Assembly: GCF_003258705.1 (NCBI RefSeq)
Contig: NZ_CP029480.1
Span: 3,596,001-3,660,000 of the forward strand
Length of the DNA: 64,000 bases
Direction: 5' to 3'
DNA from: Arcticibacterium luteifluviistationis
GTDB taxonomy: Bacteria; Bacteroidota; Bacteroidia; Cytophagales; Spirosomataceae
Shown: piece by piece, positions 1 through 64,000 of the stretch
How positions within the stretch are numbered: the stretch's first letter is position 1
How the letters are laid out: the number at the start of each line of letters is the position of its first letter
The notes under the pieces: generated by a model
Database searches by the model: none
What the model saw: only the letters and a program-made list of their open reading frames with translations
Told to the model about the DNA's origin: nothing
Program-made: the position numbers and the translations under genes

Positions 1-1112
1 GAATAGTTCATGAAAACATAACTCTCATCATCCTCTAATAATAATGGATTAATGACAGAAAACTCTTCCATTGGGTTTGCACCCGTTTTTCCTAAGAAAT
101 CTTGAAGCGTACCCGTATCAAGTCCATTAGGAAGACCTTTTTGGTTAGCGGCTACGGTATCTACTCCACCAACTCCTCCGCTCAAAATCATTAAACGAGG
201 ATCGTTTTTAGTCATTAACCAGTTTACTAATGTTGCACTTAATGGAGAAGGCTGTCCACCGTCACCATCAGCAAAAGCTCTAGAAATACCGTTTTGATTA
301 GTCCACTCACTTGGCCCTAAATCCATATCTACTTTTGTAATATCGGCATTGGAAGTCATCAAGCCACCAGAAATAGCTTGCGTAGCATATTTGGTAGTAG
401 CAGCGGCGTCTACATTAGAAACACGCATAGCCATTCTTAATAAAAGAGAGTTTCCAAATTTCTTCCATTTAGCAATGTCTCCACCATAATATAAATCTGC
501 ATTAGCAAAACCAGCATCTGGTGCACTTGCACTTAAAGCAACAGTGGCTTCAGAAACTTCTTTCAAAAGGTCTGCATAAATAGACTCCTGAGAATCAAAC
601 TTAGGGAAGAATGTCCCCTCAGACTTGCCTTTCATAGCCTCTGAGTAAGGAATATTACCATAATAATCCGTCAAACGCATAAAGTTATACGCCCTCAGAA
701 TTCTAGAAGCTTGAAGTAAGTTAGCTCTTTGACCAGCCTGAAAACCTTCAGGACCTGTTTGAATTATAACCTCTGTAAGGCTTTGTAAAGGTCCATTGTA
801 AAGAAAATCCCAAGGTGCAGAATTAACTTCCGCATTGTCAGAGTATTTATCACCTGGGGCAATTCCCCCTCCAACATTCGCAATATGCTGAATAGCATGA
901 GCAAACATACCCATATTGGTACGCCAGTCAATGTAACGGTTATCGCCACGGTCTCCGCCCGAAGCAGTACCCAGCTGAGCTGACGTAAACAAGAAGTTCA
1001 TGTCGATCTCGTTTATAGCTTGTGGGTTGATATTTAATTTTTCCAAATCATCTTGATTACAACTTGTGTTAATCAAAAGAAGTGAAAAGAAGCTTATTAG
1101 TATTTTTTTCAT
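1..1112 (-). CDS. SusD/RagB-family outer-membrane lipoprotein (SusD-like_2 type), C-terminus missing
   Basis: Surface glycan- or nutrient-binding lipoprotein that would sit on the SusC transporter encoded just upstream. The start is the ATG complementary to 1110-1112. It is followed by a short hydrophobic signal and a lipobox ending at Cys18 (LLLINTSC), so the mature protein should be lipidated. The reading frame stays open to the window edge, so about 370 residues are visible and the 3' end lies outside. Conserved family segments include NWLMTKNDPRLMI and AANQKGLPNGLD, typical of the SusD-like_2 group rather than classical SusD. It begins 20 bp after the susC stop, so the two are almost certainly co-transcribed. 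The substrate cannot be told from this sequence; no glycoside hydrolase is visible in the window. Confidence 0.88.
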   Translation of the reverse strand, partial: MKKILISFFSLLLINTSCNQDDLEKLNINPQAINEIDMNFLFTSAQLGTASGGDRGDNRYIDWRTNMGMFAHAIQHIANVGGGIAPGDKYSDNAEVNSAPWDFLYNGPLQSLTEVIIQTGPEGFQAGQRANLLQASRILRAYNFMRLTDYYGNIPYSEAMKGKSEGTFFPKFDSQESIYADLLKEVSEATVALSASAPDAGFANADLYYGGDIAKWKKFGNSLLLRMAMRVSNVDAAATTKYATQAISGGLMTSNADITKVDMDLGPSEWTNQNGISRAFADGDGGQPSPLSATLVNWLMTKNDPRLMILSGGVGGVDTVAANQKGLPNGLDTGTLQDFLGKTGANPMEEFSVINPLLLEDDESYVFMNY

Positions 1113-1132
1113 CTTATTTTCAAAATTTTAGA

Positions 1133-4100
1133 TTAATAAGTAATGTTCAAGCTTACTCCGTAAGTTCTAGTGGCAGGAAGAGCAAAATACTCTAGTCCCT
1201 GAGCACCACCAACGGTTGAATAGCTAGATTCTGGATCAATATTAGGAATGTTCTTATGAAGAACAGCCAAATTTCTACCCACAAAAGAAAGACTGATAGC
1301 CTGAAATGGAGTTTTAGATACAACTTCTCTTGATAATTTATAGCCAAGTACCAATTGACGAAGTTTCACAAAACTTGCATCATATATATATGCAGCAGCG
1401 TTTCTTCCGCCTAAATTATTCCAATATGCATTTGCCTGCTGTGGCGTCAATGTCAAATTCAAAGGCTCTCCTTCTTCCGTAACACCTGATACTGTAAGAG
1501 GTGCTTGACCCTCTCTACCTATTAGAGAATTCTGAGAGAATCCCCATTGATCCATAGACTGATTAGTACCTGAATGAATTTCTCCTCCAAACTTAGCATC
1601 AATTAAGAAACTTAAATTGAAGCCTTTATAGGCAAAGTTATTATTAAGACCTCCGGTTAATCTAGCAACAGATTGGCCTATTTCATTATAAACATCGTCT
1701 CTTACAGGAAGACCTTCCGATGTAAATACAGGTTGTCCATTTATCATTTTCTGTGTAATACCTGTAATTACGCCATAAGGCTGACCTACTATGTGCTTAA
1801 TACGCGAAGTTTGCGTTCTAGACTCCTCAAAAGCAAGCTCTGAAGAACCCGGGATTAGACTCACAACCTCATTTTTGTTGGTTGCAAGGTTCAATGAAAT
1901 ATCCCACGAGAAATCATTCTTCCTGATTGGCGTAGCAGTAAATAAGAATTCAAACCCCTTATTTGTCAACTCGCCTACGTTTACCGTAGTAGAATTAAAA
2001 CCAGATGATGTAGCAATAGATGCATTAAGGATATCATTGGTTGTCTTTTGGTCATAATAACCAAGATCTAAACCAAAACGTCCACCAAGAAAACGTAAAT
2101 CTAAACCAATCTCTGTTTCTGTAGATAATGCTGGATTAACAAATGGATTAGCAATAGTACTACTATTTGCAAACCTCGCCATGTTTTTTTCCAAGTGAGG
2201 ATTACTACTCAATCCATAAGGCTGAGTGGTTTGATATGCCCCTAAAGAACCTGTTAAACCTACCTGAGCCCAAGATGCTCTTAATTTACCAAAACTCATC
2301 CAAGAAGGCATAGCATCTACAAATGCATCACTAAACACAAAACTACCACCAACAGAAGGATAAAGAATATCTTTACCATTTAAGATAGAGAACTTATCTT
2401 GTCTAGCTGTAGCTGTCAAGAATAAATAATTATTATATCCTACTTCCGCAGAACCAAAAACAGAGTTAATACCAGACTCCGAGAATCCGTAGCCAAAGTT
2501 TCTGTTATTAGCAGAGTTCAAAGCATGGAAAAAAGGCACTGAGAAACCATTACCACTTGCAGAGATTTGCTCATACTTACTATACTGCTTATTTCCACCA
2601 ACAAAAGCGTTAACAGATATTTTCCCAAAAACATCATCAAAACCAATCATGGCATCCATGTTATTCTCTTGACGATTTGTGAAAGACTCACCTATACTAC
2701 CACCTTGAGCATATCCAGTTCCTTGAGGAGTCAAACCTTCTGCTTTCGTATAGTAAAAGTCAGTACTTAATCTACCTTGAACATATAAGAAATCTGTAAT
2801 GTCATATCTTAATTGACCAGAAGCTGTCACACGGTCTCTTTTGGTAGTATTATTATATTGATACGCAGACCAATAAGCATTAGAACCCCAGAAATTAGAA
2901 TAGTTAGATAACATTTCAGTTCCAGGCTCTCTACCACCAGCATCGTATACATCAGCTGCTAAACCATCTGGAAGTGCACCCGGTTTATTTGGATCTCCTT
3001 TAGTGTCTTCTATATTTATATTACCAGGGAGTCTCCAAACAGCCTCATTAGAGTTACCAGGGGAATCTGAAACTTTAGGTCTATTCTTTGCAGTTTCTTT
3101 AGAATAAAGAATCTTACCAGAAACAGTTAACTTCTCACCAAACTTGGAGTTAGTAGAAAACGAAATATTAGTTCTATCAAAACCTGCATTTGGTACTATA
3201 CTAGTTGAACGCAAATCTGCTAAAGACATTCTAAAATTCTGCTTGCCATTTCCACCACTTAAAGCAACAGAGTTTGTTAAAGCTCCACCAGTTTCGTAAA
3301 ATCTATCAAAGTTATTTCCTGCATAACTATACGGTCTAGTTTCTCCAAAAACCGTAGGAATTTGACTTCCATCATATTTAGGGCCCCAGCCTTGAAGTCC
3401 CCAATCACTAGCCTGCTGAATACTAGAAGGCTTAGTAGCTACTCCATTTACATAAGAACCTTGACCGAATTGGTCTTGAAGGTCAGATTGGTCGTTGATT
3501 GCCTCAGCAACATAATTCAAACCATATTCTACGCCTATTCCTTTTCTTTTTGTTCCTTTTTTAGTTGTAACATTAATTACACCGTTACCACCTCTAGAAC
3601 CATAAAGAGCAGCAGCATTTGCTCCCTTTAAAACAGTAATAGACTCAATATCGTCTGGGTTCAAACTAGACAGACCATCTCCGCCATCTGAACCACCCCA
3701 CATACCAGCATTACCGTTTTGGCTATTATCCATAGGTACACCATCAATTACATAAAGCGGTTGGTTTTGACCACCAAGCGTTTTATTTCCTCTAATAATA
3801 ATCCTAGAAGAACCTCCAGGACCAGTAGATGGTGCAGAAACGTTCACTCCGGCTACTCTACCAGAAAGTGAATTTCCTAAGTTATTCTCGCGTGCTTTTG
3901 TAAAATTCTCACCACTTACTTCCGTAACGGAGTATTGAAGTGCTCTTTTGTCTCTAGCAACACCCAAGGCAGTTACTACCACCTCACCAAGTACACTCGC
4001 ATCCGGAGCTAGGGTCACATTAATTACATTAGCATTACCTACTGTAATGTCTTGTGCATCAAAACCCACATAACTATAGGTAATTGTTTGACCTTTAGTT

Positions 4101-4294
4101 ACCGTTATACTGTATTCACCAGCATCATCTGTAATGGCACCGTTAGTGGTCCCCTTTACAGTAACATTTACCCCATAAAGCGGGGTTCCATCATCCTCTA
4201 CCACTGTTCCCGTAACATTCATTGACTGAGCCATTGAATAGCATGAGATAAGAGAGAAGATAAAAACTTTCCATACAGGTAGTTTTTTTCTCAT
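1133..4294 (-). CDS. SusC/RagA-family TonB-linked outer-membrane transporter
   Basis: TonB-dependent beta-barrel that imports oligomers captured by its SusD partner. The 1053-residue product has a signal peptide (about 1-22, cleavage after SMAQ), a carboxypeptidase-regulatory-like domain at about 26-100 (VTGTVVEDDGTPLYGVNVTV), the characteristic VVVTALGV link near residue 108, a plug domain (about 115-240, with PLYVIDGVPMDN and an ALYGSRGGNGVI motif), then a long barrel ending in a terminal aromatic (NITY). This order is diagnostic of SusC. It is full length for the family. The gene is first of a susC-susD pair. A TAATTTTG element on the minus strand (4394-4401) is a possible -7 box. The substrate is unknown. 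Confidence 0.95.
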   Translation of the reverse strand: MRKKLPVWKVFIFSLISCYSMAQSMNVTGTVVEDDGTPLYGVNVTVKGTTNGAITDDAGEYSITVTKGQTITYSYVGFDAQDITVGNANVINVTLAPDASVLGEVVVTALGVARDKRALQYSVTEVSGENFTKARENNLGNSLSGRVAGVNVSAPSTGPGGSSRIIIRGNKTLGGQNQPLYVIDGVPMDNSQNGNAGMWGGSDGGDGLSSLNPDDIESITVLKGANAAALYGSRGGNGVINVTTKKGTKRKGIGVEYGLNYVAEAINDQSDLQDQFGQGSYVNGVATKPSSIQQASDWGLQGWGPKYDGSQIPTVFGETRPYSYAGNNFDRFYETGGALTNSVALSGGNGKQNFRMSLADLRSTSIVPNAGFDRTNISFSTNSKFGEKLTVSGKILYSKETAKNRPKVSDSPGNSNEAVWRLPGNINIEDTKGDPNKPGALPDGLAADVYDAGGREPGTEMLSNYSNFWGSNAYWSAYQYNNTTKRDRVTASGQLRYDITDFLYVQGRLSTDFYYTKAEGLTPQGTGYAQGGSIGESFTNRQENNMDAMIGFDDVFGKISVNAFVGGNKQYSKYEQISASGNGFSVPFFHALNSANNRNFGYGFSESGINSVFGSAEVGYNNYLFLTATARQDKFSILNGKDILYPSVGGSFVFSDAFVDAMPSWMSFGKLRASWAQVGLTGSLGAYQTTQPYGLSSNPHLEKNMARFANSSTIANPFVNPALSTETEIGLDLRFLGGRFGLDLGYYDQKTTNDILNASIATSSGFNSTTVNVGELTNKGFEFLFTATPIRKNDFSWDISLNLATNKNEVVSLIPGSSELAFEESRTQTSRIKHIVGQPYGVITGITQKMINGQPVFTSEGLPVRDDVYNEIGQSVARLTGGLNNNFAYKGFNLSFLIDAKFGGEIHSGTNQSMDQWGFSQNSLIGREGQAPLTVSGVTEEGEPLNLTLTPQQANAYWNNLGGRNAAAYIYDASFVKLRQLVLGYKLSREVVSKTPFQAISLSFVGRNLAVLHKNIPNIDPESSYSTVGGAQGLEYFALPATRTYGVSLNITY

Positions 4295-4871
4295 AGAAAT
4301 TAAAGTTTTAAATAGTTGAAAATTATAATAATTGAAAAAGGTTTAGAAGGTATCATGAAGCTCAATAGGGTTATACAGGAACTTCACGCTACGCAAAATT
4401 AAAGAAAATATATGCATAGTACCATATAAGTCAAAACCTCTTTTGACACTATTTTATCTATTTCTACTCTCAAAAATCAACTTTCTCAATTAAAAAATCC
4501 TCAGACAAAGAGTTACCTCAGCAAGACTACAAGCTGATTTTTAAGTTTCTGCCATGATATAGAGGACATTACGAGCAAAGTAAAAACTAATACTATCTAA
4601 ACAGTCCACCTTAATCTTGTCAATTAGTGGTACTTTAAATATGTTATGCCAAGCTTAGAGCTAAGACCCCATTTTCTAAAAACCATAAAAGTTGTTCAGT
4701 TAAAATTCAAATTGACACAAACAAGAAGGCCAAAGCAATATTTCTAACAAAGGCCAAAACCTCGATATTCAAAAAAGTCCTTCTCATTTAGTTAATCTGC
4801 CGCTTATACCAATTCCTTTTCAGGTAATATGTATTGTTTACTAACATTGCTACCGAAAACAAGAGACGCGG
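4295..4871. other. Intergenic region between divergent susC and tolC
   Basis: A 577-bp AT-rich divergent intergenic region. Apart from the possible susC -7 box at 4394-4401, I see no reading frame, tRNA, strong hairpin or repeat. Promoters for both flanking genes should lie here. No clear TAnnTTTG element is visible close to the tolC-like gene. Confidence 0.5.
4394..4401 (-). promoter_or_regulatory. Possible -7 box (TAATTTTG) for susC
   Basis: The minus strand reads TAATTTTG, matching the Bacteroidetes TAnnTTTG -7 consensus. It would give a leader of about 95 nt for susC. No good TTTG -33 element lies 19-21 nt upstream, so the assignment is weak. Confidence 0.3.
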
Positions 4872-6323
4872 ATGAATTATAGACTTCTATTTATACTTTT
4901 TTTAGGTTCTTTGGCTGCTACGGCACAAACGAAACTCTCAGGAGCGGGATCTCCCAAAACCTACTCCCTTTATGAATGCATTGATTATGCTTTAGAGCAT
5001 AACATAACTTTACGCCAAAGTGAACTTGCTATTGAAAGCAGCTCCATAAGACTAAAGCAATCAAAGGCAGCAGTTCTACCGAGCTTAAATGGTCAAGTAA
5101 ATGCCAATACCAACTTTGGTAGAAACATTGACCCTTTTTCAAATGATGTAGTAACTAGTACTATTGGTACCAACTCCTTAGGAGCAGGTGCAAATATGCT
5201 TTTGTACAATGGCTATCGCTTGAAGAACACTATCATCAGAAGTGAGCTTGACCTAGAGGCGGCCAGGCTTGATGTAGAAACTCAAAAAAACAACATATCT
5301 CTAAATGTTGCGGTGTCTTATCTGAATGTTTTATCATCAGAAGATATGATTGAGGTGGCAAACCAAAATGTAATTGTTACTAAGCTTCAACTAGACCGAA
5401 CCGATAAACTTGTAAAAGCTGGTGCACTTCCTGAAACTAATATTTTCAACCTGAATGCTCAGCTAGCTAACGACGAACTTCAGTTAGTAAATGCTCAAAA
5501 CGGATACCAATCAAACATTTTGACGTTAAAGCAAAACATGAATTTGCAGAACTATGACGCCATAAGCATTGAACGTGTGGAAGTGCCTAACCCTTCTATG
5601 CAAGTTTACCCAGAAACACCAGAGGAAGTATACGAAGCAGCTCTAAACTACCTGCCTGAAATAAAGTCTTCTATCATGAGAGAAAAAATGGCGGAAGTAA
5701 ATATTCAAATAGCCAAAGCAGCTGGCTTACCTAGCATTAGTGCAAATGTAAGCTGGGGTTCTTCCTATTCCACAATCGCAAAAAACATTGTTCCCGGAGC
5801 TACAGTCTATAACCCCATTGCGGTATCTGCAGAGTTTGAAGGACAAACCATACCTTTTGTAGTTAATTTTCCTGAACAAAGCGTTACCAGAGAAAGCATT
5901 CCATACTTCAATCAGCTCAATAACAACCAGAATCTCAATATTGGAGTATCTATGCAAATTCCAATATTTAATGGCTACAACAAAAAATATCAAATGCAGA
6001 GTGCTCAAATTCAGAGAAGACAATCTGAGTTAACTACAGAAAATGCGAAAGTGGGCATTCGTCAAAACATAGACCAAGCATACATCAATATGCTTAACGC
6101 ATCAAAAAGCTACAGTGCCAACTCCGTTCAGGTTAATGCTTTACAAAGAGCCTTTGAAGCCGCCGACGCAAGCTACAATGCCGGTGCATCAAATTATGTG
6201 GACTATAACTTAGCCAAAACTAACCTCGACAGAGCATTGGCAAACCAAATTCAGTCAAAGTATGACTACATTTTCAAAATTAAGATTTTGGACTTTTACC
6301 AAAACAAACCGCTAGAATTCTGA
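4872..6323 (+). CDS. TolC-family outer-membrane efflux channel protein
   Basis: Outer-membrane exit duct of a tripartite export system. The 483-residue protein starts with a cleavable signal peptide (about 1-18, LFLGSLAATAQ). It then has two related alpha-helical halves rich in Asn, Gln, Ala and Leu, typical of outer-membrane efflux protein repeats: the first begins at YSLYECIDYALEHNITL (about 32-48), and the second ends at LDRALANQIQSKYDYIFK. Length is normal for Bacteroidetes TolC homologues. The adaptor gene starts 17 bp downstream on the same strand, so the two form an operon. No inner-membrane ABC or RND pump gene follows, so the pump must be encoded elsewhere or shared. Confidence 0.93.
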   Translation: MNYRLLFILFLGSLAATAQTKLSGAGSPKTYSLYECIDYALEHNITLRQSELAIESSSIRLKQSKAAVLPSLNGQVNANTNFGRNIDPFSNDVVTSTIGTNSLGAGANMLLYNGYRLKNTIIRSELDLEAARLDVETQKNNISLNVAVSYLNVLSSEDMIEVANQNVIVTKLQLDRTDKLVKAGALPETNIFNLNAQLANDELQLVNAQNGYQSNILTLKQNMNLQNYDAISIERVEVPNPSMQVYPETPEEVYEAALNYLPEIKSSIMREKMAEVNIQIAKAAGLPSISANVSWGSSYSTIAKNIVPGATVYNPIAVSAEFEGQTIPFVVNFPEQSVTRESIPYFNQLNNNQNLNIGVSMQIPIFNGYNKKYQMQSAQIQRRQSELTTENAKVGIRQNIDQAYINMLNASKSYSANSVQVNALQRAFEAADASYNAGASNYVDYNLAKTNLDRALANQIQSKYDYIFKIKILDFYQNKPLEF

Positions 6324-6340
6324 TATAAAAACTAATAGTA

Positions 6341-7726
6341 ATGAATAAGAAATCGAATAAAATATGGTGGATAGTAGGTGGTGTTGCTATTCTTTTCATA
6401 GCCGCTTTACTACTCGCTAAACAACAAGGTTGGATTGGTCAAAAGGAAGCTACACAAGTAGAATTCACCTCAGTAAAAAAGTCAGATTTAGTGGAAACGG
6501 TCTCTGCCTCTGGAAAAATCCAACCTGAATTAGAAGTTAGCATCACGCCTGATGTACCTGGAGAAATCATTGGTCTATATATTGAAGAAGGAGATTCTGT
6601 AAAAAAAGGTCAACTATTGTTAAGAATTCAACCTGAAAACTACATTTCGGTAGTTGAAAGGTTTAGAGCGGGGGTAAATCAAGCCAAAGCCTCTTCTGAA
6701 CAATCTAAATCTCAAATTGCAAGAGCAGAATCTCAATTGCTTCGTGCAGAATTAGACTTTAAAAGGCAAAAGCAGCTTTTTAATGATAAAGTAGTTTCTC
6801 AGTCAGATTACGAAATATCAGAAACTAATTTTGGCGTAGCAAAACAAGATTTAGAAGCTGCCAAAGCAAACTATGAAGCCGCAAAATATGGTATTCGTAG
6901 TGCAGAAGCCAACCTAAAAGATGCCTCTGAAAACCTTCGCAAAACAAATATTTATGCCCCTATGAATGGTATAGTATCCATGTTGAATGTTGAACTCGGA
7001 GAAAGAGTAGTAGGAACCTCTCAAATGGCGGGTACCGAAATGTTAAGAATAGCCAACCTTAACAACATGGAAGTAAGAGTAAATGTGAATGAAAACGACA
7101 TTGTAAGAGTAAGCCGAGGTGACAAAGCTGTTATTGATGTAGATGCCTACAGTGCCGACGACAAAGAATTCATGGGTACAATCACCCAGATTGCCAATTC
7201 AGCCAATGGTTCTGGAGGCTCGCTTTCAGCCAATGCAAACTCTACGGAAGCTGTAACGGAATTTGAGGTAAGAATAAACATTTTACCAGAATCTTATAAA
7301 GAACTTCTCTCAAAAAGCAGGTATCCTTTCAAACCTGGTATGACTGCGACCGTAGACATTATTACGGAGACAAAAACTGGCGTAATCACTGTCCCAATAT
7401 CAGCAGTTACCACTAGAACTGAGGAAGAGAAAAATGCTAAACCTGATAGCGATAATGAAATGGGGCCTTCATTAGGGGCTGTAAAGGAAGAAACCGCTTC
7501 TAAAGAAAAGCCAAAAGTGATAGTATTTATAAATGATGGTGGAATAGCTAAAATAAGAGAAGTTAAAACTGGAATTACCGATACAGAAGCTGGTACGATA
7601 GAAGTAACGGAAGGCCTAAAAGAAGGTGATATTATCATTTCAGGACCTTTTGTAGAAGTTTCAAAAAGACTTAAAGAGGGCGATAGCGTAATTGAGAAAA
7701 AGGAAGAAGAGAAGAAAGAGAAATAG
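6341..7726 (+). CDS. HlyD/MacA-like periplasmic adaptor protein of an efflux system
   Basis: Membrane-fusion protein that links an inner-membrane pump to the TolC-like channel encoded just upstream. It has 461 residues: one N-terminal membrane anchor (about 9-26), a lipoyl/barrel-sandwich half motif (VPGEIIGLYIEEGDSVKKGQ, about 70-90), an alpha-helical hairpin (about 105-205, Ala/Glu/Lys rich), the second lipoyl half (IYAPMNGIVSML), a beta-barrel domain, and a membrane-proximal domain with an insert rich in Asn, Ser and Gly (about 285-305). The C-terminus is a charged Lys/Glu tail. The architecture fits MacA-type adaptors that pair with MacB ABC transporters. The next gene is gpsA, beyond a strong terminator, so the pump is not in this operon. 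Confidence 0.92.
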   Translation: MNKKSNKIWWIVGGVAILFIAALLLAKQQGWIGQKEATQVEFTSVKKSDLVETVSASGKIQPELEVSITPDVPGEIIGLYIEEGDSVKKGQLLLRIQPENYISVVERFRAGVNQAKASSEQSKSQIARAESQLLRAELDFKRQKQLFNDKVVSQSDYEISETNFGVAKQDLEAAKANYEAAKYGIRSAEANLKDASENLRKTNIYAPMNGIVSMLNVELGERVVGTSQMAGTEMLRIANLNNMEVRVNVNENDIVRVSRGDKAVIDVDAYSADDKEFMGTITQIANSANGSGGSLSANANSTEAVTEFEVRINILPESYKELLSKSRYPFKPGMTATVDIITETKTGVITVPISAVTTRTEEEKNAKPDSDNEMGPSLGAVKEETASKEKPKVIVFINDGGIAKIREVKTGITDTEAGTIEVTEGLKEGDIIISGPFVEVSKRLKEGDSVIEKKEEEKKEK

Positions 7727-7747
7727 AGCCTTTTCAAAAACAACATT

Positions 7748-7777
7748 AAAGAGAAGGTCGATAGCCTTCTCTTTTTT
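7748..7777 (+). terminator. Rho-independent terminator of the tolC-hlyD operon
   Basis: A 10-bp stem (AAAGAGAAGG / CCTTCTCTTT) with a 7-nt loop is followed by further Ts, 21 bp after the adaptor stop codon. It separates the efflux pair from gpsA. Confidence 0.85.
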
Positions 7778-7790
7778 GTTTCTATAGAGA

Positions 7791-7798
7791 TATATTTG
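7791..7798 (+). promoter_or_regulatory. -7 box (TATATTTG) directly before gpsA
   Basis: TATATTTG matches the TAnnTTTG consensus and ends 4 nt before the gpsA ATG. If it is used, transcription would start at or next to the start codon, giving a leaderless mRNA. A matching -33 TTTG at the ideal spacing is not seen. Confidence 0.5.
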
Positions 7799-7802
7799 CT
7801 TC

Positions 7803-8792
7803 ATGAAAGTCACAGTCATAGGAGGAGGAAGTTGGGCTACCGCTTTGGTCAAGGTATTGAGTGAAAATCATCAAACCAAAATAAAATGGTGGATGAGAAG
7901 CCATGATGCAGTGGAGCATATCCGTAAACATCATCATAATCCAAAATACCTAAGCAGTATAGAATTTCACCCCTCTAGAGTTAAGCCCTACTTTAATTTA
8001 AAAGAGGCTATTAAAAATACTGACTGGGTGATTTTAGCCGTTCCAGCCGCTTTTTTAGCTGAAGCTATTTCTTCCCTAAAAAAGGAAGACCTGAAGGGTA
8101 AATATCTAGTTTCTGCAGTAAAGGGCATGATTCCTAAGACTAATGAATTGGTTTCCGACTTCCTTTTAAACCAATACGACATTCCACTTTCATACCAATG
8201 TGCTATTGCTGGCCCTTGCCATGCCGAAGAAGTAGCAGCTGAAAAACAGTCTTACCTCACCATAGCAGCACCCGATTTAGAACTCGGTCAAAAATTTGCC
8301 AAACTACTTTCTTGCAGGTATGTAAATACCTCTGCTATTACAGATTTATATGGTGTAGAAATATCGGCGGTCATGAAAAATATAGTGGCCTTGGCTTGTG
8401 GAATCACACATGGTCTAGGTGCTGGAGACAATTTTCAGGCAGTTATGGTCTCAAATGCCATGCTGGAAATCAAACGATTTGTTCATCAACAAGCTCCTCT
8501 AGAAAGAGAACTTATATCATCCGCCTACCTAGGAGACCTATTAGTTACCGCTTATTCGCAATTTAGCCGAAACCGAACTTTTGGTAATATGATAGGAAGA
8601 GGTTACAGTGTAAAAACTGCTCAAATGGAGATGAACATGGTAGCAGAAGGCTATTATGCCGTAAAAAGCATTTATGAGATAAACCAAAAAGCGAAAGTGG
8701 AACTACCAATTGTAGATTTTGCCTACGCTGTTTTATACAAAAAAAACTCCCTGAAAAAGGAGTTTAATTCTTTGAAAGTCAAACTTTCTTAA
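7803..8792 (+). CDS. gpsA: NAD(P)-dependent glycerol-3-phosphate dehydrogenase
   Basis: Reduces dihydroxyacetone phosphate to sn-glycerol 3-phosphate for phospholipid synthesis; cytoplasmic. The 329-residue protein opens with a Rossmann dinucleotide motif (VIGGGSWATA, residues 4-13; many homologues have SWGTA). It carries the SAVKGM segment (about 100-105), the GPCHAEEVA segment, the catalytic-lysine helix AVMKNIVALACG, and GDLLVTAYSQFSRNRTFG, which binds glycerol phosphate. Length is normal. Start codon: an ATG immediately after a -7-like box, with no Shine-Dalgarno. The gene stands alone between a terminator and the convergent dodecin gene, whose stop lies 3 bp away. Confidence 0.95.
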   Translation: MKVTVIGGGSWATALVKVLSENHQTKIKWWMRSHDAVEHIRKHHHNPKYLSSIEFHPSRVKPYFNLKEAIKNTDWVILAVPAAFLAEAISSLKKEDLKGKYLVSAVKGMIPKTNELVSDFLLNQYDIPLSYQCAIAGPCHAEEVAAEKQSYLTIAAPDLELGQKFAKLLSCRYVNTSAITDLYGVEISAVMKNIVALACGITHGLGAGDNFQAVMVSNAMLEIKRFVHQQAPLERELISSAYLGDLLVTAYSQFSRNRTFGNMIGRGYSVKTAQMEMNMVAEGYYAVKSIYEINQKAKVELPIVDFAYAVLYKKNSLKKEFNSLKVKLS

Positions 8793-8795
8793 GTC

Positions 8796-8999
8796 TTAAG
8801 CATCTACTCTAAAAGACAATTTACAGATACACCCGTAAGTGGTTACTTTACCATCTTGCACATGTGCTTTAATGTCTTGTACATACACTGAGTCTATGTT
8901 GTGAATAGACTTAGAGGCAGATGTTACTGCTTGCTGAATTGCATCTTCAATACTTATTTCTGACGATGCTATTAGTTCAATTACTTTTACAATTGCCAT
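8796..8999 (-). CDS. Dodecin-family flavin-binding protein
   Basis: Small cytoplasmic protein that in characterised dodecins assembles into a hollow dodecamer storing or buffering flavins. The 67-residue product shows the family pattern: VIELIASSEISIEDAIQQAV, then ASKSIHNIDSVYVQDIKAHV, then a final strand (YGCICKLSFRV). The conserved tryptophan found in halophile-type dodecins (ASKTLRNIDW-like position) is replaced by Ser-Val here, so the flavin-stacking mode may differ. It lies 62 bp downstream of the HIT-protein gene on the same strand and may be the last gene of the greA operon. It converges with gpsA. Confidence 0.82.
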   Translation of the reverse strand: MAIVKVIELIASSEISIEDAIQQAVTSASKSIHNIDSVYVQDIKAHVQDGKVTTYGCICKLSFRVDA

Positions 9000-9061
9000 A
9001 TCTTATAATTTTAGTTTGTTATGATTTGAAAAGATAAGAATATTAAACAAACAATGCCAAT

Positions 9062-9451
9062 TTAAAGCTCCTTCTGAATTGACGTGGCTATCTCAGAAAG
9101 TTCTTCTTGCGAGATTTTAATTTTGTCCGAAAAATCCATGTCCGCCATACTGTTCAAAGGTATCAAATGCACATGAGCGTGAGGAACCTCTAAACCAATC
9201 ACAGCCACTCCAATCCGTTTGCACGGAACAGCCGCTTTAATAGCTGGAGCTAAACTTTTAGCAAAAGCCATCAAGCCTAAATAAAGATCATCTTCTAAAT
9301 CAAAAATATAATCTACTTCCTTTTTCGGTATAACCAATGTATGCCCTTTGGCACATGGAAACACATCTAAGAAAGCCAAGAAATCTTCCGTTTCAGCTAT
9401 TTTGTGACAGGGAATTTCACCGCTTATAATTTTAGAGAAAATGGTAGCCAT
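9062..9451 (-). CDS. HIT-family nucleotide-binding hydrolase
   Basis: Histidine-triad protein of the HINT/PKCI type, which hydrolyses nucleoside phosphoramidates or similar nucleotide conjugates in the cytoplasm. At 129 residues it has the usual length. The N-terminal segment FSKIISGEIPCHKIAE is typical, and the histidine triad HAHVHLI lies at residues 91-97, with His93/His95 in the catalytic positions. It starts 10 bp after the greA stop on the same strand, so the two are probably co-transcribed; a greA-HIT pair is common in Bacteroidetes. Confidence 0.93.
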   Translation of the reverse strand: MATIFSKIISGEIPCHKIAETEDFLAFLDVFPCAKGHTLVIPKKEVDYIFDLEDDLYLGLMAFAKSLAPAIKAAVPCKRIGVAVIGLEVPHAHVHLIPLNSMADMDFSDKIKISQEELSEIATSIQKEL

Positions 9452-9461
9452 ATTTTTAAAA

Positions 9462-9935
9462 TTACATACTAATATCTACAACTTCTACTTCTACAACACC
9501 TGCTGGAGCTTGAATTTCAGCCTTATCTCCCACTTTTTTACCCAATAATCCTTTAGCAAACGGAGAGTTAACAGAAATTTTTCCCTGTTTCAAGTCAGCC
9601 TCTTCTTCTGCCACCAAAGTATAAATCATTTCTGCACCATTTTTCAAATTCTTAATAGTCACCTTATTAAGCAAAGAAACTGTAGAATTGTCAATAGCCG
9701 ATTCGTCCAAAATTCTAGCTACAGACATAAGCGTCTCCAGTTTTGAAATTTCAGATTCCATATGCCCTTGAGCATCTTTGGCCGCATCATACTCCGCATT
9801 CTCTGACAAATCACCTTTATCTCTTGCTTCTCCTATTTGATAAGCTATATCTTGCCTACCTCTTCCTTTTAAATCAGCTAGCTTATTCTTTAAGTTAGCA
9901 TAGCCCTCTTTGGTGTAATATTGATATTTTGACAT
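9462..9935 (-). CDS. greA: Transcription elongation factor GreA
   Basis: Stimulates RNA polymerase to cleave backtracked transcripts. The 157-residue protein has an N-terminal antiparallel coiled coil (about 1-75) containing LSENAEYDAAKDAQG, the acidic-tip region that reaches the polymerase active site. Its C-terminal FKBP-like globular domain contains SPFAKGLLGKKVGDKAEI. It is first in a likely operon with the HIT gene and perhaps dodecin. Upstream is a leader of about 180 nt with a strong promoter and a terminator-like hairpin (see the separate entries), which suggests premature termination controls expression. Confidence 0.96.
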   Translation of the reverse strand: MSKYQYYTKEGYANLKNKLADLKGRGRQDIAYQIGEARDKGDLSENAEYDAAKDAQGHMESEISKLETLMSVARILDESAIDNSTVSLLNKVTIKNLKNGAEMIYTLVAEEEADLKQGKISVNSPFAKGLLGKKVGDKAEIQAPAGVVEVEVVDISM

Positions 9936-9995
9936 AATATAAATGTTTTAGAATGTGTTTCTATAAAAAAAAATTGCCCGCCTTTGCAGGTGGGT

Positions 9996-10027
9996 AAAAA
10001 AAAAGAACGGCGAAAATCGAGCCGTTC
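9996..10027 (-). terminator. Terminator-like hairpin in the greA leader
   Basis: Read on the minus strand: stem GAACGGC / GCCGTTC (10027-10021 and 10011-10005) with a 9-nt loop, followed by a run of 9 Ts (10004-9996). This is a good intrinsic terminator, but it lies between the greA promoter and the greA start codon, so it should act as an attenuator. A second, weaker GC-rich hairpin followed by a long T-run lies just downstream (about 9963-9995). Confidence 0.75.
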
Positions 10028-10116
10028 CAAACAAACATGTTGTGATATGGAATCTTGCTCAGAGTCGCTCTTCGAATTTAAATAAAACTTTCTCTTTCCT
10101 CATTTTTTAACTTTAC
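9996..10116 (-). ncRNA. Candidate greA leader RNA (GraL-like short transcript)
   Basis: If transcription starts just after the -7 box at 10121-10128 and ends in the T-run at 9996-10004, the product would be a leader RNA of about 110-120 nt ending in a GC-rich hairpin. E. coli greA is known to give short leader transcripts (GraL) through a terminator in its leader. The resemblance here is in arrangement only; I see no sequence evidence of homology. Confidence 0.4.
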
Positions 10117-10120
10117 AACC

Positions 10121-10151
10121 CAAAATTACAAATTATTCCCAGTAAATCAAC
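10121..10151 (-). promoter_or_regulatory. Bacteroidetes-type promoter for greA
   Basis: The minus strand reads GTTG (10151-10148, three of four matches to the -33 TTTG), a 19-nt spacer, then TAATTTTG (10128-10121), a perfect TAnnTTTG. The expected start is near 10115, far upstream of the greA start codon and upstream of the leader hairpins. Confidence 0.65.
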
Positions 10152-10181
10152 ACCCACAGTGTTTTTCGAATTTCATTTTTC

Positions 10182-10189
10182 TAGCTTTG
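10182..10189 (+). promoter_or_regulatory. -7 box (TAGCTTTG) for fmt
   Basis: A perfect TAnnTTTG match. It predicts a start near 10193 and a leader of about 20 nt for fmt. The -33 region is T-rich (10161-10166) but has no exact TTTG. It is divergent from the greA promoter. Confidence 0.5.
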
Positions 10190-10213
10190 TAATCCACAAA
10201 AAGGTTTTATGAG

Positions 10214-11158
10214 ATGAGAATAATATTTATGGGAACACCTGACTTTGCTGTAGAAAGCCTTAAAGTCTTGGTGGAAGCTGGTTATGAATTAGTTGCGGTA
10301 ATCACAGCCCCCGATAAGCCATCAGGAAGAGGAAAAAAGATTCAACAATCCCCTGTAAAAACTTATGCTTTATCTCAAAACATTCCAGTTTTACAACCTC
10401 CAAGATTAAAAAACCCAGAATTCTTAGAGACTCTTAAAGGTTATAATGCCGACTTACAAATAGTAGTCGCATTTAGAATGTTACCAGAGTTAGTTTGGGC
10501 TATGCCAAAATTTGGAACGTTTAACCTTCATGGATCTCTTTTACCACAATATAGAGGGGCGGCACCCATCAACTGGGCAGTAATAAATGGAGAAACAGAA
10601 ACTGGCGTGACTACCTTTTTTATTGAAAAGGAAATTGACACTGGAAAAATTATCTTCAAAGAAAAATTAGCTATCAACGATGATGATAACGCTGGAACAA
10701 TCCATGATAAACTTATGGTAATTGGTGCAAACCTTGTTCTTAAAACAGTTAAAGCTATCGAGAATAATGATTACCCTCAAACTGAGCAGGAAGAGTTCGA
10801 AGCCCTCAAGCCCGCACCAAAAATCTTTAAGGAAGACTGCCTAATTGACTGGTCAAAAAACTCAAAGCAAATTTTTGATTTCATAAGAGGATTAAGCCCA
10901 TATCCTGGAGCGTGGACCAAATTTGAGAACACAAAAAATGGAGAAGTTGGCAATCTTAAAATATTTGATTCTCAAATTATAGATACAAACTCTACGAGTA
11001 CTTCTGGTGAAATATTTACAGACAACAAAACCTACTTACATATAGGTACAATGGACGGGCTAATTGCCATTCTCAACTTACAAATCCCTGGCAAAAAACG
11101 TTTAGGCATTGAAGACCTGTTAAGAGGTTACGATGCTGAACAAATTAAAATCTGTTAA
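10214..11158 (+). CDS. fmt: Methionyl-tRNA formyltransferase
   Basis: Formylates Met-tRNA-fMet using 10-formyl-tetrahydrofolate, for translation initiation. The 314-residue protein has the hydrolase/formyltransferase fold with catalytic Asn104 and His106 (FNLHGSLLPQYRGAAPIN) and Asp142 (KEIDTGKI), matching the Asn-His-Asp set of E. coli Fmt. The C-terminal tRNA-binding domain follows (about 205-314). An upstream ATG at 10209 runs into a stop after one codon, so 10214 is the start. It lies alone, divergent from greA. The partner tRNA-fMet is also in this window (52578-52650). Confidence 0.96.
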   Translation: MRIIFMGTPDFAVESLKVLVEAGYELVAVITAPDKPSGRGKKIQQSPVKTYALSQNIPVLQPPRLKNPEFLETLKGYNADLQIVVAFRMLPELVWAMPKFGTFNLHGSLLPQYRGAAPINWAVINGETETGVTTFFIEKEIDTGKIIFKEKLAINDDDNAGTIHDKLMVIGANLVLKTVKAIENNDYPQTEQEEFEALKPAPKIFKEDCLIDWSKNSKQIFDFIRGLSPYPGAWTKFENTKNGEVGNLKIFDSQIIDTNSTSTSGEIFTDNKTYLHIGTMDGLIAILNLQIPGKKRLGIEDLLRGYDAEQIKIC

Positions 11159-11293
11159 TCCGGAGCAAAAAATCAGCATAGAATATTCAGAATCAATAGC
11201 TTAACAGATTGCACTCTGCCAATTAAATATTTAACTATCAGTAGATAGATGATATATTAAAATGACACAATAGTCTTATATAAGAAATATGGT

Positions 11294-11301
11294 TACTTTT
11301 G
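11294..11301 (+). promoter_or_regulatory. -7 box (TACTTTTG) for typA
   Basis: A perfect TAnnTTTG match, predicting a start near 11305 and a leader of about 54 nt. The -33 position is AT-rich without a clear TTTG. Confidence 0.45.
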
Positions 11302-11358
11302 CGGACTTTTTCATAGGCTTCTAGTTAACAAAACGTTCCCTCTAGAAATTTAATTATT

Positions 11359-13173
11359 ATGCAAGACATTAGAAATATCGCGATAATTGCCCACGTTGAC
11401 CACGGCAAAACAACTTTAGTGGATAAGATAATCCACGCTTCGAAAATTTTTCGTGAAAATCAGGAATTTGGCGACCTAATTCTTGATAACAATGATTTAG
11501 AAAGAGAACGTGGTATTACCATCGTCTCTAAAAATGTATCAGTAAGATACGGCGACACAAAAATTAACATTATTGACACACCTGGTCACGCCGATTTCGG
11601 TGGTGAAGTGGAGCGTGTTCTTAAATTAGCTGATGGTGTTATCCTTTTAGTAGATGCTTTTGAAGGCCCAATGCCTCAAACGCGTTTTGTACTAGGAAAA
11701 GCACTTGATTTAGGCTTAAAGCCTATAGTAGTGGTTAATAAGGTAGATAAAGAAAACTGTAGACCTGATGAGGTTCACGAAATGGTTTTCGACCTTATGT
11801 TTAACCTTAACGCTACTGACGACCAATTAGACTTCCCAACACTTTATGGTTCTTCTAAGCAAGGTTGGATGAGTAATGATTGGCAAAAACCAACAGACAA
11901 CATTATCGCTCTTTTAGATGCGGTTATTGAACATATTCCTCCCGCTAAGGTAAAAGAAGGCCCTGCTCAAATGCAAATCACTTCTTTAGATTATTCTTCT
12001 TTCGTAGGAAGAATTGCTATTGGATTGGTAGCAAGGGGTGTTCTTAAAGAAGGTCAAAATGTAATGCTTTGCACTGCAGATGGCCAAATGAAAAGAAACA
12101 AAATCAAAGAACTTCATGTATTTGAAGGTCTTGGTAGAGTAAAGGTATCAGAGGTTTCTTCTGGAGAAATTTGTGCCATTACAGGTATTGAAGGTTTTGA
12201 AATTGGTGACACTGTTGCTGATGTTGATAACCCAGAAGCTTTACCAAGAATCTCTATTGATGAGCCTACTATGAATATGCTCTTCACTATTAATAACTCT
12301 CCTTTCTTCGGTCAAGACGGAAAATTTGTAACCTCAAGACACTTGAGAGACAGATTAATGAAAGAAATGGAGAAAAACCTAGCCCTAAAAGTAGAGCAAG
12401 GTGAATCTGAAGATAAGTTTATCGTTTACGGTAGAGGTATTCTTCACCTTTCTGTATTGATTGAAACAATGCGTAGAGAAGGATATGAACTACAAGTAGG
12501 TCAGCCACAGGTAATCTTCAAAACTGGTGAAAACGGTGAAAGATTAGAGCCGATTGAAACTTTAGTAGTAGACGTACCTGAAGAAAGTGCTGGAAAAGTA
12601 ATTGAACTTGCTACTCAGAAAAAGGGCGAGCTTCTAATTATGGAGCCTAAAGGTGATTTGCAGCATTTAGAGTTTAACATTCCTTCTAGAGGCTTAATTG
12701 GTCTTAGAAGTAATGTATTGACAGCAACACAAGGTGAGGCTATCATGAACCATAGATTTAAGGCTTACGAGCCATATAAAGGAACTCTACCAGGTAGAAC
12801 TAACGGTTCTTTAATTTCTATGTCTAACGGCCCAGCCATTCCTTACTCTCTTGATAAGCTTCAAGACAGAGGGTCTTTCTTTATCGACGCTGGTGAAGAA
12901 ATTTATATGGGTATGGTAGTAGGTGAGCACAACCGTCAGAACGACATTGTGGTAAACCTACAAACGACTAAGAAACTTAGTAACATGCGTTCTTCTGGTG
13001 CTGATGACCAGGTTAAGATTGCTCCAAAAATTCAATTCTCTTTAGAAGAATGTATGGAGTATATCCAAAAAGATGAGTACTTAGAAATCACTCCTAAGTC
13101 TTTAAGAATGCGTAAAATATACCTTGACGAAAACGAAAGAAAACGTAACAGTCGTCAAACAGAACTAGCCTAA
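11359..13173 (+). CDS. typA: Ribosome-associated translational GTPase TypA/BipA
   Basis: Elongation-factor-like GTPase that assists 50S assembly and stress adaptation. The 604-residue product is close to the usual 605-615. P-loop AHVDHGKTT is at residues 10-18, the switch I segment RERGITIVSKN follows, then DTPGHADFGGEVER and NKVDK. EF-G-like domains II, III and V follow, then the BipA-specific C-terminal domain (GLRSNVLTATQGEAIM and NGSLISMSNG). Its own promoter lies upstream and a strong bidirectional-type hairpin lies after it, so it is monocistronic. Confidence 0.97.
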   Translation: MQDIRNIAIIAHVDHGKTTLVDKIIHASKIFRENQEFGDLILDNNDLERERGITIVSKNVSVRYGDTKINIIDTPGHADFGGEVERVLKLADGVILLVDAFEGPMPQTRFVLGKALDLGLKPIVVVNKVDKENCRPDEVHEMVFDLMFNLNATDDQLDFPTLYGSSKQGWMSNDWQKPTDNIIALLDAVIEHIPPAKVKEGPAQMQITSLDYSSFVGRIAIGLVARGVLKEGQNVMLCTADGQMKRNKIKELHVFEGLGRVKVSEVSSGEICAITGIEGFEIGDTVADVDNPEALPRISIDEPTMNMLFTINNSPFFGQDGKFVTSRHLRDRLMKEMEKNLALKVEQGESEDKFIVYGRGILHLSVLIETMRREGYELQVGQPQVIFKTGENGERLEPIETLVVDVPEESAGKVIELATQKKGELLIMEPKGDLQHLEFNIPSRGLIGLRSNVLTATQGEAIMNHRFKAYEPYKGTLPGRTNGSLISMSNGPAIPYSLDKLQDRGSFFIDAGEEIYMGMVVGEHNRQNDIVVNLQTTKKLSNMRSSGADDQVKIAPKIQFSLEECMEYIQKDEYLEITPKSLRMRKIYLDENERKRNSRQTELA

Positions 13174-13188
13174 ATTTATAGGCTTATT

Positions 13189-13229
13189 AAAACCACCAAA
13201 GCAAATCTTTAAACCGCTTTGGTGGTTTT
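13189..13229 (+). terminator. Terminator after typA
   Basis: A 14-bp perfect stem (AAAACCACCAAAGC / GCTTTGGTGGTTTT) with a 13-nt loop, 15 bp after the typA stop. The A- and T-rich ends allow termination in either direction. Confidence 0.85.
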
Positions 13230-13259
13230 GCATATAACCTAGTTGCTATTCTTTGTACT

Positions 13260-13290
13260 TTTATCAAACGCAATTTTCCTCGTAAATTTG
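13260..13290 (+). promoter_or_regulatory. Promoter of the glycosyltransferase cluster
   Basis: TTTA (13260-13263), a 19-nt spacer, then TAAATTTG (13283-13290), a perfect -7 box. The predicted start near 13294 leaves a leader of about 30 nt before the first glycosyltransferase gene. Confidence 0.6.
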
Positions 13291-13324
13291 TTGTTAATCG
13301 TCAACCCGAAGAAATCTTCATTTA

Positions 13325-14320
13325 ATGCCTAAAACTCTCGCATTTACCATTTGTTCTGTAAACTATTTAGCCCAAGCCAAAATACTTTCAGAATCACTTC
13401 AAAAAACCAATCCTGACTTCGAATTCTTTATTGGATTATGCGATACGATGGAAGGCAGAGAAATAGACAAATCTAAAATTGAAGGTTTAAACATTTTAGA
13501 GGTTGACAAAATTGGTATTGAAGCTTTTGACGACATGTGTGAACGGTACGACATTACCGAGCTAAACACTGCAGTAAAGCCTTTCTATTTCAACTACTTT
13601 TTGACGTCAAGGCCAGACGTTGATAATTTTTATTACATCGACCCTGACATTGAAATCTTTGACAAATTCACAGGCATTGAGGCAAGCCTTTCAAAATATG
13701 ACATTGTCTTAACACCACATTTTTGCACACCCGTTTACGACAATTACTCTAGAACAGAGCAAGAGATGTTTGTAAATGGAATTTACAATCTTGGTTTTCT
13801 GGCAGTGAAAAGGTCTAAGTCTACCTCCGAATTTATGAACTGGTGGATGATAAAACTGAGAACGGAGTGTTACATGGATATCCAAAAAGGGATGTTTGTA
13901 GACCAACTTTACTGTAACATGGTTCCGCTTTATTTTGACAACGTTTTTATAGAGAAAAGTCCCGCTTATAATATTGCATATTGGAACCTACACGAACGTA
14001 CTGTTTCAGAGAAAAACGGAAAGTACTTTGTAAATGGTGAGCCCCTTATATTCTACCACTACAGTGGCATGAATGCCAATGACCCAAATAATATTTCAAG
14101 ATGGCAAGACCGTTTTGACATAGCTAAAAGGCCAGACCTTGCCCCTCTTTTTAAATCTTATAGAGAGCAATTAGAGTCATTCTCAAATACATACTTTAAA
14201 ACCTTTAAGTGCGTTTATGCCAAAGGTGATATAGTAATAGACGATAGAAGTTTTTTAAAAAAGGCTCTGATGTCAATTTCTTATAGAGTTTTTGCTTTCT
14301 TTGAAAGATTACCTATTTAA
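13325..14320 (+). CDS. Putative GT-A-fold glycosyltransferase (nucleotide-diphospho-sugar transferase)
   Basis: Likely cytoplasmic sugar transferase. The 331-residue protein begins with a strand-helix unit typical of the GT-A fold (TLAFTICSVNYLAQAKILSE). It has a DxD-type metal/nucleotide-sugar site at YYIDPDIEIFD (Asp106, Asp108), as in GT8-like enzymes. A later HYSG segment (LIFYHYSGMN) resembles the C-terminal His motif of that group. There are no membrane spans or signal peptide. It is first of four glycosyltransferase genes in a row, with its own promoter, and the next gene starts 8 bp downstream. Donor and acceptor are unknown; a role in surface polysaccharide or glycoprotein synthesis is inferred from context. 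Confidence 0.8.
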   Translation: MPKTLAFTICSVNYLAQAKILSESLQKTNPDFEFFIGLCDTMEGREIDKSKIEGLNILEVDKIGIEAFDDMCERYDITELNTAVKPFYFNYFLTSRPDVDNFYYIDPDIEIFDKFTGIEASLSKYDIVLTPHFCTPVYDNYSRTEQEMFVNGIYNLGFLAVKRSKSTSEFMNWWMIKLRTECYMDIQKGMFVDQLYCNMVPLYFDNVFIEKSPAYNIAYWNLHERTVSEKNGKYFVNGEPLIFYHYSGMNANDPNNISRWQDRFDIAKRPDLAPLFKSYREQLESFSNTYFKTFKCVYAKGDIVIDDRSFLKKALMSISYRVFAFFERLPI

Positions 14321-14328
14321 TCTAGAAG

Positions 14329-15561
14329 ATGAAAATAGCCATAGTTTCAATAGTTTTCCCCTACCCCGTAGATAACGGTGGCGGAGCAGCTACTTTCAAC
14401 ATGATTGACTATCTCAGGCACAAACATGCTATCACGTTTATTTGCCCGAATGTTAAATTAGAAAACAAAGAGAAGCTTCAAGAGCTGTGGCCTAATGTTG
14501 AGATTTTAACCACCAACAGAAACGAAGGTGATAGTTTCTCTCTCAAGATTTATAAAAACCTTTTAAAGCTTAATACATTTTTAAAGGGTAAAGTAGAAGA
14601 TTACTTCTACCCAAAAACACACCTTTATATTAATGACCTGTCAAAGGTGTATTTTCCAGAGTTCCTAAACCTTATAAAAAATAAAGTTACTAAGGAGAGC
14701 TTCGACCTTGTTCAGGTAGAGTTTATCGAATTTGCCGGTTTAGTTCATATCCTTCCTAAAGACCTACCCAAAATCTTTATTCACCATGAACTTAGGTTTA
14801 AAAGGTTGGAGATGGAATACCAAACGCTGCCAATTAAATCTCTGGAAGACCAATGGCATATTTCAGCCACAAAAGACCTAGAGATAGCACTGCTTAACCA
14901 TTATGACAAAGTAGTGGCCGTGACAGATACTGATAAAAACTTTTTAGAAGAAGCTGGTATCAAAAAAGAGCTTTTATACACTTCTACGCTTCCTATTAAT
15001 TTTAAGGAAACAAAAATCAATCAGCCTTTTGAGTTTAAGCAAAACTTAGTTTTTCTTGGCCCAGAAAATCATTACCCTAACCTAGACGGTATCAATTGGT
15101 TTTTGGAAGAGTGTTGGGAGAAAATCTCCAGAAAACACCCTCACCTCACACTTCAGATAGTGTCTAAGTGGACGGAGGAATTCCAAAAACTACATAAAAC
15201 GAAAAGAAATGTAGAGTTTGTCGGCTTTGTAGAAGACCTTTCTACCATTTTTGAGGGTTCTATCATGATAGTTCCTTTAAGAATAGTTAGTGGTATGCGT
15301 ATGAAAATCTTAGAAGGTATCTCTTGGAAAATGCCAATTATAAGTACCATTGAAGGTGCTGAAGGGCTTCCAATGAAAGATGGTGAAAACTGTATGTTAG
15401 CGGCTACTACAGAAGAATTCATTGAAAAAACACTTCAACTGATTGATGACAATGAGCTACGCTCCAAACTAATTGCAGAATCGCAGAAGCTTATTACAGA
15501 TCAATATAAGATTGACAAATGTGCTGAAACCAGAAATTTGCTTTACAATTCGTTTAAATAA
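14329..15561 (+). CDS. Glycosyltransferase, GT4-like (GT-B fold)
   Basis: A 410-residue protein with the two-Rossmann GT-B layout. The N-terminal acceptor domain begins KIAIVSIVFPYPVDNGGG (glycine-rich loop, residues 2-19). The C-terminal donor domain contains VFLGPENHYPNLDGINWFLE and ends with SGMRMKILEGISWKMPIIST, which holds the Glu of the GT4 EX7E-like site. It is transcribed with the gene 8 bp upstream. No signal peptide. Substrates are unknown. Confidence 0.85.
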   Translation: MKIAIVSIVFPYPVDNGGGAATFNMIDYLRHKHAITFICPNVKLENKEKLQELWPNVEILTTNRNEGDSFSLKIYKNLLKLNTFLKGKVEDYFYPKTHLYINDLSKVYFPEFLNLIKNKVTKESFDLVQVEFIEFAGLVHILPKDLPKIFIHHELRFKRLEMEYQTLPIKSLEDQWHISATKDLEIALLNHYDKVVAVTDTDKNFLEEAGIKKELLYTSTLPINFKETKINQPFEFKQNLVFLGPENHYPNLDGINWFLEECWEKISRKHPHLTLQIVSKWTEEFQKLHKTKRNVEFVGFVEDLSTIFEGSIMIVPLRIVSGMRMKILEGISWKMPIISTIEGAEGLPMKDGENCMLAATTEEFIEKTLQLIDDNELRSKLIAESQKLITDQYKIDKCAETRNLLYNSFK

Positions 15562-15573
15562 ATTCAATTTCTA

Positions 15574-15604
15574 TTTAATCACTTAAAGGCTTTCCGTAAG
15601 TTTG
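15574..15604 (+). promoter_or_regulatory. Internal promoter of the glycosyltransferase cluster
   Basis: TTTA (15574-15577), a 19-nt spacer, then TAAGTTTG (15597-15604). It overlaps a short imperfect palindrome (GGCTTTCC ... GGAAACC). It would let the last two glycosyltransferase genes be expressed separately from the first two. Confidence 0.5.
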
Positions 15605-15656
15605 GAAACCTTATTAATTCACTTTTACCTAAATCTTTTTCTCTCAATAGTTTACA

Positions 15657-16568
15657 ATGCCTGCCGTAAGCATCATTTTGCCTAATTATAATCACGCCAA
15701 GTTTTTGGAAGATAGAATTGAGAGTATTTTGAACCAAACGAACCAAGATTTTGAATTAATAATTTTGGATGACGCTTCTTCCGATGCCAGTCCTTCTATC
15801 CTAAAATCTTACGAAAACCATCCTAAAGTAAAAGCTCTAATTCTTAATGAAAAGAACTCTGGAAGTACTTTTGTGCAGTGGAAAAAAGGTTTAGAACTAG
15901 CCATAGGGAAATACATTTGGATAGCCGAGAGTGATGACTTAGCAGCTCCTGAGTTTTTAGAGTATCACCTTTCTAATCTCCTAGCTGACCCTAAACTTGG
16001 TGTGTCATTTTCAGCATCAGTTTGGATTGATGCAAATGGAAATCAAATTCATGAGCCAGGCCACGAAAACGATTTCCAAAGTAAGGGAAGCGACCTTTTA
16101 AAAAATGACTTCATAAAAGGCAATCTCATTTACAATGCCAGCTCTTGCGTTTTCCAAAAGTCGCTGGTGCCATGGAATACTCTATCATCCGTAGTTAAAT
16201 ATAAGTACTGTGGAGACTGGTTATTCTGGGTTGATTTAGTAAAAGACACCGAAGTAAAAAGAAGCAACAAAAGACTTAACTCTTTCAGACGGCACTCAAA
16301 TAATGTCTCTTTTGAAGCAGAATCAAAAGGACTTCAATTCTCTGAAGGTTTAAAAGTGGTAAAGCACATTTTTGATACGCAAACTTTTGGCTTCTTAGAA
16401 AAGCAGAAGCTAATTTTCTATTGGGTTCAAAAACTTAGAAATAGTAAGATTAAGGACAAGAAGCAATTCTTAGCACTTATACCCTTCCCTGGCAGTGTAT
16501 TTTATACTCTCAGCCCATTAGTAAACTTTTTTTTACCATCAACTTTAGCCTCTCCAGTATCTAAATGA
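15657..16568 (+). CDS. Glycosyltransferase family 2
   Basis: A 303-residue GT-A enzyme. The N-terminus VSIILPNYNHAKFLEDRI is the classic GT2 opening. ILDDASSD (about 36-43) binds the nucleotide, and IAESDDLAAPEF (about 89-100) carries the DxD-equivalent Asp93-Asp94. No transmembrane segments except a weakly hydrophobic C-terminus. The stop overlaps the start of the next GT2 gene by 4 bp (ATGA), so translation is coupled. Target unknown. Confidence 0.9.
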   Translation: MPAVSIILPNYNHAKFLEDRIESILNQTNQDFELIILDDASSDASPSILKSYENHPKVKALILNEKNSGSTFVQWKKGLELAIGKYIWIAESDDLAAPEFLEYHLSNLLADPKLGVSFSASVWIDANGNQIHEPGHENDFQSKGSDLLKNDFIKGNLIYNASSCVFQKSLVPWNTLSSVVKYKYCGDWLFWVDLVKDTEVKRSNKRLNSFRRHSNNVSFEAESKGLQFSEGLKVVKHIFDTQTFGFLEKQKLIFYWVQKLRNSKIKDKKQFLALIPFPGSVFYTLSPLVNFFLPSTLASPVSK

Positions 16569-17560
16569 AAGGAATCAGCCTAATAATTTGCTGCTACAAC
16601 AGCGAAGAAATAATTGAGCAAACACTTTCTTATGTAGATAAACAAGTGGCTCATAATGTCAACTGGGAGGTTATCTTGATTGATAATAACTCTACCGACA
16701 ATACCACGGCTGTGGTTAATTCTTATTGGAATTTTGAGAAAAGACCAAATCTCAAGGTAATTAAGGAACCAAAACCCGGTCTTTCAAATGCCCGTATGAG
16801 AGGCATTGAAGAGTCTCAATATGACGTTATCTCTTTTGTAGACGATGATAATCTTATCCCAGAAAACTGGGTCGCTTATATCCATGATGTTTTTCAAAAA
16901 CAAGAAGTAGGTGTACTAGGCTGCACCTCCATTGGGAAGTTTAACTACGAAGTACCAGCTTGGTACGAAAAACATAAACTCTCTTTTGCTACTGGAAAAC
17001 TATATGATATAGACTTTGGCAATGTAACCTATGCTGGCCTAGTGTATGGTGCAGGCATGTCTATGAGAAAAGAAATTTTCAGAAAACTAGAAGAAAAAAA
17101 CTGGGAACCTTACCTTTCCGACCGAGTTGGCAAAAAACAATCAGGTGGTGGCGACTCTGAACTTACGCTAGTTTCTAGGTTACTTGGCTACCAAATATTC
17201 TATTCGAATCAAATAAACACACGCCACTTAATAAAAAAAGATAGACTTACCTGGGATAGATTAAAAGCAATGACCTATGGTTTTGGCGAAGCTGATGTTT
17301 TCGTTTTACCCTATACTTATCACTACAAAAAATCACAAGGTGAAACCTCTTTTTTGGACGAATTAAGAAAAAAATGGTGGGTTAACTACCTTGGAAAGAA
17401 GGTAGCACTAAGTATTCTTAGAATCAAAAAAAGCCTTGGTAAAATAGCCCCTGACGAGTTTGAAATTGCAAAAATCAGAAATCAAGCTTTTTGTGACTCC
17501 ATATTAGAGCAAAAAAACACTTTCCAACAATCCTTCGAAGAACTCAGCAGACTAAGATAA
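16565..17560 (+). CDS. Glycosyltransferase family 2
   Basis: A 331-residue GT2 enzyme. The opening GISLIICCYNSEEIIEQTL, the nucleotide-binding ILIDNNSTDNT (about 37-47) and the FVDDDNLIPENW catalytic/metal segment (Asp93-95) are all present. KPGLSNARMRG is also typical. It overlaps the preceding GT2 gene by 4 bp. Last gene of the cluster; ribD follows after 36 bp with a possible promoter of its own. Confidence 0.9.
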   Translation: MKGISLIICCYNSEEIIEQTLSYVDKQVAHNVNWEVILIDNNSTDNTTAVVNSYWNFEKRPNLKVIKEPKPGLSNARMRGIEESQYDVISFVDDDNLIPENWVAYIHDVFQKQEVGVLGCTSIGKFNYEVPAWYEKHKLSFATGKLYDIDFGNVTYAGLVYGAGMSMRKEIFRKLEEKNWEPYLSDRVGKKQSGGGDSELTLVSRLLGYQIFYSNQINTRHLIKKDRLTWDRLKAMTYGFGEADVFVLPYTYHYKKSQGETSFLDELRKKWWVNYLGKKVALSILRIKKSLGKIAPDEFEIAKIRNQAFCDSILEQKNTFQQSFEELSRLR

Positions 17561-17585
17561 GCTTTTCATCTCCAGAAATTACATT

Positions 17586-17593
17586 TATATTTC
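17586..17593 (+). promoter_or_regulatory. Weak -7 box (TATATTTC) directly before ribD
   Basis: TATATTTC matches TAnnTTTG at all but the last base and ends 3 nt before the ribD ATG, the same geometry as gpsA and era. It may produce leaderless ribD mRNA. Confidence 0.3.
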
Positions 17594-17596
17594 GGA

Positions 17597-18640
17597 ATGA
17601 AGCATGAGCATTTTATGGAAAGGGCTTTGGAGCTAGCTAAAAAAGGGGAAGGCTCCGTAAGCCCAAACCCGATGGTGGGTTGTGTGCTCGTTCATAATGA
17701 TATTATTATTGGCGAAGGCTGGCATAAGAAATTTGGCGAAGCACACGCTGAAGTTAATGCTATAAACTCAGTTATTGACAAATCATTAATACCACTTTCT
17801 ACCGCCTACGTTAGTTTAGAGCCATGCTCCCATTTTGGTAAAACACCTCCTTGTGCTGATTTACTAATTAAAGAAGGCGTTTCAAAAGTGGTTATTTGTA
17901 ATACTGACCCAAACCTCAAAGTAAATGGTAATGGCATTCAAAAACTAAAAAACGCAGGAATAGAAGTAGTAACTGGAATACTAGAAGAGAAAGGCTCCTA
18001 CCTCAATCGTCGTTTTTTCAAATCCCAAACTAGCAAAAAGCCTTATGTTATTTTAAAATGGGCAGAATCGGCCAATGGCTGCGTAGCCAACTCAGAAAGC
18101 AAACCGGTTCAAATAAGCGGAGATTTTGCACAACTCTATTCTCACAAATGGCGATCAAATGAGGACGCCATTATGGTGGGCAGTAAAACTGTAATTAATG
18201 ACAACCCAAGCCTTAGTACAAGGTACTGGAGTGGTAAAAATCCAATTCGCGTTGTGCTATTTCCTGACATTGATATTAATGCGAAATACCAGATCCTAGA
18301 CCAAAGTGTTAAAACTTACGTATTTAACAAGAGTCATTCTTTAATCAATGGCCATGTTGAGTTTATAAAGTTTAACGTAAATTCGAATATTCTTGATTTT
18401 ATTTTATCGGAACTTCATCAAAGGGATATAACATCGCTTATGGTAGAAGGAGGCCCTAGGCTTCATGAAATGTTTATTAATAACAACCTATATGACGAAA
18501 TCAGAGTTTTTAAGAGTAAAAAGTTAATTATCCCCGAAGGGTTAAATGCAGTTACTGTTCCTAAAAACTTATTAGAAATAGAAAACATTGATTTAAAAAC
18601 AGACTTTTTACGTATTTATTCAAAAGAATTCCAACCATAA
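17597..18640 (+). CDS. ribD: Bifunctional riboflavin biosynthesis deaminase/reductase RibD
   Basis: Deaminates and then reduces the pyrimidine intermediate of riboflavin synthesis; cytoplasmic. At 347 residues it has both domains. The zinc deaminase has His50-Ala-Glu52 (HAEVNAI) and Cys77 with Cys86 (EPCSHFGKTPPC). The reductase runs from about residue 150 (ILKWAESANGCVA, later SLMVEGGPRLHEMF). Start is an ATG with MKHEHFMERALELAKKGEGSV typical for RibD. No riboswitch (RFN element) is visible in the 36 bp upstream. The other riboflavin genes are not in this window. Confidence 0.95.
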   Translation: MKHEHFMERALELAKKGEGSVSPNPMVGCVLVHNDIIIGEGWHKKFGEAHAEVNAINSVIDKSLIPLSTAYVSLEPCSHFGKTPPCADLLIKEGVSKVVICNTDPNLKVNGNGIQKLKNAGIEVVTGILEEKGSYLNRRFFKSQTSKKPYVILKWAESANGCVANSESKPVQISGDFAQLYSHKWRSNEDAIMVGSKTVINDNPSLSTRYWSGKNPIRVVLFPDIDINAKYQILDQSVKTYVFNKSHSLINGHVEFIKFNVNSNILDFILSELHQRDITSLMVEGGPRLHEMFINNNLYDEIRVFKSKKLIIPEGLNAVTVPKNLLEIENIDLKTDFLRIYSKEFQP

Positions 18641-18657
18641 CACCAGTAGTTGAGTCT

Positions 18658-18697
18658 TGATAAATGGGTTCCTTAGATACGGAACGGTCATTTATCA
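18658..18697 (+). promoter_or_regulatory. Two-tier inverted repeat upstream of the ECF sigma gene
   Basis: TGATAAATG (18658-18666) pairs perfectly with CATTTATCA (18689-18697), and inside it GTTCC (18668-18672) pairs with GGAAC (18681-18685). It lies 17 bp after ribD and 36 bp before the sigma-factor ATG. It could be the ribD terminator (little T-run follows), an operator, or a structured leader. Confidence 0.5.
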
Positions 18698-18733
18698 GAA
18701 TTTAACAGCTGATAATTGCAATTTCAATATCGA

Positions 18734-19300
18734 ATGCCCAATGAAACTCAAATAATCCAAGACTGCTTAACGCAGGATCGGGCTGCCCAAAAAAAGTTCT
18801 ATGAGCTTTATTCGGGTAAGTTATTTGTGGTTGCTCTGCGGTATATGAAAGACAGAGAAAGTGCTCAGGATGTTTTGCAAGATTCGTTTGTGAAAATTTT
18901 TAAATATCTGGATACTTTCCGTTTTGATAGTCCGCTAGAAGCTTGGTTAAGGAAAATTGTAGTTAATACGGCTTTGAAAGCCTTAAAAAAAGACAAGAAA
19001 CTTACACAAAGTCTAGAAGGAGATTACATGATTAGTGAAGAACTTCATTATAGTAACTCTGGCTTTGAAAACCTTGCTTACGAGCATTTAATGAAAATTA
19101 TTGGCGAATTACCTGAAGGGTGTAGAACAGTTTTTAACCTCTACGCCATTGAGGGATATAAGCATCAGGAAATTGCCAAAATGCTTGAGGTTTCTGAAGG
19201 TACTTCAAAATCTCAGTATTCAAGGGCAAAGTCTTTATTACAAGAAAAACTTGTAAGGGAAAATAAAAAAGAGACTGGAAGCATTCCAGCAAAATTGTAA
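18734..19300 (+). CDS. ECF-type RNA polymerase sigma factor
   Basis: Alternative sigma factor of the sigma-70 ECF class. I choose the ATG at 18734 (188 residues, MPNETQIIQDCL). A longer frame would need a TTG six codons earlier. Region 2 is visible as KKFYELYSGKLFVVALRYMKDRESAQDVLQDSFVKIFKYL, shown here in two adjoining parts: residues about 22-41 and 42-61. Region 4 with its helix-turn-helix follows (ELPEGCRTVFNLYAIEGYKH, then QEIAKMLEVSEGTSKSQYSR). The next gene starts 3 bp after its stop and looks like its membrane regulator. The signal sensed is unknown. Confidence 0.9.
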   Translation: MPNETQIIQDCLTQDRAAQKKFYELYSGKLFVVALRYMKDRESAQDVLQDSFVKIFKYLDTFRFDSPLEAWLRKIVVNTALKALKKDKKLTQSLEGDYMISEELHYSNSGFENLAYEHLMKIIGELPEGCRTVFNLYAIEGYKHQEIAKMLEVSEGTSKSQYSRAKSLLQEKLVRENKKETGSIPAKL

Positions 19301-19303
19301 GTA

Positions 19304-20827
19304 ATGAATCATTCTTTTAAAAATCAATGGAGAAAAGCATTTGAGAATGCTGAGGAAAATCCTCCAATTGATGTTTGGAGGAAAATTGAGGGAGAGCTCG
19401 ATGAGGAATTAATGGCAGAAGCTTCATTGAAGAATGTACTTTTGACAGCTTCTGAAATGCCTGACAATTCTGTTTGGGAAAACATAGAGAAGTCATTAGA
19501 CAAAGAGGAAGAAAGAAAACCTTTCATAGCTTTTTGGTTAAATAAATATACAGCCGCTGGTATAGCAGCTCTATTACTTTTAGCCTTGAGTTTTTCTCTT
19601 TTTAACAACTCTTTTACTTCCGAAGAAGAGAACAACCAACTTTCCAATAGTAAATCTTTAGATTCTGATAGAAACATTGGGGACTCTGAAAACCATATTT
19701 CTCCCAACTTTGAGACTTCAATCGCTGAGGGAAAATCAAGGAAAGTAGAATCCTTAGAAAAGGCCCAAAAAATACAGACTACTAGAAAATTGGCTGCAAA
19801 TATTACGAGAAGTGACAGAACTAAAGCCTCTCTAATAAAACCTGTAACAGAGAACTCTTCATTTATAGAAACTAAAAAGCCTCAAAACACAGAAGTAGCA
19901 TCAAGTACAATCAGCTCCTCCATCGAAACCTTGTCATCACTAGTAAAAAAAGGATTTGATAGCTATGGCACCCGGTTTACCATGAATAGAAAGAAGCTCT
20001 CATATCAAACTCCTGATAACCTTTTGGCTGATAACTCATCTTTCTTCAGAAGGTCTTGGTTTGGTCTATTTTCAGGAGTTTCCCCATTTGACCCAAACTT
20101 TAAGATTAACAATTTTGAAAGAGCGGCTTTAGTTTCTGCAAGTGATATACCTTTTCAGCCAAATAGTGTTGGTGAGACTACGAACCCTATTAAGAGCGAA
20201 ACCTTTGCCATCCCACTTTCTCAGCCTTATAACAATGTTAAAGCTGGCCGTTCTGTCAATATTAGCCTTAACTACGGAAAACGATTTAAAAAGCATTGGT
20301 CTATAGAAAGCGGAGCAAGATACTTAGCTGGAAATTCGTTGGTAGCGAGCAATGTTTATTCGTATAATCAATTTACAGGAAGAATTCAGAGTTTTTTAGA
20401 ATCTAATTACATTCGCCAAGACGCTGGAGTTTTTGACAATACGGTTATTTCCTCAGGAGCTGATGTGGATAGTGACTATCAATTTTTAATGATTCCCCTA
20501 CAGGTTGGTTACCATTTGCCTGTAAGCAAAAAACTTGAAGCGGCAGTAGTCGCTGGAGTATCAGGTGATTTCATTATCAATAACGTTTTTGACAATATTT
20601 CAGAAGGGGGCAGCAAGCTTACCTCAGGAAACTCAGCATATAAAGCTGTGAATCTAAGTGGACTAGCCGGCTTAAAGCTAAACTATGCCATCAGAAGTAA
20701 CTGGCAAGTTTCAGTAGGCTCTAACTTCCAACAAACCATTACATCAGGCGTAGAACGAACTGAAGGTTTTTCCTTTAAACCAAGATACTTAGGAATAAAT
20801 TACGGTGTTAATTACCGTTTCCACTAA
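19304..20827 (+). CDS. Anti-sigma-like membrane protein with C-terminal outer-membrane-barrel-like domain
   Basis: A 507-residue protein probably co-expressed with the ECF sigma factor (3-bp gap). Residues 1-78 are cytoplasmic-looking and contain two similar short elements (DVWRKIEGELDEE near 23-35 and SVWENIEKSLDKEE near 56-69), which could bind the sigma factor. A single transmembrane helix follows (about 82-100). A Ser/Asn/Lys-rich linker (about 105-210) leads to a beta-rich domain (about 235-507) with alternating hydrophobic strands ending in GINYGVNYRFH, like porin/OmpW-type barrels. Combining an inner-membrane helix with a barrel-like domain is odd topologically. The anti-sigma role is inferred from position and the N-terminal pattern. 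Confidence 0.7.
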   Translation: MNHSFKNQWRKAFENAEENPPIDVWRKIEGELDEELMAEASLKNVLLTASEMPDNSVWENIEKSLDKEEERKPFIAFWLNKYTAAGIAALLLLALSFSLFNNSFTSEEENNQLSNSKSLDSDRNIGDSENHISPNFETSIAEGKSRKVESLEKAQKIQTTRKLAANITRSDRTKASLIKPVTENSSFIETKKPQNTEVASSTISSSIETLSSLVKKGFDSYGTRFTMNRKKLSYQTPDNLLADNSSFFRRSWFGLFSGVSPFDPNFKINNFERAALVSASDIPFQPNSVGETTNPIKSETFAIPLSQPYNNVKAGRSVNISLNYGKRFKKHWSIESGARYLAGNSLVASNVYSYNQFTGRIQSFLESNYIRQDAGVFDNTVISSGADVDSDYQFLMIPLQVGYHLPVSKKLEAAVVAGVSGDFIINNVFDNISEGGSKLTSGNSAYKAVNLSGLAGLKLNYAIRSNWQVSVGSNFQQTITSGVERTEGFSFKPRYLGINYGVNYRFH

Positions 20828-20855
20828 CAAAGAAATTTTAATAAACTGTGCAAAA

Positions 20856-20888
20856 AAATACCCCGTCGGAATTTCCGGCGGGGTATTT
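20856..20888. terminator. Bidirectional terminator between convergent genes
   Basis: A 15-bp stem (AAATACCCCGTCGGA with TTCCGGCGGGGTATTT, one G-T pair) and a 3-nt loop, with A-rich and T-rich flanks. It serves the barrel-protein gene on the plus strand and the acyl-CoA ligase gene on the minus strand. Confidence 0.88.
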
Positions 20889-20907
20889 CTCTTTAAAAAG
20901 ACTAACT

Positions 20908-22602
20908 CTATTTGACTTCGTCTTTTAAAGCTCTTCTTAAAATCTTACCTACGTTGGTCTTTGGTAATTCTTCTCTAAACTCTACATGCTTAGGGCACTT
21001 ATAAGGTGTTAGATTCTCTCTTGCAAAAGCCTTTATCTCAGCCTCCGTAATATTCGGGTCTTTTTTAACCACAAAAACCTTAACCGCCTCTGTAGATCTA
21101 GCATCCGGAACACCTACACAAGCCAACTCTAGTACGCCTGGATGCTCTGCAATGACATCTTCTACTTCATTAGGATAAACGTTAAATCCAGAAACAATAA
21201 TCATGTCTTTCTTACGGTCCACAATTTTAAAGTAACCGTCTTCACTCATTTGACCAATATCCCCTGTTTTAAACCATTTTCTGCTGTCATCAGGGTCTGT
21301 AAAGAATGTATCTTCCGTCTCCTTTGGTCTTTTATAGTAGCCTGACATAACCTGCGGTCCAAAAGCACAAATTTCTCCAACCTCACCAGGCATTGCCCAA
21401 GTCTCATCATCTTTCAAAATTCTAATATCAGTACTAGGCCAAGGCACTCCTATTGTTCCAATTCTGTTATCCCCTTTGATAGGATTTGACGTTAATACCG
21501 GTGATGTTTCAGAAAGCCCGTAGCCCTCTACTGGCAAACATCCAGTCATATCATACCACCTGTTGGCCACCGTTTTTTGCAAAGCCATACCACCTGCAGA
21601 TGTAATTTTCAATCTACTCCAATCTACTCCAACTATGTCTGGATGATTTAACAAGCCATTGTATAATGTATTCAGGCCAGTGAAAATATGCGGAGGATTC
21701 TTTTTCAAATCCTTTATAAAACCTGCCATATCTCTAGGGTTAGTAATCAAAAGATTCATAACACCCGTCTTTAAAGCTGTAAGTGCATTTACAGTTAAAG
21801 CGTAAACATGGTATAGAGGAAGAGCTGCCACTACCACTATTTTATCTTCTTTAATATCGCCCATAATAACTCCTTGCCAGGCGTCATTTGCCTCTAGGTT
21901 AGCCAATAAATTTCTATGAGAAAGCATGGCTCCTTTAGAAACACCAGTAGTCCCTCCAGTGTATTGAATAAATGCCAAGTCCGTTCGCTCTACCGAAGGC
22001 TTTACGTATGTCTGACTTGCCCCTCGACTCAAAGCTTCCGAAAACTTAACTGCTGATGGCAAAGAAAAGGGCGGTACCATTTTCTTAACCGTTTTCACTA
22101 CAAAGTTCACCAAGTGCTTTTTCGGAAAACCCAACATGTCTCCAAGTTCTGTCAATACCACGTGCTCTATAGCTGTATCTTCAATGACTTTCTCAAGATT
22201 AAAAGCAAAATTGGCAACAATAACTATAGCCTTAGCTCCTGAATCTTTGAACTGATGTTTCATCTCTCTTGGTGTGTACAAAGGATTTGTATTAACCACA
22301 ACTAAGCCAGCTCTTAATGCACCAAATAAAACTACAGGATACTGCAGGCAATTCGGCATTTGAATGGCTATTCTATCACCATGCTTTAAACCCAAACCTT
22401 GTAGGTACGCCGCAAAATGTAAAGAGTACTTATCAATATCAGCAAAAGTCAGCTCTTTACCCATATTTGAGTACGCAGCATTTGATGCAAACTTATTAAA
22501 CCCAACTTCTATTAAGCCAATCAAAGAATTATGTAAATCAGGATTAATTTCAGTGGGAATTCCTTCAGGGTAATTTTTAAGCCAAGGTTTCATGTCGATC
22601 AT
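20908..22602 (-). CDS. Long-chain fatty acid-CoA ligase (FadD-like)
   Basis: Activates fatty acids to acyl-CoA through acyl-AMP. The 564-residue product is the typical FadD length. The AMP-binding P-loop motif is YTGGTTGVSKGAMLSH (about 213-228). VEGYGLSETSPV and the FACS signature region (WFKTGDIGQMSEDGYFKIVD, then RKKDMIIVSGFNVYPNEVE) follow, and the C-terminal catalytic Lys is in PKTNVGKILRR. Cytoplasmic or membrane-associated. A TATATTTG -7 box lies 66 bp upstream on the minus strand. It is separated from gyrB by a terminator. A second acyl-CoA ligase lies at 48749. Confidence 0.95.
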   Translation of the reverse strand: MIDMKPWLKNYPEGIPTEINPDLHNSLIGLIEVGFNKFASNAAYSNMGKELTFADIDKYSLHFAAYLQGLGLKHGDRIAIQMPNCLQYPVVLFGALRAGLVVVNTNPLYTPREMKHQFKDSGAKAIVIVANFAFNLEKVIEDTAIEHVVLTELGDMLGFPKKHLVNFVVKTVKKMVPPFSLPSAVKFSEALSRGASQTYVKPSVERTDLAFIQYTGGTTGVSKGAMLSHRNLLANLEANDAWQGVIMGDIKEDKIVVVAALPLYHVYALTVNALTALKTGVMNLLITNPRDMAGFIKDLKKNPPHIFTGLNTLYNGLLNHPDIVGVDWSRLKITSAGGMALQKTVANRWYDMTGCLPVEGYGLSETSPVLTSNPIKGDNRIGTIGVPWPSTDIRILKDDETWAMPGEVGEICAFGPQVMSGYYKRPKETEDTFFTDPDDSRKWFKTGDIGQMSEDGYFKIVDRKKDMIIVSGFNVYPNEVEDVIAEHPGVLELACVGVPDARSTEAVKVFVVKKDPNITEAEIKAFARENLTPYKCPKHVEFREELPKTNVGKILRRALKDEVK

Positions 22603-22667
22603 TTCTTAACAGGTTTTTGTTTGTATTTATTGAAGTATAATTAGGGTTTTGGCGAGATCTCTTAGAA

Positions 22668-22675
22668 CAAATATA
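22668..22675 (-). promoter_or_regulatory. -7 box (TATATTTG) for the acyl-CoA ligase gene
   Basis: A perfect TAnnTTTG on the minus strand, predicting a start near 22664 and a leader of about 60 nt. No clear -33 TTTG is seen at the ideal spacing. Confidence 0.45.
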
Positions 22676-22781
22676 ATGAAGACTTCCTTAATTTAATCAT
22701 GAAAAGTAGACCAGAAGCCATTCATTCCTAATAAAGCACCCGATAATAATTTGAAGGCACAAAAAACAGCCAGTTATAAAC

Positions 22782-22815
22782 AAAAAAAGGCCGTCCCTTA
22801 TCAGGGACGGCCTTT
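22782..22815 (-). terminator. Terminator of gyrB
   Basis: On the minus strand a 13-bp perfect stem (AAAGGCCGTCCCT / AGGGACGGCCTTT) with a 4-nt loop is followed by seven Ts, 20 bp after the gyrB stop. Confidence 0.9.
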
Positions 22816-22834
22816 CAAATATCTCTAGTTTACA

Positions 22835-24793
<1,959 letters not shown>

Positions 24794-24834
24794 CTAAAGG
24801 GTTTATTTTTGTAGTTTAGATTAATTTTCTCGTA

Positions 24835-24858
24835 CAAAAAAGCCCATAAAAATGGGCT
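24835..24858 (-). terminator. Terminator-like hairpin in the gyrB leader
   Basis: On the minus strand: AGCCCAT, TTTT loop, ATGGGCT, then TTTTTT. It lies about 45 nt before the gyrB start codon. The upstream neighbour is divergent, so it cannot be another gene's terminator; attenuation of gyrB is the simplest reading. Confidence 0.55.
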
Positions 24859-24963
24859 CCTGTTTTACCACGTAAAAATAGTCATTTTTTATCACAAATC
24901 GACAAAACCAAAGTCACAAAAAATAAGTACTTTCCCATATTAATTCATGAAATAAGAAAACGA

Positions 24964-26133
24964 GTGTCGAACCCTAAAAGAATCCTTTCTGTAGACGTTT
25001 ATAGAGGTCTAGTAATGTTTTTAATGATGGCAGAGGTTTGGCACTTAAGCCAAGTCGCTTCGCTGTTGCCAACCAGTAGTTTTTGGAGTTTTTTAGCTTT
25101 TAATCAATCACACGTAGCTTGGGCTGGCTGTTCTCTTCATGACCTAATCCAACCCTCCTTCACTTTTTTAGTGGGTGTGGCCTTACCTTTTTCGGTAGCT
25201 GCAAGAATTAACAAAGGGGCTGATTCCAAAAATCTTTGGTTACATGTTTTTAAACGTGCCGCAATACTTGTGCTTCTAGGTGTATTTTTAAGATCGATGT
25301 ATAGCCCCATAACTAACTGGACCTTTGAAGACACACTTTCTCAAATAGGCCTTGGTTACCCAATTCTTTTTCTTTTGGGTTCTACAAAAGAAAGAAAGCT
25401 TTGGATTGCTTTAGCTAGCCTTTTAGCCGCCTATTGGCTTGCCTTTGTCTTTTACAAAATTCCTCCTACTCTTAATACTATTGCAAACACTGGCGTTCCG
25501 GCCGATTGGCAAAACAACTATACAGGATTAGCGTCCCATTGGAACAAAAACACCAACCTTGCTTGGGCATTTGACCGATGGTTCTTAAATCTTTTTCCAA
25601 GAGAATCGGCTTTCAACTTCAATGGTGGAGGCTATGCTACTTTAAGTTTTATCCCTACACTAGGAACTATGATTCTAGGGCTTTTTGCAGGAAGAATTCT
25701 ATTAGAAGATAGTCAAGTCAAGGTTTTTAAATTTCTGAAAATTGGCGGAATTCTTATCGCTATAAGCGTATTTCTCCACTTTGCAGGTATAAACCCAATA
25801 GTAAAAAGAATATGGACTCCCGCTTGGACTTTATTCAGTGGTGGACTTTGCCTCTTCATTTTAGCATTCTTCCACTGGCTAGTGGACAAAAAAGAAGTTA
25901 TAAAACCATTTAACTGGCTTAAAATAATAGGAATGAATTCCTTAGCTGCCTATATTTTTGCTCATACCATTGATAGTTTCATCCATAAAAGCTTTCAAAT
26001 TCATATAGGTGAAAACTATGCCAGTTTCTTGGGTGCACCTTACCAAACCCTAATCTCAGGTAGTGTGATTTTATTAGTAGAATGGCTGATCCTAAGATGG
26101 ATGTATAAAAACAAAATCTTCATTAAGGTTTAA
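24964..26133 (+). CDS. HGSNAT-like (DUF5009) membrane acyltransferase
   Basis: Polytopic membrane protein related to heparan-alpha-glucosaminide N-acetyltransferase, which moves an acetyl group across the membrane to a sugar. The start is GTG ([14 protein letters not shown] follows). The 389-residue sequence opens with the family signature [17 protein letters not shown] and has a conserved His in [18 protein letters not shown] (about 58-75). It has about ten hydrophobic spans and ends [15 protein letters not shown]. No gene on the same strand lies within 360 bp. Bacteroidetes members often accompany polysaccharide-use loci; no such link is visible here. Acceptor unknown. Confidence 0.85.
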
Positions 26134-26150
26134 GTGTTTTACACACTTTT
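26132..26150 (+). terminator. Weak terminator-like hairpin
   Basis: AAGTGT / ACACTT stem (6 bp) with a 5-nt loop then TT, overlapping the end of the acyltransferase gene. GC-poor, so only a tentative terminator. Confidence 0.3.
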
Positions 26151-26497
26151 AAAGTAGCCCAAAAGGAGTCAATACCTCTTTACAAATAATGTTCGGCTTA
26201 TAACAATGACTGACCTATTAGTCAAACTAATAAGAGGCTTCCATATTAAATTATACGGACGCCTTTCTGCAAAAAAAATATATCCTTAGCCTGTCACCAA
26301 GGTTTCCTGCTAAAAGACACCTGACAAACACCTAATAAACAAGTGATTAAATATTAAAACTATTTGCCATTTTAATAAACCAGGTGAATTTGACCACGTC
26401 AAGTCCGTAGATTCACGCAATCTATAAATCAGGTATTTTTACTCATAATAAAGAGGTAAACTCATCCTAATTTTACTTTCGATATCAACCTATCGCC
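26151..26497. other. Intergenic region, no recognised element
   Basis: About 350 bp of AT-rich DNA between two plus-strand genes. I see no reading frame, RNA gene or repeat. A TACTTTCG element at 26474-26481 is a near match to the -7 consensus and may serve the downstream lipoprotein gene (leader about 13 nt). Confidence 0.4.
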
Positions 26498-27826
26498 ATG
26501 AAAGTATACAATAGCTTACCGATGATAGCCCTCTTGGGCTTACTTTTCAGCAATTGCCAATCCGGTAACGACACTTATGCTGAATCCCACAACTTTATTC
26601 AACCTACCGATCCAATTGACCCCAAAATCTCTGGGTTCAACTTTCCAGAAGACTCAACGGTAATTTACAACTGGCTTAATACAGACAATCAAGATAAAAT
26701 CATTAAACATGCATGGGGCATTTGGGCGGCTATTACTCCGATAACTTCCCAAAAGGACTCCGCTGGTCAGTTTTTAAGAGTATTTGAAACATGGGAAAGC
26801 CCTAGCGAACTGGCAGATAGATTAAAAATAGGATTAACATCCCAAAAACAGTTAAGAACACCTTTAAAAAGACCCAGTCAATTTGCACATGCAGGCTTAC
26901 CCTTAAATATAGAAGTTTATGAAACCGTAGCATACAGCCCATCTGCGAGCAAATTTGCCATAGAAAATCAAGTTTTTAAAAAAAGTGTTGTAGAATCTTA
27001 CAAGAAGAAAAATAAAATTGGCAAAATACCAGACTTTCCAAATGATGCCATAACCTGTAAACCTACCTATAAAGTTATCAGCAAATCTAGTGCTATATCT
27101 GCTATTCCCATTTGGCTAGGAATGCCATCTACCCCACAAGCTTATGGTGAAAAAAAATGGGGTACTTATGTTTTTATTGATACTACCAATAAGGGTAAAG
27201 GGGATGGTTCTTTCTCTACAGATAGCCTAAACCCAACTATCAATAACACCTACAACCTTAATGACTTCATATACTTTGAGGTAGACCAGAGTAGCCTTTC
27301 ATACATAAAGACCATTGACCCCATTGCCGAAGTAGGCGACTACGCCATACTAGTAGCCATGCATGTAGGCACAAAGGAAATAACCAATTGGACATGGCAA
27401 AGCTTTTGGTGGACTCCAGATCCATCAAACCCTCCGTTTCCCAGCTCCTCAGAAATTGCTCACAAGAAACCCTCCAGTATTAAAAATGCTCCTGCCCATT
27501 ACGCCATGACATTATCATATGCCATGGTTATGCCAAATCAGCCTGTACATGGTGGAACCAACTCTGGGGTTATCCCAGTATTTGGCTTCAATCCTTATTT
27601 GGAATCAGCTTTTGACAGCACCGTTTTCAAATTCCCAAACCAACTTAATCCAGACTTAAAATTTGGAATTCAGACTAACTGTATGTCTTGCCATGCTTTG
27701 GCCAATTATTCAAAAAACACGCCCTACAGTACGGCCCAATATATAGATATGCAGGACAAGTTTTTCATCAATAAAGTCCAACTAGACTTTGCATGGTCAA
27801 TTCAATCAAATCTGATTGAAAACTAG
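26498..27826 (+). CDS. Lipoprotein of unknown function with a C-terminal CxxCH haem motif
   Basis: Not recognised beyond its motifs. The 442-residue protein has a signal peptide ending in a lipobox at Cys20 ([10 protein letters not shown]), so it should be membrane-anchored. A single cytochrome-c-type haem-attachment motif, CMSCH, is at residues 395-399, close to the C-terminus. The central part is rich in Trp, Pro and Ser ([20 protein letters not shown]). Only one CxxCH is present and no distal Met ligand can be assigned with confidence. Proteins of this shape occur in Bacteroidetes and Proteobacteria as predicted cytochrome-c-like lipoproteins. Stand-alone gene; the redox partner is unknown. 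Confidence 0.65.
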
Positions 27827-27978
27827 GCCAGAATTAAAAAAAGTGATTTCTTTTACGTTCATTGCTCAGTAAAAGCAAATTACTAGACTACTATATTGCT
27901 CAAATAACAAAGCCGAGTTTACTTAACTCTACATCAAAAGCAACTCTCACTTGAATCTTATCCTTCAGGGAATGAACA

Positions 27979-30900
27979 TCAAGGACAAACAGTCCCTATT
28001 TTAGCTTCAAACACAGAACCACCTTCAATTTCAAAGCCTTCGTTTAGCTCAATAAATCTGCCTGCTTTGTAAGTTCCTTTACTTGTGCTTGTAATGTTAT
28101 TTTCAGCCTTAATAACGTTTATGGCGTTTTTGCTAAAAAGCTCCCCTGTCAAATCGTTTTGTGGTGAAGTCAAGACTAAATCACTTCCAATAACCTTTAC
28201 ACTTTGAACGCTAGGCTCAGAAGCAACAACTGGAGATGTAGAGACTACCATTATTTTATAATTATCGCCACCCGCAATACTTAATGGTATTTGACAATTT
28301 ATAGCATTAGCATCTGACCCACTTCCAATGAAAGTTCTTGTACTAAAACTACCTGAAGGTTCTGATAAATAGACTTGATATAAATTCCCTACTCCGTAGG
28401 GGTGTAATGCCTGATTTTCTGAATTAGCAGAGACTACCAAACTTGAGCCAGCACACACTTCAGTAACACTACTTGTAGGCTCCGAAATCGTTCTCCCATA
28501 CCATAAGACATCAAAAGGAATAACATCTGGACCAACAATCACACTTCCTTGAGCATTGTCTTGGCTATACCCACGAGAAATAAATGTATAATGATTCGGA
28601 GCTAAAACATCCCCAATATTAACATTCATATTTTCATGCAGATTAAACGGCATGTTATTATCAACGTAATACTGCAAATTACTAGTCCCCGATAATTGAA
28701 ACTTAACACTTTCAATGGTAGGTTGACTACAAGATGAAATTGCTACAACAGACATTGGTCTTGAAGTAGCCTGCACTTGAAGGTCTTCCACCAAAGGCGA
28801 GATAATTTGAGGATTATCATCAGAGAAGACCAAGTAATAATTCAGTTTTTGAGAACTACAAGACACCAAAACTTCTGTAGTAGCCGTATATGAACAGTTA
28901 TTAACATCAGAAACCGTTACCATATACAAACCCGCTTTTGATGATGTCGCATTTACTATACTTGGATTCTGGAGAGAGCTAAAATACCCAGATGGGCCAG
29001 TCCAGCTATAAACAGAACCTCCCGTAACATTTAAGTTAATCATATCTCCTTCATTATAAGGACCAGTATTTGAAGCAGAAATAGAACCTAAAGGATCTAC
29101 TAAAATTTGCGTTTCACTAAATAAAGCTTGACAACCATTAACCGTTACAGAAAAGTTTGAATACTGAGCCGCCGTTAAATTTGACAATGTAAAACTACCA
29201 TCTCCTCCTACAGTTACTACTTGACTAGCATCGGCTGATCCTTTATTAAAATATACTGTTTGACTGCCTAACGGAACATCTGTAGAACTAAACTCTATAG
29301 AGCCGTCTGTTCCTAAACAGGTCGTTGGGCTTGTCTTTGATGTAGCTGTTATGGTTGGTGTGGCCGGGTCTGCTAACACTTGGGCTGTAGCAAATGTACC
29401 TTCGCAAGCATGTTCTGTTACCGAGAAATCAGAATATGAACCAGAACCTAAACTTGATAAAGTAAAGCTGCCATCGCCTGCTACCGTTACGGCTTGGCTT
29501 GTACTTGTTGCTCCTTTTTTGAATGAAATAGTGTGACTACCAACTGATAGATTCGAAGAACTAAACACTATAGAGCCGTCTGTTCCTAAACAGGTCGTTG
29601 GGCTTGTCTTTGATGTAGCTGTTATGGTTGGTGTGGCCGGGTCTGCTAGTACTTGGGCTGTAGCAAATGTACCTTCACAAGCATGTTCTATTACGGAGAA
29701 ATCAGAATAGGAACCTGCTCCTAATCCTGATAAAGTAAAACCTCCACCGCTCGCTACTGTTATTGATTGACTAGTACTTGTTGTTCCTTTTTTGAAGGAA
29801 ACTGCATGGCTACCTGCTGATAGATTCGAAGAACTAAACACTATAGAGCCGTCTGTTCCTAAACAAGTCGTTGGGTTTGTGTTTGATGTTGCTGTTATAG
29901 TTGGTGTAACTGGGTCTGTTAATACTTGAGCTGTAGCAAATGTACCTTCGCAAGCATGCGAAGGTACGGAGAAATCAGAATAGGAACCTGCTCCTAATCC
30001 TGATAAAGTAAAACCTCCACCACTCGCTACTGTTATTGATTGACTAGTACTTGTTGTTCCTTTTTTGAAGGAAACTGCATGGCTACCAACTGATAGATTC
30101 GTAGAACTAAACACTACAGAGCCGTCTGTTCCTAAACAGGTCGTTGGGCTTGTCTTTGATGTAGCTGTTATGGTTGGTGTGGCCGGGTCTGCTAGTACTT
30201 GGGCTGTAGCAAATGTACCTTCACAAGCATGTTCTATTACGGAGAAATCAGCATAAGAACCTGCTCCTAATCCTGATAAAGTAAAACCTCCACCGCTCGC
30301 TACTGTTATTGATTGACTAGTACTTGTTGTTCCTTTTTTGAAGGAAACAGTATGGCTACCTGCTGATAGATTCGAAGAACTAAACACTATAGTTCCTTCA
30401 GTTCCTAAACATGTAGTTGGGCTTGTGTTTGATGTTGCAGTTATAGTTGGTGTGGCTGGATCTGCTAATACTTGGGCTGTAGCAAATGTGCCTTCGCAAG
30501 CATGCTCTGTTACCGAGAAATCAGCATAAGAACCTGCTCCCAATCCTGCTAAGGTAAAGCCTCCACCGCTCGCTACTGTTACTGATTGGCTAGTACTTGT
30601 TGTTCCTTTTTTAAAGGAAACAGTATGGCTACCTGATGATAAATTCGTAGAACTAAACACTATCGTTCCTTCAGTTCCTAAACATGTCGTTGGACTTGTG
30701 TTTGATATTGCGGTTATAGTTGGTGTGACTGGGCCTGATAATACTTGGGCTGTAGCAAATGTGCCTTCGCAAGCATGCTCTGTTACCGAGAAATCAGAAT
30801 ATGAACCTGCTCCTAATCCTGATAAGGTAAAATCTCCACCGCTGGCTACTGTTACTGATTGGCTAGTACTTGTTGTTCCTTTTTTGAAGGAAACTGTATG

Positions 30901-33900
30901 GATACCAACTGATAGATTCGTAGAGCTAAACACTATCGTCCCGTCCGTTCCTAAACAGGTCGTTGGGCTTGTCTTTGATGTTGCCGTTATGCTTGGTGTT
31001 GTTGGGTCTGCTAATACTTGGGCTGTAGCAAATGTACCTTCACAAGCATGCTCTGTTACGGAGAAATCAGCATAGGAACCTGCTCCTAATCCTGATAAGG
31101 TAAAGCCCCCACCGCTAGCTACTGTTACTGATTGGCTAGTACTTGTTGTTCCTTTTTTGAAGGAAACTGTATGGATACCAACTGATAGATTCGTAGAGCT
31201 AAACACTATCGTCCCTTCAGTTCCTAAACAGGTCGTTGGGCTTGTCTTTGATGTTGCCGTTATGCTTGGCGTTGCTGGGTCTACTAATACTTGAGATGTA
31301 GCAAATGTACCTTCGCAAGCATGCTCTGTTACCGAAAAGTCAGCATATGAACCAGCTCCCAATCCTGATAAAGTAAAACCTCCACCACTCGCTACTGTTA
31401 CTGATTGACTAGTACTAGTTGTTCCTTTTTTGAAGGAAACTGTATGAGTACCAACTGATAGATTCGTAGAACTAAATACTATCGTTCCGTCCGTTCCTAA
31501 ACATGTCGTTGGGCTTGTTTTTGATGTTACAGCTATAGTTGGCGTGGCTGGGTCTGCTAATACTTGGGCTGTAGCAAATGTACCTTCGCAAGCATGCTCT
31601 GTTACGGAGAAAGCAGAATAAGAACCTGCTCCTAATCCTGCTAAGGTAAAGCCTCCACCGCTAGCTACTGTTACTGATTGGCTAGTACTTGTTGTTCCTT
31701 TTTTAAAGGAAACAGTATGGCTACCTGCTGATAGATTCGTAGAGCTAAACACTATGGTGCCTTCCGTTCCTAAACAGGTCGTTGGGTTTGTCTTTGAGCT
31801 TGCTGTTATTGTTGGTATGGCTGGGTCTGATAAAGTAATCGAAGAACCGTCTACGTAATAACTTAAAGTAAAGTCCTTATAAACTCCTGCCTTCAATCCG
31901 CTTAATAAAAATTGACCTGAACTAACAGTTACCATTTGAGGACTTCCAAAGCCATCATAACTTAATGAATAAGTTCCATCTGGCAAATTAGTCGAGCTAA
32001 ATGCAATACTTCCATCAGCTCCTAAACATTCTGTGGGATTAGTTTTTACTCCTGCTAGAATACTAATATTAACCTGAGCCTCGAACACTCCTAAATCTAT
32101 TCTTCCGCCAAAAACTCTCGGATTACTATTTTGGTCTAACAGACCTAAACTAAAGCCTGTAGTATCAACAATACCCGTGTTTACTCCAATAGAATATGGC
32201 TGAAGTTGAAAGTCATTTGCCGCAGAATCCAAAAAGTCTGGATAGGTGTTAAAGAAAACATTGTCACCACACTTTCCTGCACCTAGACTAGCACAGTCCA
32301 CATTACTAATAATTGAGTTTTTAACCGAATCTGTACTGGAAGCATAGTTAACACCACCATAACCTATTCCATTAATGTTACTGGAAACAATAGAATTAAT
32401 TAGTCTCGTATTGCTAATACCATTATCAAAATTAGTAGACGTTATTGCAGATAATGTATCTGAATAGTTTTTAACTATGGTACTGTTAATAATATCAGAA
32501 TTAACTATACCATCACCTTCTACATAAACATCAATAGCTCCAGACTCTAATGCTAAATTGTCTAGAAAAAGTGATTGAGCAATTTTAGAATTTACGGTAC
32601 CATCATAGGAAGAGACCGAAACCGCCCCTCCAAAACCTGCTATATTACCTGCAAATCGAGCGTTAAAAATATTGGTATTATTTATAACACCTACATTGTC
32701 TGTATAGATAGAAATAGCACCTCCCACACCATCTTCATCATCCGCTATATTGTCTTCGAAAATACTGTTCGAAATCTGTGTATCGTTGCTTGCTCCAAGT
32801 CCGTATACATCTGTATTTATGGCTCCTCCACCAAAATAGGCACTGTTTGTGACAAAATGGCAGCTATCTATTAGAGGTTTCATGTTTCCCTCATCAATGC
32901 TTACATTGATAGCTCCACCTAAATCATCCGCGTAATTATACCCAAAAACTGACCGATTAATTTGTGGTTCATTTATGCCCATCCCTATTGAATTCAGAGA
33001 GATAGCACCTCCATAGACCGCAGCGTTAAATCCAAACACATTTGAGTCTATCAGCGAAATGTTCTTTCCTCCAAAAGCTGCTATATAAATGGCTCCTCCA
33101 TAAAGGTCTGAATAATTATAAAGAAAGAAATTATTCAACAAAGAGGGCATCATGGTTTTACCATTTTCTGCTAAAATATGAATGGCTCCTCCTTTGTCTT
33201 CTGCATAGTTGTTCTCGAACAAACAATTAGAAATTATCAAGGATACGGAGTCTACATTCATGGCGTGTAGGAACATTCCTCCACCTTCCGTATTTATAGG
33301 ATCTATACCATCAGCAAAGCCTTCTGAAATAACTAATCCATCTATCATACCACCTTTAATATCTTTAGCAGTAATAACATGATAAGCATTATCACTATAG
33401 CTTCCATCTAATTGAATATTTCCACTAAGAATAGTTTCATAGGTCTCCCAGTTTCTTTCGTGAAGCGAATCAATATTATTTGCAGGACTAAAACCTCCTA
33501 AGATTATAAGTGAATCCTGCAAACTAAATGTAGCCAACCTTGGGTCTGAAGGAATAGCATTATTATATTTAGAAGGTTTATAACTACCCTTTGCTACAAA
33601 TACAGTATCAATTTCAGAACAAGATGCAGCATCCAATGCCATTTGTAAATCTAGGAATGCATTCGCCCAATCCGTTCCACTATTCCCTCCAGAAGTAGCC
33701 GCTGAATCCACATATATTATAGTAGCTAGTTCAGGATTTCCTTGAAACTCAAAAGCTCCAATATCTGCCATTCCTCCTGCAAATATTCTTGGTAAATTAA
33801 CTAAATCAAAACTAGGTATTCCATAGCCTAAGGTGTCTTTCCCTGCGTTTATTGCTGGTGAGCAAAAACTCAACCTTAGGTTACCACCAATTGATGGTGC

Positions 33901-35385
33901 CGTTGGCACATTTTCAATAAATAGAGGGTCTAAAAGAACTGCAGAGGTACCTTTTAGTGTGCTATTTAAAAACAAACCTGAAACATCGGTAGCATCTCCT
34001 ATAAGGTTATTTCCAAGGTCTGTAAGCGAACTTCCGCAATCATCATAATAAATGTCAGTATTTGAAGGGCTAGTGTTGCCTGCTATAATCGTATTTGCGA
34101 AAGCACTATTGCCATACATACTTATACCACCACCACGGTTTGTGGCCATATTCCCTGCCACTGTTGTATTATACAATCTAATAGTTCCTCCACTATTATT
34201 CACTCCACCTCCAATGCTAGCTTTGTTTCCTGATATTTGTGAGTTGTAAACATCTAAGTTATTATTCATAACCCGAATACCCCCTCCACCATTTCCAGTG
34301 TTTCCTTGTAGGTAAGAATTATATATTTTGAAGTCTCCTTGCGTAGCTACTCCTCCTCCATCTGCGGTAGTAGTGTTATTTCTAATTATGGAAGCTTTCA
34401 TAACCACATTCCCACTGTTCATTATACCAGCACCCTGAATGGTAGCATTACCATTTTGAATAATCAAAGAATCTAAAAAAGCATTAACTCCAGAAGAGAC
34501 TTGAAGAACCCTCCCGTTAGCTTGCCCATCAATGATGGTTCTATAGGTAGAGTTACCCACAATTGTTACATCTTTATCTAACAATATTTCGCCAGAAGTA
34601 AGCTTTATGGTATCACCAGCTATTATTTCGCTAAACCTTATAGTGTCGCCAGCAGAAGCCTTTGCCAAAACATCTCTTAAAGAACCACAGCCATTATCAC
34701 TTGTATTAGAAACTATTCCGTCTGTAGCTTCTCCTGTTATATAAAAACTGTAAACACCTTCGTCTACATCAGATGTGTATACTATAACCTCCGCCGAATC
34801 TGGACAAATAGCCAGTGGCTCAAAAACAATAGACAGCAAAAGAGAATCTCCACTTTTTAAAGAATCATACGGTGCCGTACCAAAATCAAGAACAGGTGTA
34901 TTCAACTTGAAGCCGGTGCTACCATTTAATCCAAAAACTTTTACAGAATCTAACTGCAGACCATTAAAACCAACATTTTTAAGATAGAAATCTACACTTT
35001 GGGTTTCTGTTAAACCAATTACTCCAAAGCTGGTACTGTCTAATACCGATGTGGAAACACTGCCGTCTACTATTTCTTGTCCATTTCCTAGAATAGCCAA
35101 ATCGGCCACTGGAGACAGAGCTCCCGTCAATGTTGGATTTGCGGCACCAGTAATATCTGGGTCGTTAGACAAGACAGTCGCAATACCCGAGCCTGTTAAT
35201 TTTAGCTGATTACTTATTTCCGTAACGGAGGAGCCAAATTCTTTGACCTTGGCATCATAAATTATAACAAGCGTGTCTCCTTCTTCAAGCGTTCCTATAT
35301 TGATAGGAAACTGAGCAAAAATTGAACTTGACGCAAACAAGCATAAAATCAATGCTCCAAAAATGGTTTTGATTCTTAATTCCAT
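27979..35385 (-). CDS. Giant secreted repeat protein (beta-helix plus tandem 91-residue repeats)
   Basis: A 2468-residue predicted surface or secreted protein; last gene of an eight-gene operon. Signal peptide about 1-24. Residues about 30-210 resemble a choice-of-anchor-D/Ig-like domain. About 225-550 is a right-handed beta-helix ending in a choice-of-anchor-Q-like segment (PAINAGKDTLGYG ... ADIGAFEFQGN). About 560-1110 is a second beta-helix of the polymorphic-membrane-protein kind (LFENNYAEDKGGAI-type repeats). Residues 1114-2104 hold eleven repeats, nine of them near-identical 91-mers, each with two Cys (PTTCLGT and EHACEGTF). An Ig-like stretch and a Bacteroidetes 3-coathanger-like C-terminus (about 2415-2468) follow. 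No canonical type IX C-terminal signal is evident. Its start overlaps the upstream DUF6916-like gene by 10 bp. Confidence 0.88.
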   Translation of the reverse strand: MELRIKTIFGALILCLFASSSIFAQFPINIGTLEEGDTLVIIYDAKVKEFGSSVTEISNQLKLTGSGIATVLSNDPDITGAANPTLTGALSPVADLAILGNGQEIVDGSVSTSVLDSTSFGVIGLTETQSVDFYLKNVGFNGLQLDSVKVFGLNGSTGFKLNTPVLDFGTAPYDSLKSGDSLLLSIVFEPLAICPDSAEVIVYTSDVDEGVYSFYITGEATDGIVSNTSDNGCGSLRDVLAKASAGDTIRFSEIIAGDTIKLTSGEILLDKDVTIVGNSTYRTIIDGQANGRVLQVSSGVNAFLDSLIIQNGNATIQGAGIMNSGNVVMKASIIRNNTTTADGGGVATQGDFKIYNSYLQGNTGNGGGGIRVMNNNLDVYNSQISGNKASIGGGVNNSGGTIRLYNTTVAGNMATNRGGGISMYGNSAFANTIIAGNTSPSNTDIYYDDCGSSLTDLGNNLIGDATDVSGLFLNSTLKGTSAVLLDPLFIENVPTAPSIGGNLRLSFCSPAINAGKDTLGYGIPSFDLVNLPRIFAGGMADIGAFEFQGNPELATIIYVDSAATSGGNSGTDWANAFLDLQMALDAASCSEIDTVFVAKGSYKPSKYNNAIPSDPRLATFSLQDSLIILGGFSPANNIDSLHERNWETYETILSGNIQLDGSYSDNAYHVITAKDIKGGMIDGLVISEGFADGIDPINTEGGGMFLHAMNVDSVSLIISNCLFENNYAEDKGGAIHILAENGKTMMPSLLNNFFLYNYSDLYGGAIYIAAFGGKNISLIDSNVFGFNAAVYGGAISLNSIGMGINEPQINRSVFGYNYADDLGGAINVSIDEGNMKPLIDSCHFVTNSAYFGGGAINTDVYGLGASNDTQISNSIFEDNIADDEDGVGGAISIYTDNVGVINNTNIFNARFAGNIAGFGGAVSVSSYDGTVNSKIAQSLFLDNLALESGAIDVYVEGDGIVNSDIINSTIVKNYSDTLSAITSTNFDNGISNTRLINSIVSSNINGIGYGGVNYASSTDSVKNSIISNVDCASLGAGKCGDNVFFNTYPDFLDSAANDFQLQPYSIGVNTGIVDTTGFSLGLLDQNSNPRVFGGRIDLGVFEAQVNISILAGVKTNPTECLGADGSIAFSSTNLPDGTYSLSYDGFGSPQMVTVSSGQFLLSGLKAGVYKDFTLSYYVDGSSITLSDPAIPTITASSKTNPTTCLGTEGTIVFSSTNLSAGSHTVSFKKGTTSTSQSVTVASGGGFTLAGLGAGSYSAFSVTEHACEGTFATAQVLADPATPTIAVTSKTSPTTCLGTDGTIVFSSTNLSVGTHTVSFKKGTTSTSQSVTVASGGGFTLSGLGAGSYADFSVTEHACEGTFATSQVLVDPATPSITATSKTSPTTCLGTEGTIVFSSTNLSVGIHTVSFKKGTTSTSQSVTVASGGGFTLSGLGAGSYADFSVTEHACEGTFATAQVLADPTTPSITATSKTSPTTCLGTDGTIVFSSTNLSVGIHTVSFKKGTTSTSQSVTVASGGDFTLSGLGAGSYSDFSVTEHACEGTFATAQVLSGPVTPTITAISNTSPTTCLGTEGTIVFSSTNLSSGSHTVSFKKGTTSTSQSVTVASGGGFTLAGLGAGSYADFSVTEHACEGTFATAQVLADPATPTITATSNTSPTTCLGTEGTIVFSSSNLSAGSHTVSFKKGTTSTSQSITVASGGGFTLSGLGAGSYADFSVIEHACEGTFATAQVLADPATPTITATSKTSPTTCLGTDGSVVFSSTNLSVGSHAVSFKKGTTSTSQSITVASGGGFTLSGLGAGSYSDFSVPSHACEGTFATAQVLTDPVTPTITATSNTNPTTCLGTDGSIVFSSSNLSAGSHAVSFKKGTTSTSQSITVASGGGFTLSGLGAGSYSDFSVIEHACEGTFATAQVLADPATPTITATSKTSPTTCLGTDGSIVFSSSNLSVGSHTISFKKGATSTSQAVTVAGDGSFTLSSLGSGSYSDFSVTEHACEGTFATAQVLADPATPTITATSKTSPTTCLGTDGSIEFSSTDVPLGSQTVYFNKGSADASQVVTVGGDGSFTLSNLTAAQYSNFSVTVNGCQALFSETQILVDPLGSISASNTGPYNEGDMINLNVTGGSVYSWTGPSGYFSSLQNPSIVNATSSKAGLYMVTVSDVNNCSYTATTEVLVSCSSQKLNYYLVFSDDNPQIISPLVEDLQVQATSRPMSVVAISSCSQPTIESVKFQLSGTSNLQYYVDNNMPFNLHENMNVNIGDVLAPNHYTFISRGYSQDNAQGSVIVGPDVIPFDVLWYGRTISEPTSSVTEVCAGSSLVVSANSENQALHPYGVGNLYQVYLSEPSGSFSTRTFIGSGSDANAINCQIPLSIAGGDNYKIMVVSTSPVVASEPSVQSVKVIGSDLVLTSPQNDLTGELFSKNAINVIKAENNITSTSKGTYKAGRFIELNEGFEIEGGSVFEAKIGTVCP
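29338..31794 (-). repeat. Nine tandem 273-bp coding repeats
   Basis: Measured from the codon for the first residue of each unit (K/N in K-T-S-P-T-T-C-L-G), units 2-10 span exactly 2457 bp, which is 9 x 273 with no indel. Each unit encodes 91 residues. Units differ by scattered substitutions shared between non-adjacent units (for example NLSAGS versus NLSVGI, LADPATP versus LSGPVTP), the mosaic pattern expected from recombination or gene conversion. Two divergent units flank the array (31795-32046 and about 29070-29337). Confidence 0.93.
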
Positions 35386-35777
35386 ACGTTTTCAATTAAT
35401 TGTTCCGTTGAAGAAGCATTTGATTTAATCATAAAATAAGCCTGAACCAGTCCCTTATTTGGAAGTTCGAAAGCATAAAGACCATCTTCTGGTAAGGGTT
35501 TGCCCAAGTTGTTCCAAACTAGTACAAATGGGTTTCTGAAATCATCAGTACCATTATCCACAACCTCTATTTCTTTCAAAAGTGCTTCATGTTTTTGACC
35601 GGAAGCTCCTACCAAACTTACTGTAGAACCTACTAAGGCGTCAAAGTCAGTAGACGCTAGTACCGACATATTTGCTAGTTTCAAACTAGAAGCATTTCCT
35701 ATAGTAGGCAAAGCAACCCAAAACGAAATGGCTGCAAGTCCCTTCCCTATTTGGTTAACAAACTTTCTTCTTTTCAT
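35376..35777 (-). CDS. DUF6916-like protein with a Tat-like signal
   Basis: A 133-residue protein of unknown function. It begins MKRRKFVNQIGKG followed by a hydrophobic stretch (about 14-30), which looks like a twin-arginine-type signal. The rest (about 42-127) resembles the DUF6916 pattern: DFDALVGSTVSL, then NPFVLVWNNLGKPLPEDG, then LYAFELPNKGLVQAYFMIK. Its gene overlaps the giant repeat-protein gene by 10 bp and follows a second DUF6916-like gene by 7 bp. Association of DUF6916-like genes with phage-tail-collar genes is recalled from other genomes, not checked. It may assist export or assembly of the operon's surface proteins. Confidence 0.6.
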   Translation of the reverse strand: MKRRKFVNQIGKGLAAISFWVALPTIGNASSLKLANMSVLASTDFDALVGSTVSLVGASGQKHEALLKEIEVVDNGTDDFRNPFVLVWNNLGKPLPEDGLYAFELPNKGLVQAYFMIKSNASSTEQLIENVWN

Positions 35778-35784
35778 GGTACTT

Positions 35785-36054
35785 TTAATTAAATACAGCT
35801 TCGTAAAGCATTTTATCTCCTTTGGGCCCTATGGGAACCATAAAAATGAAAACCACCTCTCCTGATGGAAACTTCACTTCGTATGTTCCTTGACTATAGT
35901 AACTTTCTTTTTGATGCGTACTTAGCAAAACCGAAAAAGCCAGCCCTTTGTCGTCTAACTCTTTTAATTCTTCTATCTGAGCTGCCATTTCTAGAGCTGG
36001 CTCAAACAAAACTTGCACCTCGGCATTAAGATTTTTTTGAAATACTTCCTTCAT
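35785..36054 (-). CDS. DUF6916-like small protein
   Basis: An 89-residue protein without a signal peptide. GTYEVKFPSGEVVFIFMVPIG (about 57-77, 21 residues in two strands around Pro63) matches the end of the DUF6916 pattern seen in the neighbouring 133-residue protein, and SVLLSTHQKESYYSQG matches its middle. So two related small proteins lie side by side, one with and one without an export signal. The start ATG lies 29 bp inside the GNAT gene, indicating tight translational coupling. Function unknown. Confidence 0.6.
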   Translation of the reverse strand: MKEVFQKNLNAEVQVLFEPALEMAAQIEELKELDDKGLAFSVLLSTHQKESYYSQGTYEVKFPSGEVVFIFMVPIGPKGDKMLYEAVFN

Positions 36055-36526
36055 AAGATTTCTCCATATATAAATAAACCCCTTTGTCTTCTATGGCTTT
36101 AAAGCCCAATCGATAATAAAGTGAGAGAGCGGGATTATTCTTTTCTACATGTATTTTAACTGGCTTCTTCTTTTGAAAAGCCTCCTCTATAATATTTTTC
36201 AGAATAAAGTTTCCAATACCCTGGCGTCTATACTTTGACAAAATGGCTATATCAATAATTAGAATTTCTGCTTCATTCTCTCTTAGATACAGCCTTCCTA
36301 CTTTAACTTCACCTTGTAAAATCACATCAAAATTACCATCACCAAAATGCGTTTGATAATGACTATGCTGACTACCAAACTGCTGGTCAATGAAAGCTTC
36401 TTTTTCTGCCTCCGACCATTGCACCAGCATACCCATTTCTTCTTCTCTGGTAGAAGCATAAACCTCCTTTAAAAAGGGCAGGTCAGCATCTTTAATTGAT
36501 CGATATGTTATGCCTTCACTAATCAA
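36026..36526 (-). CDS. GNAT-family N-acetyltransferase
   Basis: Predicted acetyl-CoA-dependent acetyltransferase of 166 residues; cytoplasmic. The acetyl-CoA-binding motif A is seen at DIAILSKYRRQGIGNFILKN (about 92-111, RRQGIG at 100-105), followed by the usual HVEKNNPALSLYYRLGFKAI region. The start codon is TTG, overlapping the TGA of the upstream tail-collar gene by 4 bp (TTGA). Its place between tail-collar and DUF6916-like genes suggests it modifies a product of this operon, but the acceptor is unknown. Confidence 0.85.
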   Translation of the reverse strand: MISEGITYRSIKDADLPFLKEVYASTREEEMGMLVQWSEAEKEAFIDQQFGSQHSHYQTHFGDGNFDVILQGEVKVGRLYLRENEAEILIIDIAILSKYRRQGIGNFILKNIIEEAFQKKKPVKIHVEKNNPALSLYYRLGFKAIEDKGVYLYMEKSYEGSISKKS

Positions 36527-37050
36527 CCTCTAGATGGAAACAGGCCGGTTAAAGCCATAATGAAATTTAGAGCCAAATAGGGCTGCATGTTATTATGAGC
36601 TTGCCCTCCTCCTTTGGTTTCTAAACCTCCTAAGTTCATAGGAACAAGATTGCTTGCACTTGCAGTAGCATAAGGCATTTTAGAGGGAACTGTTGTTGCC
36701 AAAACTCCTCCTACAGGACTAGAAACAGAAGCCTGCTCAGATGATGCTCGCATAGCATGAGTATGACTTGGCATTTGAGCCTCTGACAATGTTACGGTTT
36801 CAGAGCCCCCTCTTTCTCCCAAACGTCTTGTCGTGAGGCCAGGCCCTCTTCCCGGGTGCATAGCAGCTCTACCTTGTAAATTTGGCAAAGCTGTAGTAGT
36901 CCGGCCATCGCCACCATAAGTGGTACCAATCAAGGAAAACAATGCTGTATTTTGAGAAATTGGTAATAATTGACCGCCACAAAAAGACCAGCCTCTCGGG
37001 GCAAAATTTCCTGCAAATATTCTAATTTCTGCTAAAAATGGTTCTGACAT
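36523..37050 (-). CDS. Phage-tail-collar-domain protein (microcystin-dependent protein-like), copy 3
   Basis: A 175-residue protein related to COG4675 (MdpB-like). The N-terminal collar domain carries FAGNFAPRGWSFCGGQLLPI (about 12-31), then LFSLIGTTYGGDGRTT and LPNLQGRAAMHPGRGPG. A conserved SHTHAM follows near residue 95, and the end is AHNNMQPYLALNFIMALTGL plus FPSRG. There is no signal peptide. The sequence is clearly paralogous to the two genes upstream. Phage collar domains form trimers at tail tips or fibres; here there is no phage context. It is separated from copy 2 by 6 bp. Confidence 0.9.
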   Translation of the reverse strand: MSEPFLAEIRIFAGNFAPRGWSFCGGQLLPISQNTALFSLIGTTYGGDGRTTTALPNLQGRAAMHPGRGPGLTTRRLGERGGSETVTLSEAQMPSHTHAMRASSEQASVSSPVGGVLATTVPSKMPYATASASNLVPMNLGGLETKGGGQAHNNMQPYLALNFIMALTGLFPSRG

Positions 37051-37056
37051 ATTATT

Positions 37057-37581
37057 TTAGTGACTAGATGGATAAACACCAACAAGGGCAATGATATAAT
37101 GTATACATACAAAAGGCATAAGATTACTGTGCGAGCTATCGCCTCCAACACTGGATACCGCGGAGGAACTCATACTAACTGGAGAACCTGTAGATTTTGT
37201 ATAAGTTTTTTCTGTAGTATTACTCGCCAATACTGCATCTATGGGCTGCGTACTATTGGCAAAACTTTCTGTAACCTCTAAACCTCCGTGACTATGAGAA
37301 GGAATCTGATTCTCCGTTATGGTTTCTTTCTCACTGCCAGATTTAGCACCAAGCCCTCGCGGACTTAAACCTGGACCGCTACCAGCATGAACAGGAACTC
37401 TTCCCCTTAAATCTGGTAAGCCAAAGGTGGTTCGTCCATCACCACCATAAATAGTACCAAGTAATGAAAAAAGGGCGTCATTCTGTGATACCGCCAGTAA
37501 CTGACCATCGCAAAAAGCCCAGCCTCGAGGAGCAAAATTCCCTGCAAACATTCTTATTTCTCCAACAAATGGTTCTGCCAT
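37057..37581 (-). CDS. Phage-tail-collar-domain protein (microcystin-dependent protein-like), copy 2
   Basis: A 174-residue paralogue of the flanking genes. I choose the ATG at 37581 (MAEPFVGEIRMFAGNFAPRG) because it aligns with the starts of the other two copies. A longer frame from 37626 would overlap the upstream gene and add unrelated residues. Shared motifs: APRGWAFCDGQLLAVSQN, LLGTIYGGDGRTTFGLPDLR, and SHSHGG. The C-terminus (SNLMPFVCIHYIIALVGVYP) differs most from the others. No signal peptide. Confidence 0.9.
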   Translation of the reverse strand: MAEPFVGEIRMFAGNFAPRGWAFCDGQLLAVSQNDALFSLLGTIYGGDGRTTFGLPDLRGRVPVHAGSGPGLSPRGLGAKSGSEKETITENQIPSHSHGGLEVTESFANSTQPIDAVLASNTTEKTYTKSTGSPVSMSSSAVSSVGGDSSHSNLMPFVCIHYIIALVGVYPSSH

Positions 37582-37586
37582 AATTA

Positions 37587-38105
37587 TTAATTTCGAGATG
37601 GAAAAAGACCCTGTAAAGCAATACAAAAATTTAAAGCTAAATAAGGTTGCATATTATTATGAGCTTGCCCACTCCCATTATTTAAATTAGAAGAAGAACT
37701 CATTTTCTGCAAAACGCCCGTGTTTCTTCTGTATAATTCTTCTGAATAAACCCCTAATACCTTTCCGTCAGGCACATTAGAGTCTCCTGGTGAGCTAGAG
37801 CCCATTATCTCATGTATATGAGTCGGTAACTCCGCTGCTGAAAGTGTATGCGTTTCCTCGCCACTTTTTTGTCCTAGTGGGTGAGAGAAACCGCCATCGC
37901 TTGACCCAACATGAATAGGTGTTCTTCCTCTTAAATCAGGCAGAGCAAAAGACGTTCTACCATCTCCACCATAGGTAGTTCCCAATAAACTAAAGAGGGA
38001 TTGGTTTTGATTGATAGGCAAAATTTGTCCATCACAAAAAGCCCAACCTCTTGGGGCAAAATTGAAACCAACTATTTTAATTTCTGCTAAAAATGGTTCT
38101 GACAT
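37587..38105 (-). CDS. Phage-tail-collar-domain protein (microcystin-dependent protein-like), copy 1
   Basis: A 172-residue member of the same family, first of three tandem copies. Motifs: FAPRGWAFCDGQILPINQNQ (about 15-34), LLGTTYGGDGRTSFALPDLR, PTHIHEI near residue 95, and the same AHNNMQPYLALNFCIALQGL plus FPSRN ending as copy 3. It starts 1 bp after the stop of the 984-residue beta-helix gene. No signal peptide is visible, so its route to the cell surface, if it goes there, is unclear. Confidence 0.9.
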   Translation of the reverse strand: MSEPFLAEIKIVGFNFAPRGWAFCDGQILPINQNQSLFSLLGTTYGGDGRTSFALPDLRGRTPIHVGSSDGGFSHPLGQKSGEETHTLSAAELPTHIHEIMGSSSPGDSNVPDGKVLGVYSEELYRRNTGVLQKMSSSSNLNNGSGQAHNNMQPYLALNFCIALQGLFPSRN

Positions 38106-38106
38106 A

Positions 38107-41061
38107 TTAAGGTATTTTTCGGCAGGTTTCCTGCTTATAATCTACTATATAATTTCCTGAGGCTGGAGCCACGTATGCCGTAGCTGGACCTAAATCTGTT
38201 CCTAAAATAAAGCTTTCTATTTCTGCCGCTAAGCCTCCAGTAACTGGTGTAAGGCCCTCTATATTTAAGACCGTACCGGTATTTTGAAAAGAGGCGTAAT
38301 CTTCTAATAATGCGTCTCCTCTATCAATTCCATTGCCTTCAAGTTTAACGCAAATAGAGTTTGTAGCACCCAAGGCACCACCTGACTGCATAGAATATGC
38401 ATAACTAGGATTTATTCCATTACTTACTGCCACTACATTATCCAAAACCTGAGCATGTAAGCTACCTGTACCTTCATCAGAAACTAATCGTAATCCGTTT
38501 CCATAAAAATCTGAAATAGAGTTATTAGTAAATGACCCAGAGAGGCTATTGTTAATGGTATTATTAGAAATGGTAAGGGTTACTGCAGCATTTACCAATG
38601 CTTTCACATCAATTCCTATACCGTTTGCACCAGGGTCTATGGAATTATTACCTATAAGACCAGAGCAAAACGCTGAGCTAAATCCATTGACAACAATACC
38701 ACTTCCAGTACTAGCAATTATAGTATTTTGATTGACATCAAAAGTCATATTACTTAGTGCGTTTGCCCCTAAGAAAACTCCACTTACCTGCTCAAAACTG
38801 CTTGTTTGAAGCGTATTGAAGATATTATTACTAACCTGCACATTAAGTGTTCCACTTCCTACAGATTGAGCATTCAAGCCGAAGCTTCTATTATCTGTTA
38901 TATTAGAATTTGAAATCAAGGCAAATACATTAGCTTCCGTACCAGCTTCAATAAGAATCCCGTTTGAGCCCAAAGTTTTACTTACTTTTTGGACAATTGA
39001 ATTACTTATAGTTAAGCTATCTGTTCCTGTTTGGTCAATATTATTTAGAACATAAATATTGTTTTCCGTAGAGCCCTCTATCAAGGTGTTATCAATAACA
39101 CAATCGCCCCCACCAGAACCTTTAAAGTTCAATAAATGAATACCGTTTTCGTCAATAGCGTCACCGTTATCCTTAATTATACAGGCATTCAGGTCTAAGT
39201 TACTCGCCAATTTGCCATATAAACCATGCCTTGCCGAATTAAGAATATTCAAATTTGAAAGTTTGACATTCGTTGCGTTTTCTAGATATACACCGTCAGC
39301 TGTGGCATTGTTTATTATTCCGCCACTGTTATTCCTATTTATAGAAGCATCACCCAACACATCAAAACTTCCTGTAGTGTTTTTTAAGTACAAGCCATAA
39401 GTAGACGCATCGGCATTTATTTCTTTTAAGTTAACGTCAAGAGCCATATCAGTAAGCGAGACGGGCATTCCTGTAGTAGTAGTTACGTTTCCATTAGAGA
39501 TATTCAGTGTCCCTCCATTTGACGCCTCTATGCCATTAAAAGTAGAAGTCTTTAAAGAAAATAGCGTAGTCTGATTAAATGTGGTAACAAGTGTAGGGCT
39601 GTTTTGAATAAGAACTCCTTTCTGAGAAGTTGAGGTAATACTTACTGTAGGATTATTGAAAACTATGGTTGATGCTTGATTGTTAGATAAGACCACTCCC
39701 CCTGTAGCTGAAGTAGAGCTGATGTTACCGTTACTAAAAGTATATGCAGAGCCATTTACACTTTGTGAGATATTAATAAGTGCTCCCGAATTGATATTAA
39801 CACTTCCTGGGTAGGTAAAAGTCAAGCCATTTCCTTCAGTAATTTTAATAGATTCCACGAAAGAATTTATATTACTTACATTCGAATTTACTTGAAACAG
39901 ACCTGAAACGGCAGTCAAATCTATCCCCTTAGGTCCTGTAACTTGAAATATATTGAAAACTATATTTGCTCCTGATCCACTTCCATTTGCCAACTGAACT
40001 CCTGAGCCAGACGTATTTATTACATCAACATCCGAAATTTTCACATCGCCTACATTTTGTGAGCCAGCGTTCTCAATAGCTACTGTGGCACAATTTCCTA
40101 CCTGTAAACCCATCACTTGGTTATTAGGTCCAAGAAGCAATCCAGCACCTAACGAATTAGAAATAACGGGCTTAGAAGAAACACCTGGCAAATTAGCACT
40201 ATAGGCAGGTGCGGTAATGCCATATGAACTCAGATTCAAAGCCACTCCTTGACCTATCAGTTTTTGATTTCCTTCTAAAGTCAGTGATGAAACCCCTGTG
40301 GAAGCATAACTTCCTGAATATAGATATATAATATCGCCTGGTTTGTCTAGGTCTGTCCCGTCATTATTAAGAGGACTCAATGTTTTGAAAGGTTTATCAA
40401 ACGTACCATCGCCAGTGCCGTCATTACCATTTGTGGCATCTACAAACCAGATTAAAGGCTCGGAAGCTCCACCCACAGTAATATTAACTTGAGCTTTATC
40501 ATTTGGTGTAAGAGAGTCGCCATCAGAAATTTCGTAATAAAATGTTTCAATACCGGTAAAACCTGCTGCCGGCATAAAAGTAAAAGAGCCATTTCCTTTG
40601 ACATTCACCTTTGAGCCATTTGCTGTGCTAAAGGTGGTACTGGTATCTTGTGTTACAGCATAGCTAATGCCTACTTTAAGTATCTTGATGGCATCCTTAA
40701 AGGAATCTATATCTAAATCATTGCTTAATAAACCGCTTCCCGCATCCACAGAGATGCCTATATTACCAACAGCCGTATAAGAATCTAACCTAGCCAAAGG
40801 GCTTATATGAACACTCCCAGCATTAATGTCTAAATACGTTTCGTTAATTAAGGTGGAATCTAGCATAAGACCAGTAGCCTGACCAGATTCATTTATGATT
40901 TGAACCTTATACCTTATACTATCTCCAGGGTTTGCTAGGTGATCTCCAAGCCCATCTATAATAAGGCTATCAGACTGCGTTACTTTTAAAATCTGAGAAT
41001 AAGAATTAAAAGATACCGCACAACCTATCAAGTAGGTTATAAACAATAAGTTTAGTTTCAT
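38107..41061 (-). CDS. Large beta-helix surface protein with cadherin/Ig-like N-terminal domain
   Basis: A 984-residue predicted secreted protein and first gene of the eight-gene operon. Signal peptide about 1-22. Residues about 25-90 resemble a DUF11-like conserved repeat (GDSIRYKVQIINESGQATG). About 95-195 is a bacterial cadherin/Ig-like domain (GSFTFMPAAGFTGIETFYYE). DATNGNDGTGDGTFDKPFKT (about 207-226) opens a long right-handed beta-helix of parallel-strand repeats with stacks of Asn, Ile and Ser, to about 930. No type IX signal or sortase motif is seen. It resembles large proteins found upstream of tail-collar clusters in other bacteria, as far as I recall. Likely an adhesin or scaffold; function unproven. 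Confidence 0.85.
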   Translation of the reverse strand: MKLNLLFITYLIGCAVSFNSYSQILKVTQSDSLIIDGLGDHLANPGDSIRYKVQIINESGQATGLMLDSTLINETYLDINAGSVHISPLARLDSYTAVGNIGISVDAGSGLLSNDLDIDSFKDAIKILKVGISYAVTQDTSTTFSTANGSKVNVKGNGSFTFMPAAGFTGIETFYYEISDGDSLTPNDKAQVNITVGGASEPLIWFVDATNGNDGTGDGTFDKPFKTLSPLNNDGTDLDKPGDIIYLYSGSYASTGVSSLTLEGNQKLIGQGVALNLSSYGITAPAYSANLPGVSSKPVISNSLGAGLLLGPNNQVMGLQVGNCATVAIENAGSQNVGDVKISDVDVINTSGSGVQLANGSGSGANIVFNIFQVTGPKGIDLTAVSGLFQVNSNVSNINSFVESIKITEGNGLTFTYPGSVNINSGALINISQSVNGSAYTFSNGNISSTSATGGVVLSNNQASTIVFNNPTVSITSTSQKGVLIQNSPTLVTTFNQTTLFSLKTSTFNGIEASNGGTLNISNGNVTTTTGMPVSLTDMALDVNLKEINADASTYGLYLKNTTGSFDVLGDASINRNNSGGIINNATADGVYLENATNVKLSNLNILNSARHGLYGKLASNLDLNACIIKDNGDAIDENGIHLLNFKGSGGGDCVIDNTLIEGSTENNIYVLNNIDQTGTDSLTISNSIVQKVSKTLGSNGILIEAGTEANVFALISNSNITDNRSFGLNAQSVGSGTLNVQVSNNIFNTLQTSSFEQVSGVFLGANALSNMTFDVNQNTIIASTGSGIVVNGFSSAFCSGLIGNNSIDPGANGIGIDVKALVNAAVTLTISNNTINNSLSGSFTNNSISDFYGNGLRLVSDEGTGSLHAQVLDNVVAVSNGINPSYAYSMQSGGALGATNSICVKLEGNGIDRGDALLEDYASFQNTGTVLNIEGLTPVTGGLAAEIESFILGTDLGPATAYVAPASGNYIVDYKQETCRKIP

Positions 41062-41288
41062 GCTTTGTAGTGGTCTTGGAGGAATTTACTAAAGCAAGCT
41101 ACATAATCCTGACTTTAACAAAAAACATGAATCAAATACCTGAATACGGTTAACTATAACCGAAAACGCAATTACCCTCTCATAATAAGACACTTAGGGA
41201 CGAAAAATTCGAATTTATCTATATAAATATGTTTATTGAGTGGTATCCTCAGGAACGCTCCAAATAGCGTTAAAACTAAGAAGTTAGA

Positions 41289-43043
41289 TTACTTTATCTT
41301 AATCTCATAAGGCATTCTAGCCTGCAATTTGTCCATTTTCTGCAGCTCGTTTATCTCTTTTAAATAAGGAGCTAAAATGCCTAACTTTTGGTCCAACTTA
41401 AGACTGCTCTGTTCTGATATTTTCTCCATAATAAGTTCTATATCGCTTTTAGCTTTTGGGTAATACCTGACTTGAAAATCATCTTCAATACCTACATTTT
41501 CAGCCGCCATTTGAATAGCATCCTCTAAACTTCCTAGAATATCTACTAATCCATTCTCTTTTGCCTGAAGCCCTGTCCAAACTCGACCGCTGGCAATAGC
41601 TTTCAAATCTTCTATTGCCATATTTCGTCCTTCAGCAGCTTTTGATGTAAACTTTTCATAACCTTCATTTACACCCTTTTGAATCATCATTTTCTCTACA
41701 TCAGACATCTCGCCTACTACTGAAGGGAAGTTTGAATGCTCATGAGATTCTACGCCATCAAAAGTTACACCCAATTTATTATTAAGTAATTCTTCCGCAT
41801 TAACCAACATTCCAAAAATACCTATTGAACCCGTGATAGTCGTTGGGTTGGCAAAAATCGTATCACAGCCCATCGCCATATAATATCCTCCTGATGCGGC
41901 ATAATCGCCCATACTTGCATATACAGGCTTTTCCTTTTTAGCGATCTGAATTTCTCTCCACATAATATCAGACGCCAAAGCACTACCTCCACCAGAGTTT
42001 ATTCTCAAAACTATCGCTTTTACTTTATCGTCCTTAACTGCTTTTCTTAGTTCAGCAATCCAGCTTTCAGAAGCTATCACTTCGTTAGAGCCTTCACCAG
42101 AAACTATGCTTCCTTGCCCTATTATTACAGCAATTCGCTGATTCCTATCGCCGCTTTTAATCATCTTTTTTGCCTTACCATATTTCTCAGCAGAAATAAA
42201 GTTGATCTTATCGTCTTCTTTTATTTCTAACACTTTCCTTAGAGCGGCTTCAAACTCGTCAAAGTAAACTATATCAGTAACCACTTTTCTGTCAAGTGCA
42301 TCTTCTGCAGAGCTAATATTTTCATCTAATACCGCTTTTACTTCTTCATCTGTCAATCCACGAGATTCGGCTACTTGGTGATAGATATGACCTGCGATAG
42401 AATTTATATATGACGTTACTTGCTCGCGATTAGCATCAGACATGTTAGTTCTAATAAATGGCTCTACAGCACTTTTATAATCTCCAACTTTAAAAATCAA
42501 TGGTTTCACACCAATTTTATCAAAAAGGCCTTTGTAAAAAGTCACTTCACCGTATAAACCGTTAAATTCTAGACCGCCTGCTTTATTTAGGAAGATTCTG
42601 TCTGCAACAGAGTTGATATAAACCGCCTGCTCTGACATTACCTCTGAATAGGCATAAATAAATTTACCCGACTCCTTAAATTCTTTCAATACATTTCTAA
42701 GCTCTTCTAATGTACCAAAGCTCGCCTGAGGGTATCCCGAATCTAAATAAATACCTTTGATGCTTGGGTCTTCTTGAGCATTTCGTATAGCCGATTTTAG
42801 ACTAATTAAACCCACTTTACCAGGTCCATCTTCAAAAATCATAGCAAAAGGATCATCTTCAGGAGCGTCTTCAAGAATAATCTGATTAAGGTTTATCTTT
42901 AAAACAGATTTTTCCTTAACAGTTACTGTAGAGTCAGCACTAGAAAACATTGAACCTATACCTATCAGAAGAAAAAGAGACAGGAGAAAAAACACAAATA
43001 AACCTGCCACTGTGGCCAATACGTACTTGAAGAATTGAAGCAT
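41289..43043 (-). CDS. sppA: Signal peptide peptidase SppA (67K type)
   Basis: Membrane-bound serine protease that degrades cleaved signal peptides. The 584-residue protein has an N-terminal membrane anchor (about 5-31) and the duplicated crotonase-like fold of long SppA. The catalytic dyad is visible: general base Lys190 (FKVGDYKSAVEPF) and nucleophile Ser384 (GDYAASGGYYMA). INSGGGSALASD (about 348-359) forms the oxyanion region. TACTTTTG on the minus strand at 43087-43094 is a likely -7 box (leader about 40 nt). Monocistronic; upstream of the surface-protein operon but 228 bp apart. Confidence 0.95.
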   Translation of the reverse strand: MLQFFKYVLATVAGLFVFFLLSLFLLIGIGSMFSSADSTVTVKEKSVLKINLNQIILEDAPEDDPFAMIFEDGPGKVGLISLKSAIRNAQEDPSIKGIYLDSGYPQASFGTLEELRNVLKEFKESGKFIYAYSEVMSEQAVYINSVADRIFLNKAGGLEFNGLYGEVTFYKGLFDKIGVKPLIFKVGDYKSAVEPFIRTNMSDANREQVTSYINSIAGHIYHQVAESRGLTDEEVKAVLDENISSAEDALDRKVVTDIVYFDEFEAALRKVLEIKEDDKINFISAEKYGKAKKMIKSGDRNQRIAVIIGQGSIVSGEGSNEVIASESWIAELRKAVKDDKVKAIVLRINSGGGSALASDIMWREIQIAKKEKPVYASMGDYAASGGYYMAMGCDTIFANPTTITGSIGIFGMLVNAEELLNNKLGVTFDGVESHEHSNFPSVVGEMSDVEKMMIQKGVNEGYEKFTSKAAEGRNMAIEDLKAIASGRVWTGLQAKENGLVDILGSLEDAIQMAAENVGIEDDFQVRYYPKAKSDIELIMEKISEQSSLKLDQKLGILAPYLKEINELQKMDKLQARMPYEIKIK

Positions 43044-43086
43044 ATACTTATTTTATATATCTAACTAATTATCAAAAATAGAGATA

Positions 43087-43094
43087 CAAAAGTA
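43087..43094 (-). promoter_or_regulatory. -7 box (TACTTTTG) for sppA
   Basis: A perfect TAnnTTTG on the minus strand about 44 bp before the sppA ATG. The -33 position lacks a clear TTTG. Confidence 0.45.
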
Positions 43095-43171
43095 AGATTG
43101 ACTAAGACAGCGTCATGTTTTTATTGATAAGTGGTATTTTGCAGACACAAAACAGTATTTCAACAATTTTA

Positions 43172-43624
43172 ATGGACAGAGGTATATTCCTTAAGGCTTG
43201 TAATTTTTGTGTTTATCAAGAAAGAACGCAAGAAGAAGTTAGACAAAGACTAAGAGATTGGACTGTCTATGGAGAAGAGGCCGAAGAAATCATTTCTGAA
43301 TTAATTCAAGAGAACTTCATTAATGAAGAGCGATTTTCTAAAGTTTATGCCGGTAGTAAGTTTAGGGTTAAGAAATGGGGACGAAGAAAAATTTTACTGG
43401 AATTAAAAAGACGTGGCCTTACTGATTATTGTATAAAAAAAGGGATGGCCGAAATTGACGAAGAAGAGTACTTTCTGGTGCTACAAGCTTTGCTTCATAA
43501 GAAGCTACACGCCTTAAGATCCGAATCAAACCCCTTTGTCAAAAACCAAAAAGCAGCTAAGTACGCCATGCAAAAAGGTTATGAAAGTGGCTTAATTTGG
43601 GAAATATTGAAGAAAAACGACTAA
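43172..43624 (+). CDS. recX: Regulatory protein RecX
   Basis: Modulates RecA filament activity. I choose the ATG at 43172 (MDRGIFLKACNFCVYQERTQ), giving 150 residues, because RecX proteins start close before the helical repeat seen here (CNFCVYQERTQEEVRQRL). A longer frame from 43115 would add 19 atypical residues. Three-helix repeats follow: LIQENFINEERFSKVYAGSK and KWGRRKILLELKRRGL are characteristic, and the end QKGYESGLIWEILKK is typical. The GMC oxidoreductase gene follows after 49 bp with no terminator, so they may be co-transcribed. Confidence 0.87.
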   Translation: MDRGIFLKACNFCVYQERTQEEVRQRLRDWTVYGEEAEEIISELIQENFINEERFSKVYAGSKFRVKKWGRRKILLELKRRGLTDYCIKKGMAEIDEEEYFLVLQALLHKKLHALRSESNPFVKNQKAAKYAMQKGYESGLIWEILKKND

Positions 43625-43673
43625 TTTCATAGCCTAATACACTTCTTCCATAAATCAATAAACCCTAGAATTG

Positions 43674-45278
43674 ATGAAATACGACTACATAATAGTGGGA
43701 GCTGGGAGTGCTGGATGCGTTTTGGCCAATAGACTTTCTGCAAACCCAGCGAATCATGTTTTGCTTTTAGAAGCTGGTGGACCCGACCGAAAGCTAGAAA
43801 TTCATATTCCTGCAGGTTACGCCAAACTGCATAGAACTAAAGTGGACAGCGGCTATTACACCGAACCTCAAAAGCACATACTAAATAGAAAACTATACCT
43901 TCCTAGGGGGAAAGTGCTTGGCGGCTGTAGCTCTACCAATGCCATGGCCTATGTGCGAGGAAACAAAGAAGATTATAACGACTGGGCAGCTGCAGGCAAT
44001 AAAGGGTGGACTTATGAAGATGTACTTCCCTATTTCAAAAAGTCAGAGCATAATGAAGACCATCAAGACCAATACCATGGTAGCGGTGGCGAACTAAATG
44101 TTACTTTTAATCAGAGTTTTGGTACCCCATTTTCACAAGCTTTTATAGATGCCTCGATAGAGCAGGGCTTTGAACTAAACCCTGATTATAATGGAGCTTC
44201 TCAAAAAGGCGTAGGGAAATTTCAATTCAGCATAAAAGATAGTAAAAGGCACAGTGCCGTAGGGGCATTTTTAAAACCAGCCTTTAAGAGAAAGAACCTC
44301 ACCATTATCACGAGAGCAACGGTTCGGAAAGTCATAATAGAAAATGATAAAGCAAAAGGTGTTGAAGTAGAACTGGGAAAGAACAACGTCCAAACCTTCC
44401 TAGCCGAAAAAGACGTCGTACTATCTGCGGGCTCATTTGTTTCCCCACAACTGTTGATGCTTTCTGGAATTGGAGAGAAAAGTCAATTAGAAAAACATGG
44501 CGTTACATGTATTAAGGAACTAAACGGCGTCGGGAAAAATCTGCAAGACCATCTCTTTTATGGTGTTAGTGGCTTAGCCAATACCCAAGAAGGTCAAAAT
44601 CACCATTTGTCCCTATTTAATCAAACAAAAGATTTCATTCAATACCTCTTTACAAAAAAAGGAGCTTTAACCATTGGCCCACTTGAGTCCGTGGCTTTTG
44701 GCAGCACCGCAAATAGTCCAAACAGAATTGACTATCAATTACACTTTGCGGCTATAAACATTGGCAACGATTACACAGTAGACCTTTACAATCACAAAAC
44801 ACTTCCTTTACAAGATGGCTTCACTATTTTACCTACCCTTTTAAGACCCAAAAGCCGTGGGGAAGTAAGCCTCAAAAGCTCTAACCCTTTTGACCAAGCA
44901 ATTATTCAACCCAATTTCCTATCGGAAGAGGAAGACAGATTGCTACTTCTGAATGCCGGTAAGAAAGCTCTTGAAATCTTACATTCTAATGCCTTCTCAA
45001 AACACATGAAGGCACATTTGACTCCGCCAGATTATAGCTCGGATGAGGCATTCATGGACCACATTCTTAAACAAGTAGAAACAGTTTACCATCCAGTGGG
45101 TACTTGCAAAATGGGAATAGATGATATGGCTGTAGTTGACCCTAATTTAAGGGTAAAGGGAATAGAAAATCTACGAGTAATTGACGGCTCTATTATGCCA
45201 ACTATAGTCTCTGGCAATACCAATGCCCCTATTTATATGATAGCAGAAAAAGGAGCAGACCTCATTTTAAATGGATAA
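43674..45278 (+). CDS. GMC-family FAD-dependent oxidoreductase
   Basis: Flavoprotein alcohol oxidase or dehydrogenase (choline dehydrogenase/long-chain alcohol type). The ATG at 43674 gives 534 residues; a TTG one codon earlier is less likely. FAD-binding DYIIVGAGSAGCVLANRL is at residues 4-21. The GMC signature is GKVLGGCSSTNAMAYVRG (about 80-97), the second signature GSFVSPQLLMLSGIG, and the C-terminal active-site residues lie in YHPVGTCKMG (His) and SGNTNAPIYMIAEKGAD (Asn). No export signal. It is followed by a lipid-hydroxylase, KAS III, ALDH and acyl-CoA ligase set, which suggests a fatty alcohol as substrate; this is inference. Confidence 0.92.
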   Translation: MKYDYIIVGAGSAGCVLANRLSANPANHVLLLEAGGPDRKLEIHIPAGYAKLHRTKVDSGYYTEPQKHILNRKLYLPRGKVLGGCSSTNAMAYVRGNKEDYNDWAAAGNKGWTYEDVLPYFKKSEHNEDHQDQYHGSGGELNVTFNQSFGTPFSQAFIDASIEQGFELNPDYNGASQKGVGKFQFSIKDSKRHSAVGAFLKPAFKRKNLTIITRATVRKVIIENDKAKGVEVELGKNNVQTFLAEKDVVLSAGSFVSPQLLMLSGIGEKSQLEKHGVTCIKELNGVGKNLQDHLFYGVSGLANTQEGQNHHLSLFNQTKDFIQYLFTKKGALTIGPLESVAFGSTANSPNRIDYQLHFAAINIGNDYTVDLYNHKTLPLQDGFTILPTLLRPKSRGEVSLKSSNPFDQAIIQPNFLSEEEDRLLLLNAGKKALEILHSNAFSKHMKAHLTPPDYSSDEAFMDHILKQVETVYHPVGTCKMGIDDMAVVDPNLRVKGIENLRVIDGSIMPTIVSGNTNAPIYMIAEKGADLILNG

Positions 45279-45318
45279 TTAGAATACTTTACCATCTCTT
45301 TTAAGTTTCACTGCTCAC

Positions 45319-45350
45319 TTTAATTATTCAAGTATTTTTTTGTACTTTTC
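45319..45350 (+). promoter_or_regulatory. Possible promoter of the lipid gene set
   Basis: TTTA (45319-45322), a 20-nt spacer, then TACTTTTC (45343-45350), one base off the -7 consensus. The predicted leader is about 24 nt before the TTG start of the hydroxylase gene. Confidence 0.4.
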
Positions 45351-45378
45351 TACCTCATTCAACAAGCTCTTATAAAAA

Positions 45379-46224
45379 TTGGAAAATATCATCAACTACT
45401 TTGGGAGCATTCCAACCCTACATAGAACCATAATACTGGTAGGAGGTATTGCTTTCTTTTGGATTTTGGAGTCCGTTGCTCCACTATTTGACTTTAAATA
45501 TAAAAAAACTAAACATGCAGGCCTCAATATTTTCTTTACCCTAACCACCATTCTGGTCAACTTCCCATTGGCTTTTATACTGGTAAAGTCGTCAGACTGG
45601 GCTGTCGCAAGTGATTTTGGCATAATAAATTGGCTTCCAGAAATGCCAATATGGGCATATGCCCTTTTAGGATTAATGCTTCTAGATTTAATTGGAGCAT
45701 ATTTTATTCACTGGTTAGAACATCAAGTAAAATGGATGTGGATGTTTCATTTAATACATCACTCTGACCTAAACGTTGACACTACTTCGGCCAATAGACA
45801 TCATCCTGGAGAAAGCGTTTTCCGCTTTATTTTCACCACCATTGCCGTGGTTATCACAGGAGCTCCCATGTGGATGGTATTTATGTATCAGTCTATCTCT
45901 GTGGTGCTTTCCCAGTTTAATCATGCAAATATTAGCTTACCAAAAAGCGTTAATAATATACTTAGTTATTTTATAGTAACGCCCAACATGCACCATGTAC
46001 ACCATCATTATACCCAACCGTATACTGACTCTAATTATGGTAATATTTTCGCAATTTGGGACAGAGTCTTTGGAACATTTAGAAATCTCGAAAAAAGTCA
46101 ACTAATTTACGGGATAGACACTTATATGTCTCCAGAAGAAAATGAACACATAGGCCCGCTTCTTAAAATTCCTTTTGGAGCATATAGGGAGCCTGAAAAC
46201 GAAAAATTTAAAACAAAACAGTGA
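45379..46224 (+). CDS. Sterol desaturase/fatty acid hydroxylase-family membrane protein
   Basis: Integral-membrane di-iron enzyme that hydroxylates or desaturates a lipid. The start is TTG (MENIINYFGS); no ATG lies nearby in frame. The 281-residue protein has about four spans and all the histidine boxes: HWLEH (111-115), HLIHH (124-128), RHHPGE (140-145) and HHVHHH (205-210). The downstream KAS III gene overlaps by 4 bp (GTGA), implying coupled synthesis. The substrate is not evident; a fatty acyl chain or carotenoid/hopanoid-type lipid are options, and the neighbours favour a fatty acyl chain. Confidence 0.9.
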   Translation: MENIINYFGSIPTLHRTIILVGGIAFFWILESVAPLFDFKYKKTKHAGLNIFFTLTTILVNFPLAFILVKSSDWAVASDFGIINWLPEMPIWAYALLGLMLLDLIGAYFIHWLEHQVKWMWMFHLIHHSDLNVDTTSANRHHPGESVFRFIFTTIAVVITGAPMWMVFMYQSISVVLSQFNHANISLPKSVNNILSYFIVTPNMHHVHHHYTQPYTDSNYGNIFAIWDRVFGTFRNLEKSQLIYGIDTYMSPEENEHIGPLLKIPFGAYREPENEKFKTKQ

Positions 46225-47285
46225 GCATAATTATAAACGGCACCGGAACAGAACTTCCAGAAAGGTTGATAAAAAACGACTTCTTTCTTGGACATCAATT
46301 TATGAGCCCAGATGGAGTGGTTAATCCTAAACCTCAGGCAGAAATAATAGCCAAACTAGAAGCTATTACGGGCATAAAAGAAAGACATTATATCTCCGAA
46401 AAAGGAGACTCCGCACCTTTGATGGTAGCTGTAGCCAAAAAGACTATAGAGGATTCAGGACTTGACAAAAATGACATTGACGGCATTATAGTAGCCCATA
46501 ACGCAGGTAATATGCTAGAAGGCACCGCAGGTTTCCATACCGTGCCTAATATGGCGGCTATCTTAAAAAACAAACTAGCCATAAGTAATCATGAGTGCTT
46601 TGCCTATGATATCCTTTTTGGCTGCCCAGGATGGATTCAAGGAATCATTCAAGCAAAACAAGCAATAGAAGCTGGCGATGCCACAAACGTTTTGGTATTA
46701 GGTATCGAAATAGCCTCAAGGCTCTTAGACCCGCATGATTTAGACTCAATGATTTTAGCCGATGGCTGTGGAGCCGCCATTATCTCAAAATCGGAAGAAA
46801 CTGATGCTGGAATATTATCATATGCTACATTTTCTCATGCTCAAGAAGATTTGGGCTGCATCTATTTAGATAAGTCTAACAATCCTGAGTTAGACCTCCC
46901 TACTCTTTTTAAAATGAATGGGAAGGATGTTTACAGGTACGCTACCGTCTGGGTACCAAGAGTAATAAAAAAAGCACTTGATAAGGCCAAACTTACCGTA
47001 GCAGACGTAGATATGTTTTTATTTCATCAAGCCAATGGTAAAATGCTTCACGCTTTCGCCAACAATTTGGCTGAAATGTATGGCATGGAAGGGACCTCAT
47101 TTGATGGCAAAATCCCAACAACCATTCAGTTTACAGGAAACACCTCTGTGGCCACCGTGCCTACCATGTTAGATTTAATACTAAAAAAACAACTTGGCGA
47201 TTATGAAATAAAAAAAGGCATGACAGTAGTACTGGCCTCCGTTGGAGCCGGAATGCACTGTAACGCCCTCGTTTATAAATTTTAG
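46221..47285 (+). CDS. 3-oxoacyl-ACP synthase III (KAS III/FabH-like)
   Basis: Thiolase-fold condensing enzyme of 354 residues, start GTG. The catalytic triad can be placed at Cys135 (DILFGCPGWIQG), His269 (LFHQANGKML) and Asn307 (FTGNTSVATVPTMLD). The Cys context FGCPGW differs from the ACAGF of housekeeping FabH, so this is probably a specialised condensing enzyme, not the fatty-acid-initiation enzyme. Translational coupling to the lipid hydroxylase and proximity to ALDH and acyl-CoA ligase suggest condensation of acyl-CoA units in a dedicated lipid. OleA-like function was considered, but oleB and oleD are absent nearby. Confidence 0.87.
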   Translation: MSIIINGTGTELPERLIKNDFFLGHQFMSPDGVVNPKPQAEIIAKLEAITGIKERHYISEKGDSAPLMVAVAKKTIEDSGLDKNDIDGIIVAHNAGNMLEGTAGFHTVPNMAAILKNKLAISNHECFAYDILFGCPGWIQGIIQAKQAIEAGDATNVLVLGIEIASRLLDPHDLDSMILADGCGAAIISKSEETDAGILSYATFSHAQEDLGCIYLDKSNNPELDLPTLFKMNGKDVYRYATVWVPRVIKKALDKAKLTVADVDMFLFHQANGKMLHAFANNLAEMYGMEGTSFDGKIPTTIQFTGNTSVATVPTMLDLILKKQLGDYEIKKGMTVVLASVGAGMHCNALVYKF

Positions 47286-47316
47286 AATTTGGCCTTCATC
47301 AATAAAAGACAAAATT

Positions 47317-48744
47317 ATGAATAATATGGTAGCAGACTCTACTAGCGTAGAGCAAATCAATAAGATATTTGAGTCTCAAAAGGCCAATCAATACACAGTA
47401 GGCAACACAACAGTTAAAGAAAGAAAAGCTAAACTGAAAGCCCTTAAAAAAGCTGTTGAGGTTACATTCAGAAAAGACATTCAAGACGCTATGATGGCAG
47501 ACTTTAAAAAGCCTGCCGCCGATGTAGATTTGAGTGAAATTTTTGTGGTAACTGCCGAAATAAAGCATGCTTTACATCATTTAGGCCAATGGATGCAAGA
47601 CAAATCGGTGGATACGCCAATGTCTATGATGGGCTCCAAGTCATATATTAAATATGAGCCCAAAGGAGTTTGCTTGATTATTTCCCCTTGGAATTTCCCG
47701 ATCAACTTAACATTTGGGCCTCTAATTTCGGCTGTGGCAGCTGGCAATACGGTTATCATAAAACCGTCTGAAATGACCCCTAACTCATCTGCAGTGATGC
47801 GGAAAATAGTAGAAACTGTTTTTAATGAAAATGAAGTGGCCATAGTAGAAGGTGCCGTAGAAACTTCCACTCACTTATTAGACTTACCTTTTAATCATAT
47901 TTTCTTTACAGGCTCTCCTCAAGTAGGAAAAATAGTAATGGCTGCTGCTGCCAAACATTTGACTTCTGTAACCTTAGAACTAGGCGGGAAATCACCAACA
48001 ATTATTGACGAAACCGCCAATATTAAATCAGCTGCCAAAAGAGTGACATGGGCTAAATTTTTTAACACCGGTCAAGTTTGCATTGCCCCTGATTATGTAA
48101 TGGTTCATGAAGACAAAAAGGATGCATTTATCACAGAAATGAACAAAAATATCACTCATTTCTTTGGGGATAATCCTAAGCAATCTGATTCCTATTCTCG
48201 TGTAGTTAATCAGAAACACACCCATAGATTAGTAGGATACATTCAAGACTCTGTGAGCAAGGGTGCAAATGTAATAACCGGTGGGCAAAGCAACGAAAGT
48301 GAAAGCTACTTAGCCCCTACCCTAGTTACAGACGTACCAAGAGATTCGGCACTGATGCAGAACGAAATATTTGGGCCCGTTTTACCAATATTGACCTATA
48401 AGAATATCGATGATGTAATAGGCGAAATAAATGCTGGTGAAATACCGCTGGCTCTATATATCTACAGTGGCAGTAATAAAAACATCAATCACATTCAAAA
48501 TAACACTAGAGCAGGAGGTACATGTATTAACAATAGTGCGGTACACTTTTTTAATAACAATCTCCCTTTTGGTGGCTCAAATAATAGCGGTATCGGCAAA
48601 TCTCACGGCTTTTTTGGATTTGAAGCTTTTTCAAATGCCAGAGGCGTTTACCGCCAAATTTTACCTGGTGCTTTAGAATTTCTAATGCCACCATACTCTA
48701 ACCTCAAAAGAAAATTAATAGAACTAACTGTAAAATACTTTTAA
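47317..48744 (+). CDS. Aldehyde dehydrogenase (ALDH3-like)
   Basis: NAD(P)-dependent oxidation of an aldehyde to the acid. I choose the ATG at 47317 (475 residues, MNNMVADSTSVEQINKIFES). The longer frame from 47242 lies inside the KAS III gene. Motifs: SPWNFPINLTFGPLISAVAA, IIKPSEMTP, FFTGSPQVGKIV, general base Glu221 (VTLELGGKSP) and nucleophile Cys255 (FFNTGQVCIAPDYV). The last motif, and the C-terminal NNLPFGGSNNSGIG region, are characteristic of class 3 (fatty aldehyde) ALDH. It fits between an alcohol oxidoreductase and an acyl-CoA ligase (next gene, 4-bp gap) as the middle step of fatty alcohol to acyl-CoA conversion. Confidence 0.93.
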   Translation: MNNMVADSTSVEQINKIFESQKANQYTVGNTTVKERKAKLKALKKAVEVTFRKDIQDAMMADFKKPAADVDLSEIFVVTAEIKHALHHLGQWMQDKSVDTPMSMMGSKSYIKYEPKGVCLIISPWNFPINLTFGPLISAVAAGNTVIIKPSEMTPNSSAVMRKIVETVFNENEVAIVEGAVETSTHLLDLPFNHIFFTGSPQVGKIVMAAAAKHLTSVTLELGGKSPTIIDETANIKSAAKRVTWAKFFNTGQVCIAPDYVMVHEDKKDAFITEMNKNITHFFGDNPKQSDSYSRVVNQKHTHRLVGYIQDSVSKGANVITGGQSNESESYLAPTLVTDVPRDSALMQNEIFGPVLPILTYKNIDDVIGEINAGEIPLALYIYSGSNKNINHIQNNTRAGGTCINNSAVHFFNNNLPFGGSNNSGIGKSHGFFGFEAFSNARGVYRQILPGALEFLMPPYSNLKRKLIELTVKYF

Positions 48745-48748
48745 GACT

Positions 48749-50296
48749 ATGCTTAACCTATCAACCTGTATTCAAGAAAGTGCTCGAAAATACCCTACAC
48801 GTACAGCTTATGTTTTTGGCGAAACCGAACTAAACTATGCTCAAATAAATGGTGCTGCCAATCAGGTGGCAAACGGCCTAGTAGCAAAAGGTATAAAACC
48901 AGGAGACAAAGTGGCTTTAAGCTGCCTTAACCTCCCTTACTTTCCTATTATATATTATGGTATTTTGAAAGCCGGAGCAGCGGTGGTGCCATTAAGTGTT
49001 CTTCTGAAAAAAGATGAAATAGCTTACCATTTAGCAGATAGCGAAGCCAAGGCTTACTTCTGTTTTATAGGAACCGAGGACTTGCCTATGGGAAAAATGG
49101 GTTATGATGGTTTTCAGCAAGCCAATTCTTGCAAGGATTTTTTCATGGTAATGCCTAAGCCTGAAATGCCCTCTTCTATTGAAGGTACCCAAACATTAGG
49201 AAGTTTAATGAACGGTCAGTCTCCATTATTTGACACCGTACAAACTGGGGCTGAAGACACCGCCGTAGTTATTTACACCTCAGGAACTACAGGAAAGCCT
49301 AAAGGTGCAGAACTTACTCATAATAGCTTACTTCAAAATGCTATTCTTTCTGCAGATTTGGTCACCATGAACACTGACGACACTGTACTCATAGTACTGC
49401 CTTTGTTTCATATTTTCGCTATGACGGTCTTAATGAACTCTGCAGCTTATAGGGGTGCTAAATCTGTTTTGTTACCAAAATTTGACGCTGAGTCTGTCTT
49501 TTTTCTTTTACAAGAACACAAAGTGACGGTTTTTGCTGGTGTTCCGAGCATGTATTGGGGCCTGCTACACTATACAGATGACAAATTTGACTATGCTCAA
49601 ATAGCAGCTAATTTGAAAATTTGTGCCTCAGGTGGAGCAGCACTACCTGTCAATGTTTTAGAAGAATTTGAAGCAAGGTTTAAAGTTAATATTTTAGAGG
49701 GTTATGGGATGTCTGAAGGATCGCCAGTAGTAACCTTTAACCAATTAGACTTAGGAAGAAAACCTGGTTCTGTAGGGAAACCTGTTTGGGGTGTTGATGT
49801 TAAAATTGTGGATGCGGAAGATAATGAAGTGCCAGTTGGTGAAAAAGGTGAGCTTATTTACCGTGGGCATAATGTAATGAAAGGCTACCTCAATAGGCCT
49901 GAAGCCAATGCCGAAACACTAAAAAATGGCTGGTTACATTCTGGAGATGTGGCTGTTAAAGACAGTGATGGCTTCTTCTTTATTGTAGACCGTACTAAGG
50001 AAATGATAATTCGTGGCGGCTTGAACGTTTACCCACGTGAAGTAGAAGAGGTAATCATGCAGCATGACGCCGTTTCTATGGTAGCTGTAATAGGAATACC
50101 AAACGAAAGAAGAGGAGAAGAAATAAGAGCTTGTGTGGTTTTAAAACCAGGTCAAACTATCAGCGAGGAAGACTTAATTGCCTGGACAAAAGAGCGTATA
50201 GCTGCCTACAAATACCCAAGACAAATAAGGTTTATGGATGCACTTCCTATGAGTGCCACTGGTAAAATTTTGAAGAAAGAGATTTCTAGGGATTAA
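48749..50296 (+). CDS. Acyl-CoA ligase (class I adenylate-forming)
   Basis: Activates a carboxylic acid, probably a fatty acid, to its CoA thioester. 515 residues. AMP-binding YTSGTTGKPKGAELTH (about 175-190), EGYGMSEGSPVVTFNQL, and the hinge/FACS segment HSGDVAVKDSDGFFFIVDRT are seen, then EMIIRGGLNVYPREVEEV and the catalytic Lys in MSATGKILKKE. It begins 4 bp after the ALDH gene, so the operon hydroxylase-KAS III-ALDH-ligase is continuous. A terminator follows. It is a different clade from the FadD-like gene at 20908 by length and motif detail. Confidence 0.93.
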   Translation: MLNLSTCIQESARKYPTRTAYVFGETELNYAQINGAANQVANGLVAKGIKPGDKVALSCLNLPYFPIIYYGILKAGAAVVPLSVLLKKDEIAYHLADSEAKAYFCFIGTEDLPMGKMGYDGFQQANSCKDFFMVMPKPEMPSSIEGTQTLGSLMNGQSPLFDTVQTGAEDTAVVIYTSGTTGKPKGAELTHNSLLQNAILSADLVTMNTDDTVLIVLPLFHIFAMTVLMNSAAYRGAKSVLLPKFDAESVFFLLQEHKVTVFAGVPSMYWGLLHYTDDKFDYAQIAANLKICASGGAALPVNVLEEFEARFKVNILEGYGMSEGSPVVTFNQLDLGRKPGSVGKPVWGVDVKIVDAEDNEVPVGEKGELIYRGHNVMKGYLNRPEANAETLKNGWLHSGDVAVKDSDGFFFIVDRTKEMIIRGGLNVYPREVEEVIMQHDAVSMVAVIGIPNERRGEEIRACVVLKPGQTISEEDLIAWTKERIAAYKYPRQIRFMDALPMSATGKILKKEISRD

Positions 50297-50545
50297 AAAA
50301 ACTATCTTATCCGTGCTATCCGTGTTCTATTAATCTATGGAACACGGTTTTTTTTTTGATTAGACACGGGTGCCTTGCGGCACACACGGTTGCAAGTTCT
50401 TCTGGAAAATCGTACTTGCTGTAAAAGCAAAATCCGTGTCCCATCCCTTTCTGCCGACAGACAGGCGTGCAATCCGTGTGCTATTGACACCGAAAACAAC
50501 GAGATTAGACACGGATTTAATTATCCTTCGGTCAATTTGATTGAC
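50297..50545. repeat. Non-coding block of short repeats around ATCCGTG and its complement
   Basis: The stretch contains the word CCGTG repeatedly in both orientations (TATCCGTGCTATCCGTGTTC near 50309, AACACGG, ACACGG, AATCCGTGTCCC near 50439, CAATCCGTGTGCT near 50471, GACACGGATTTAATTA near 50507). A CTGCCGACAGACAGGC imperfect palindrome lies at about 50451-50466. Such motifs recur between genes in Bacteroidetes as decayed intergenic repeats, from memory. No protein-coding signal is convincing here. Confidence 0.6.
50320..50358 (+). terminator. Terminator of the lipid operon
   Basis: CCGTGTT (50320-50326) pairs with AACACGG (50341-50347), followed by ten Ts. The loop of 14 nt is long but the T-run is strong. 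Confidence 0.7.
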
Positions 50546-52150
50546 CTACCAGAACAATGCATATAATGCTATCACTACTATTCCTATTGCGAAAGCAGAA
50601 ATATTGAAAGTAGCACTGGTTTCGAAAGTTTTCTTTGTCAATTCTATACCTTTTGGATCTTCTTCGCCATTGCCATCAAGATGGCTAATTATAACAATTA
50701 CCAAAGCTGCCAAAACAGCAGATAAACCCATTTGATGCATAAATGGTAAATCTGTAAATATGTTGAAAGACGCTGTTATAACAATAGACAGCAATGCTCC
50801 CCAAATAGCACCTTTGTTAGTGGTTTTCTTATAAAAAAGACCTAACATAAATACGGCTAAAATACCTGGACTCACCATCCCCGTATATTTCTGAATAAAC
50901 TGGAAAGCTTGGTCTATACCTCCTAAAAGAGGAGCCATTATACAGGCAATAATTAAAGCCACAAAAGCCGAAATTCTTCCCACATTAACTAGTTTCCCTT
51001 CAGAAGCATTTTTGTTAATGTACTCTTTGTAAATATCCATTGTAAAAATGGTAGAGGTAGAGTTAAGCATAGATGCCAATGATGAAACAATGGCTGCTGT
51101 TAACGCTGCAAATGCTATTCCTTTAAGACCCGAAGGCAACAATTGTAACAACCATGGGTAAGCTTTATCCGCTTGACTTAAGCTAGGTAAATTCGTTTGA
51201 CCTAAGTCCCCTAACCTTGCCATTACTGCTGGGTCATTGACCATAACATAAGCGGCTATACCTGGAATCACAACGATAAACGGAATTAACAACTTCAAAC
51301 CAGCTGCTAAAACAATACCTTTTTGAGCCTCTTTAAGCGACTTTGCCGCTAATGTTCTTTGAATGATATATTGGTTAAATCCCCAATAGTAAAGATTGGC
51401 AACCCAAAGTCCACCTACCAATACCCAAATTCCTGGCAAATTTTGATACTCCGGATTTGATTGATCTAAAATCATGTGGAAGTTCTCAGGCACAGCAGCA
51501 AAAACTTGCTTAAAACCAACTATGATTCCAGCACCGTCTGAAAGTGTATCCAAAGCTAAATAAGTAGTACACAAACCGCCCAGCACTAAGAATACCACCT
51601 GTACTACGTCTGTCCAAGCTACGGCAGAAAGACCACCATATATAGAATAAGCCGTTGCAAAAAGAGCTAAACCAGCTACACCGTACATCATAGGTACACC
51701 CATGATAGTTTCTAGAGCTAAGGCACCCAAATAAAGAACTGAACTAAGATTGACAAAAACATAAAGTCCAATCCAGAAAACAGCCAAGATAGTTTTCAGC
51801 TGTGTACTAAATCTTTTTTCAACAAACTCAGGAATGGTATAAAGACCCTTTTCAATAAAAATAGGCAAGAAATACTTACCCACTATAAGTAAGGTAATAG
51901 CTGCCATCCACTCATAAGAAGCAATAGCCAAACCTCCAGCAAAACCAGAACCAGACATACCAATAAACTGCTCGGCAGAAATATTGGCTGCAATTAATGA
52001 GGCTCCAATAGCCCACCAAGGGAGTGATTTACTAGCAAGAAAATAATCTTCAGACGTCTTTTCACCCTTTCTTGAAACCCACAGTCCAACCCCAAGGATT
52101 AGAACAGCGTAAGCCGCAAAGATGACGTAATCTAAGGTTGAGAAATTCAT
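50546..52150 (-). CDS. Sodium:solute symporter (SSS family, SglT-like)
   Basis: Na+-coupled inner-membrane importer, probably for a sugar or similar solute. The 534-residue protein has about 14 hydrophobic spans. Family landmarks are LGVGLWVSRKGEKTSEDYFL (about 19-38), ASKSLPWWAIGASLIAANIS, EQFIGMSGSGFAGGLA, and the GGLSAVAWTDVVQ segment with the Na+-site helix SLASMLNSTSTIFTMDIYKE. The close match to SGLT-type sugar transporters suggests sugar uptake; specificity is not provable here. Monocistronic on the minus strand. Confidence 0.92.
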   Translation of the reverse strand: MNFSTLDYVIFAAYAVLILGVGLWVSRKGEKTSEDYFLASKSLPWWAIGASLIAANISAEQFIGMSGSGFAGGLAIASYEWMAAITLLIVGKYFLPIFIEKGLYTIPEFVEKRFSTQLKTILAVFWIGLYVFVNLSSVLYLGALALETIMGVPMMYGVAGLALFATAYSIYGGLSAVAWTDVVQVVFLVLGGLCTTYLALDTLSDGAGIIVGFKQVFAAVPENFHMILDQSNPEYQNLPGIWVLVGGLWVANLYYWGFNQYIIQRTLAAKSLKEAQKGIVLAAGLKLLIPFIVVIPGIAAYVMVNDPAVMARLGDLGQTNLPSLSQADKAYPWLLQLLPSGLKGIAFAALTAAIVSSLASMLNSTSTIFTMDIYKEYINKNASEGKLVNVGRISAFVALIIACIMAPLLGGIDQAFQFIQKYTGMVSPGILAVFMLGLFYKKTTNKGAIWGALLSIVITASFNIFTDLPFMHQMGLSAVLAALVIVIISHLDGNGEEDPKGIELTKKTFETSATFNISAFAIGIVVIALYALFW

Positions 52151-52535
52151 AAATTTATTTATATAGATTAGAATAATAGTTCAAAACTGCCACAAATATA
52201 AGCTTGTGAATGGAAATATGCGGTCAAATGCCTTAAACAAGTACATTGAGAAATAGATAAAATAGCGGAAGGCGTAGTTCACAGCCCATTCTTTGTTAAA
52301 AGCAGCCTTTAAAACACTATAACTAGGATAAAGCTTAGATTTCAGAAACGAAATTATCTCAAAATTTTTGATAAGTATATTTTTTCTTCACCACGAACAG
52401 CTACTCTTCCTAATTAATGCCCTCAGCCCGTTCTACTATGTAAACTAAGCCTAGTTTCATACAAAGGCCCAGAATAGACATAGGGAGCACATTTAAACTT
52501 AAAAACAAAAAACATTAATTATTTATCATCCATAA
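52151..52535. other. Intergenic region before tRNA-fMet, no recognised element
   Basis: About 385 bp between the symporter start and the tRNA promoter. I see no reading frame, repeat or RNA gene. The symporter promoter should lie at the left end. Confidence 0.4.
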
Positions 52536-52566
52536 TTTGGAGTTTCAAAATTAATTTGTACTTTTG
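52536..52566 (+). promoter_or_regulatory. Textbook Bacteroidetes promoter of tRNA-fMet
   Basis: TTTG (52536-52539), a 19-nt spacer, and TACTTTTG (52559-52566): both boxes perfect. The predicted start is about 7 nt before the mature tRNA. Confidence 0.85.
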
Positions 52567-52577
52567 CAATCCCATAT

Positions 52578-52650
52578 CGCGGGATGGAGCAGTTGGCAGC
52601 TCGTTGGGCTCATAACCCAAAGGTCGTAGGTTCGAGTCCTACTCCCGCTA
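52578..52650 (+). tRNA. Initiator tRNA-fMet (CAT anticodon)
   Basis: A 73-nt cloverleaf without encoded CCA. Acceptor stem: GCGGGA pairs with TCCCGC, while C1 faces T72, the unpaired 1-72 position typical of initiators. D-stem GAGC/GCTC gives a purine-11:pyrimidine-24 pair. The anticodon loop CTCATAA is flanked by GGG and CCC, the three G-C pairs of initiator tRNAs. T-arm GTAGG-TTCGAGT-CCTAC is intact. All three initiator hallmarks are present. Fmt, which acts on this tRNA, is at 10214-11158. Confidence 0.96.
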
Positions 52651-52661
52651 CTCGAAAATAG

Positions 52662-52688
52662 AAAAGAGGTCTTTTGACCTCTTTTTTT
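52662..52688 (+). terminator. Terminator of tRNA-fMet
   Basis: AAAAGAGGTC / GACCTCTTTT stem (10 bp), TTTT loop, T-run to 52688. It begins 11 nt after the tRNA. The same hairpin, slightly changed, occurs at 59121-59143. Confidence 0.88.
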
Positions 52689-53157
52689 ATGCCTAAAATC
52701 GACAAGAAAATAAACGCACCCGCACAATTTAGAAGTAAATAGAGATGCAGCAGTCGTAATAATTAGAAAAAAAACACAACTAGCTGCCAATAAGCCACCT
52801 ACAGACTATCCTTAGCCTGTAATAGCAGCTCAATATCATTTACCTCCCCTTTTTACATAGAAATCAAACACTTTCTTCCTGCTTAATCCTGATACTCATA
52901 GGCCAAAATGACCCAATACGGCTCTATGAATTTCTCAACCGTTCAAAAAACCTTAACTTTATTAAATAGTAGAGCAATCTTCTCCAACGACTAGTGCCCT
53001 AACATTTTAGGCATTTGTTGATAGTATTTTTTTAAGTCAAATCCCTTCGGATTTAAACATTGATAAAAAACACGCTCCCAACAAAAACCTATACGATTTC
53101 AACGATTAGTCACTAAGATAAGATTAGGCACTAGTTTACTCAAACGACAAACTTCCT
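52689..53157. other. Intergenic region with a long-range inverted repeat
   Basis: About 470 bp without a gene. ACTAGTGCCCTAA near 52990 and TTAGGCACTAGT near 53127 are inverted copies (one-base bulge) about 125 bp apart. CAACGACTAGT and CAACGATTAGT (about 52986 and 53100) are related direct copies. The inner part carries no open frame. It may be a small non-autonomous element or a control region for the ATPase gene. Confidence 0.45.
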
Positions 53158-55656
53158 GTGGCAAATATACCAACCAACATATCAGGCCTAAATGATGCTG
53201 AAGTACTTTTAGCTAGAAAAAAACATGGCCAAAATAAGTTAAACTATAAAAAAGAGAATGGTTTTATAGATGCCATAAAAAGCATTTTAAAAGAACCAAT
53301 GGTGCTTTTATTATTAATCGCTTCCATCATCTATTTCATAAGCGGTGAAACTGGTGATGCCATTTTTTTAGCGGCAGCCATATTATTAGTTTCGTTTATT
53401 TCACTATATCAAGACGCTAGAAGCAGAAATGCCTTAGAGAAGTTAAAAAACTTTACCGAACCCAATGCCAAGGTTATTAGAAACGGCGAAATGCTCGAAA
53501 TAAAAAGCGAAGAACTAGTAATAGGTGACAGCTTGGTGATAGAGGAGGGAATAGCTATTGCGGCAGATGGCGTGATTGTTCGTTCCAATGATTTCTCCGT
53601 TAATGAGTCTATTCTCACAGGAGAGTCCTTATCTGTTTTTAAGGATAAAACGAGCATAGACAATTCGGTTTATTTGGGTAGCACGGTAGCAAGTGGCTTG
53701 GCCATAGTTACAGTTACACACATTGGCAATGAAACCAAACTCGGCAAAATAGGAACAAGCTTAGAAGGCATTCAGGATGAAAAAACGCCTCTAGAAGTTC
53801 AAATAAGTGATTTCGTAAAAAAAATGGTGATAGCAGGTGCCATAGTTTTTCTAATCGTTTGGGCTATAAATTTTTTTAAAACGTATGATTTATTAGACAG
53901 CCTTTTAAAAGCTTTAACCCTAGCAATGAGTATTTTGCCAGAAGAAATACCTGTGGCATTCACTACGTTTATGGCTCTGGGAGCATGGCGATTAATGAAA
54001 TTAGGTATTGTGGTGAAACAGATGAAAACAGTGGAAACACTCGGCAGTGCCACAGTAATATGTACTGATAAAACGGGTACGCTTACTGAAAATAGAATGA
54101 GTTTGGCTAAACTCTATTTATTGGATGCTAACAATATCTCAGATACCGCAAAAGCTAACAAAGAAAACGAACTCGCTTTGATTAGAATAGGAATGTTTGC
54201 GAGTGAGCCTATCCCCTTTGACCCTATGGAAGTGGCACTTCATCAAGTTTACGAGCAAAAGAGTAAAATTGACGAAAGACCTGATTTCAAAATGATTCAT
54301 GAGTATCCTTTAGGTGGGAAACCACCAATGATGACGCATCTTTTTGCCAATAAAAAGGGCGAAAGAATAATAGCCGCCAAAGGTGCCCCAGAAGCCATCA
54401 TACAGGTTTCTAATTTAGACGAAACCGAAAAGAAACAAATCCAACTGGCCATAATCACATTAGCAAAAGATGGATACCGCGTGCTAGGTGTTGGGCGTTC
54501 TAATTTTGAGGGCGATGACTTTCCAAAGAAACAGCAGGAGTATGATTTCCAATTCTTGGGTTTATTAGCATTTTATGACCCTCCAAAAGATAATATTCCA
54601 AAGGTTTTAGAAGATTTTGCGACAGCGGGTATAGACGTTAAAATCATCACAGGAGATAATGCAGAAACTACGGCAGCTATTGCCAAACAGATTAAGTTCA
54701 AAGGTTATGAAAAAAGCATCTCAGGAGATGAACTCATGACACTTAATGAAGCCGACTTAAAAGCCTGTGTGATGAACACCAATGTATTTACACGCATGTT
54801 CCCTGAGGCCAAATTGAAAATCATAAACGCTTTGAAAGCCAACAATCAAGTAGTAGCCATGACCGGCGATGGTGTCAATGATGGCCCCGCCCTAAAAGCC
54901 GCTCACATTGGCATAGCGATGGGCAAAAAAGGAACAGAAATAGCAAAGCAGGCCGCCTCATTAATATTACTAGAAGATGATCTTTCCAAAATGGTGGATG
55001 CCATTGCCATGGGAAGGAAAATTTACACCAATCTCAAGAAGGCCATCCAATATGTGATATCTATACATATTCCTATCATTTTAACCGTATTTATCCCTTT
55101 AGCACTAGGTTGGGTTTTTCCTAATATATTTTCGCCCGTTCATATCATTTTCCTAGAATTAATAATGGGCCCTACCTGCTCCATTATTTACGAAAATGAA
55201 CCCATGGAACGTAACACCATGCAGAAAAAACCGAGGGCACTATCAAGTACTTTTTTCAATAGTAAAGAACTCGGCACTAGCGTGATTCAGGGCTTAGCCA
55301 TTACCTTAGGAGCATTACTTACTTATCAGTACGCTGTAAAGCAAGGGTATAGTGAAGCCGAAACTCGCACCATGACTTTTGTGGTTTTAATTGTGGCTAA
55401 TATCTTTCTAACCCTAGGTAATCGCTCCTTTTATTACTCCATACTTACCACGTTGAAATATAAAAATCGAATGGTTTTATGGATGATAGCACTAACGCTT
55501 TTCATTATGGCCTTACTCCTTTTTGTAAAACCTCTTACAACTTTCTTTGAGTTTGAATCTTTAAGTATTAATCAACTATTCCTTGCTAGTTTAATGGGCT
55601 TCTTATCTGTCATTTGGTATGAAGTGGTTAAATGGCGAAAAAGGCGTGAATCATAG
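53158..55656 (+). CDS. P-type cation-transporting ATPase
   Basis: Membrane pump driven by ATP through a phospho-aspartate. GTG start; 832 residues. Visible: N-terminal cation-ATPase region, the TGES motif of the actuator domain (about 158), membrane-helix-4 PEEIP at 261-265, phosphorylated Asp304 (CTDKTGTLTEN), and TGDGVND with GDGVND at 570-575, plus C-terminal spans to a charged tail. Most Ca2+ pumps have PEGLP in helix 4; the PEEIP variant makes ion specificity uncertain, and I do not assign Ca2+, K+ or Mg2+. No neighbouring metal-response regulator is visible. Confidence 0.92.
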   Translation: MANIPTNISGLNDAEVLLARKKHGQNKLNYKKENGFIDAIKSILKEPMVLLLLIASIIYFISGETGDAIFLAAAILLVSFISLYQDARSRNALEKLKNFTEPNAKVIRNGEMLEIKSEELVIGDSLVIEEGIAIAADGVIVRSNDFSVNESILTGESLSVFKDKTSIDNSVYLGSTVASGLAIVTVTHIGNETKLGKIGTSLEGIQDEKTPLEVQISDFVKKMVIAGAIVFLIVWAINFFKTYDLLDSLLKALTLAMSILPEEIPVAFTTFMALGAWRLMKLGIVVKQMKTVETLGSATVICTDKTGTLTENRMSLAKLYLLDANNISDTAKANKENELALIRIGMFASEPIPFDPMEVALHQVYEQKSKIDERPDFKMIHEYPLGGKPPMMTHLFANKKGERIIAAKGAPEAIIQVSNLDETEKKQIQLAIITLAKDGYRVLGVGRSNFEGDDFPKKQQEYDFQFLGLLAFYDPPKDNIPKVLEDFATAGIDVKIITGDNAETTAAIAKQIKFKGYEKSISGDELMTLNEADLKACVMNTNVFTRMFPEAKLKIINALKANNQVVAMTGDGVNDGPALKAAHIGIAMGKKGTEIAKQAASLILLEDDLSKMVDAIAMGRKIYTNLKKAIQYVISIHIPIILTVFIPLALGWVFPNIFSPVHIIFLELIMGPTCSIIYENEPMERNTMQKKPRALSSTFFNSKELGTSVIQGLAITLGALLTYQYAVKQGYSEAETRTMTFVVLIVANIFLTLGNRSFYYSILTTLKYKNRMVLWMIALTLFIMALLLFVKPLTTFFEFESLSINQLFLASLMGFLSVIWYEVVKWRKRRES

Positions 55657-55830
55657 AAATTTATGCTTCAAATGATTGGCGAACATTAAAGTCACTTGGC
55701 TTTGCTACTGTTTAGCATGCCGCTTCCGCGAAAAAAGGTTGACCGTTTAATAAGTTTATTTTCCCCTTCATTCTTATTCTTCTACATTTCGCCCAGCATT
55801 TGAAAACTTCTTATAATTCGCACGACTATT

Positions 55831-57513
55831 ATGCCTTACTTAGATTTATTCACTGGAACATTAACCAGTGAACAAGCCACCCATTTACTCAGAAGGGCAA
55901 CAATGGGCCCAACGCAAGCAGAAATCACTCAGTTCACCGGAATGACTGCCAATACAGCAGTAGACCTGCTAATTAGCAACTGTAACACGGGGCCTTCACG
56001 GCCTCCCGGTAATGCCTGTACTTACAATCATTATAGCGAAGCTCCACCGGTTTGCGAAAATGACCCAACCGATTATACTACGCCAAGAAATCCAGCTAGC
56101 ATTTGGCCTGTTAGATATACACCAGACTTAGTTCCAGGCAATAGTGGCTTACCATTTGTAGAAATCTGGGTTGACTTGAGTAATAATTTCCGCTATTGGA
56201 AATACGTAAAATACTGGTGGATAGCTAAAATGGTAGATACTTCTGTACCTCCGTCTATTTTGGAAAAGGTAAGTCTATTCTGGCAAAATCACTTTGTTAC
56301 TAATACTGAAACGGTAGACGAATATCGTGGGTCTTATTATTACTTGAAGATAATTCGTGAGAATGCCTTGGGTAATTTTAAAACATTTGTAGATGCAATC
56401 ACTAAATCGCCCGCAATGCTACGGTACTTAAATGGGAATGAAAACATTGTAGGGGCACCCAATGAGAATTATGCACGTGAGTTACAAGAATTGTTTGTAG
56501 TAGGTGCAACGGACTATAACAACCAACCAAACTATACAGAAGACGACATTAAAGAAGCCGCAAAGGTATTAACAGGCTGGAAAGACAATTTCACCAACTA
56601 TGGTCATTCTTATACATTCAACTCTAGTAATCACGACACCACTAACAAAACATTTTCTTCACACTACGGAAATACGTCCATCACAGGAAACTACAATGCA
56701 CAAGTAGAGTTGGATAATTTGATAAATATGCTGGTAAACCATCCTGAGTCACCTAAATATATTTGTCGTAAACTCTACAGATGGTTTGTTCACACTGATG
56801 TAACTCCAGCAATTGAAACCAATGTAATTATCCCATTGGCGGCATTGTTTATAAATAGTAATTATGAAATCACACCCGTAATTAAAAAACTATTAAAGTC
56901 GCAGCACTTTTATGATATTTCGAATATTGGCTCTCTTGTAAAATCGCCCGTAGATTTAATAATAGGAGCATTACGTTTCTTTGAACTACCCGCTCCTTAT
57001 ATAAGCTCAAATGATTCAACGAGTTTCTACAACTACGTAAATTACATTTATGAGAAGACCAATGATATGCAAATGGCAATTCTCCAGCAACCAACCGTTT
57101 TTGGTTACGAGCCATACTATCAAACAGGTTTGGGGCGAAACTGGATTAACTCCACATCATTAGCACAGCGAAGTTCTTTTACGGATGATATAATAAATGG
57201 AAGTTTTGAAATCAATTCAAGCTATTTTCTCGGCATAGATTTATTGGCACTTACTCATGATGCCATGAATAATGCGGCCGGAAGCCCCCTTTTGGTCGTT
57301 GAAAAATTCACCAATCATTTATTTGCCACTCCTTTAAATGCTAGTCAAAAAGACTTTTTAACCGACATCATTATGATGAAAAGTCTACCCAGAAATGATT
57401 GGACATTTGAATATCCACCAGGTACTAATACTACCAAACTTGCGGCAGTAAACTCTCGCATCAATGATTTAATGAAGTATTTACTGAGAATGGCTGAATT
57501 CCAACTTAACTGA
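55831..57513 (+). CDS. DUF1800 family protein
   Basis: A 560-residue protein of the DUF1800 family, often secreted and usually encoded beside DUF1501, as here (next gene 7 bp away). Landmarks: EQATHLLRRATMGPTQAEI near the N-terminus, SLFWQNHFVT (about 148-157), ENYARELQELFVVGATDY (about 212-229), DIKEAAKVLTGWKDNF, and YICRKLYRWFVH. No clear signal peptide is visible at the chosen ATG. Biochemical function is unknown for the family. Confidence 0.88.
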   Translation: MPYLDLFTGTLTSEQATHLLRRATMGPTQAEITQFTGMTANTAVDLLISNCNTGPSRPPGNACTYNHYSEAPPVCENDPTDYTTPRNPASIWPVRYTPDLVPGNSGLPFVEIWVDLSNNFRYWKYVKYWWIAKMVDTSVPPSILEKVSLFWQNHFVTNTETVDEYRGSYYYLKIIRENALGNFKTFVDAITKSPAMLRYLNGNENIVGAPNENYARELQELFVVGATDYNNQPNYTEDDIKEAAKVLTGWKDNFTNYGHSYTFNSSNHDTTNKTFSSHYGNTSITGNYNAQVELDNLINMLVNHPESPKYICRKLYRWFVHTDVTPAIETNVIIPLAALFINSNYEITPVIKKLLKSQHFYDISNIGSLVKSPVDLIIGALRFFELPAPYISSNDSTSFYNYVNYIYEKTNDMQMAILQQPTVFGYEPYYQTGLGRNWINSTSLAQRSSFTDDIINGSFEINSSYFLGIDLLALTHDAMNNAAGSPLLVVEKFTNHLFATPLNASQKDFLTDIIMMKSLPRNDWTFEYPPGTNTTKLAAVNSRINDLMKYLLRMAEFQLN

Positions 57514-57520
57514 TCCAACA

Positions 57521-59026
57521 ATGAAAAGACGAAATTTTATAAAAAAGGCTAGCTTATTTTCTCTTCCTTTAATGCTAGAGGGTCAAGGTTTTCATGCTTT
57601 TGCTAACAATTCTGAATTTGTTCAAAATCTACTTCAAAACAATGCTTTAACAGAAGACAGAGTTTTGGTAGTTATCAACATGAATGGTGGAAACGATGGA
57701 CTAAATACCGTAATCCCATTAGATCAATACGGCCTATATCAGGGTTTCAGAAGCAATATTGCTATTCCTCAAAACGATGTATTGCCTCTCAATAACACCT
57801 CTGCCACTGGCTTCCATCCAGCAATGACGGGCATGCAGCAATTATACAATAATGGCAAACTGTCAATTATAAACTCAGTTTCTTATCCAAACCCGAACTT
57901 TTCGCACTACCGTTCTGATGAAATTATGGTTACAGGAACGCCGTCAAATGTTACAGGTAGCACTGGCTGGATTGGTCGTTATTTAGATGGTCAATACCCT
58001 AATTATCCAAATGGCTACCCAACCGCCTCAATGGAAGATCCAGTAGCCTTACAAATAGGATATTTAACCTCTACGCTATTAGCAGGCCCAAGTCAGTCAA
58101 TGGCTGTGGCTGTTAGCAACCCAGAGGAATTTGCAGAATTAATTGGTGAAGGTGGCATCTTGCCTCCCTCAGATTTGCCTTGCTGTGAAGCTGGAGACCT
58201 GGTAGCTTATATCAGACAGCAGCAAACGCTATCCATCGCCTATGCTTCCGAAATAAAAGATGCGGCACTTGCAGGCAATAATATGGCCACCTACCCCAGC
58301 AATAATTCGGTGGCTGACCAACTAAAAATAGTTTCGAGACTAATTCACGGAGGTTTAAAAACCAAAGTATACATGGTAACTCAGGGTGGTTACGACACAC
58401 ATAGTGGTCAGGTAGAAAACGACCCGACAACCGGCGTTCACAATAAACTATTAGGTGAATTATCAGATGCTATTGCGGCTTTTCAATCTGATATTGAACA
58501 GCAAAATATAGCAGACAAAGTAATAGGCATGACTTATTCGGAGTTTGGAAGAAGAGTAAATTCTAATGCAAGCAAGGGCACCGATCATGGTGTAGCTGCT
58601 CCTATGTTTATTTTTGGAAACTCGATAAAAAAAAGCATGGTAGGCACCAATCCAAACTTATCTGACCTTACTGTAGAATCTGGCCAATACAATCTCAAAA
58701 TGCAAATTGATTTCCGTCAAGTTTACCAAGATATATTGCAAGATTGGTTTGGTTTGACGCCTAGCATAGCTAACCCGATAACCTATGGTAGTTTTGAGCC
58801 GACCTTTGTATTAAGTGATACCATAAAAAGTATTCAATCTGGCGACTGGATGAACCCAACAACATGGAACCTTGATCGTGTTCCTAACTTAACCGAAAAG
58901 GTCCTTATTCAAAATGGGCATACGGTCACCGTTCGCTCAGCAGACCATATCACTTGCGGATTTGTTGAAATATTAGGCGGTTTTGATACGGAGCCAGGTG
59001 CTGTTTTTAATTCTAGTAATCCTTAG
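57521..59026 (+). CDS. DUF1501 family (sulfatase-fold) protein with C-terminal G8-like domain
   Basis: A 501-residue exported protein. The N-terminus MKRRNFIKKASLFSLPLML is a twin-arginine-type signal. The DUF1501 domain is recognised by VVINMNGGNDGLNTVIPL (about 49-66), MVTQGGYDTHSGQ and GMTYSEFGRRVNSNASKGTD (20 residues, the metal-site region of this sulfatase-like fold). Residues about 440-501 (SGDWMNPTTWNLDRVPNLTE) resemble the G8-type repeat domain common at the ends of Bacteroidetes surface proteins. It forms an operon with DUF1800. Function unknown. Confidence 0.88.
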   Translation: MKRRNFIKKASLFSLPLMLEGQGFHAFANNSEFVQNLLQNNALTEDRVLVVINMNGGNDGLNTVIPLDQYGLYQGFRSNIAIPQNDVLPLNNTSATGFHPAMTGMQQLYNNGKLSIINSVSYPNPNFSHYRSDEIMVTGTPSNVTGSTGWIGRYLDGQYPNYPNGYPTASMEDPVALQIGYLTSTLLAGPSQSMAVAVSNPEEFAELIGEGGILPPSDLPCCEAGDLVAYIRQQQTLSIAYASEIKDAALAGNNMATYPSNNSVADQLKIVSRLIHGGLKTKVYMVTQGGYDTHSGQVENDPTTGVHNKLLGELSDAIAAFQSDIEQQNIADKVIGMTYSEFGRRVNSNASKGTDHGVAAPMFIFGNSIKKSMVGTNPNLSDLTVESGQYNLKMQIDFRQVYQDILQDWFGLTPSIANPITYGSFEPTFVLSDTIKSIQSGDWMNPTTWNLDRVPNLTEKVLIQNGHTVTVRSADHITCGFVEILGGFDTEPGAVFNSSNP

Positions 59027-59050
59027 TTTATAAAAAAGTCTCTACAATAT

Positions 59051-59109
59051 CGCGGGATGAAATATTTCATAGCTCACTGAGCTCATAGCTTCAAGTCCTA
59101 CTCCCGCTA
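59051..59109 (+). pseudogene. Decayed partial copy of tRNA-fMet
   Basis: The 5' end ATATCGCGGGATG and 3' part AGTCCTACTCCCGCTAC are the same as in the intact tRNA (52578-52650). The interior is scrambled and about 14 nt shorter, with GAGCTCATA left from the anticodon region. Acceptor-stem ends still pair, but D-stem, anticodon stem and T-arm are broken, so it is not a functional tRNA. The spacing to the following terminator (11 nt) is also preserved. Confidence 0.85.
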
Positions 59110-59120
59110 CACGAAACGAA

Positions 59121-59143
59121 AAAGAGGTCTTATGACCTCTCTT
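59121..59143 (+). terminator. Copied tRNA-fMet terminator
   Basis: AAAGAGGTC, TTAT loop, GACCTCT, then CTTT. It matches the terminator at 52662-52688 apart from point changes, so the duplicated segment included tRNA plus terminator. It may still terminate the DUF1800-DUF1501 transcript. Confidence 0.7.
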
Positions 59144-59280
59144 TGTTATTCTTAATTTATCCAATCCTCAATAAGCTGGCAACCTCTTTATTATGTAGAT
59201 TTTAAAACTTAATTTAAAACATCTTAATCCATTCAATTAACTTAAGATCTAACTACACAAATAACCAACAACACAGATAA

Positions 59281-60159
59281 ATGCCTGCTAATAAAGTAAA
59301 AGTGATAACTGTATTTAACTTTCCATACGGATTCAACGACCTTGTAAGCTTAGACCTAAATTCAAGTAAATTTGAAAAGATAGTTATTGATCTTTCCAGA
59401 ATGGACTTCATTTATCCATCCAGTGTAATCGTCTTAGCCGCGTATACAATATCAATGGCTACAAAAGATATAACTGTTGAAGTCTACTACCCAAGACCAA
59501 ATGAAGTAAAGGAATATTTAGTTGAAATTGGCTTCCGACAATTTTGCATGAACAACCTTGACACTAACTTTAATATTTCGAACTACAATAGTACCAATTC
59601 GCTTATCCCTATTGTTAGGCTTGAAAAAGAAAGACTTCATGAGTATATACAATTCATAAAAAAGGAGATTAATAATTATTCGACAGGCAAAGACCTTTCC
59701 GCCATTGAAATTTGCATTTCGGAAATAATTAACAATATCTATGATCATTCAAATGGCAGAGCTTTTTGCTTTGCTCAATACTATAAGAAAAAAAGTGAAT
59801 TCGTGTTTTCTGCATATGATTTCGGAATTGGAATTATAAATCAAGTTAAAAATTTCCTAAAAGACCCAACACCTAAGGAACCAATCGAATACCTAAAATG
59901 GGCTATGACATTAGGGAACACCTCGCACTCCACACAGCATAATGCAGGTAAAGGCCTCGACAACATCGTTTCTCAATTAAATTCTAATAATTCTGAATTA
60001 ACAATCTACGCAAACAACACTCGTTATACTAGCAAAGAAAACACTCACAAGTTTAGCAATAATCCAATAAATCACTTTGAAGGAACTCTTATTGAAATAA
60101 AAATATCAATTGATAATCTACCAAATCTAGAACTTGAACATATAGAATTTGATTTTTAG
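59281..60159 (+). CDS. STAS-like plus GHKL/HATPase protein (RsbW-like switch kinase candidate)
   Basis: A 292-residue soluble protein. The N-terminal third (about 20-95) has an alternating strand-helix pattern with IVIDLSRMDFIYPSSVIVLA, like a STAS domain. The rest is a histidine-kinase-type ATP-binding domain: N-box EICISEIINNIYDHS (Glu148, Asn152), G1-like AYDFGIGI (Asp180-Gly184), G2-like NAGKGLDNI (Gly223-Gly225), and a final FEGTLIEIKI. It has no dimerisation/phosphoacceptor His domain, so it is not a classical sensor kinase. The next gene is a small STAS-like protein, suggesting an anti-sigma/anti-anti-sigma style pair. Confidence 0.7.
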   Translation: MPANKVKVITVFNFPYGFNDLVSLDLNSSKFEKIVIDLSRMDFIYPSSVIVLAAYTISMATKDITVEVYYPRPNEVKEYLVEIGFRQFCMNNLDTNFNISNYNSTNSLIPIVRLEKERLHEYIQFIKKEINNYSTGKDLSAIEICISEIINNIYDHSNGRAFCFAQYYKKKSEFVFSAYDFGIGIINQVKNFLKDPTPKEPIEYLKWAMTLGNTSHSTQHNAGKGLDNIVSQLNSNNSELTIYANNTRYTSKENTHKFSNNPINHFEGTLIEIKISIDNLPNLELEHIEFDF

Positions 60160-60201
60160 TTATTTACTTTGTATCTAGTATACACATAGACACTCACCAT
60201 T

Positions 60202-60495
60202 ATGAAAACCATAAAACTGCAAACAATAATTGACAGTACATACCTCAGTTCTGACGGGCTCGTTTTGTACAGTGCCTTGTCTTGTTACTTCGACACTAAA
60301 ACTCCTATAAAACTGTCGTTTGACGGAATACAAGCATTTTCTAGTTCTTTTTTCAACTCTTCTTTAGGTCAACTCCTAGACAATTATGGAATGAATACGT
60401 TTAAAGAAGTGGTAAGCTTTGTAGACGTAAATGGCTCTCAGGCAAAATGGTTAAGAAAATATCTCGATGATTACAAAAACTTATCGCACGCATAA
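60202..60495 (+). CDS. Small STAS-like (DUF4325-type) protein
   Basis: A 97-residue protein. KLSFDGIQAFSSSFFNSSLG (about 38-57) matches the DUF4325 STAS-like pattern of a strand, then Ser-rich turn and helix, where a Ser would be the phospho-site in anti-sigma antagonists. VSFVDVNGSQAKWLRKYL closes the fold. It follows the HATPase gene by 42 bp and ends at a terminator. A regulated-partner role is inferred from the pairing; target unknown. Confidence 0.65.
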   Translation: MKTIKLQTIIDSTYLSSDGLVLYSALSCYFDTKTPIKLSFDGIQAFSSSFFNSSLGQLLDNYGMNTFKEVVSFVDVNGSQAKWLRKYLDDYKNLSHA

Positions 60496-60504
60496 AAACA
60501 AAAG

Positions 60505-60532
60505 AAAAAAAAGGTCGGCTTGACCTTTTTTT
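60505..60532 (+). terminator. Terminator after the STAS-like gene
   Basis: AAAAAGGTC / GACCTTTTT stem with a 5-nt loop, followed by TT, 9 bp after the stop codon. Confidence 0.8.
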
Positions 60533-60667
60533 ATGACCCACTCAGAACGAAGTGAGTTAAACAACAATACGAAGGACTCCAAAAGCCATTCATTTACATA
60601 AACCATCAAAAGGTGAAACAACCTTTTCCCACTCCTATATTACACTTAGTAATCCAAGATTACAGCA

Positions 60668-60700
60668 TTTACCATATTTCTCTCAATCCCCTTATCTTTG
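60668..60700 (+). promoter_or_regulatory. Promoter of era, with -7 box adjoining the start codon
   Basis: TTTA (60668-60671), a 21-nt spacer, and TATCTTTG (60693-60700), a perfect -7 box. The ATG of era begins 4 nt later, so the mRNA would be leaderless or nearly so. Confidence 0.6.
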
Positions 60701-60704
60701 CCCC

Positions 60705-61595
60705 ATGCAAAAAACACATAGAGCTGGCTTTATAAGTATTATTGGTAAACCAAACGTGGGGAAATCTACTTTGATGAACCAGTTGGTTGGCGAAAAGCTA
60801 TCCATCATAACCTCCAAGGCTCAAACTACCCGTCATAGAATTATGGGTATTGTCAATGGTGAAATAGATGGTGAAGATTTTCAACTAGTATACTCTGACA
60901 CTCCAGGCATCATAAAACCTATGTATGAGCTGCACAACTCCATGATGGAGTATGTTCATGGTTCGCTGGAAGATGCTGACGTGGTTCTTTTTGTCACTGA
61001 TATTTTTGAAAAATACGACGAGGAAGACGTTATACAAAAACTTGGTAAGTCTGATGCTCCTTTACTGCTAATCATAAATAAAATTGACCTAGCTACTGAA
61101 GAGCAGATTGAAGAAAAAATAAATCATTGGAAAACTGTTTTAAACCCACGAGAAATTCTCACAATTTCTGCATTGAAAAATGTTGGGGTAGCAGAACTTC
61201 TCGAAACAGTTATTAAGCTTCTTCCTGTACACCCGCCATACTTCCCTAAAGACCAACTTACAGATAAGCCTGAACGCTTTTTTGCGGCAGAAATGCTGCG
61301 TGAAAAAATCTTCACGAACTATAAAAAAGAAATCCCTTATAGCTGCGAAGTGGTGGTAACAGAGTTTAAAGAAGACGACGATATCATTAAGGTTTACGCC
61401 GAAATATATGTGGAACGCTCCTCACAAAGAGCCATACTTTTAGGACATAAAGGCGAAAGAATTAAAAAAGTAGGCACAGAAGCTAGGGAAGAAATGGAAG
61501 CATTTTTTGAAAAGAAAATTTTCCTTCAGCAATACATAAAAGTAGAACCAGACTGGCGACTAAAAAGAGACAAGATTAAACGATTTGGGTATTAG
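60705..61595 (+). CDS. era: GTPase Era
   Basis: Ribosome-assembly GTPase that binds 16S rRNA near its 3' end. 296 residues, normal length. G1 GKPNVGKSTLMNQLVG (about 13-28), the G2 region TTRHRIMG, G3 DTPGI, G4 NKID and G5 SALK are all present. The C-terminal KH domain is seen at VYVERSSQRAILLGHKGERI-like residues (IYVERSSQRAILLGHKGE, about 245-262) and ends KRFGY. Monocistronic with its own promoter; der, a related GTPase, lies 1.2 kb downstream. Confidence 0.96.
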   Translation: MQKTHRAGFISIIGKPNVGKSTLMNQLVGEKLSIITSKAQTTRHRIMGIVNGEIDGEDFQLVYSDTPGIIKPMYELHNSMMEYVHGSLEDADVVLFVTDIFEKYDEEDVIQKLGKSDAPLLLIINKIDLATEEQIEEKINHWKTVLNPREILTISALKNVGVAELLETVIKLLPVHPPYFPKDQLTDKPERFFAAEMLREKIFTNYKKEIPYSCEVVVTEFKEDDDIIKVYAEIYVERSSQRAILLGHKGERIKKVGTEAREEMEAFFEKKIFLQQYIKVEPDWRLKRDKIKRFGY

Positions 61596-61627
61596 GGTGT
61601 CTGATGTTGGATGCCTGTTGCGAGGTG

Positions 61628-61659
61628 TTTGATGACCCGTGCTTATTCCCCTACTTTTG
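61628..61659 (+). promoter_or_regulatory. Bacteroidetes promoter of the EamA-family transporter
   Basis: TTTG (61628-61631), a 20-nt spacer, and TACTTTTG (61652-61659). Both boxes are perfect. Predicted leader about 30 nt. Confidence 0.75.
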
Positions 61660-61692
61660 TCTTATGTCTACTGTCTCTAAATCTATTTAAAA

Positions 61693-62592
61693 ATGATTTA
61701 CCTCCTTTCAAGCATTCTCTTCTCCGTTTTGCTTTTGGTCAACTTTAGGCTTTTCCCAAAGTTTGGAATCAATACGCTTCATGCCATTTCGCTAAACTAT
61801 ATTGTTTGTTTTGCTACTGGAATGCTTTTGATGCCCAAAGGGCAATCTTTTGCCTTAGATTTGTCTCAAAATTGGACTTGGTACTGCCTTGCTCTTGGTG
61901 TGGGCTTTATAATCACCTTTGTCTTATCAGGTTTATCTACCCAAAAAGCAGGCATCACCATTACATCTTTGGCCAATAACATCTCTTTGGTTATACCCGT
62001 GCTCGTAAGTTTACTAGTATTAGATGTAGGAGGTAAGACCTTTGATGTTTTCAACTATTTGGGTCTTATCCTCGCAATATTGGCCGTAGGCTTAGCCACT
62101 TATCAAAAATCAGAGCATGGCTTAGGTTCTTCTTTATCTAGCTGGTATTTACCATTAGGCGTATTTTTAATGTATGGAATTACCAATGCTGCCATCAATT
62201 ACTTGAATTTAGCATTCATCCCAAATCCTGAATTAACAATTCCTGTCACTTTGGTTATGGTTTTGGGAGCTGCCATAGCAGGCGTCATTCTTTTGAGCTT
62301 TAGCTTAATCAGAAACAAAGAAAAATGGGAATGGAAAAACGCTTTGGCAGCCGTTACGCTGGGTGTACCAAACTTCTTATCGTTCTACTTAATTTTTCTC
62401 GCTCTTAGCTCTTTTGGAAATAGTGGTGCTTTTGTTTACCCAATTTATAACATTGGCGTAATTGTTTTTTCAGCTGCCGTAGCAGCAATCTTTTTTAAAG
62501 AAAAACTGAAACAAATCAACAGAATAGGCTTTGTATTGGCCCTAGTAGCCTTGTTTCTAATCTCTTACCAAGAGATCTCTAGCATGTTTTAA
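61693..62592 (+). CDS. EamA/DMT-superfamily membrane transporter
   Basis: A 299-residue integral-membrane protein with ten hydrophobic spans in two five-helix halves, typical of the drug/metabolite transporter superfamily. The GLSTQKAGITITSLANNISL segment (about 78-97) and the ending FFKEKLKQINRIGFVLALVA are characteristic. Substrate unknown; many relatives export amino acids or metabolites. Its own promoter lies upstream, and it stands between era and der. Confidence 0.88.
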   Translation: MIYLLSSILFSVLLLVNFRLFPKFGINTLHAISLNYIVCFATGMLLMPKGQSFALDLSQNWTWYCLALGVGFIITFVLSGLSTQKAGITITSLANNISLVIPVLVSLLVLDVGGKTFDVFNYLGLILAILAVGLATYQKSEHGLGSSLSSWYLPLGVFLMYGITNAAINYLNLAFIPNPELTIPVTLVMVLGAAIAGVILLSFSLIRNKEKWEWKNALAAVTLGVPNFLSFYLIFLALSSFGNSGAFVYPIYNIGVIVFSAAVAAIFFKEKLKQINRIGFVLALVALFLISYQEISSMF

Positions 62593-62698
62593 GAAAACAA
62601 AGTCACTTTTATAGCATTATTACATGATAGCACTGCACCTTTATCCGCTGCTTTCATCGAAAAGGGAACTTAGCTGAACATAATACTCGTTCTTTGAG

Positions 62699-62706
62699 TA
62701 TCTTTG
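62699..62706 (+). promoter_or_regulatory. -7 box (TATCTTTG) for der
   Basis: A perfect TAnnTTTG, predicting a start near 62710. An inverted repeat CCCTTTT / AAAAGGG (62710-62727) then begins the leader and is followed by T-rich DNA. The -33 position is unclear. Confidence 0.5.
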
Positions 62707-62756
62707 CAGCCCTTTTCAGAAAAAGGGTTTAATTTTAGAAAAGTAAAGGAATTATT

Positions 62757-64000
62757 ATGGCAAATATCGTAGCAATAGTTGGACGCCCGAATGTAGGCAA
62801 ATCAACCTTATTTAATAGGTTGGTAGAGCAACGTATGGCCATCACCGACAACGAATCTGGGGTTACCCGTGACCGTCACTATGGTGAGTCTGTTTGGACA
62901 GAAAAATATTTTACAGTTATAGATACTGGTGGATACGTGGTAGGTTCTGAAGACACTTTTGAAGGTGCCATTAGAGACCAAGTAGCCATGGCCTTAGATG
63001 AAGCTACCGTAGTACTTTTTGTGGTTGACACCATGACTGGTCTTATCGACTTAGACAACGACTTTGCCAATGTGCTTCGTCGTTCTAAAAAGCCGATTAT
63101 AGTGGTAGCTAACAAAGCTGAGACTTTTGAAAGACAATCTTTAGTAGCACCTGAGTTTTACTCTTTAGGTATGGGTGAAGTTTTCCCTATATCCTCAACA
63201 GACGGCTCAGGAACAGGAGAATTATTAGACGAAGTGGTTAAGCACTTTGAAGATGATGGTATAGAAAACCCAGACGACGGTATTCCAAGAATCTCTATTT
63301 TAGGAAGACCAAACTCAGGAAAATCATCTTTCCTTAATGCTCTATTAGGAAAAGATAGAAGTATAGTAACAGACATTGCAGGTACCACTAGAGATTCTAT
63401 TGACACCCACTATAAACTTTACGGGAATCACTTTATTTTGACTGATACCGCTGGTATTAGAAAGAAAGCGAAAGTGCAGGAAAGTATAGAATTCTACTCG
63501 GTTTTACGTAGCCTCAAGGCCATGGAAAACTCCCAAGTATGTATCATTTTACTTGATGCAGAAAGAGGCTTAGAGTCTCAAGACATGCACATTATTGCTC
63601 ATGCTCATAATGCTAAAAAGGGTATTGTAATAATGATGAACAAGTGGGATTTGATTGAAAAGAGTTCGAAAACATCTGACCAGATGAAGAAAGAGATTTT
63701 GGAAAGACTGGCTCCGATGAACTACATGCCTATGATTTTTGCTTCAGCACTTAACAAGCAGAGAATATTTCAGGTGATAGAAAAGGCCATGGAAGTTTAT
63801 GAAAACAGAAGCATGAAAATTTCTACATCAAAAATCAATGATGTGATGCTTCCTATTATTGCCCATACCCCACCACCTGCTGTTAAGGGTAAGTATATCA
63901 GAATTAAATACGTTATGCAGCTGCCTACACCGTCGCCTACTTTTGTATTTTTCTGTAATCTTCCTCAGTATATTCGTGAAGCTTATGAGCGATTTTTGAA
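62757..64000 (+). CDS. der: Double-domain GTPase Der (EngA), C-terminus missing
   Basis: Essential 50S-assembly GTPase with two G domains. The frame is open from the ATG at 62757 to the window end, about 414 of the usual 435-440 residues. First G domain: VGRPNVGKSTLFNRL (about 8-22), DTGGY. Second G domain: ILGRPNSGKSSFLNALLG (about 180-197), DTAGI and NKWD. The C-terminal KH-like domain is entered (MLPIIAHTPPPAVKGKYIRI) but cut by the window edge. Confidence 0.95.
   Translation, partial: MANIVAIVGRPNVGKSTLFNRLVEQRMAITDNESGVTRDRHYGESVWTEKYFTVIDTGGYVVGSEDTFEGAIRDQVAMALDEATVVLFVVDTMTGLIDLDNDFANVLRRSKKPIIVVANKAETFERQSLVAPEFYSLGMGEVFPISSTDGSGTGELLDEVVKHFEDDGIENPDDGIPRISILGRPNSGKSSFLNALLGKDRSIVTDIAGTTRDSIDTHYKLYGNHFILTDTAGIRKKAKVQESIEFYSVLRSLKAMENSQVCIILLDAERGLESQDMHIIAHAHNAKKGIVIMMNKWDLIEKSSKTSDQMKKEILERLAPMNYMPMIFASALNKQRIFQVIEKAMEVYENRSMKISTSKINDVMLPIIAHTPPPAVKGKYIRIKYVMQLPTPSPTFVFFCNLPQYIREAYERFL

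Follow-up and report, generated by a model that had tools for sequence, protein, structure and literature searches.

In the 64-kb stretch of DNA analysed here (hereafter, the window), from Arcticibacterium luteifluviistationis, a relative of Jiulongibacter, a tandem array of coding repeats probably forms the stalk of a large surface protein, in which a disulfide bond from the first cysteine (Cys1) of each unit to the second cysteine (Cys2) of the following unit would staple every junction. The array was reported by TRF as a single one (29282-31833, period 273, 9.3 copies, 0% indels, score 3781) and lies on the minus strand within an intact 2468-aa ORF (27979-35385). Its core is nine ungapped 91-aa units of 273 bp with two cysteines each (units 2-10; 29365-31821, residues 1189-2007), which bears out the nine indel-free repeats described in a sequence-only reading; the bounds given there (29338-31794) hold the identical nine units but are offset by 27 bases from the protein register. 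Including two divergent flanking units there are 11 in total, followed by one more Ig-like domain, all on the minus strand. Unit 1 (31822-32073, 84 aa) keeps Cys1 (C1120) and misses Cys2, and unit 11 (29092-29364) has two cysteines, so the earlier statement of two cysteines in every unit holds for units 2-11 and fails for unit 1. The Ig-like domain 3' of the array (28846-29091) has a cysteine at the Cys2 position (C2164) and a tyrosine at the Cys1 position, and the two (C66 and Y12) were invariant in 10 of 10 rows of alignment A3. A plus-strand ORF (30698-31075) is antisense to the array and is regarded as a by-product.

The AF2 model of units 8-10 was confident (pLDDT 96.7) and all beta, and each 91-aa unit is predicted to be an Fn3/Ig-like bead. 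In the model, strands 4-11 and 21-28 flank Cys1 (residue 16), and Cys2 (residue 78) opens strand 78-82. The PDB fold matches were Fn3 tandems and adhesin extender domains, with no SprB-type chain among them. In such tandems and extender domains the AB and FG loops sit at opposite poles, and the two cysteines are predicted to do likewise, with strand G opening at Cys2 and Cys1 falling within the AB loop. Three Pfam families (CarboxypepD_reg, EMC7_beta-sandw and FAIM1) passed their whole-protein cut-offs as a sum over the repeats, with no single stretch passing; they were rejected as assignments and are taken as a sign of the beta-sandwich fold only.

In the proposed arrangement the two cysteines of one bead would not pair with each other. 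Instead, Cys1 at the C-terminal pole of bead i would bond Cys2 at the N-terminal pole of bead i+1, and one staple per junction would make the junction stiffer. The first bead would need no Cys2, the one it lacks, and the closing Ig-like domain would need no Cys1, where it has the tyrosine. Within residues 1100-2170 of the window protein, this wiring consumes 22 of 22 cysteines in 11 bonds, whereas pairing within units would leave C1120 and C2164 over and the reverse pairing would leave four.

The pattern of cysteine loss in related repeats points to the same wiring. Losses were counted at 886 junctions of 114 proteins after identical or contained ORFs had been removed, a cysteine being counted as present when ≤3 residues from its column; domain matches that did not cover a cysteine column were excluded, and both the junction and the permutation counts took L179 as part of the SprB set alone and not of the Unit set. 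Both Cys1(i) and Cys2(i+1) were kept at 857 junctions, only Cys1(i) at one and only Cys2(i+1) at 12, and both were lost at 16 (P=8e-26). Thus, where Cys2(i+1) was lost (17 junctions), Cys1(i) was lost too at 16. Independent co-loss events are few, because L218 and L252, two triplet proteins that are homologous to each other (46% identity over 2213 columns), supply 13 of the 16 double losses; without these two the corresponding counts were 828, 1, 12 and 3 (P=2e-5). Permutation within proteins gave 4.4 expected double losses against the 16 observed (P=0.0002), and 0.44 against 3 without L218 and L252 (P=0.005); the same-unit and reverse pairings had 0 double losses in that data set. In a further 40 regions, which came from the same genome search as the first 20 and therefore overlap with them in genomes, the counts were 375, 0, 5 and 6.

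The array ends had the matching asymmetry. First units were without Cys2 in 14 of 128 cases and without Cys1 in 3, whereas last units were without Cys1 in 6 of 102 and without Cys2 in none (P=0.0008). Some cases do not fit: L112 has lost a Cys2 with the preceding Cys1 kept, and the first unit of L021 retains Cys2 next to an upstream neighbour with no evident partner. Six of the 12 junctions losing only Cys1 are in L230, whose cysteine looks shifted by eye. The sequence-only reading had raised disulfide-stapled rods as a possibility, and from the co-loss pattern, the array ends and the complete use of cysteines in the window we infer that such bonds probably form. Weighing against them, the genome search found no VKOR and a Thioredoxin_4 match below its cut-off only, although two DSBA-family matches were above theirs.

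A plain stack of beads, each stapled on its own by an internal Cys1-Cys2 bond, appears unlikely. It would fit alignment A2, in which both cysteines are invariant over 75 unit positions in rows hand-chosen from arrays, and under looser coverage of the cysteine columns one incompletely aligned SprB-type domain (in L232) had lost both of its cysteines; the same count also gave one double loss in the reverse pairing (L225). However, complete units never lost both cysteines, while one was missing from 17 of 407 units in a count that included L179 and accepted a cysteine up to 3 or 4 alignment columns away, and from 31 of 434 units of the further regions. The predicted strand order also sets the two cysteines at opposite poles, and an internal bond would leave C1120 and C2164 of the window unpaired. 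It is more improbable still that the cysteines are free, link separate chains or tie the protein to a different surface protein. Direct support for this was lacking; in Flavobacterium johnsoniae the outer-membrane proteins SprF and PorG are disulfide-linked to GldK (PMC12635249). Bonds between chains do not predict the observed tendency for a cysteine loss to be accompanied by one in the adjacent unit of that chain.

The junction staple is also the best explanation for the SprB-type repeats of Bacteroidota adhesins, which had the same cysteine co-loss pattern. Like the SprB repeats (PF13573), the window units would be tandem beads, and hhalign paired both cysteine columns (E 4.7e-4, at a probability of only 32.5%). 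They differ in length, with 91 aa against ~75 in the SprB repeats examined. PF13573 was not among the 23 Pfam families reported for 10 units at E≤10, although HMMER's filters remove most matches with E above 0.1; the whole-protein search at E 0.1 did not report it either. More broadly, the chances seem about even that SprB-type and related Ig-like Bacteroidota repeats, the gliding adhesins included, are disulfide daisy chains in which selected junctions are unbolted as hinges; in much of L218 and L252 this would be every third junction. If so, stiffness would be written in the cysteine pattern, and where many T9SS surface fibres have their hinges would be readable from sequence. The staple would also give a sequence-based rule to tell stiff from hinged junctions in the SprB-type fibres, which drive gliding, and would explain the strict keeping of two cysteines in these repeats.

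Several known surface proteins resemble the window protein in part. The whole protein matched GhpA, the grappling hook protein of Aureispira CCB-QB1 (PDB 9flp and others), with E 4.8e-78, and the aligned GhpA domains carry two cysteines at the same places; the Ig-like domain after the array was likewise aligned to GhpA domains with a cysteine at the matching position. Nearly all of the score came from that Ig-like domain (residues 2079-2174 alone gave 33.3 bits), the array units being aligned with little contribution. A single-unit query had no GhpA match at E≤1 and a profile of units none at E≤10, and the fold match to chain 9flw_A (Z 8.5) was tied with many Fn3 chains. Homology of the repeat unit to GhpA is doubtful and was set aside, as the match is mostly from residues 2079-2174, and unlike in GhpA nothing here points to a hook or heptamer. 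The adhesin extender domains of MpAFP, SiiE and 6xi3 share a tandem Ig-like stalk at the fold level, and none was reported by sequence searches with the whole protein, the unit or the unit profile. MpAFP and SiiE are described in an abstract or titles as Ca2+-dependent or calcium-binding, whereas cysteine staples are proposed here. The giant adhesin of Mobiluncus mulieris also combines many Ig-like repeats with covalent cross-links, disulfides included; in the sections of PMC10619420 consulted these are within domains, with Cys6887-Cys6895 joining adjacent strands of one domain, unlike the proposed links between units. The junction staple would thus be a different solution from calcium or intradomain cross-links, to which the stability of these stalks is credited. 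No paper describing it was found in the literature searched, which excluded most subscription papers; Lien et al. (2024), on GhpA, could already show it.

The units have exchanged sequence with each other, as the mosaic variation in the sequence-only reading had suggested. Among informative sites, 241 of 496 pairs were incompatible with a single tree, and units 8 and 10 share a run with P=0.0002 for that pair (~0.007 after correction for the 36 pairs examined), but a PHI-type clustering test was not significant (P=0.14). A 310-bp tract (29537-29846, minus strand), which spans a unit boundary, is identical at 304 of 310 bases (6 mismatches) to 30083-30392, two units away, and contains the longest exact internal repeat (134 bp). 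The core units are homogenised per array, with cores clustering by locus, and two units of G179 have an identity of 0.996. Apart from that one near-identical tract, most of the array is not recent: units 2-10 are 82-95% identical in DNA (mean 88%; mean dS 0.36, dN 0.065), so the recent duplication proposed earlier is unsupported for the array as a whole. Assembly collapse is unlikely because the assembly is one 5.38-Mb contig and the longest exact repeat is just 134 bp.

Unequal exchange between units would keep the core alike and alter the number of beads, and therefore the reach of the N-terminal head. Homologous loci had 11 versus 7 units in related genera, and those of three species belonging to one genus had 8, 8 and 4 (draft assemblies); the 39 relatives listed, one genome per species, are all from genera other than that of the window species. 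A scan of the named genomes found no matches with a single-unit query and 44 loci with a 10-row profile. Both the exchange and these counts would suit a length-variable module of the Periscope type whose unit number would differ among the cells of a population. This reading is compatible with the staple, and we regard it as a tentative possibility, somewhat short of an even chance. Periscope Proteins are likewise single-chain surface rods of tandem folded domains with coding repeats kept alike, and their repeat number is proposed to change by homologous recombination (PMC9704523); the words 'Bacteroid' and 'disulfide' have 0 occurrences in that review. Highly identical DNA repeats mark the class, and the window units are less alike (mean 88%); given this divergence and the mean dS, a change of unit number is probably not fast.

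The protein is probably secreted by T9SS and located at the surface, in line with the earlier suggestion of a surface protein. It begins with a putative signal peptide recognised by eye and ends in a GCX_COOH (3-coathanger stack) domain (27988-28128, minus strand; NCBIfam NF045639, 50.1 bits, cut-off 26), which had 54 above-cut-off matches in this genome. GCX_COOH probably directs T9SS export, and the translocon SprA is encoded in the genome, where TIGR04189 scored 2099.2 bits against a cut-off of 200, split between two pieces of a single frame. Judging by the domain names, the C terminus would serve as the anchor at the cell surface. The stalk would have a mechanical role. The C-terminal structure model had a mean pLDDT of 74.1, with the last 67 residues <50. 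Also on the minus strand, an N-terminal domain (35086-35316, residues 24-100) is common to the orthologues of Jiulongibacter and MAG bin.53 (tblastn 49% and 51% identity, and HMM). A beta-helix-like head follows (approximately 32086-34713, residues ~225-1100), with choice_anch_Q at residues 504-548 and Chlam_PMP/POMP repeat matches under their cut-offs; the head had no tblastn match in the Jiulongibacter orthologue (L023).

The repeat gene is the last of a conserved cluster, on the minus strand, that recurs in many genomes. A DUF6916 gene (35376-35777; PF21880, 28.5 bits versus a cut-off of 27) shares 10 bases with the beginning of the repeat ORF, and a GNAT acetyltransferase gene (36026-36526; Pfam) is at a conserved position in the cluster. 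Beyond it are three phage-collar-like genes with PF07484 domains (36523-37050, E 1.3e-26; 37057-37626, E 1.2e-30; 37587-38105, E 1.3e-28). Since the Collar proteins have matches among phage tail families, the cluster might have come from a phage; this reading was rejected, as the searches gave the other cluster genes no phage-specific match and the cluster is so widely found. The gene at 38107-41061 encodes a 984-aa protein with Pfam matches to Big_9 and Cadherin_5, and to Beta_helix below the cut-off; its relatives at L023 and L034 have 40% and 48% identity.

The repeat protein (2468 aa) is encoded on the minus strand at 27979-35385, in a window that covers bases 3596001-3660000 of a genome of one contig (5.38 Mb); Jiulongibacter sediminis and Spirosoma terrae belong to the same family. 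TRF detected a single array with a period of 273 and 0 indels, and this and the protein register bear out the nine indel-free units of 273 bp described in the sequence-only reading. These units (2-10, 91 aa each) lie between a divergent unit 1 of 84 aa and a divergent unit 11; after the latter come an Ig-like domain and, at the C-terminus, a GCX_COOH domain. Two cysteines (Cys1 and Cys2) had been claimed for every unit; this holds for units 2-11 but not for unit 1, which lacks Cys2. Two more arrays, of 9 and 8 units, are found near 2.77 Mb and 4.71 Mb in the same genome. Genome-wide, 54 of the 56 GCX_COOH matches listed were above the cut-off.

An AF2 model of units 8-10, from an alignment of 25 rows, had a pLDDT of 96.7 and eight strands per unit. 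The units had no specific family in Pfam, and Foldseek matched the model to Fn3 tandems and adhesin extenders. The VIA-align Z scores were tied (titin FnIII pair, 8.9; 6xi3 and SiiE, 8.8; ice-binding adhesin, 8.6 and 8.1; 9flw, a fragment of the Aureispira grappling hook protein GhpA, 8.5), thus we claim the fold class alone. The repeat itself is of a familiar kind.

By the predicted strand order, the AB loop would hold Cys1 and strand G would begin with Cys2. These two sites lie at opposite poles of Fn3 domains, and for this reason joint loss of the cysteines was examined. Both were invariant at 75 unit positions of the unit alignment, whose rows were chosen from arrays. Among 407 complete units in the fetched loci, 390 had both cysteines, 12 were without Cys2, 5 without Cys1 and none without both. 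When Cys1 of one unit was paired with Cys2 of the next (junction wiring), 263 junctions had both cysteines, 3 had neither and 1 had kept Cys1 alone; the reverse pairing gave 12 single losses and 0 double. SprB-type repeats (20 regions plus locus L179, 325 domains) had both cysteines at 261 junctions, only Cys1 at 1, only Cys2 at 10 and neither at 9 (P=3e-11), with one double loss in each of two controls, same-unit pairing (P=0.84) and reverse pairing (P=0.71). A further 40 regions scored with the already built model gave 375, 0, 5 and 6 in the same order (P=1e-10), all six double losses being in L252, and 0 double losses in the same-unit, reverse and next-but-one controls. Pooled under stricter coverage (114 proteins), the counts were 857, 1, 12 and 16, and leaving out the homologous pair L218 and L252 (46% identity) gave 828, 1, 12 and 3 (P=2e-5). 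Permuting Cys2 states within proteins gave 4.4 expected double losses against 16 observed (P=0.0002), and 0.44 against 3 without these two (P=0.005). The cysteine pattern of the SprB-type arrays L218 (ORF at 5238, plus strand) and L252 (ORF at 2521, reverse strand) has a period of three along much of each array: both cysteines are missing from one junction in three.

The array edges agree with junction wiring. First units were without Cys2 in 14 of 128 cases and without Cys1 in 3, and last units without Cys1 in 6 of 102 and without Cys2 in 0 (P=0.0008). In the window, where the closing Ig-like domain has a cysteine matching Cys2 and Tyr in place of Cys1, junction wiring uses 22 of 22 cysteines from 1120 to 2164 in 11 bonds; same-unit pairing leaves 2 unpaired and reverse pairing 4. 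Against junction wiring, independent co-loss events are few, Cys2 alone is lost at one junction (L112), the first unit of L021 has Cys2 with no evident partner, and Cys1 alone is lost at 12 junctions, 6 of them in L230, whose Cys seems to have shifted. L230 (G000:C1:1364000-1383000, in the window's own genome) is an open frame of 7604 aa whose SprB repeats include a stretch of nearly identical domains in which the first Cys looks shifted. The whole genome had no VKOR match and two DSBA-family matches above the cut-off.

A signal peptide judged by eye and the presence of SprA in the genome suggest that the repeat protein is exported. Its GCX_COOH domain, which we take to be an anchor, probably holds the protein, and a stapled stalk would extend between this putative anchor and a beta-helix at the far end. 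The staples would prevent kinking and exchange of units would tune stalk length. The nearest concept is that of Periscope Proteins (PMC9704523). Passages of PMC12635249 describe disulfides linking SprF and PorG to GldK and make no mention of bonds within SprB; the terms 'SprB repeat' and 'Ig-like' are absent from that paper. Cross-links lie within domains in passages of PMC10619420, predicted disulfides in those of PMC11674741 include one linking a catalytic to an Ig-like domain, and PMC11205867 summarizes the grappling hooks. What merits testing is the staple proposed at the junctions, together with its extension to repeats of the SprB type.

Units 2-10 share 82-95% DNA identity (mean 88%). 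From their mean dS of 0.36, mean dN of 0.065 and 86 variable sites (23, 15 and 48 at codon positions 1, 2 and 3), we infer that they are under purifying selection and that most are not recent copies, so the proposed recent duplication is not supported for the array as a whole. Mosaic structure among the units is supported: 241 of 496 informative-site pairs are incompatible, units 8 and 10 share a head (P=0.0002 for these two, out of 36 pairs compared) and best partners switch inside units in nearest-neighbour maps, though a PHI-type test gave P=0.14. One 310-base tract, which differs at 6 positions from its counterpart two units away, spans a unit boundary and is clearly younger than the rest. 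Exact internal repeats reach 134 bp at most, which makes a collapsed or expanded assembly unlikely here.

In a tree of 57 units, with few columns and many unresolved forks, the first units of Jiulongibacter and the Cytophagales MAG bin.53 clustered together (90/84), as did their last units (95/67), and core units clustered by locus (Jiulongibacter, 100/98; bin.53, 96/93; window units 2-10, 97/65), a pattern of concerted evolution. Unlike these edge units, window unit 1 fell in an unresolved fork alongside units from elsewhere, and unit 11 clustered with the core of the window array (92/67). The Jiulongibacter orthologue (1090 aa) has 7 units versus 11, shares the N-terminal domain and C-terminal region, and has no match to the beta-helix region. 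Three congeneric species with N-side array flanks 92-96% identical have the orders (AB)3-C-D, (AB)3-C-D and (AB)1-C-D; collapse is possible in the last because the assembly is a draft and one relative has almost identical units 2 and 4. Two bin.53 contigs (L033, L034) terminate within the orthologous array, as expected for a repeat unbridged by the MAG's reads.

Upstream of the repeat ORF on the minus strand are a DUF6916 gene, overlapping it by 10 bases, and genes for a GNAT acetyltransferase, three Collar-domain proteins and a 984-aa protein. The conserved cluster at 35376-41061 is made up of the Collar-domain trio, GNAT, DUF6916 and large proteins, and its order is kept in Jiulongibacter and bin.53. 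Among 222 genomes of the family, 97 carry Collar1-like genes (E up to 1e-20). We examined 25 loci: 20 chosen from these genomes, 4 more carrying units, and the window. A stop-to-stop ORF of at least 1000 aa lies directly downstream in 20 of the 25; L172 has none, and four (L170, L182, L034, L038) reach a contig end before it could be read. Eight of the 20 chosen loci have, within this ORF, both a 984-aa-like stretch and the repeat protein's N-terminal domain; in the window the two are in separate genes. The fusion hints that they act together, though the similarity to the 984-aa protein may be generic, as an unlinked ORF of L172 also has it. L179 has SprB-type repeats in place of the unit. By the seed unit model, just 1 of the 20 chosen loci (L163, 2 copies) has the unit in its downstream ORF, so the stalk appears to be the cluster's variable element.
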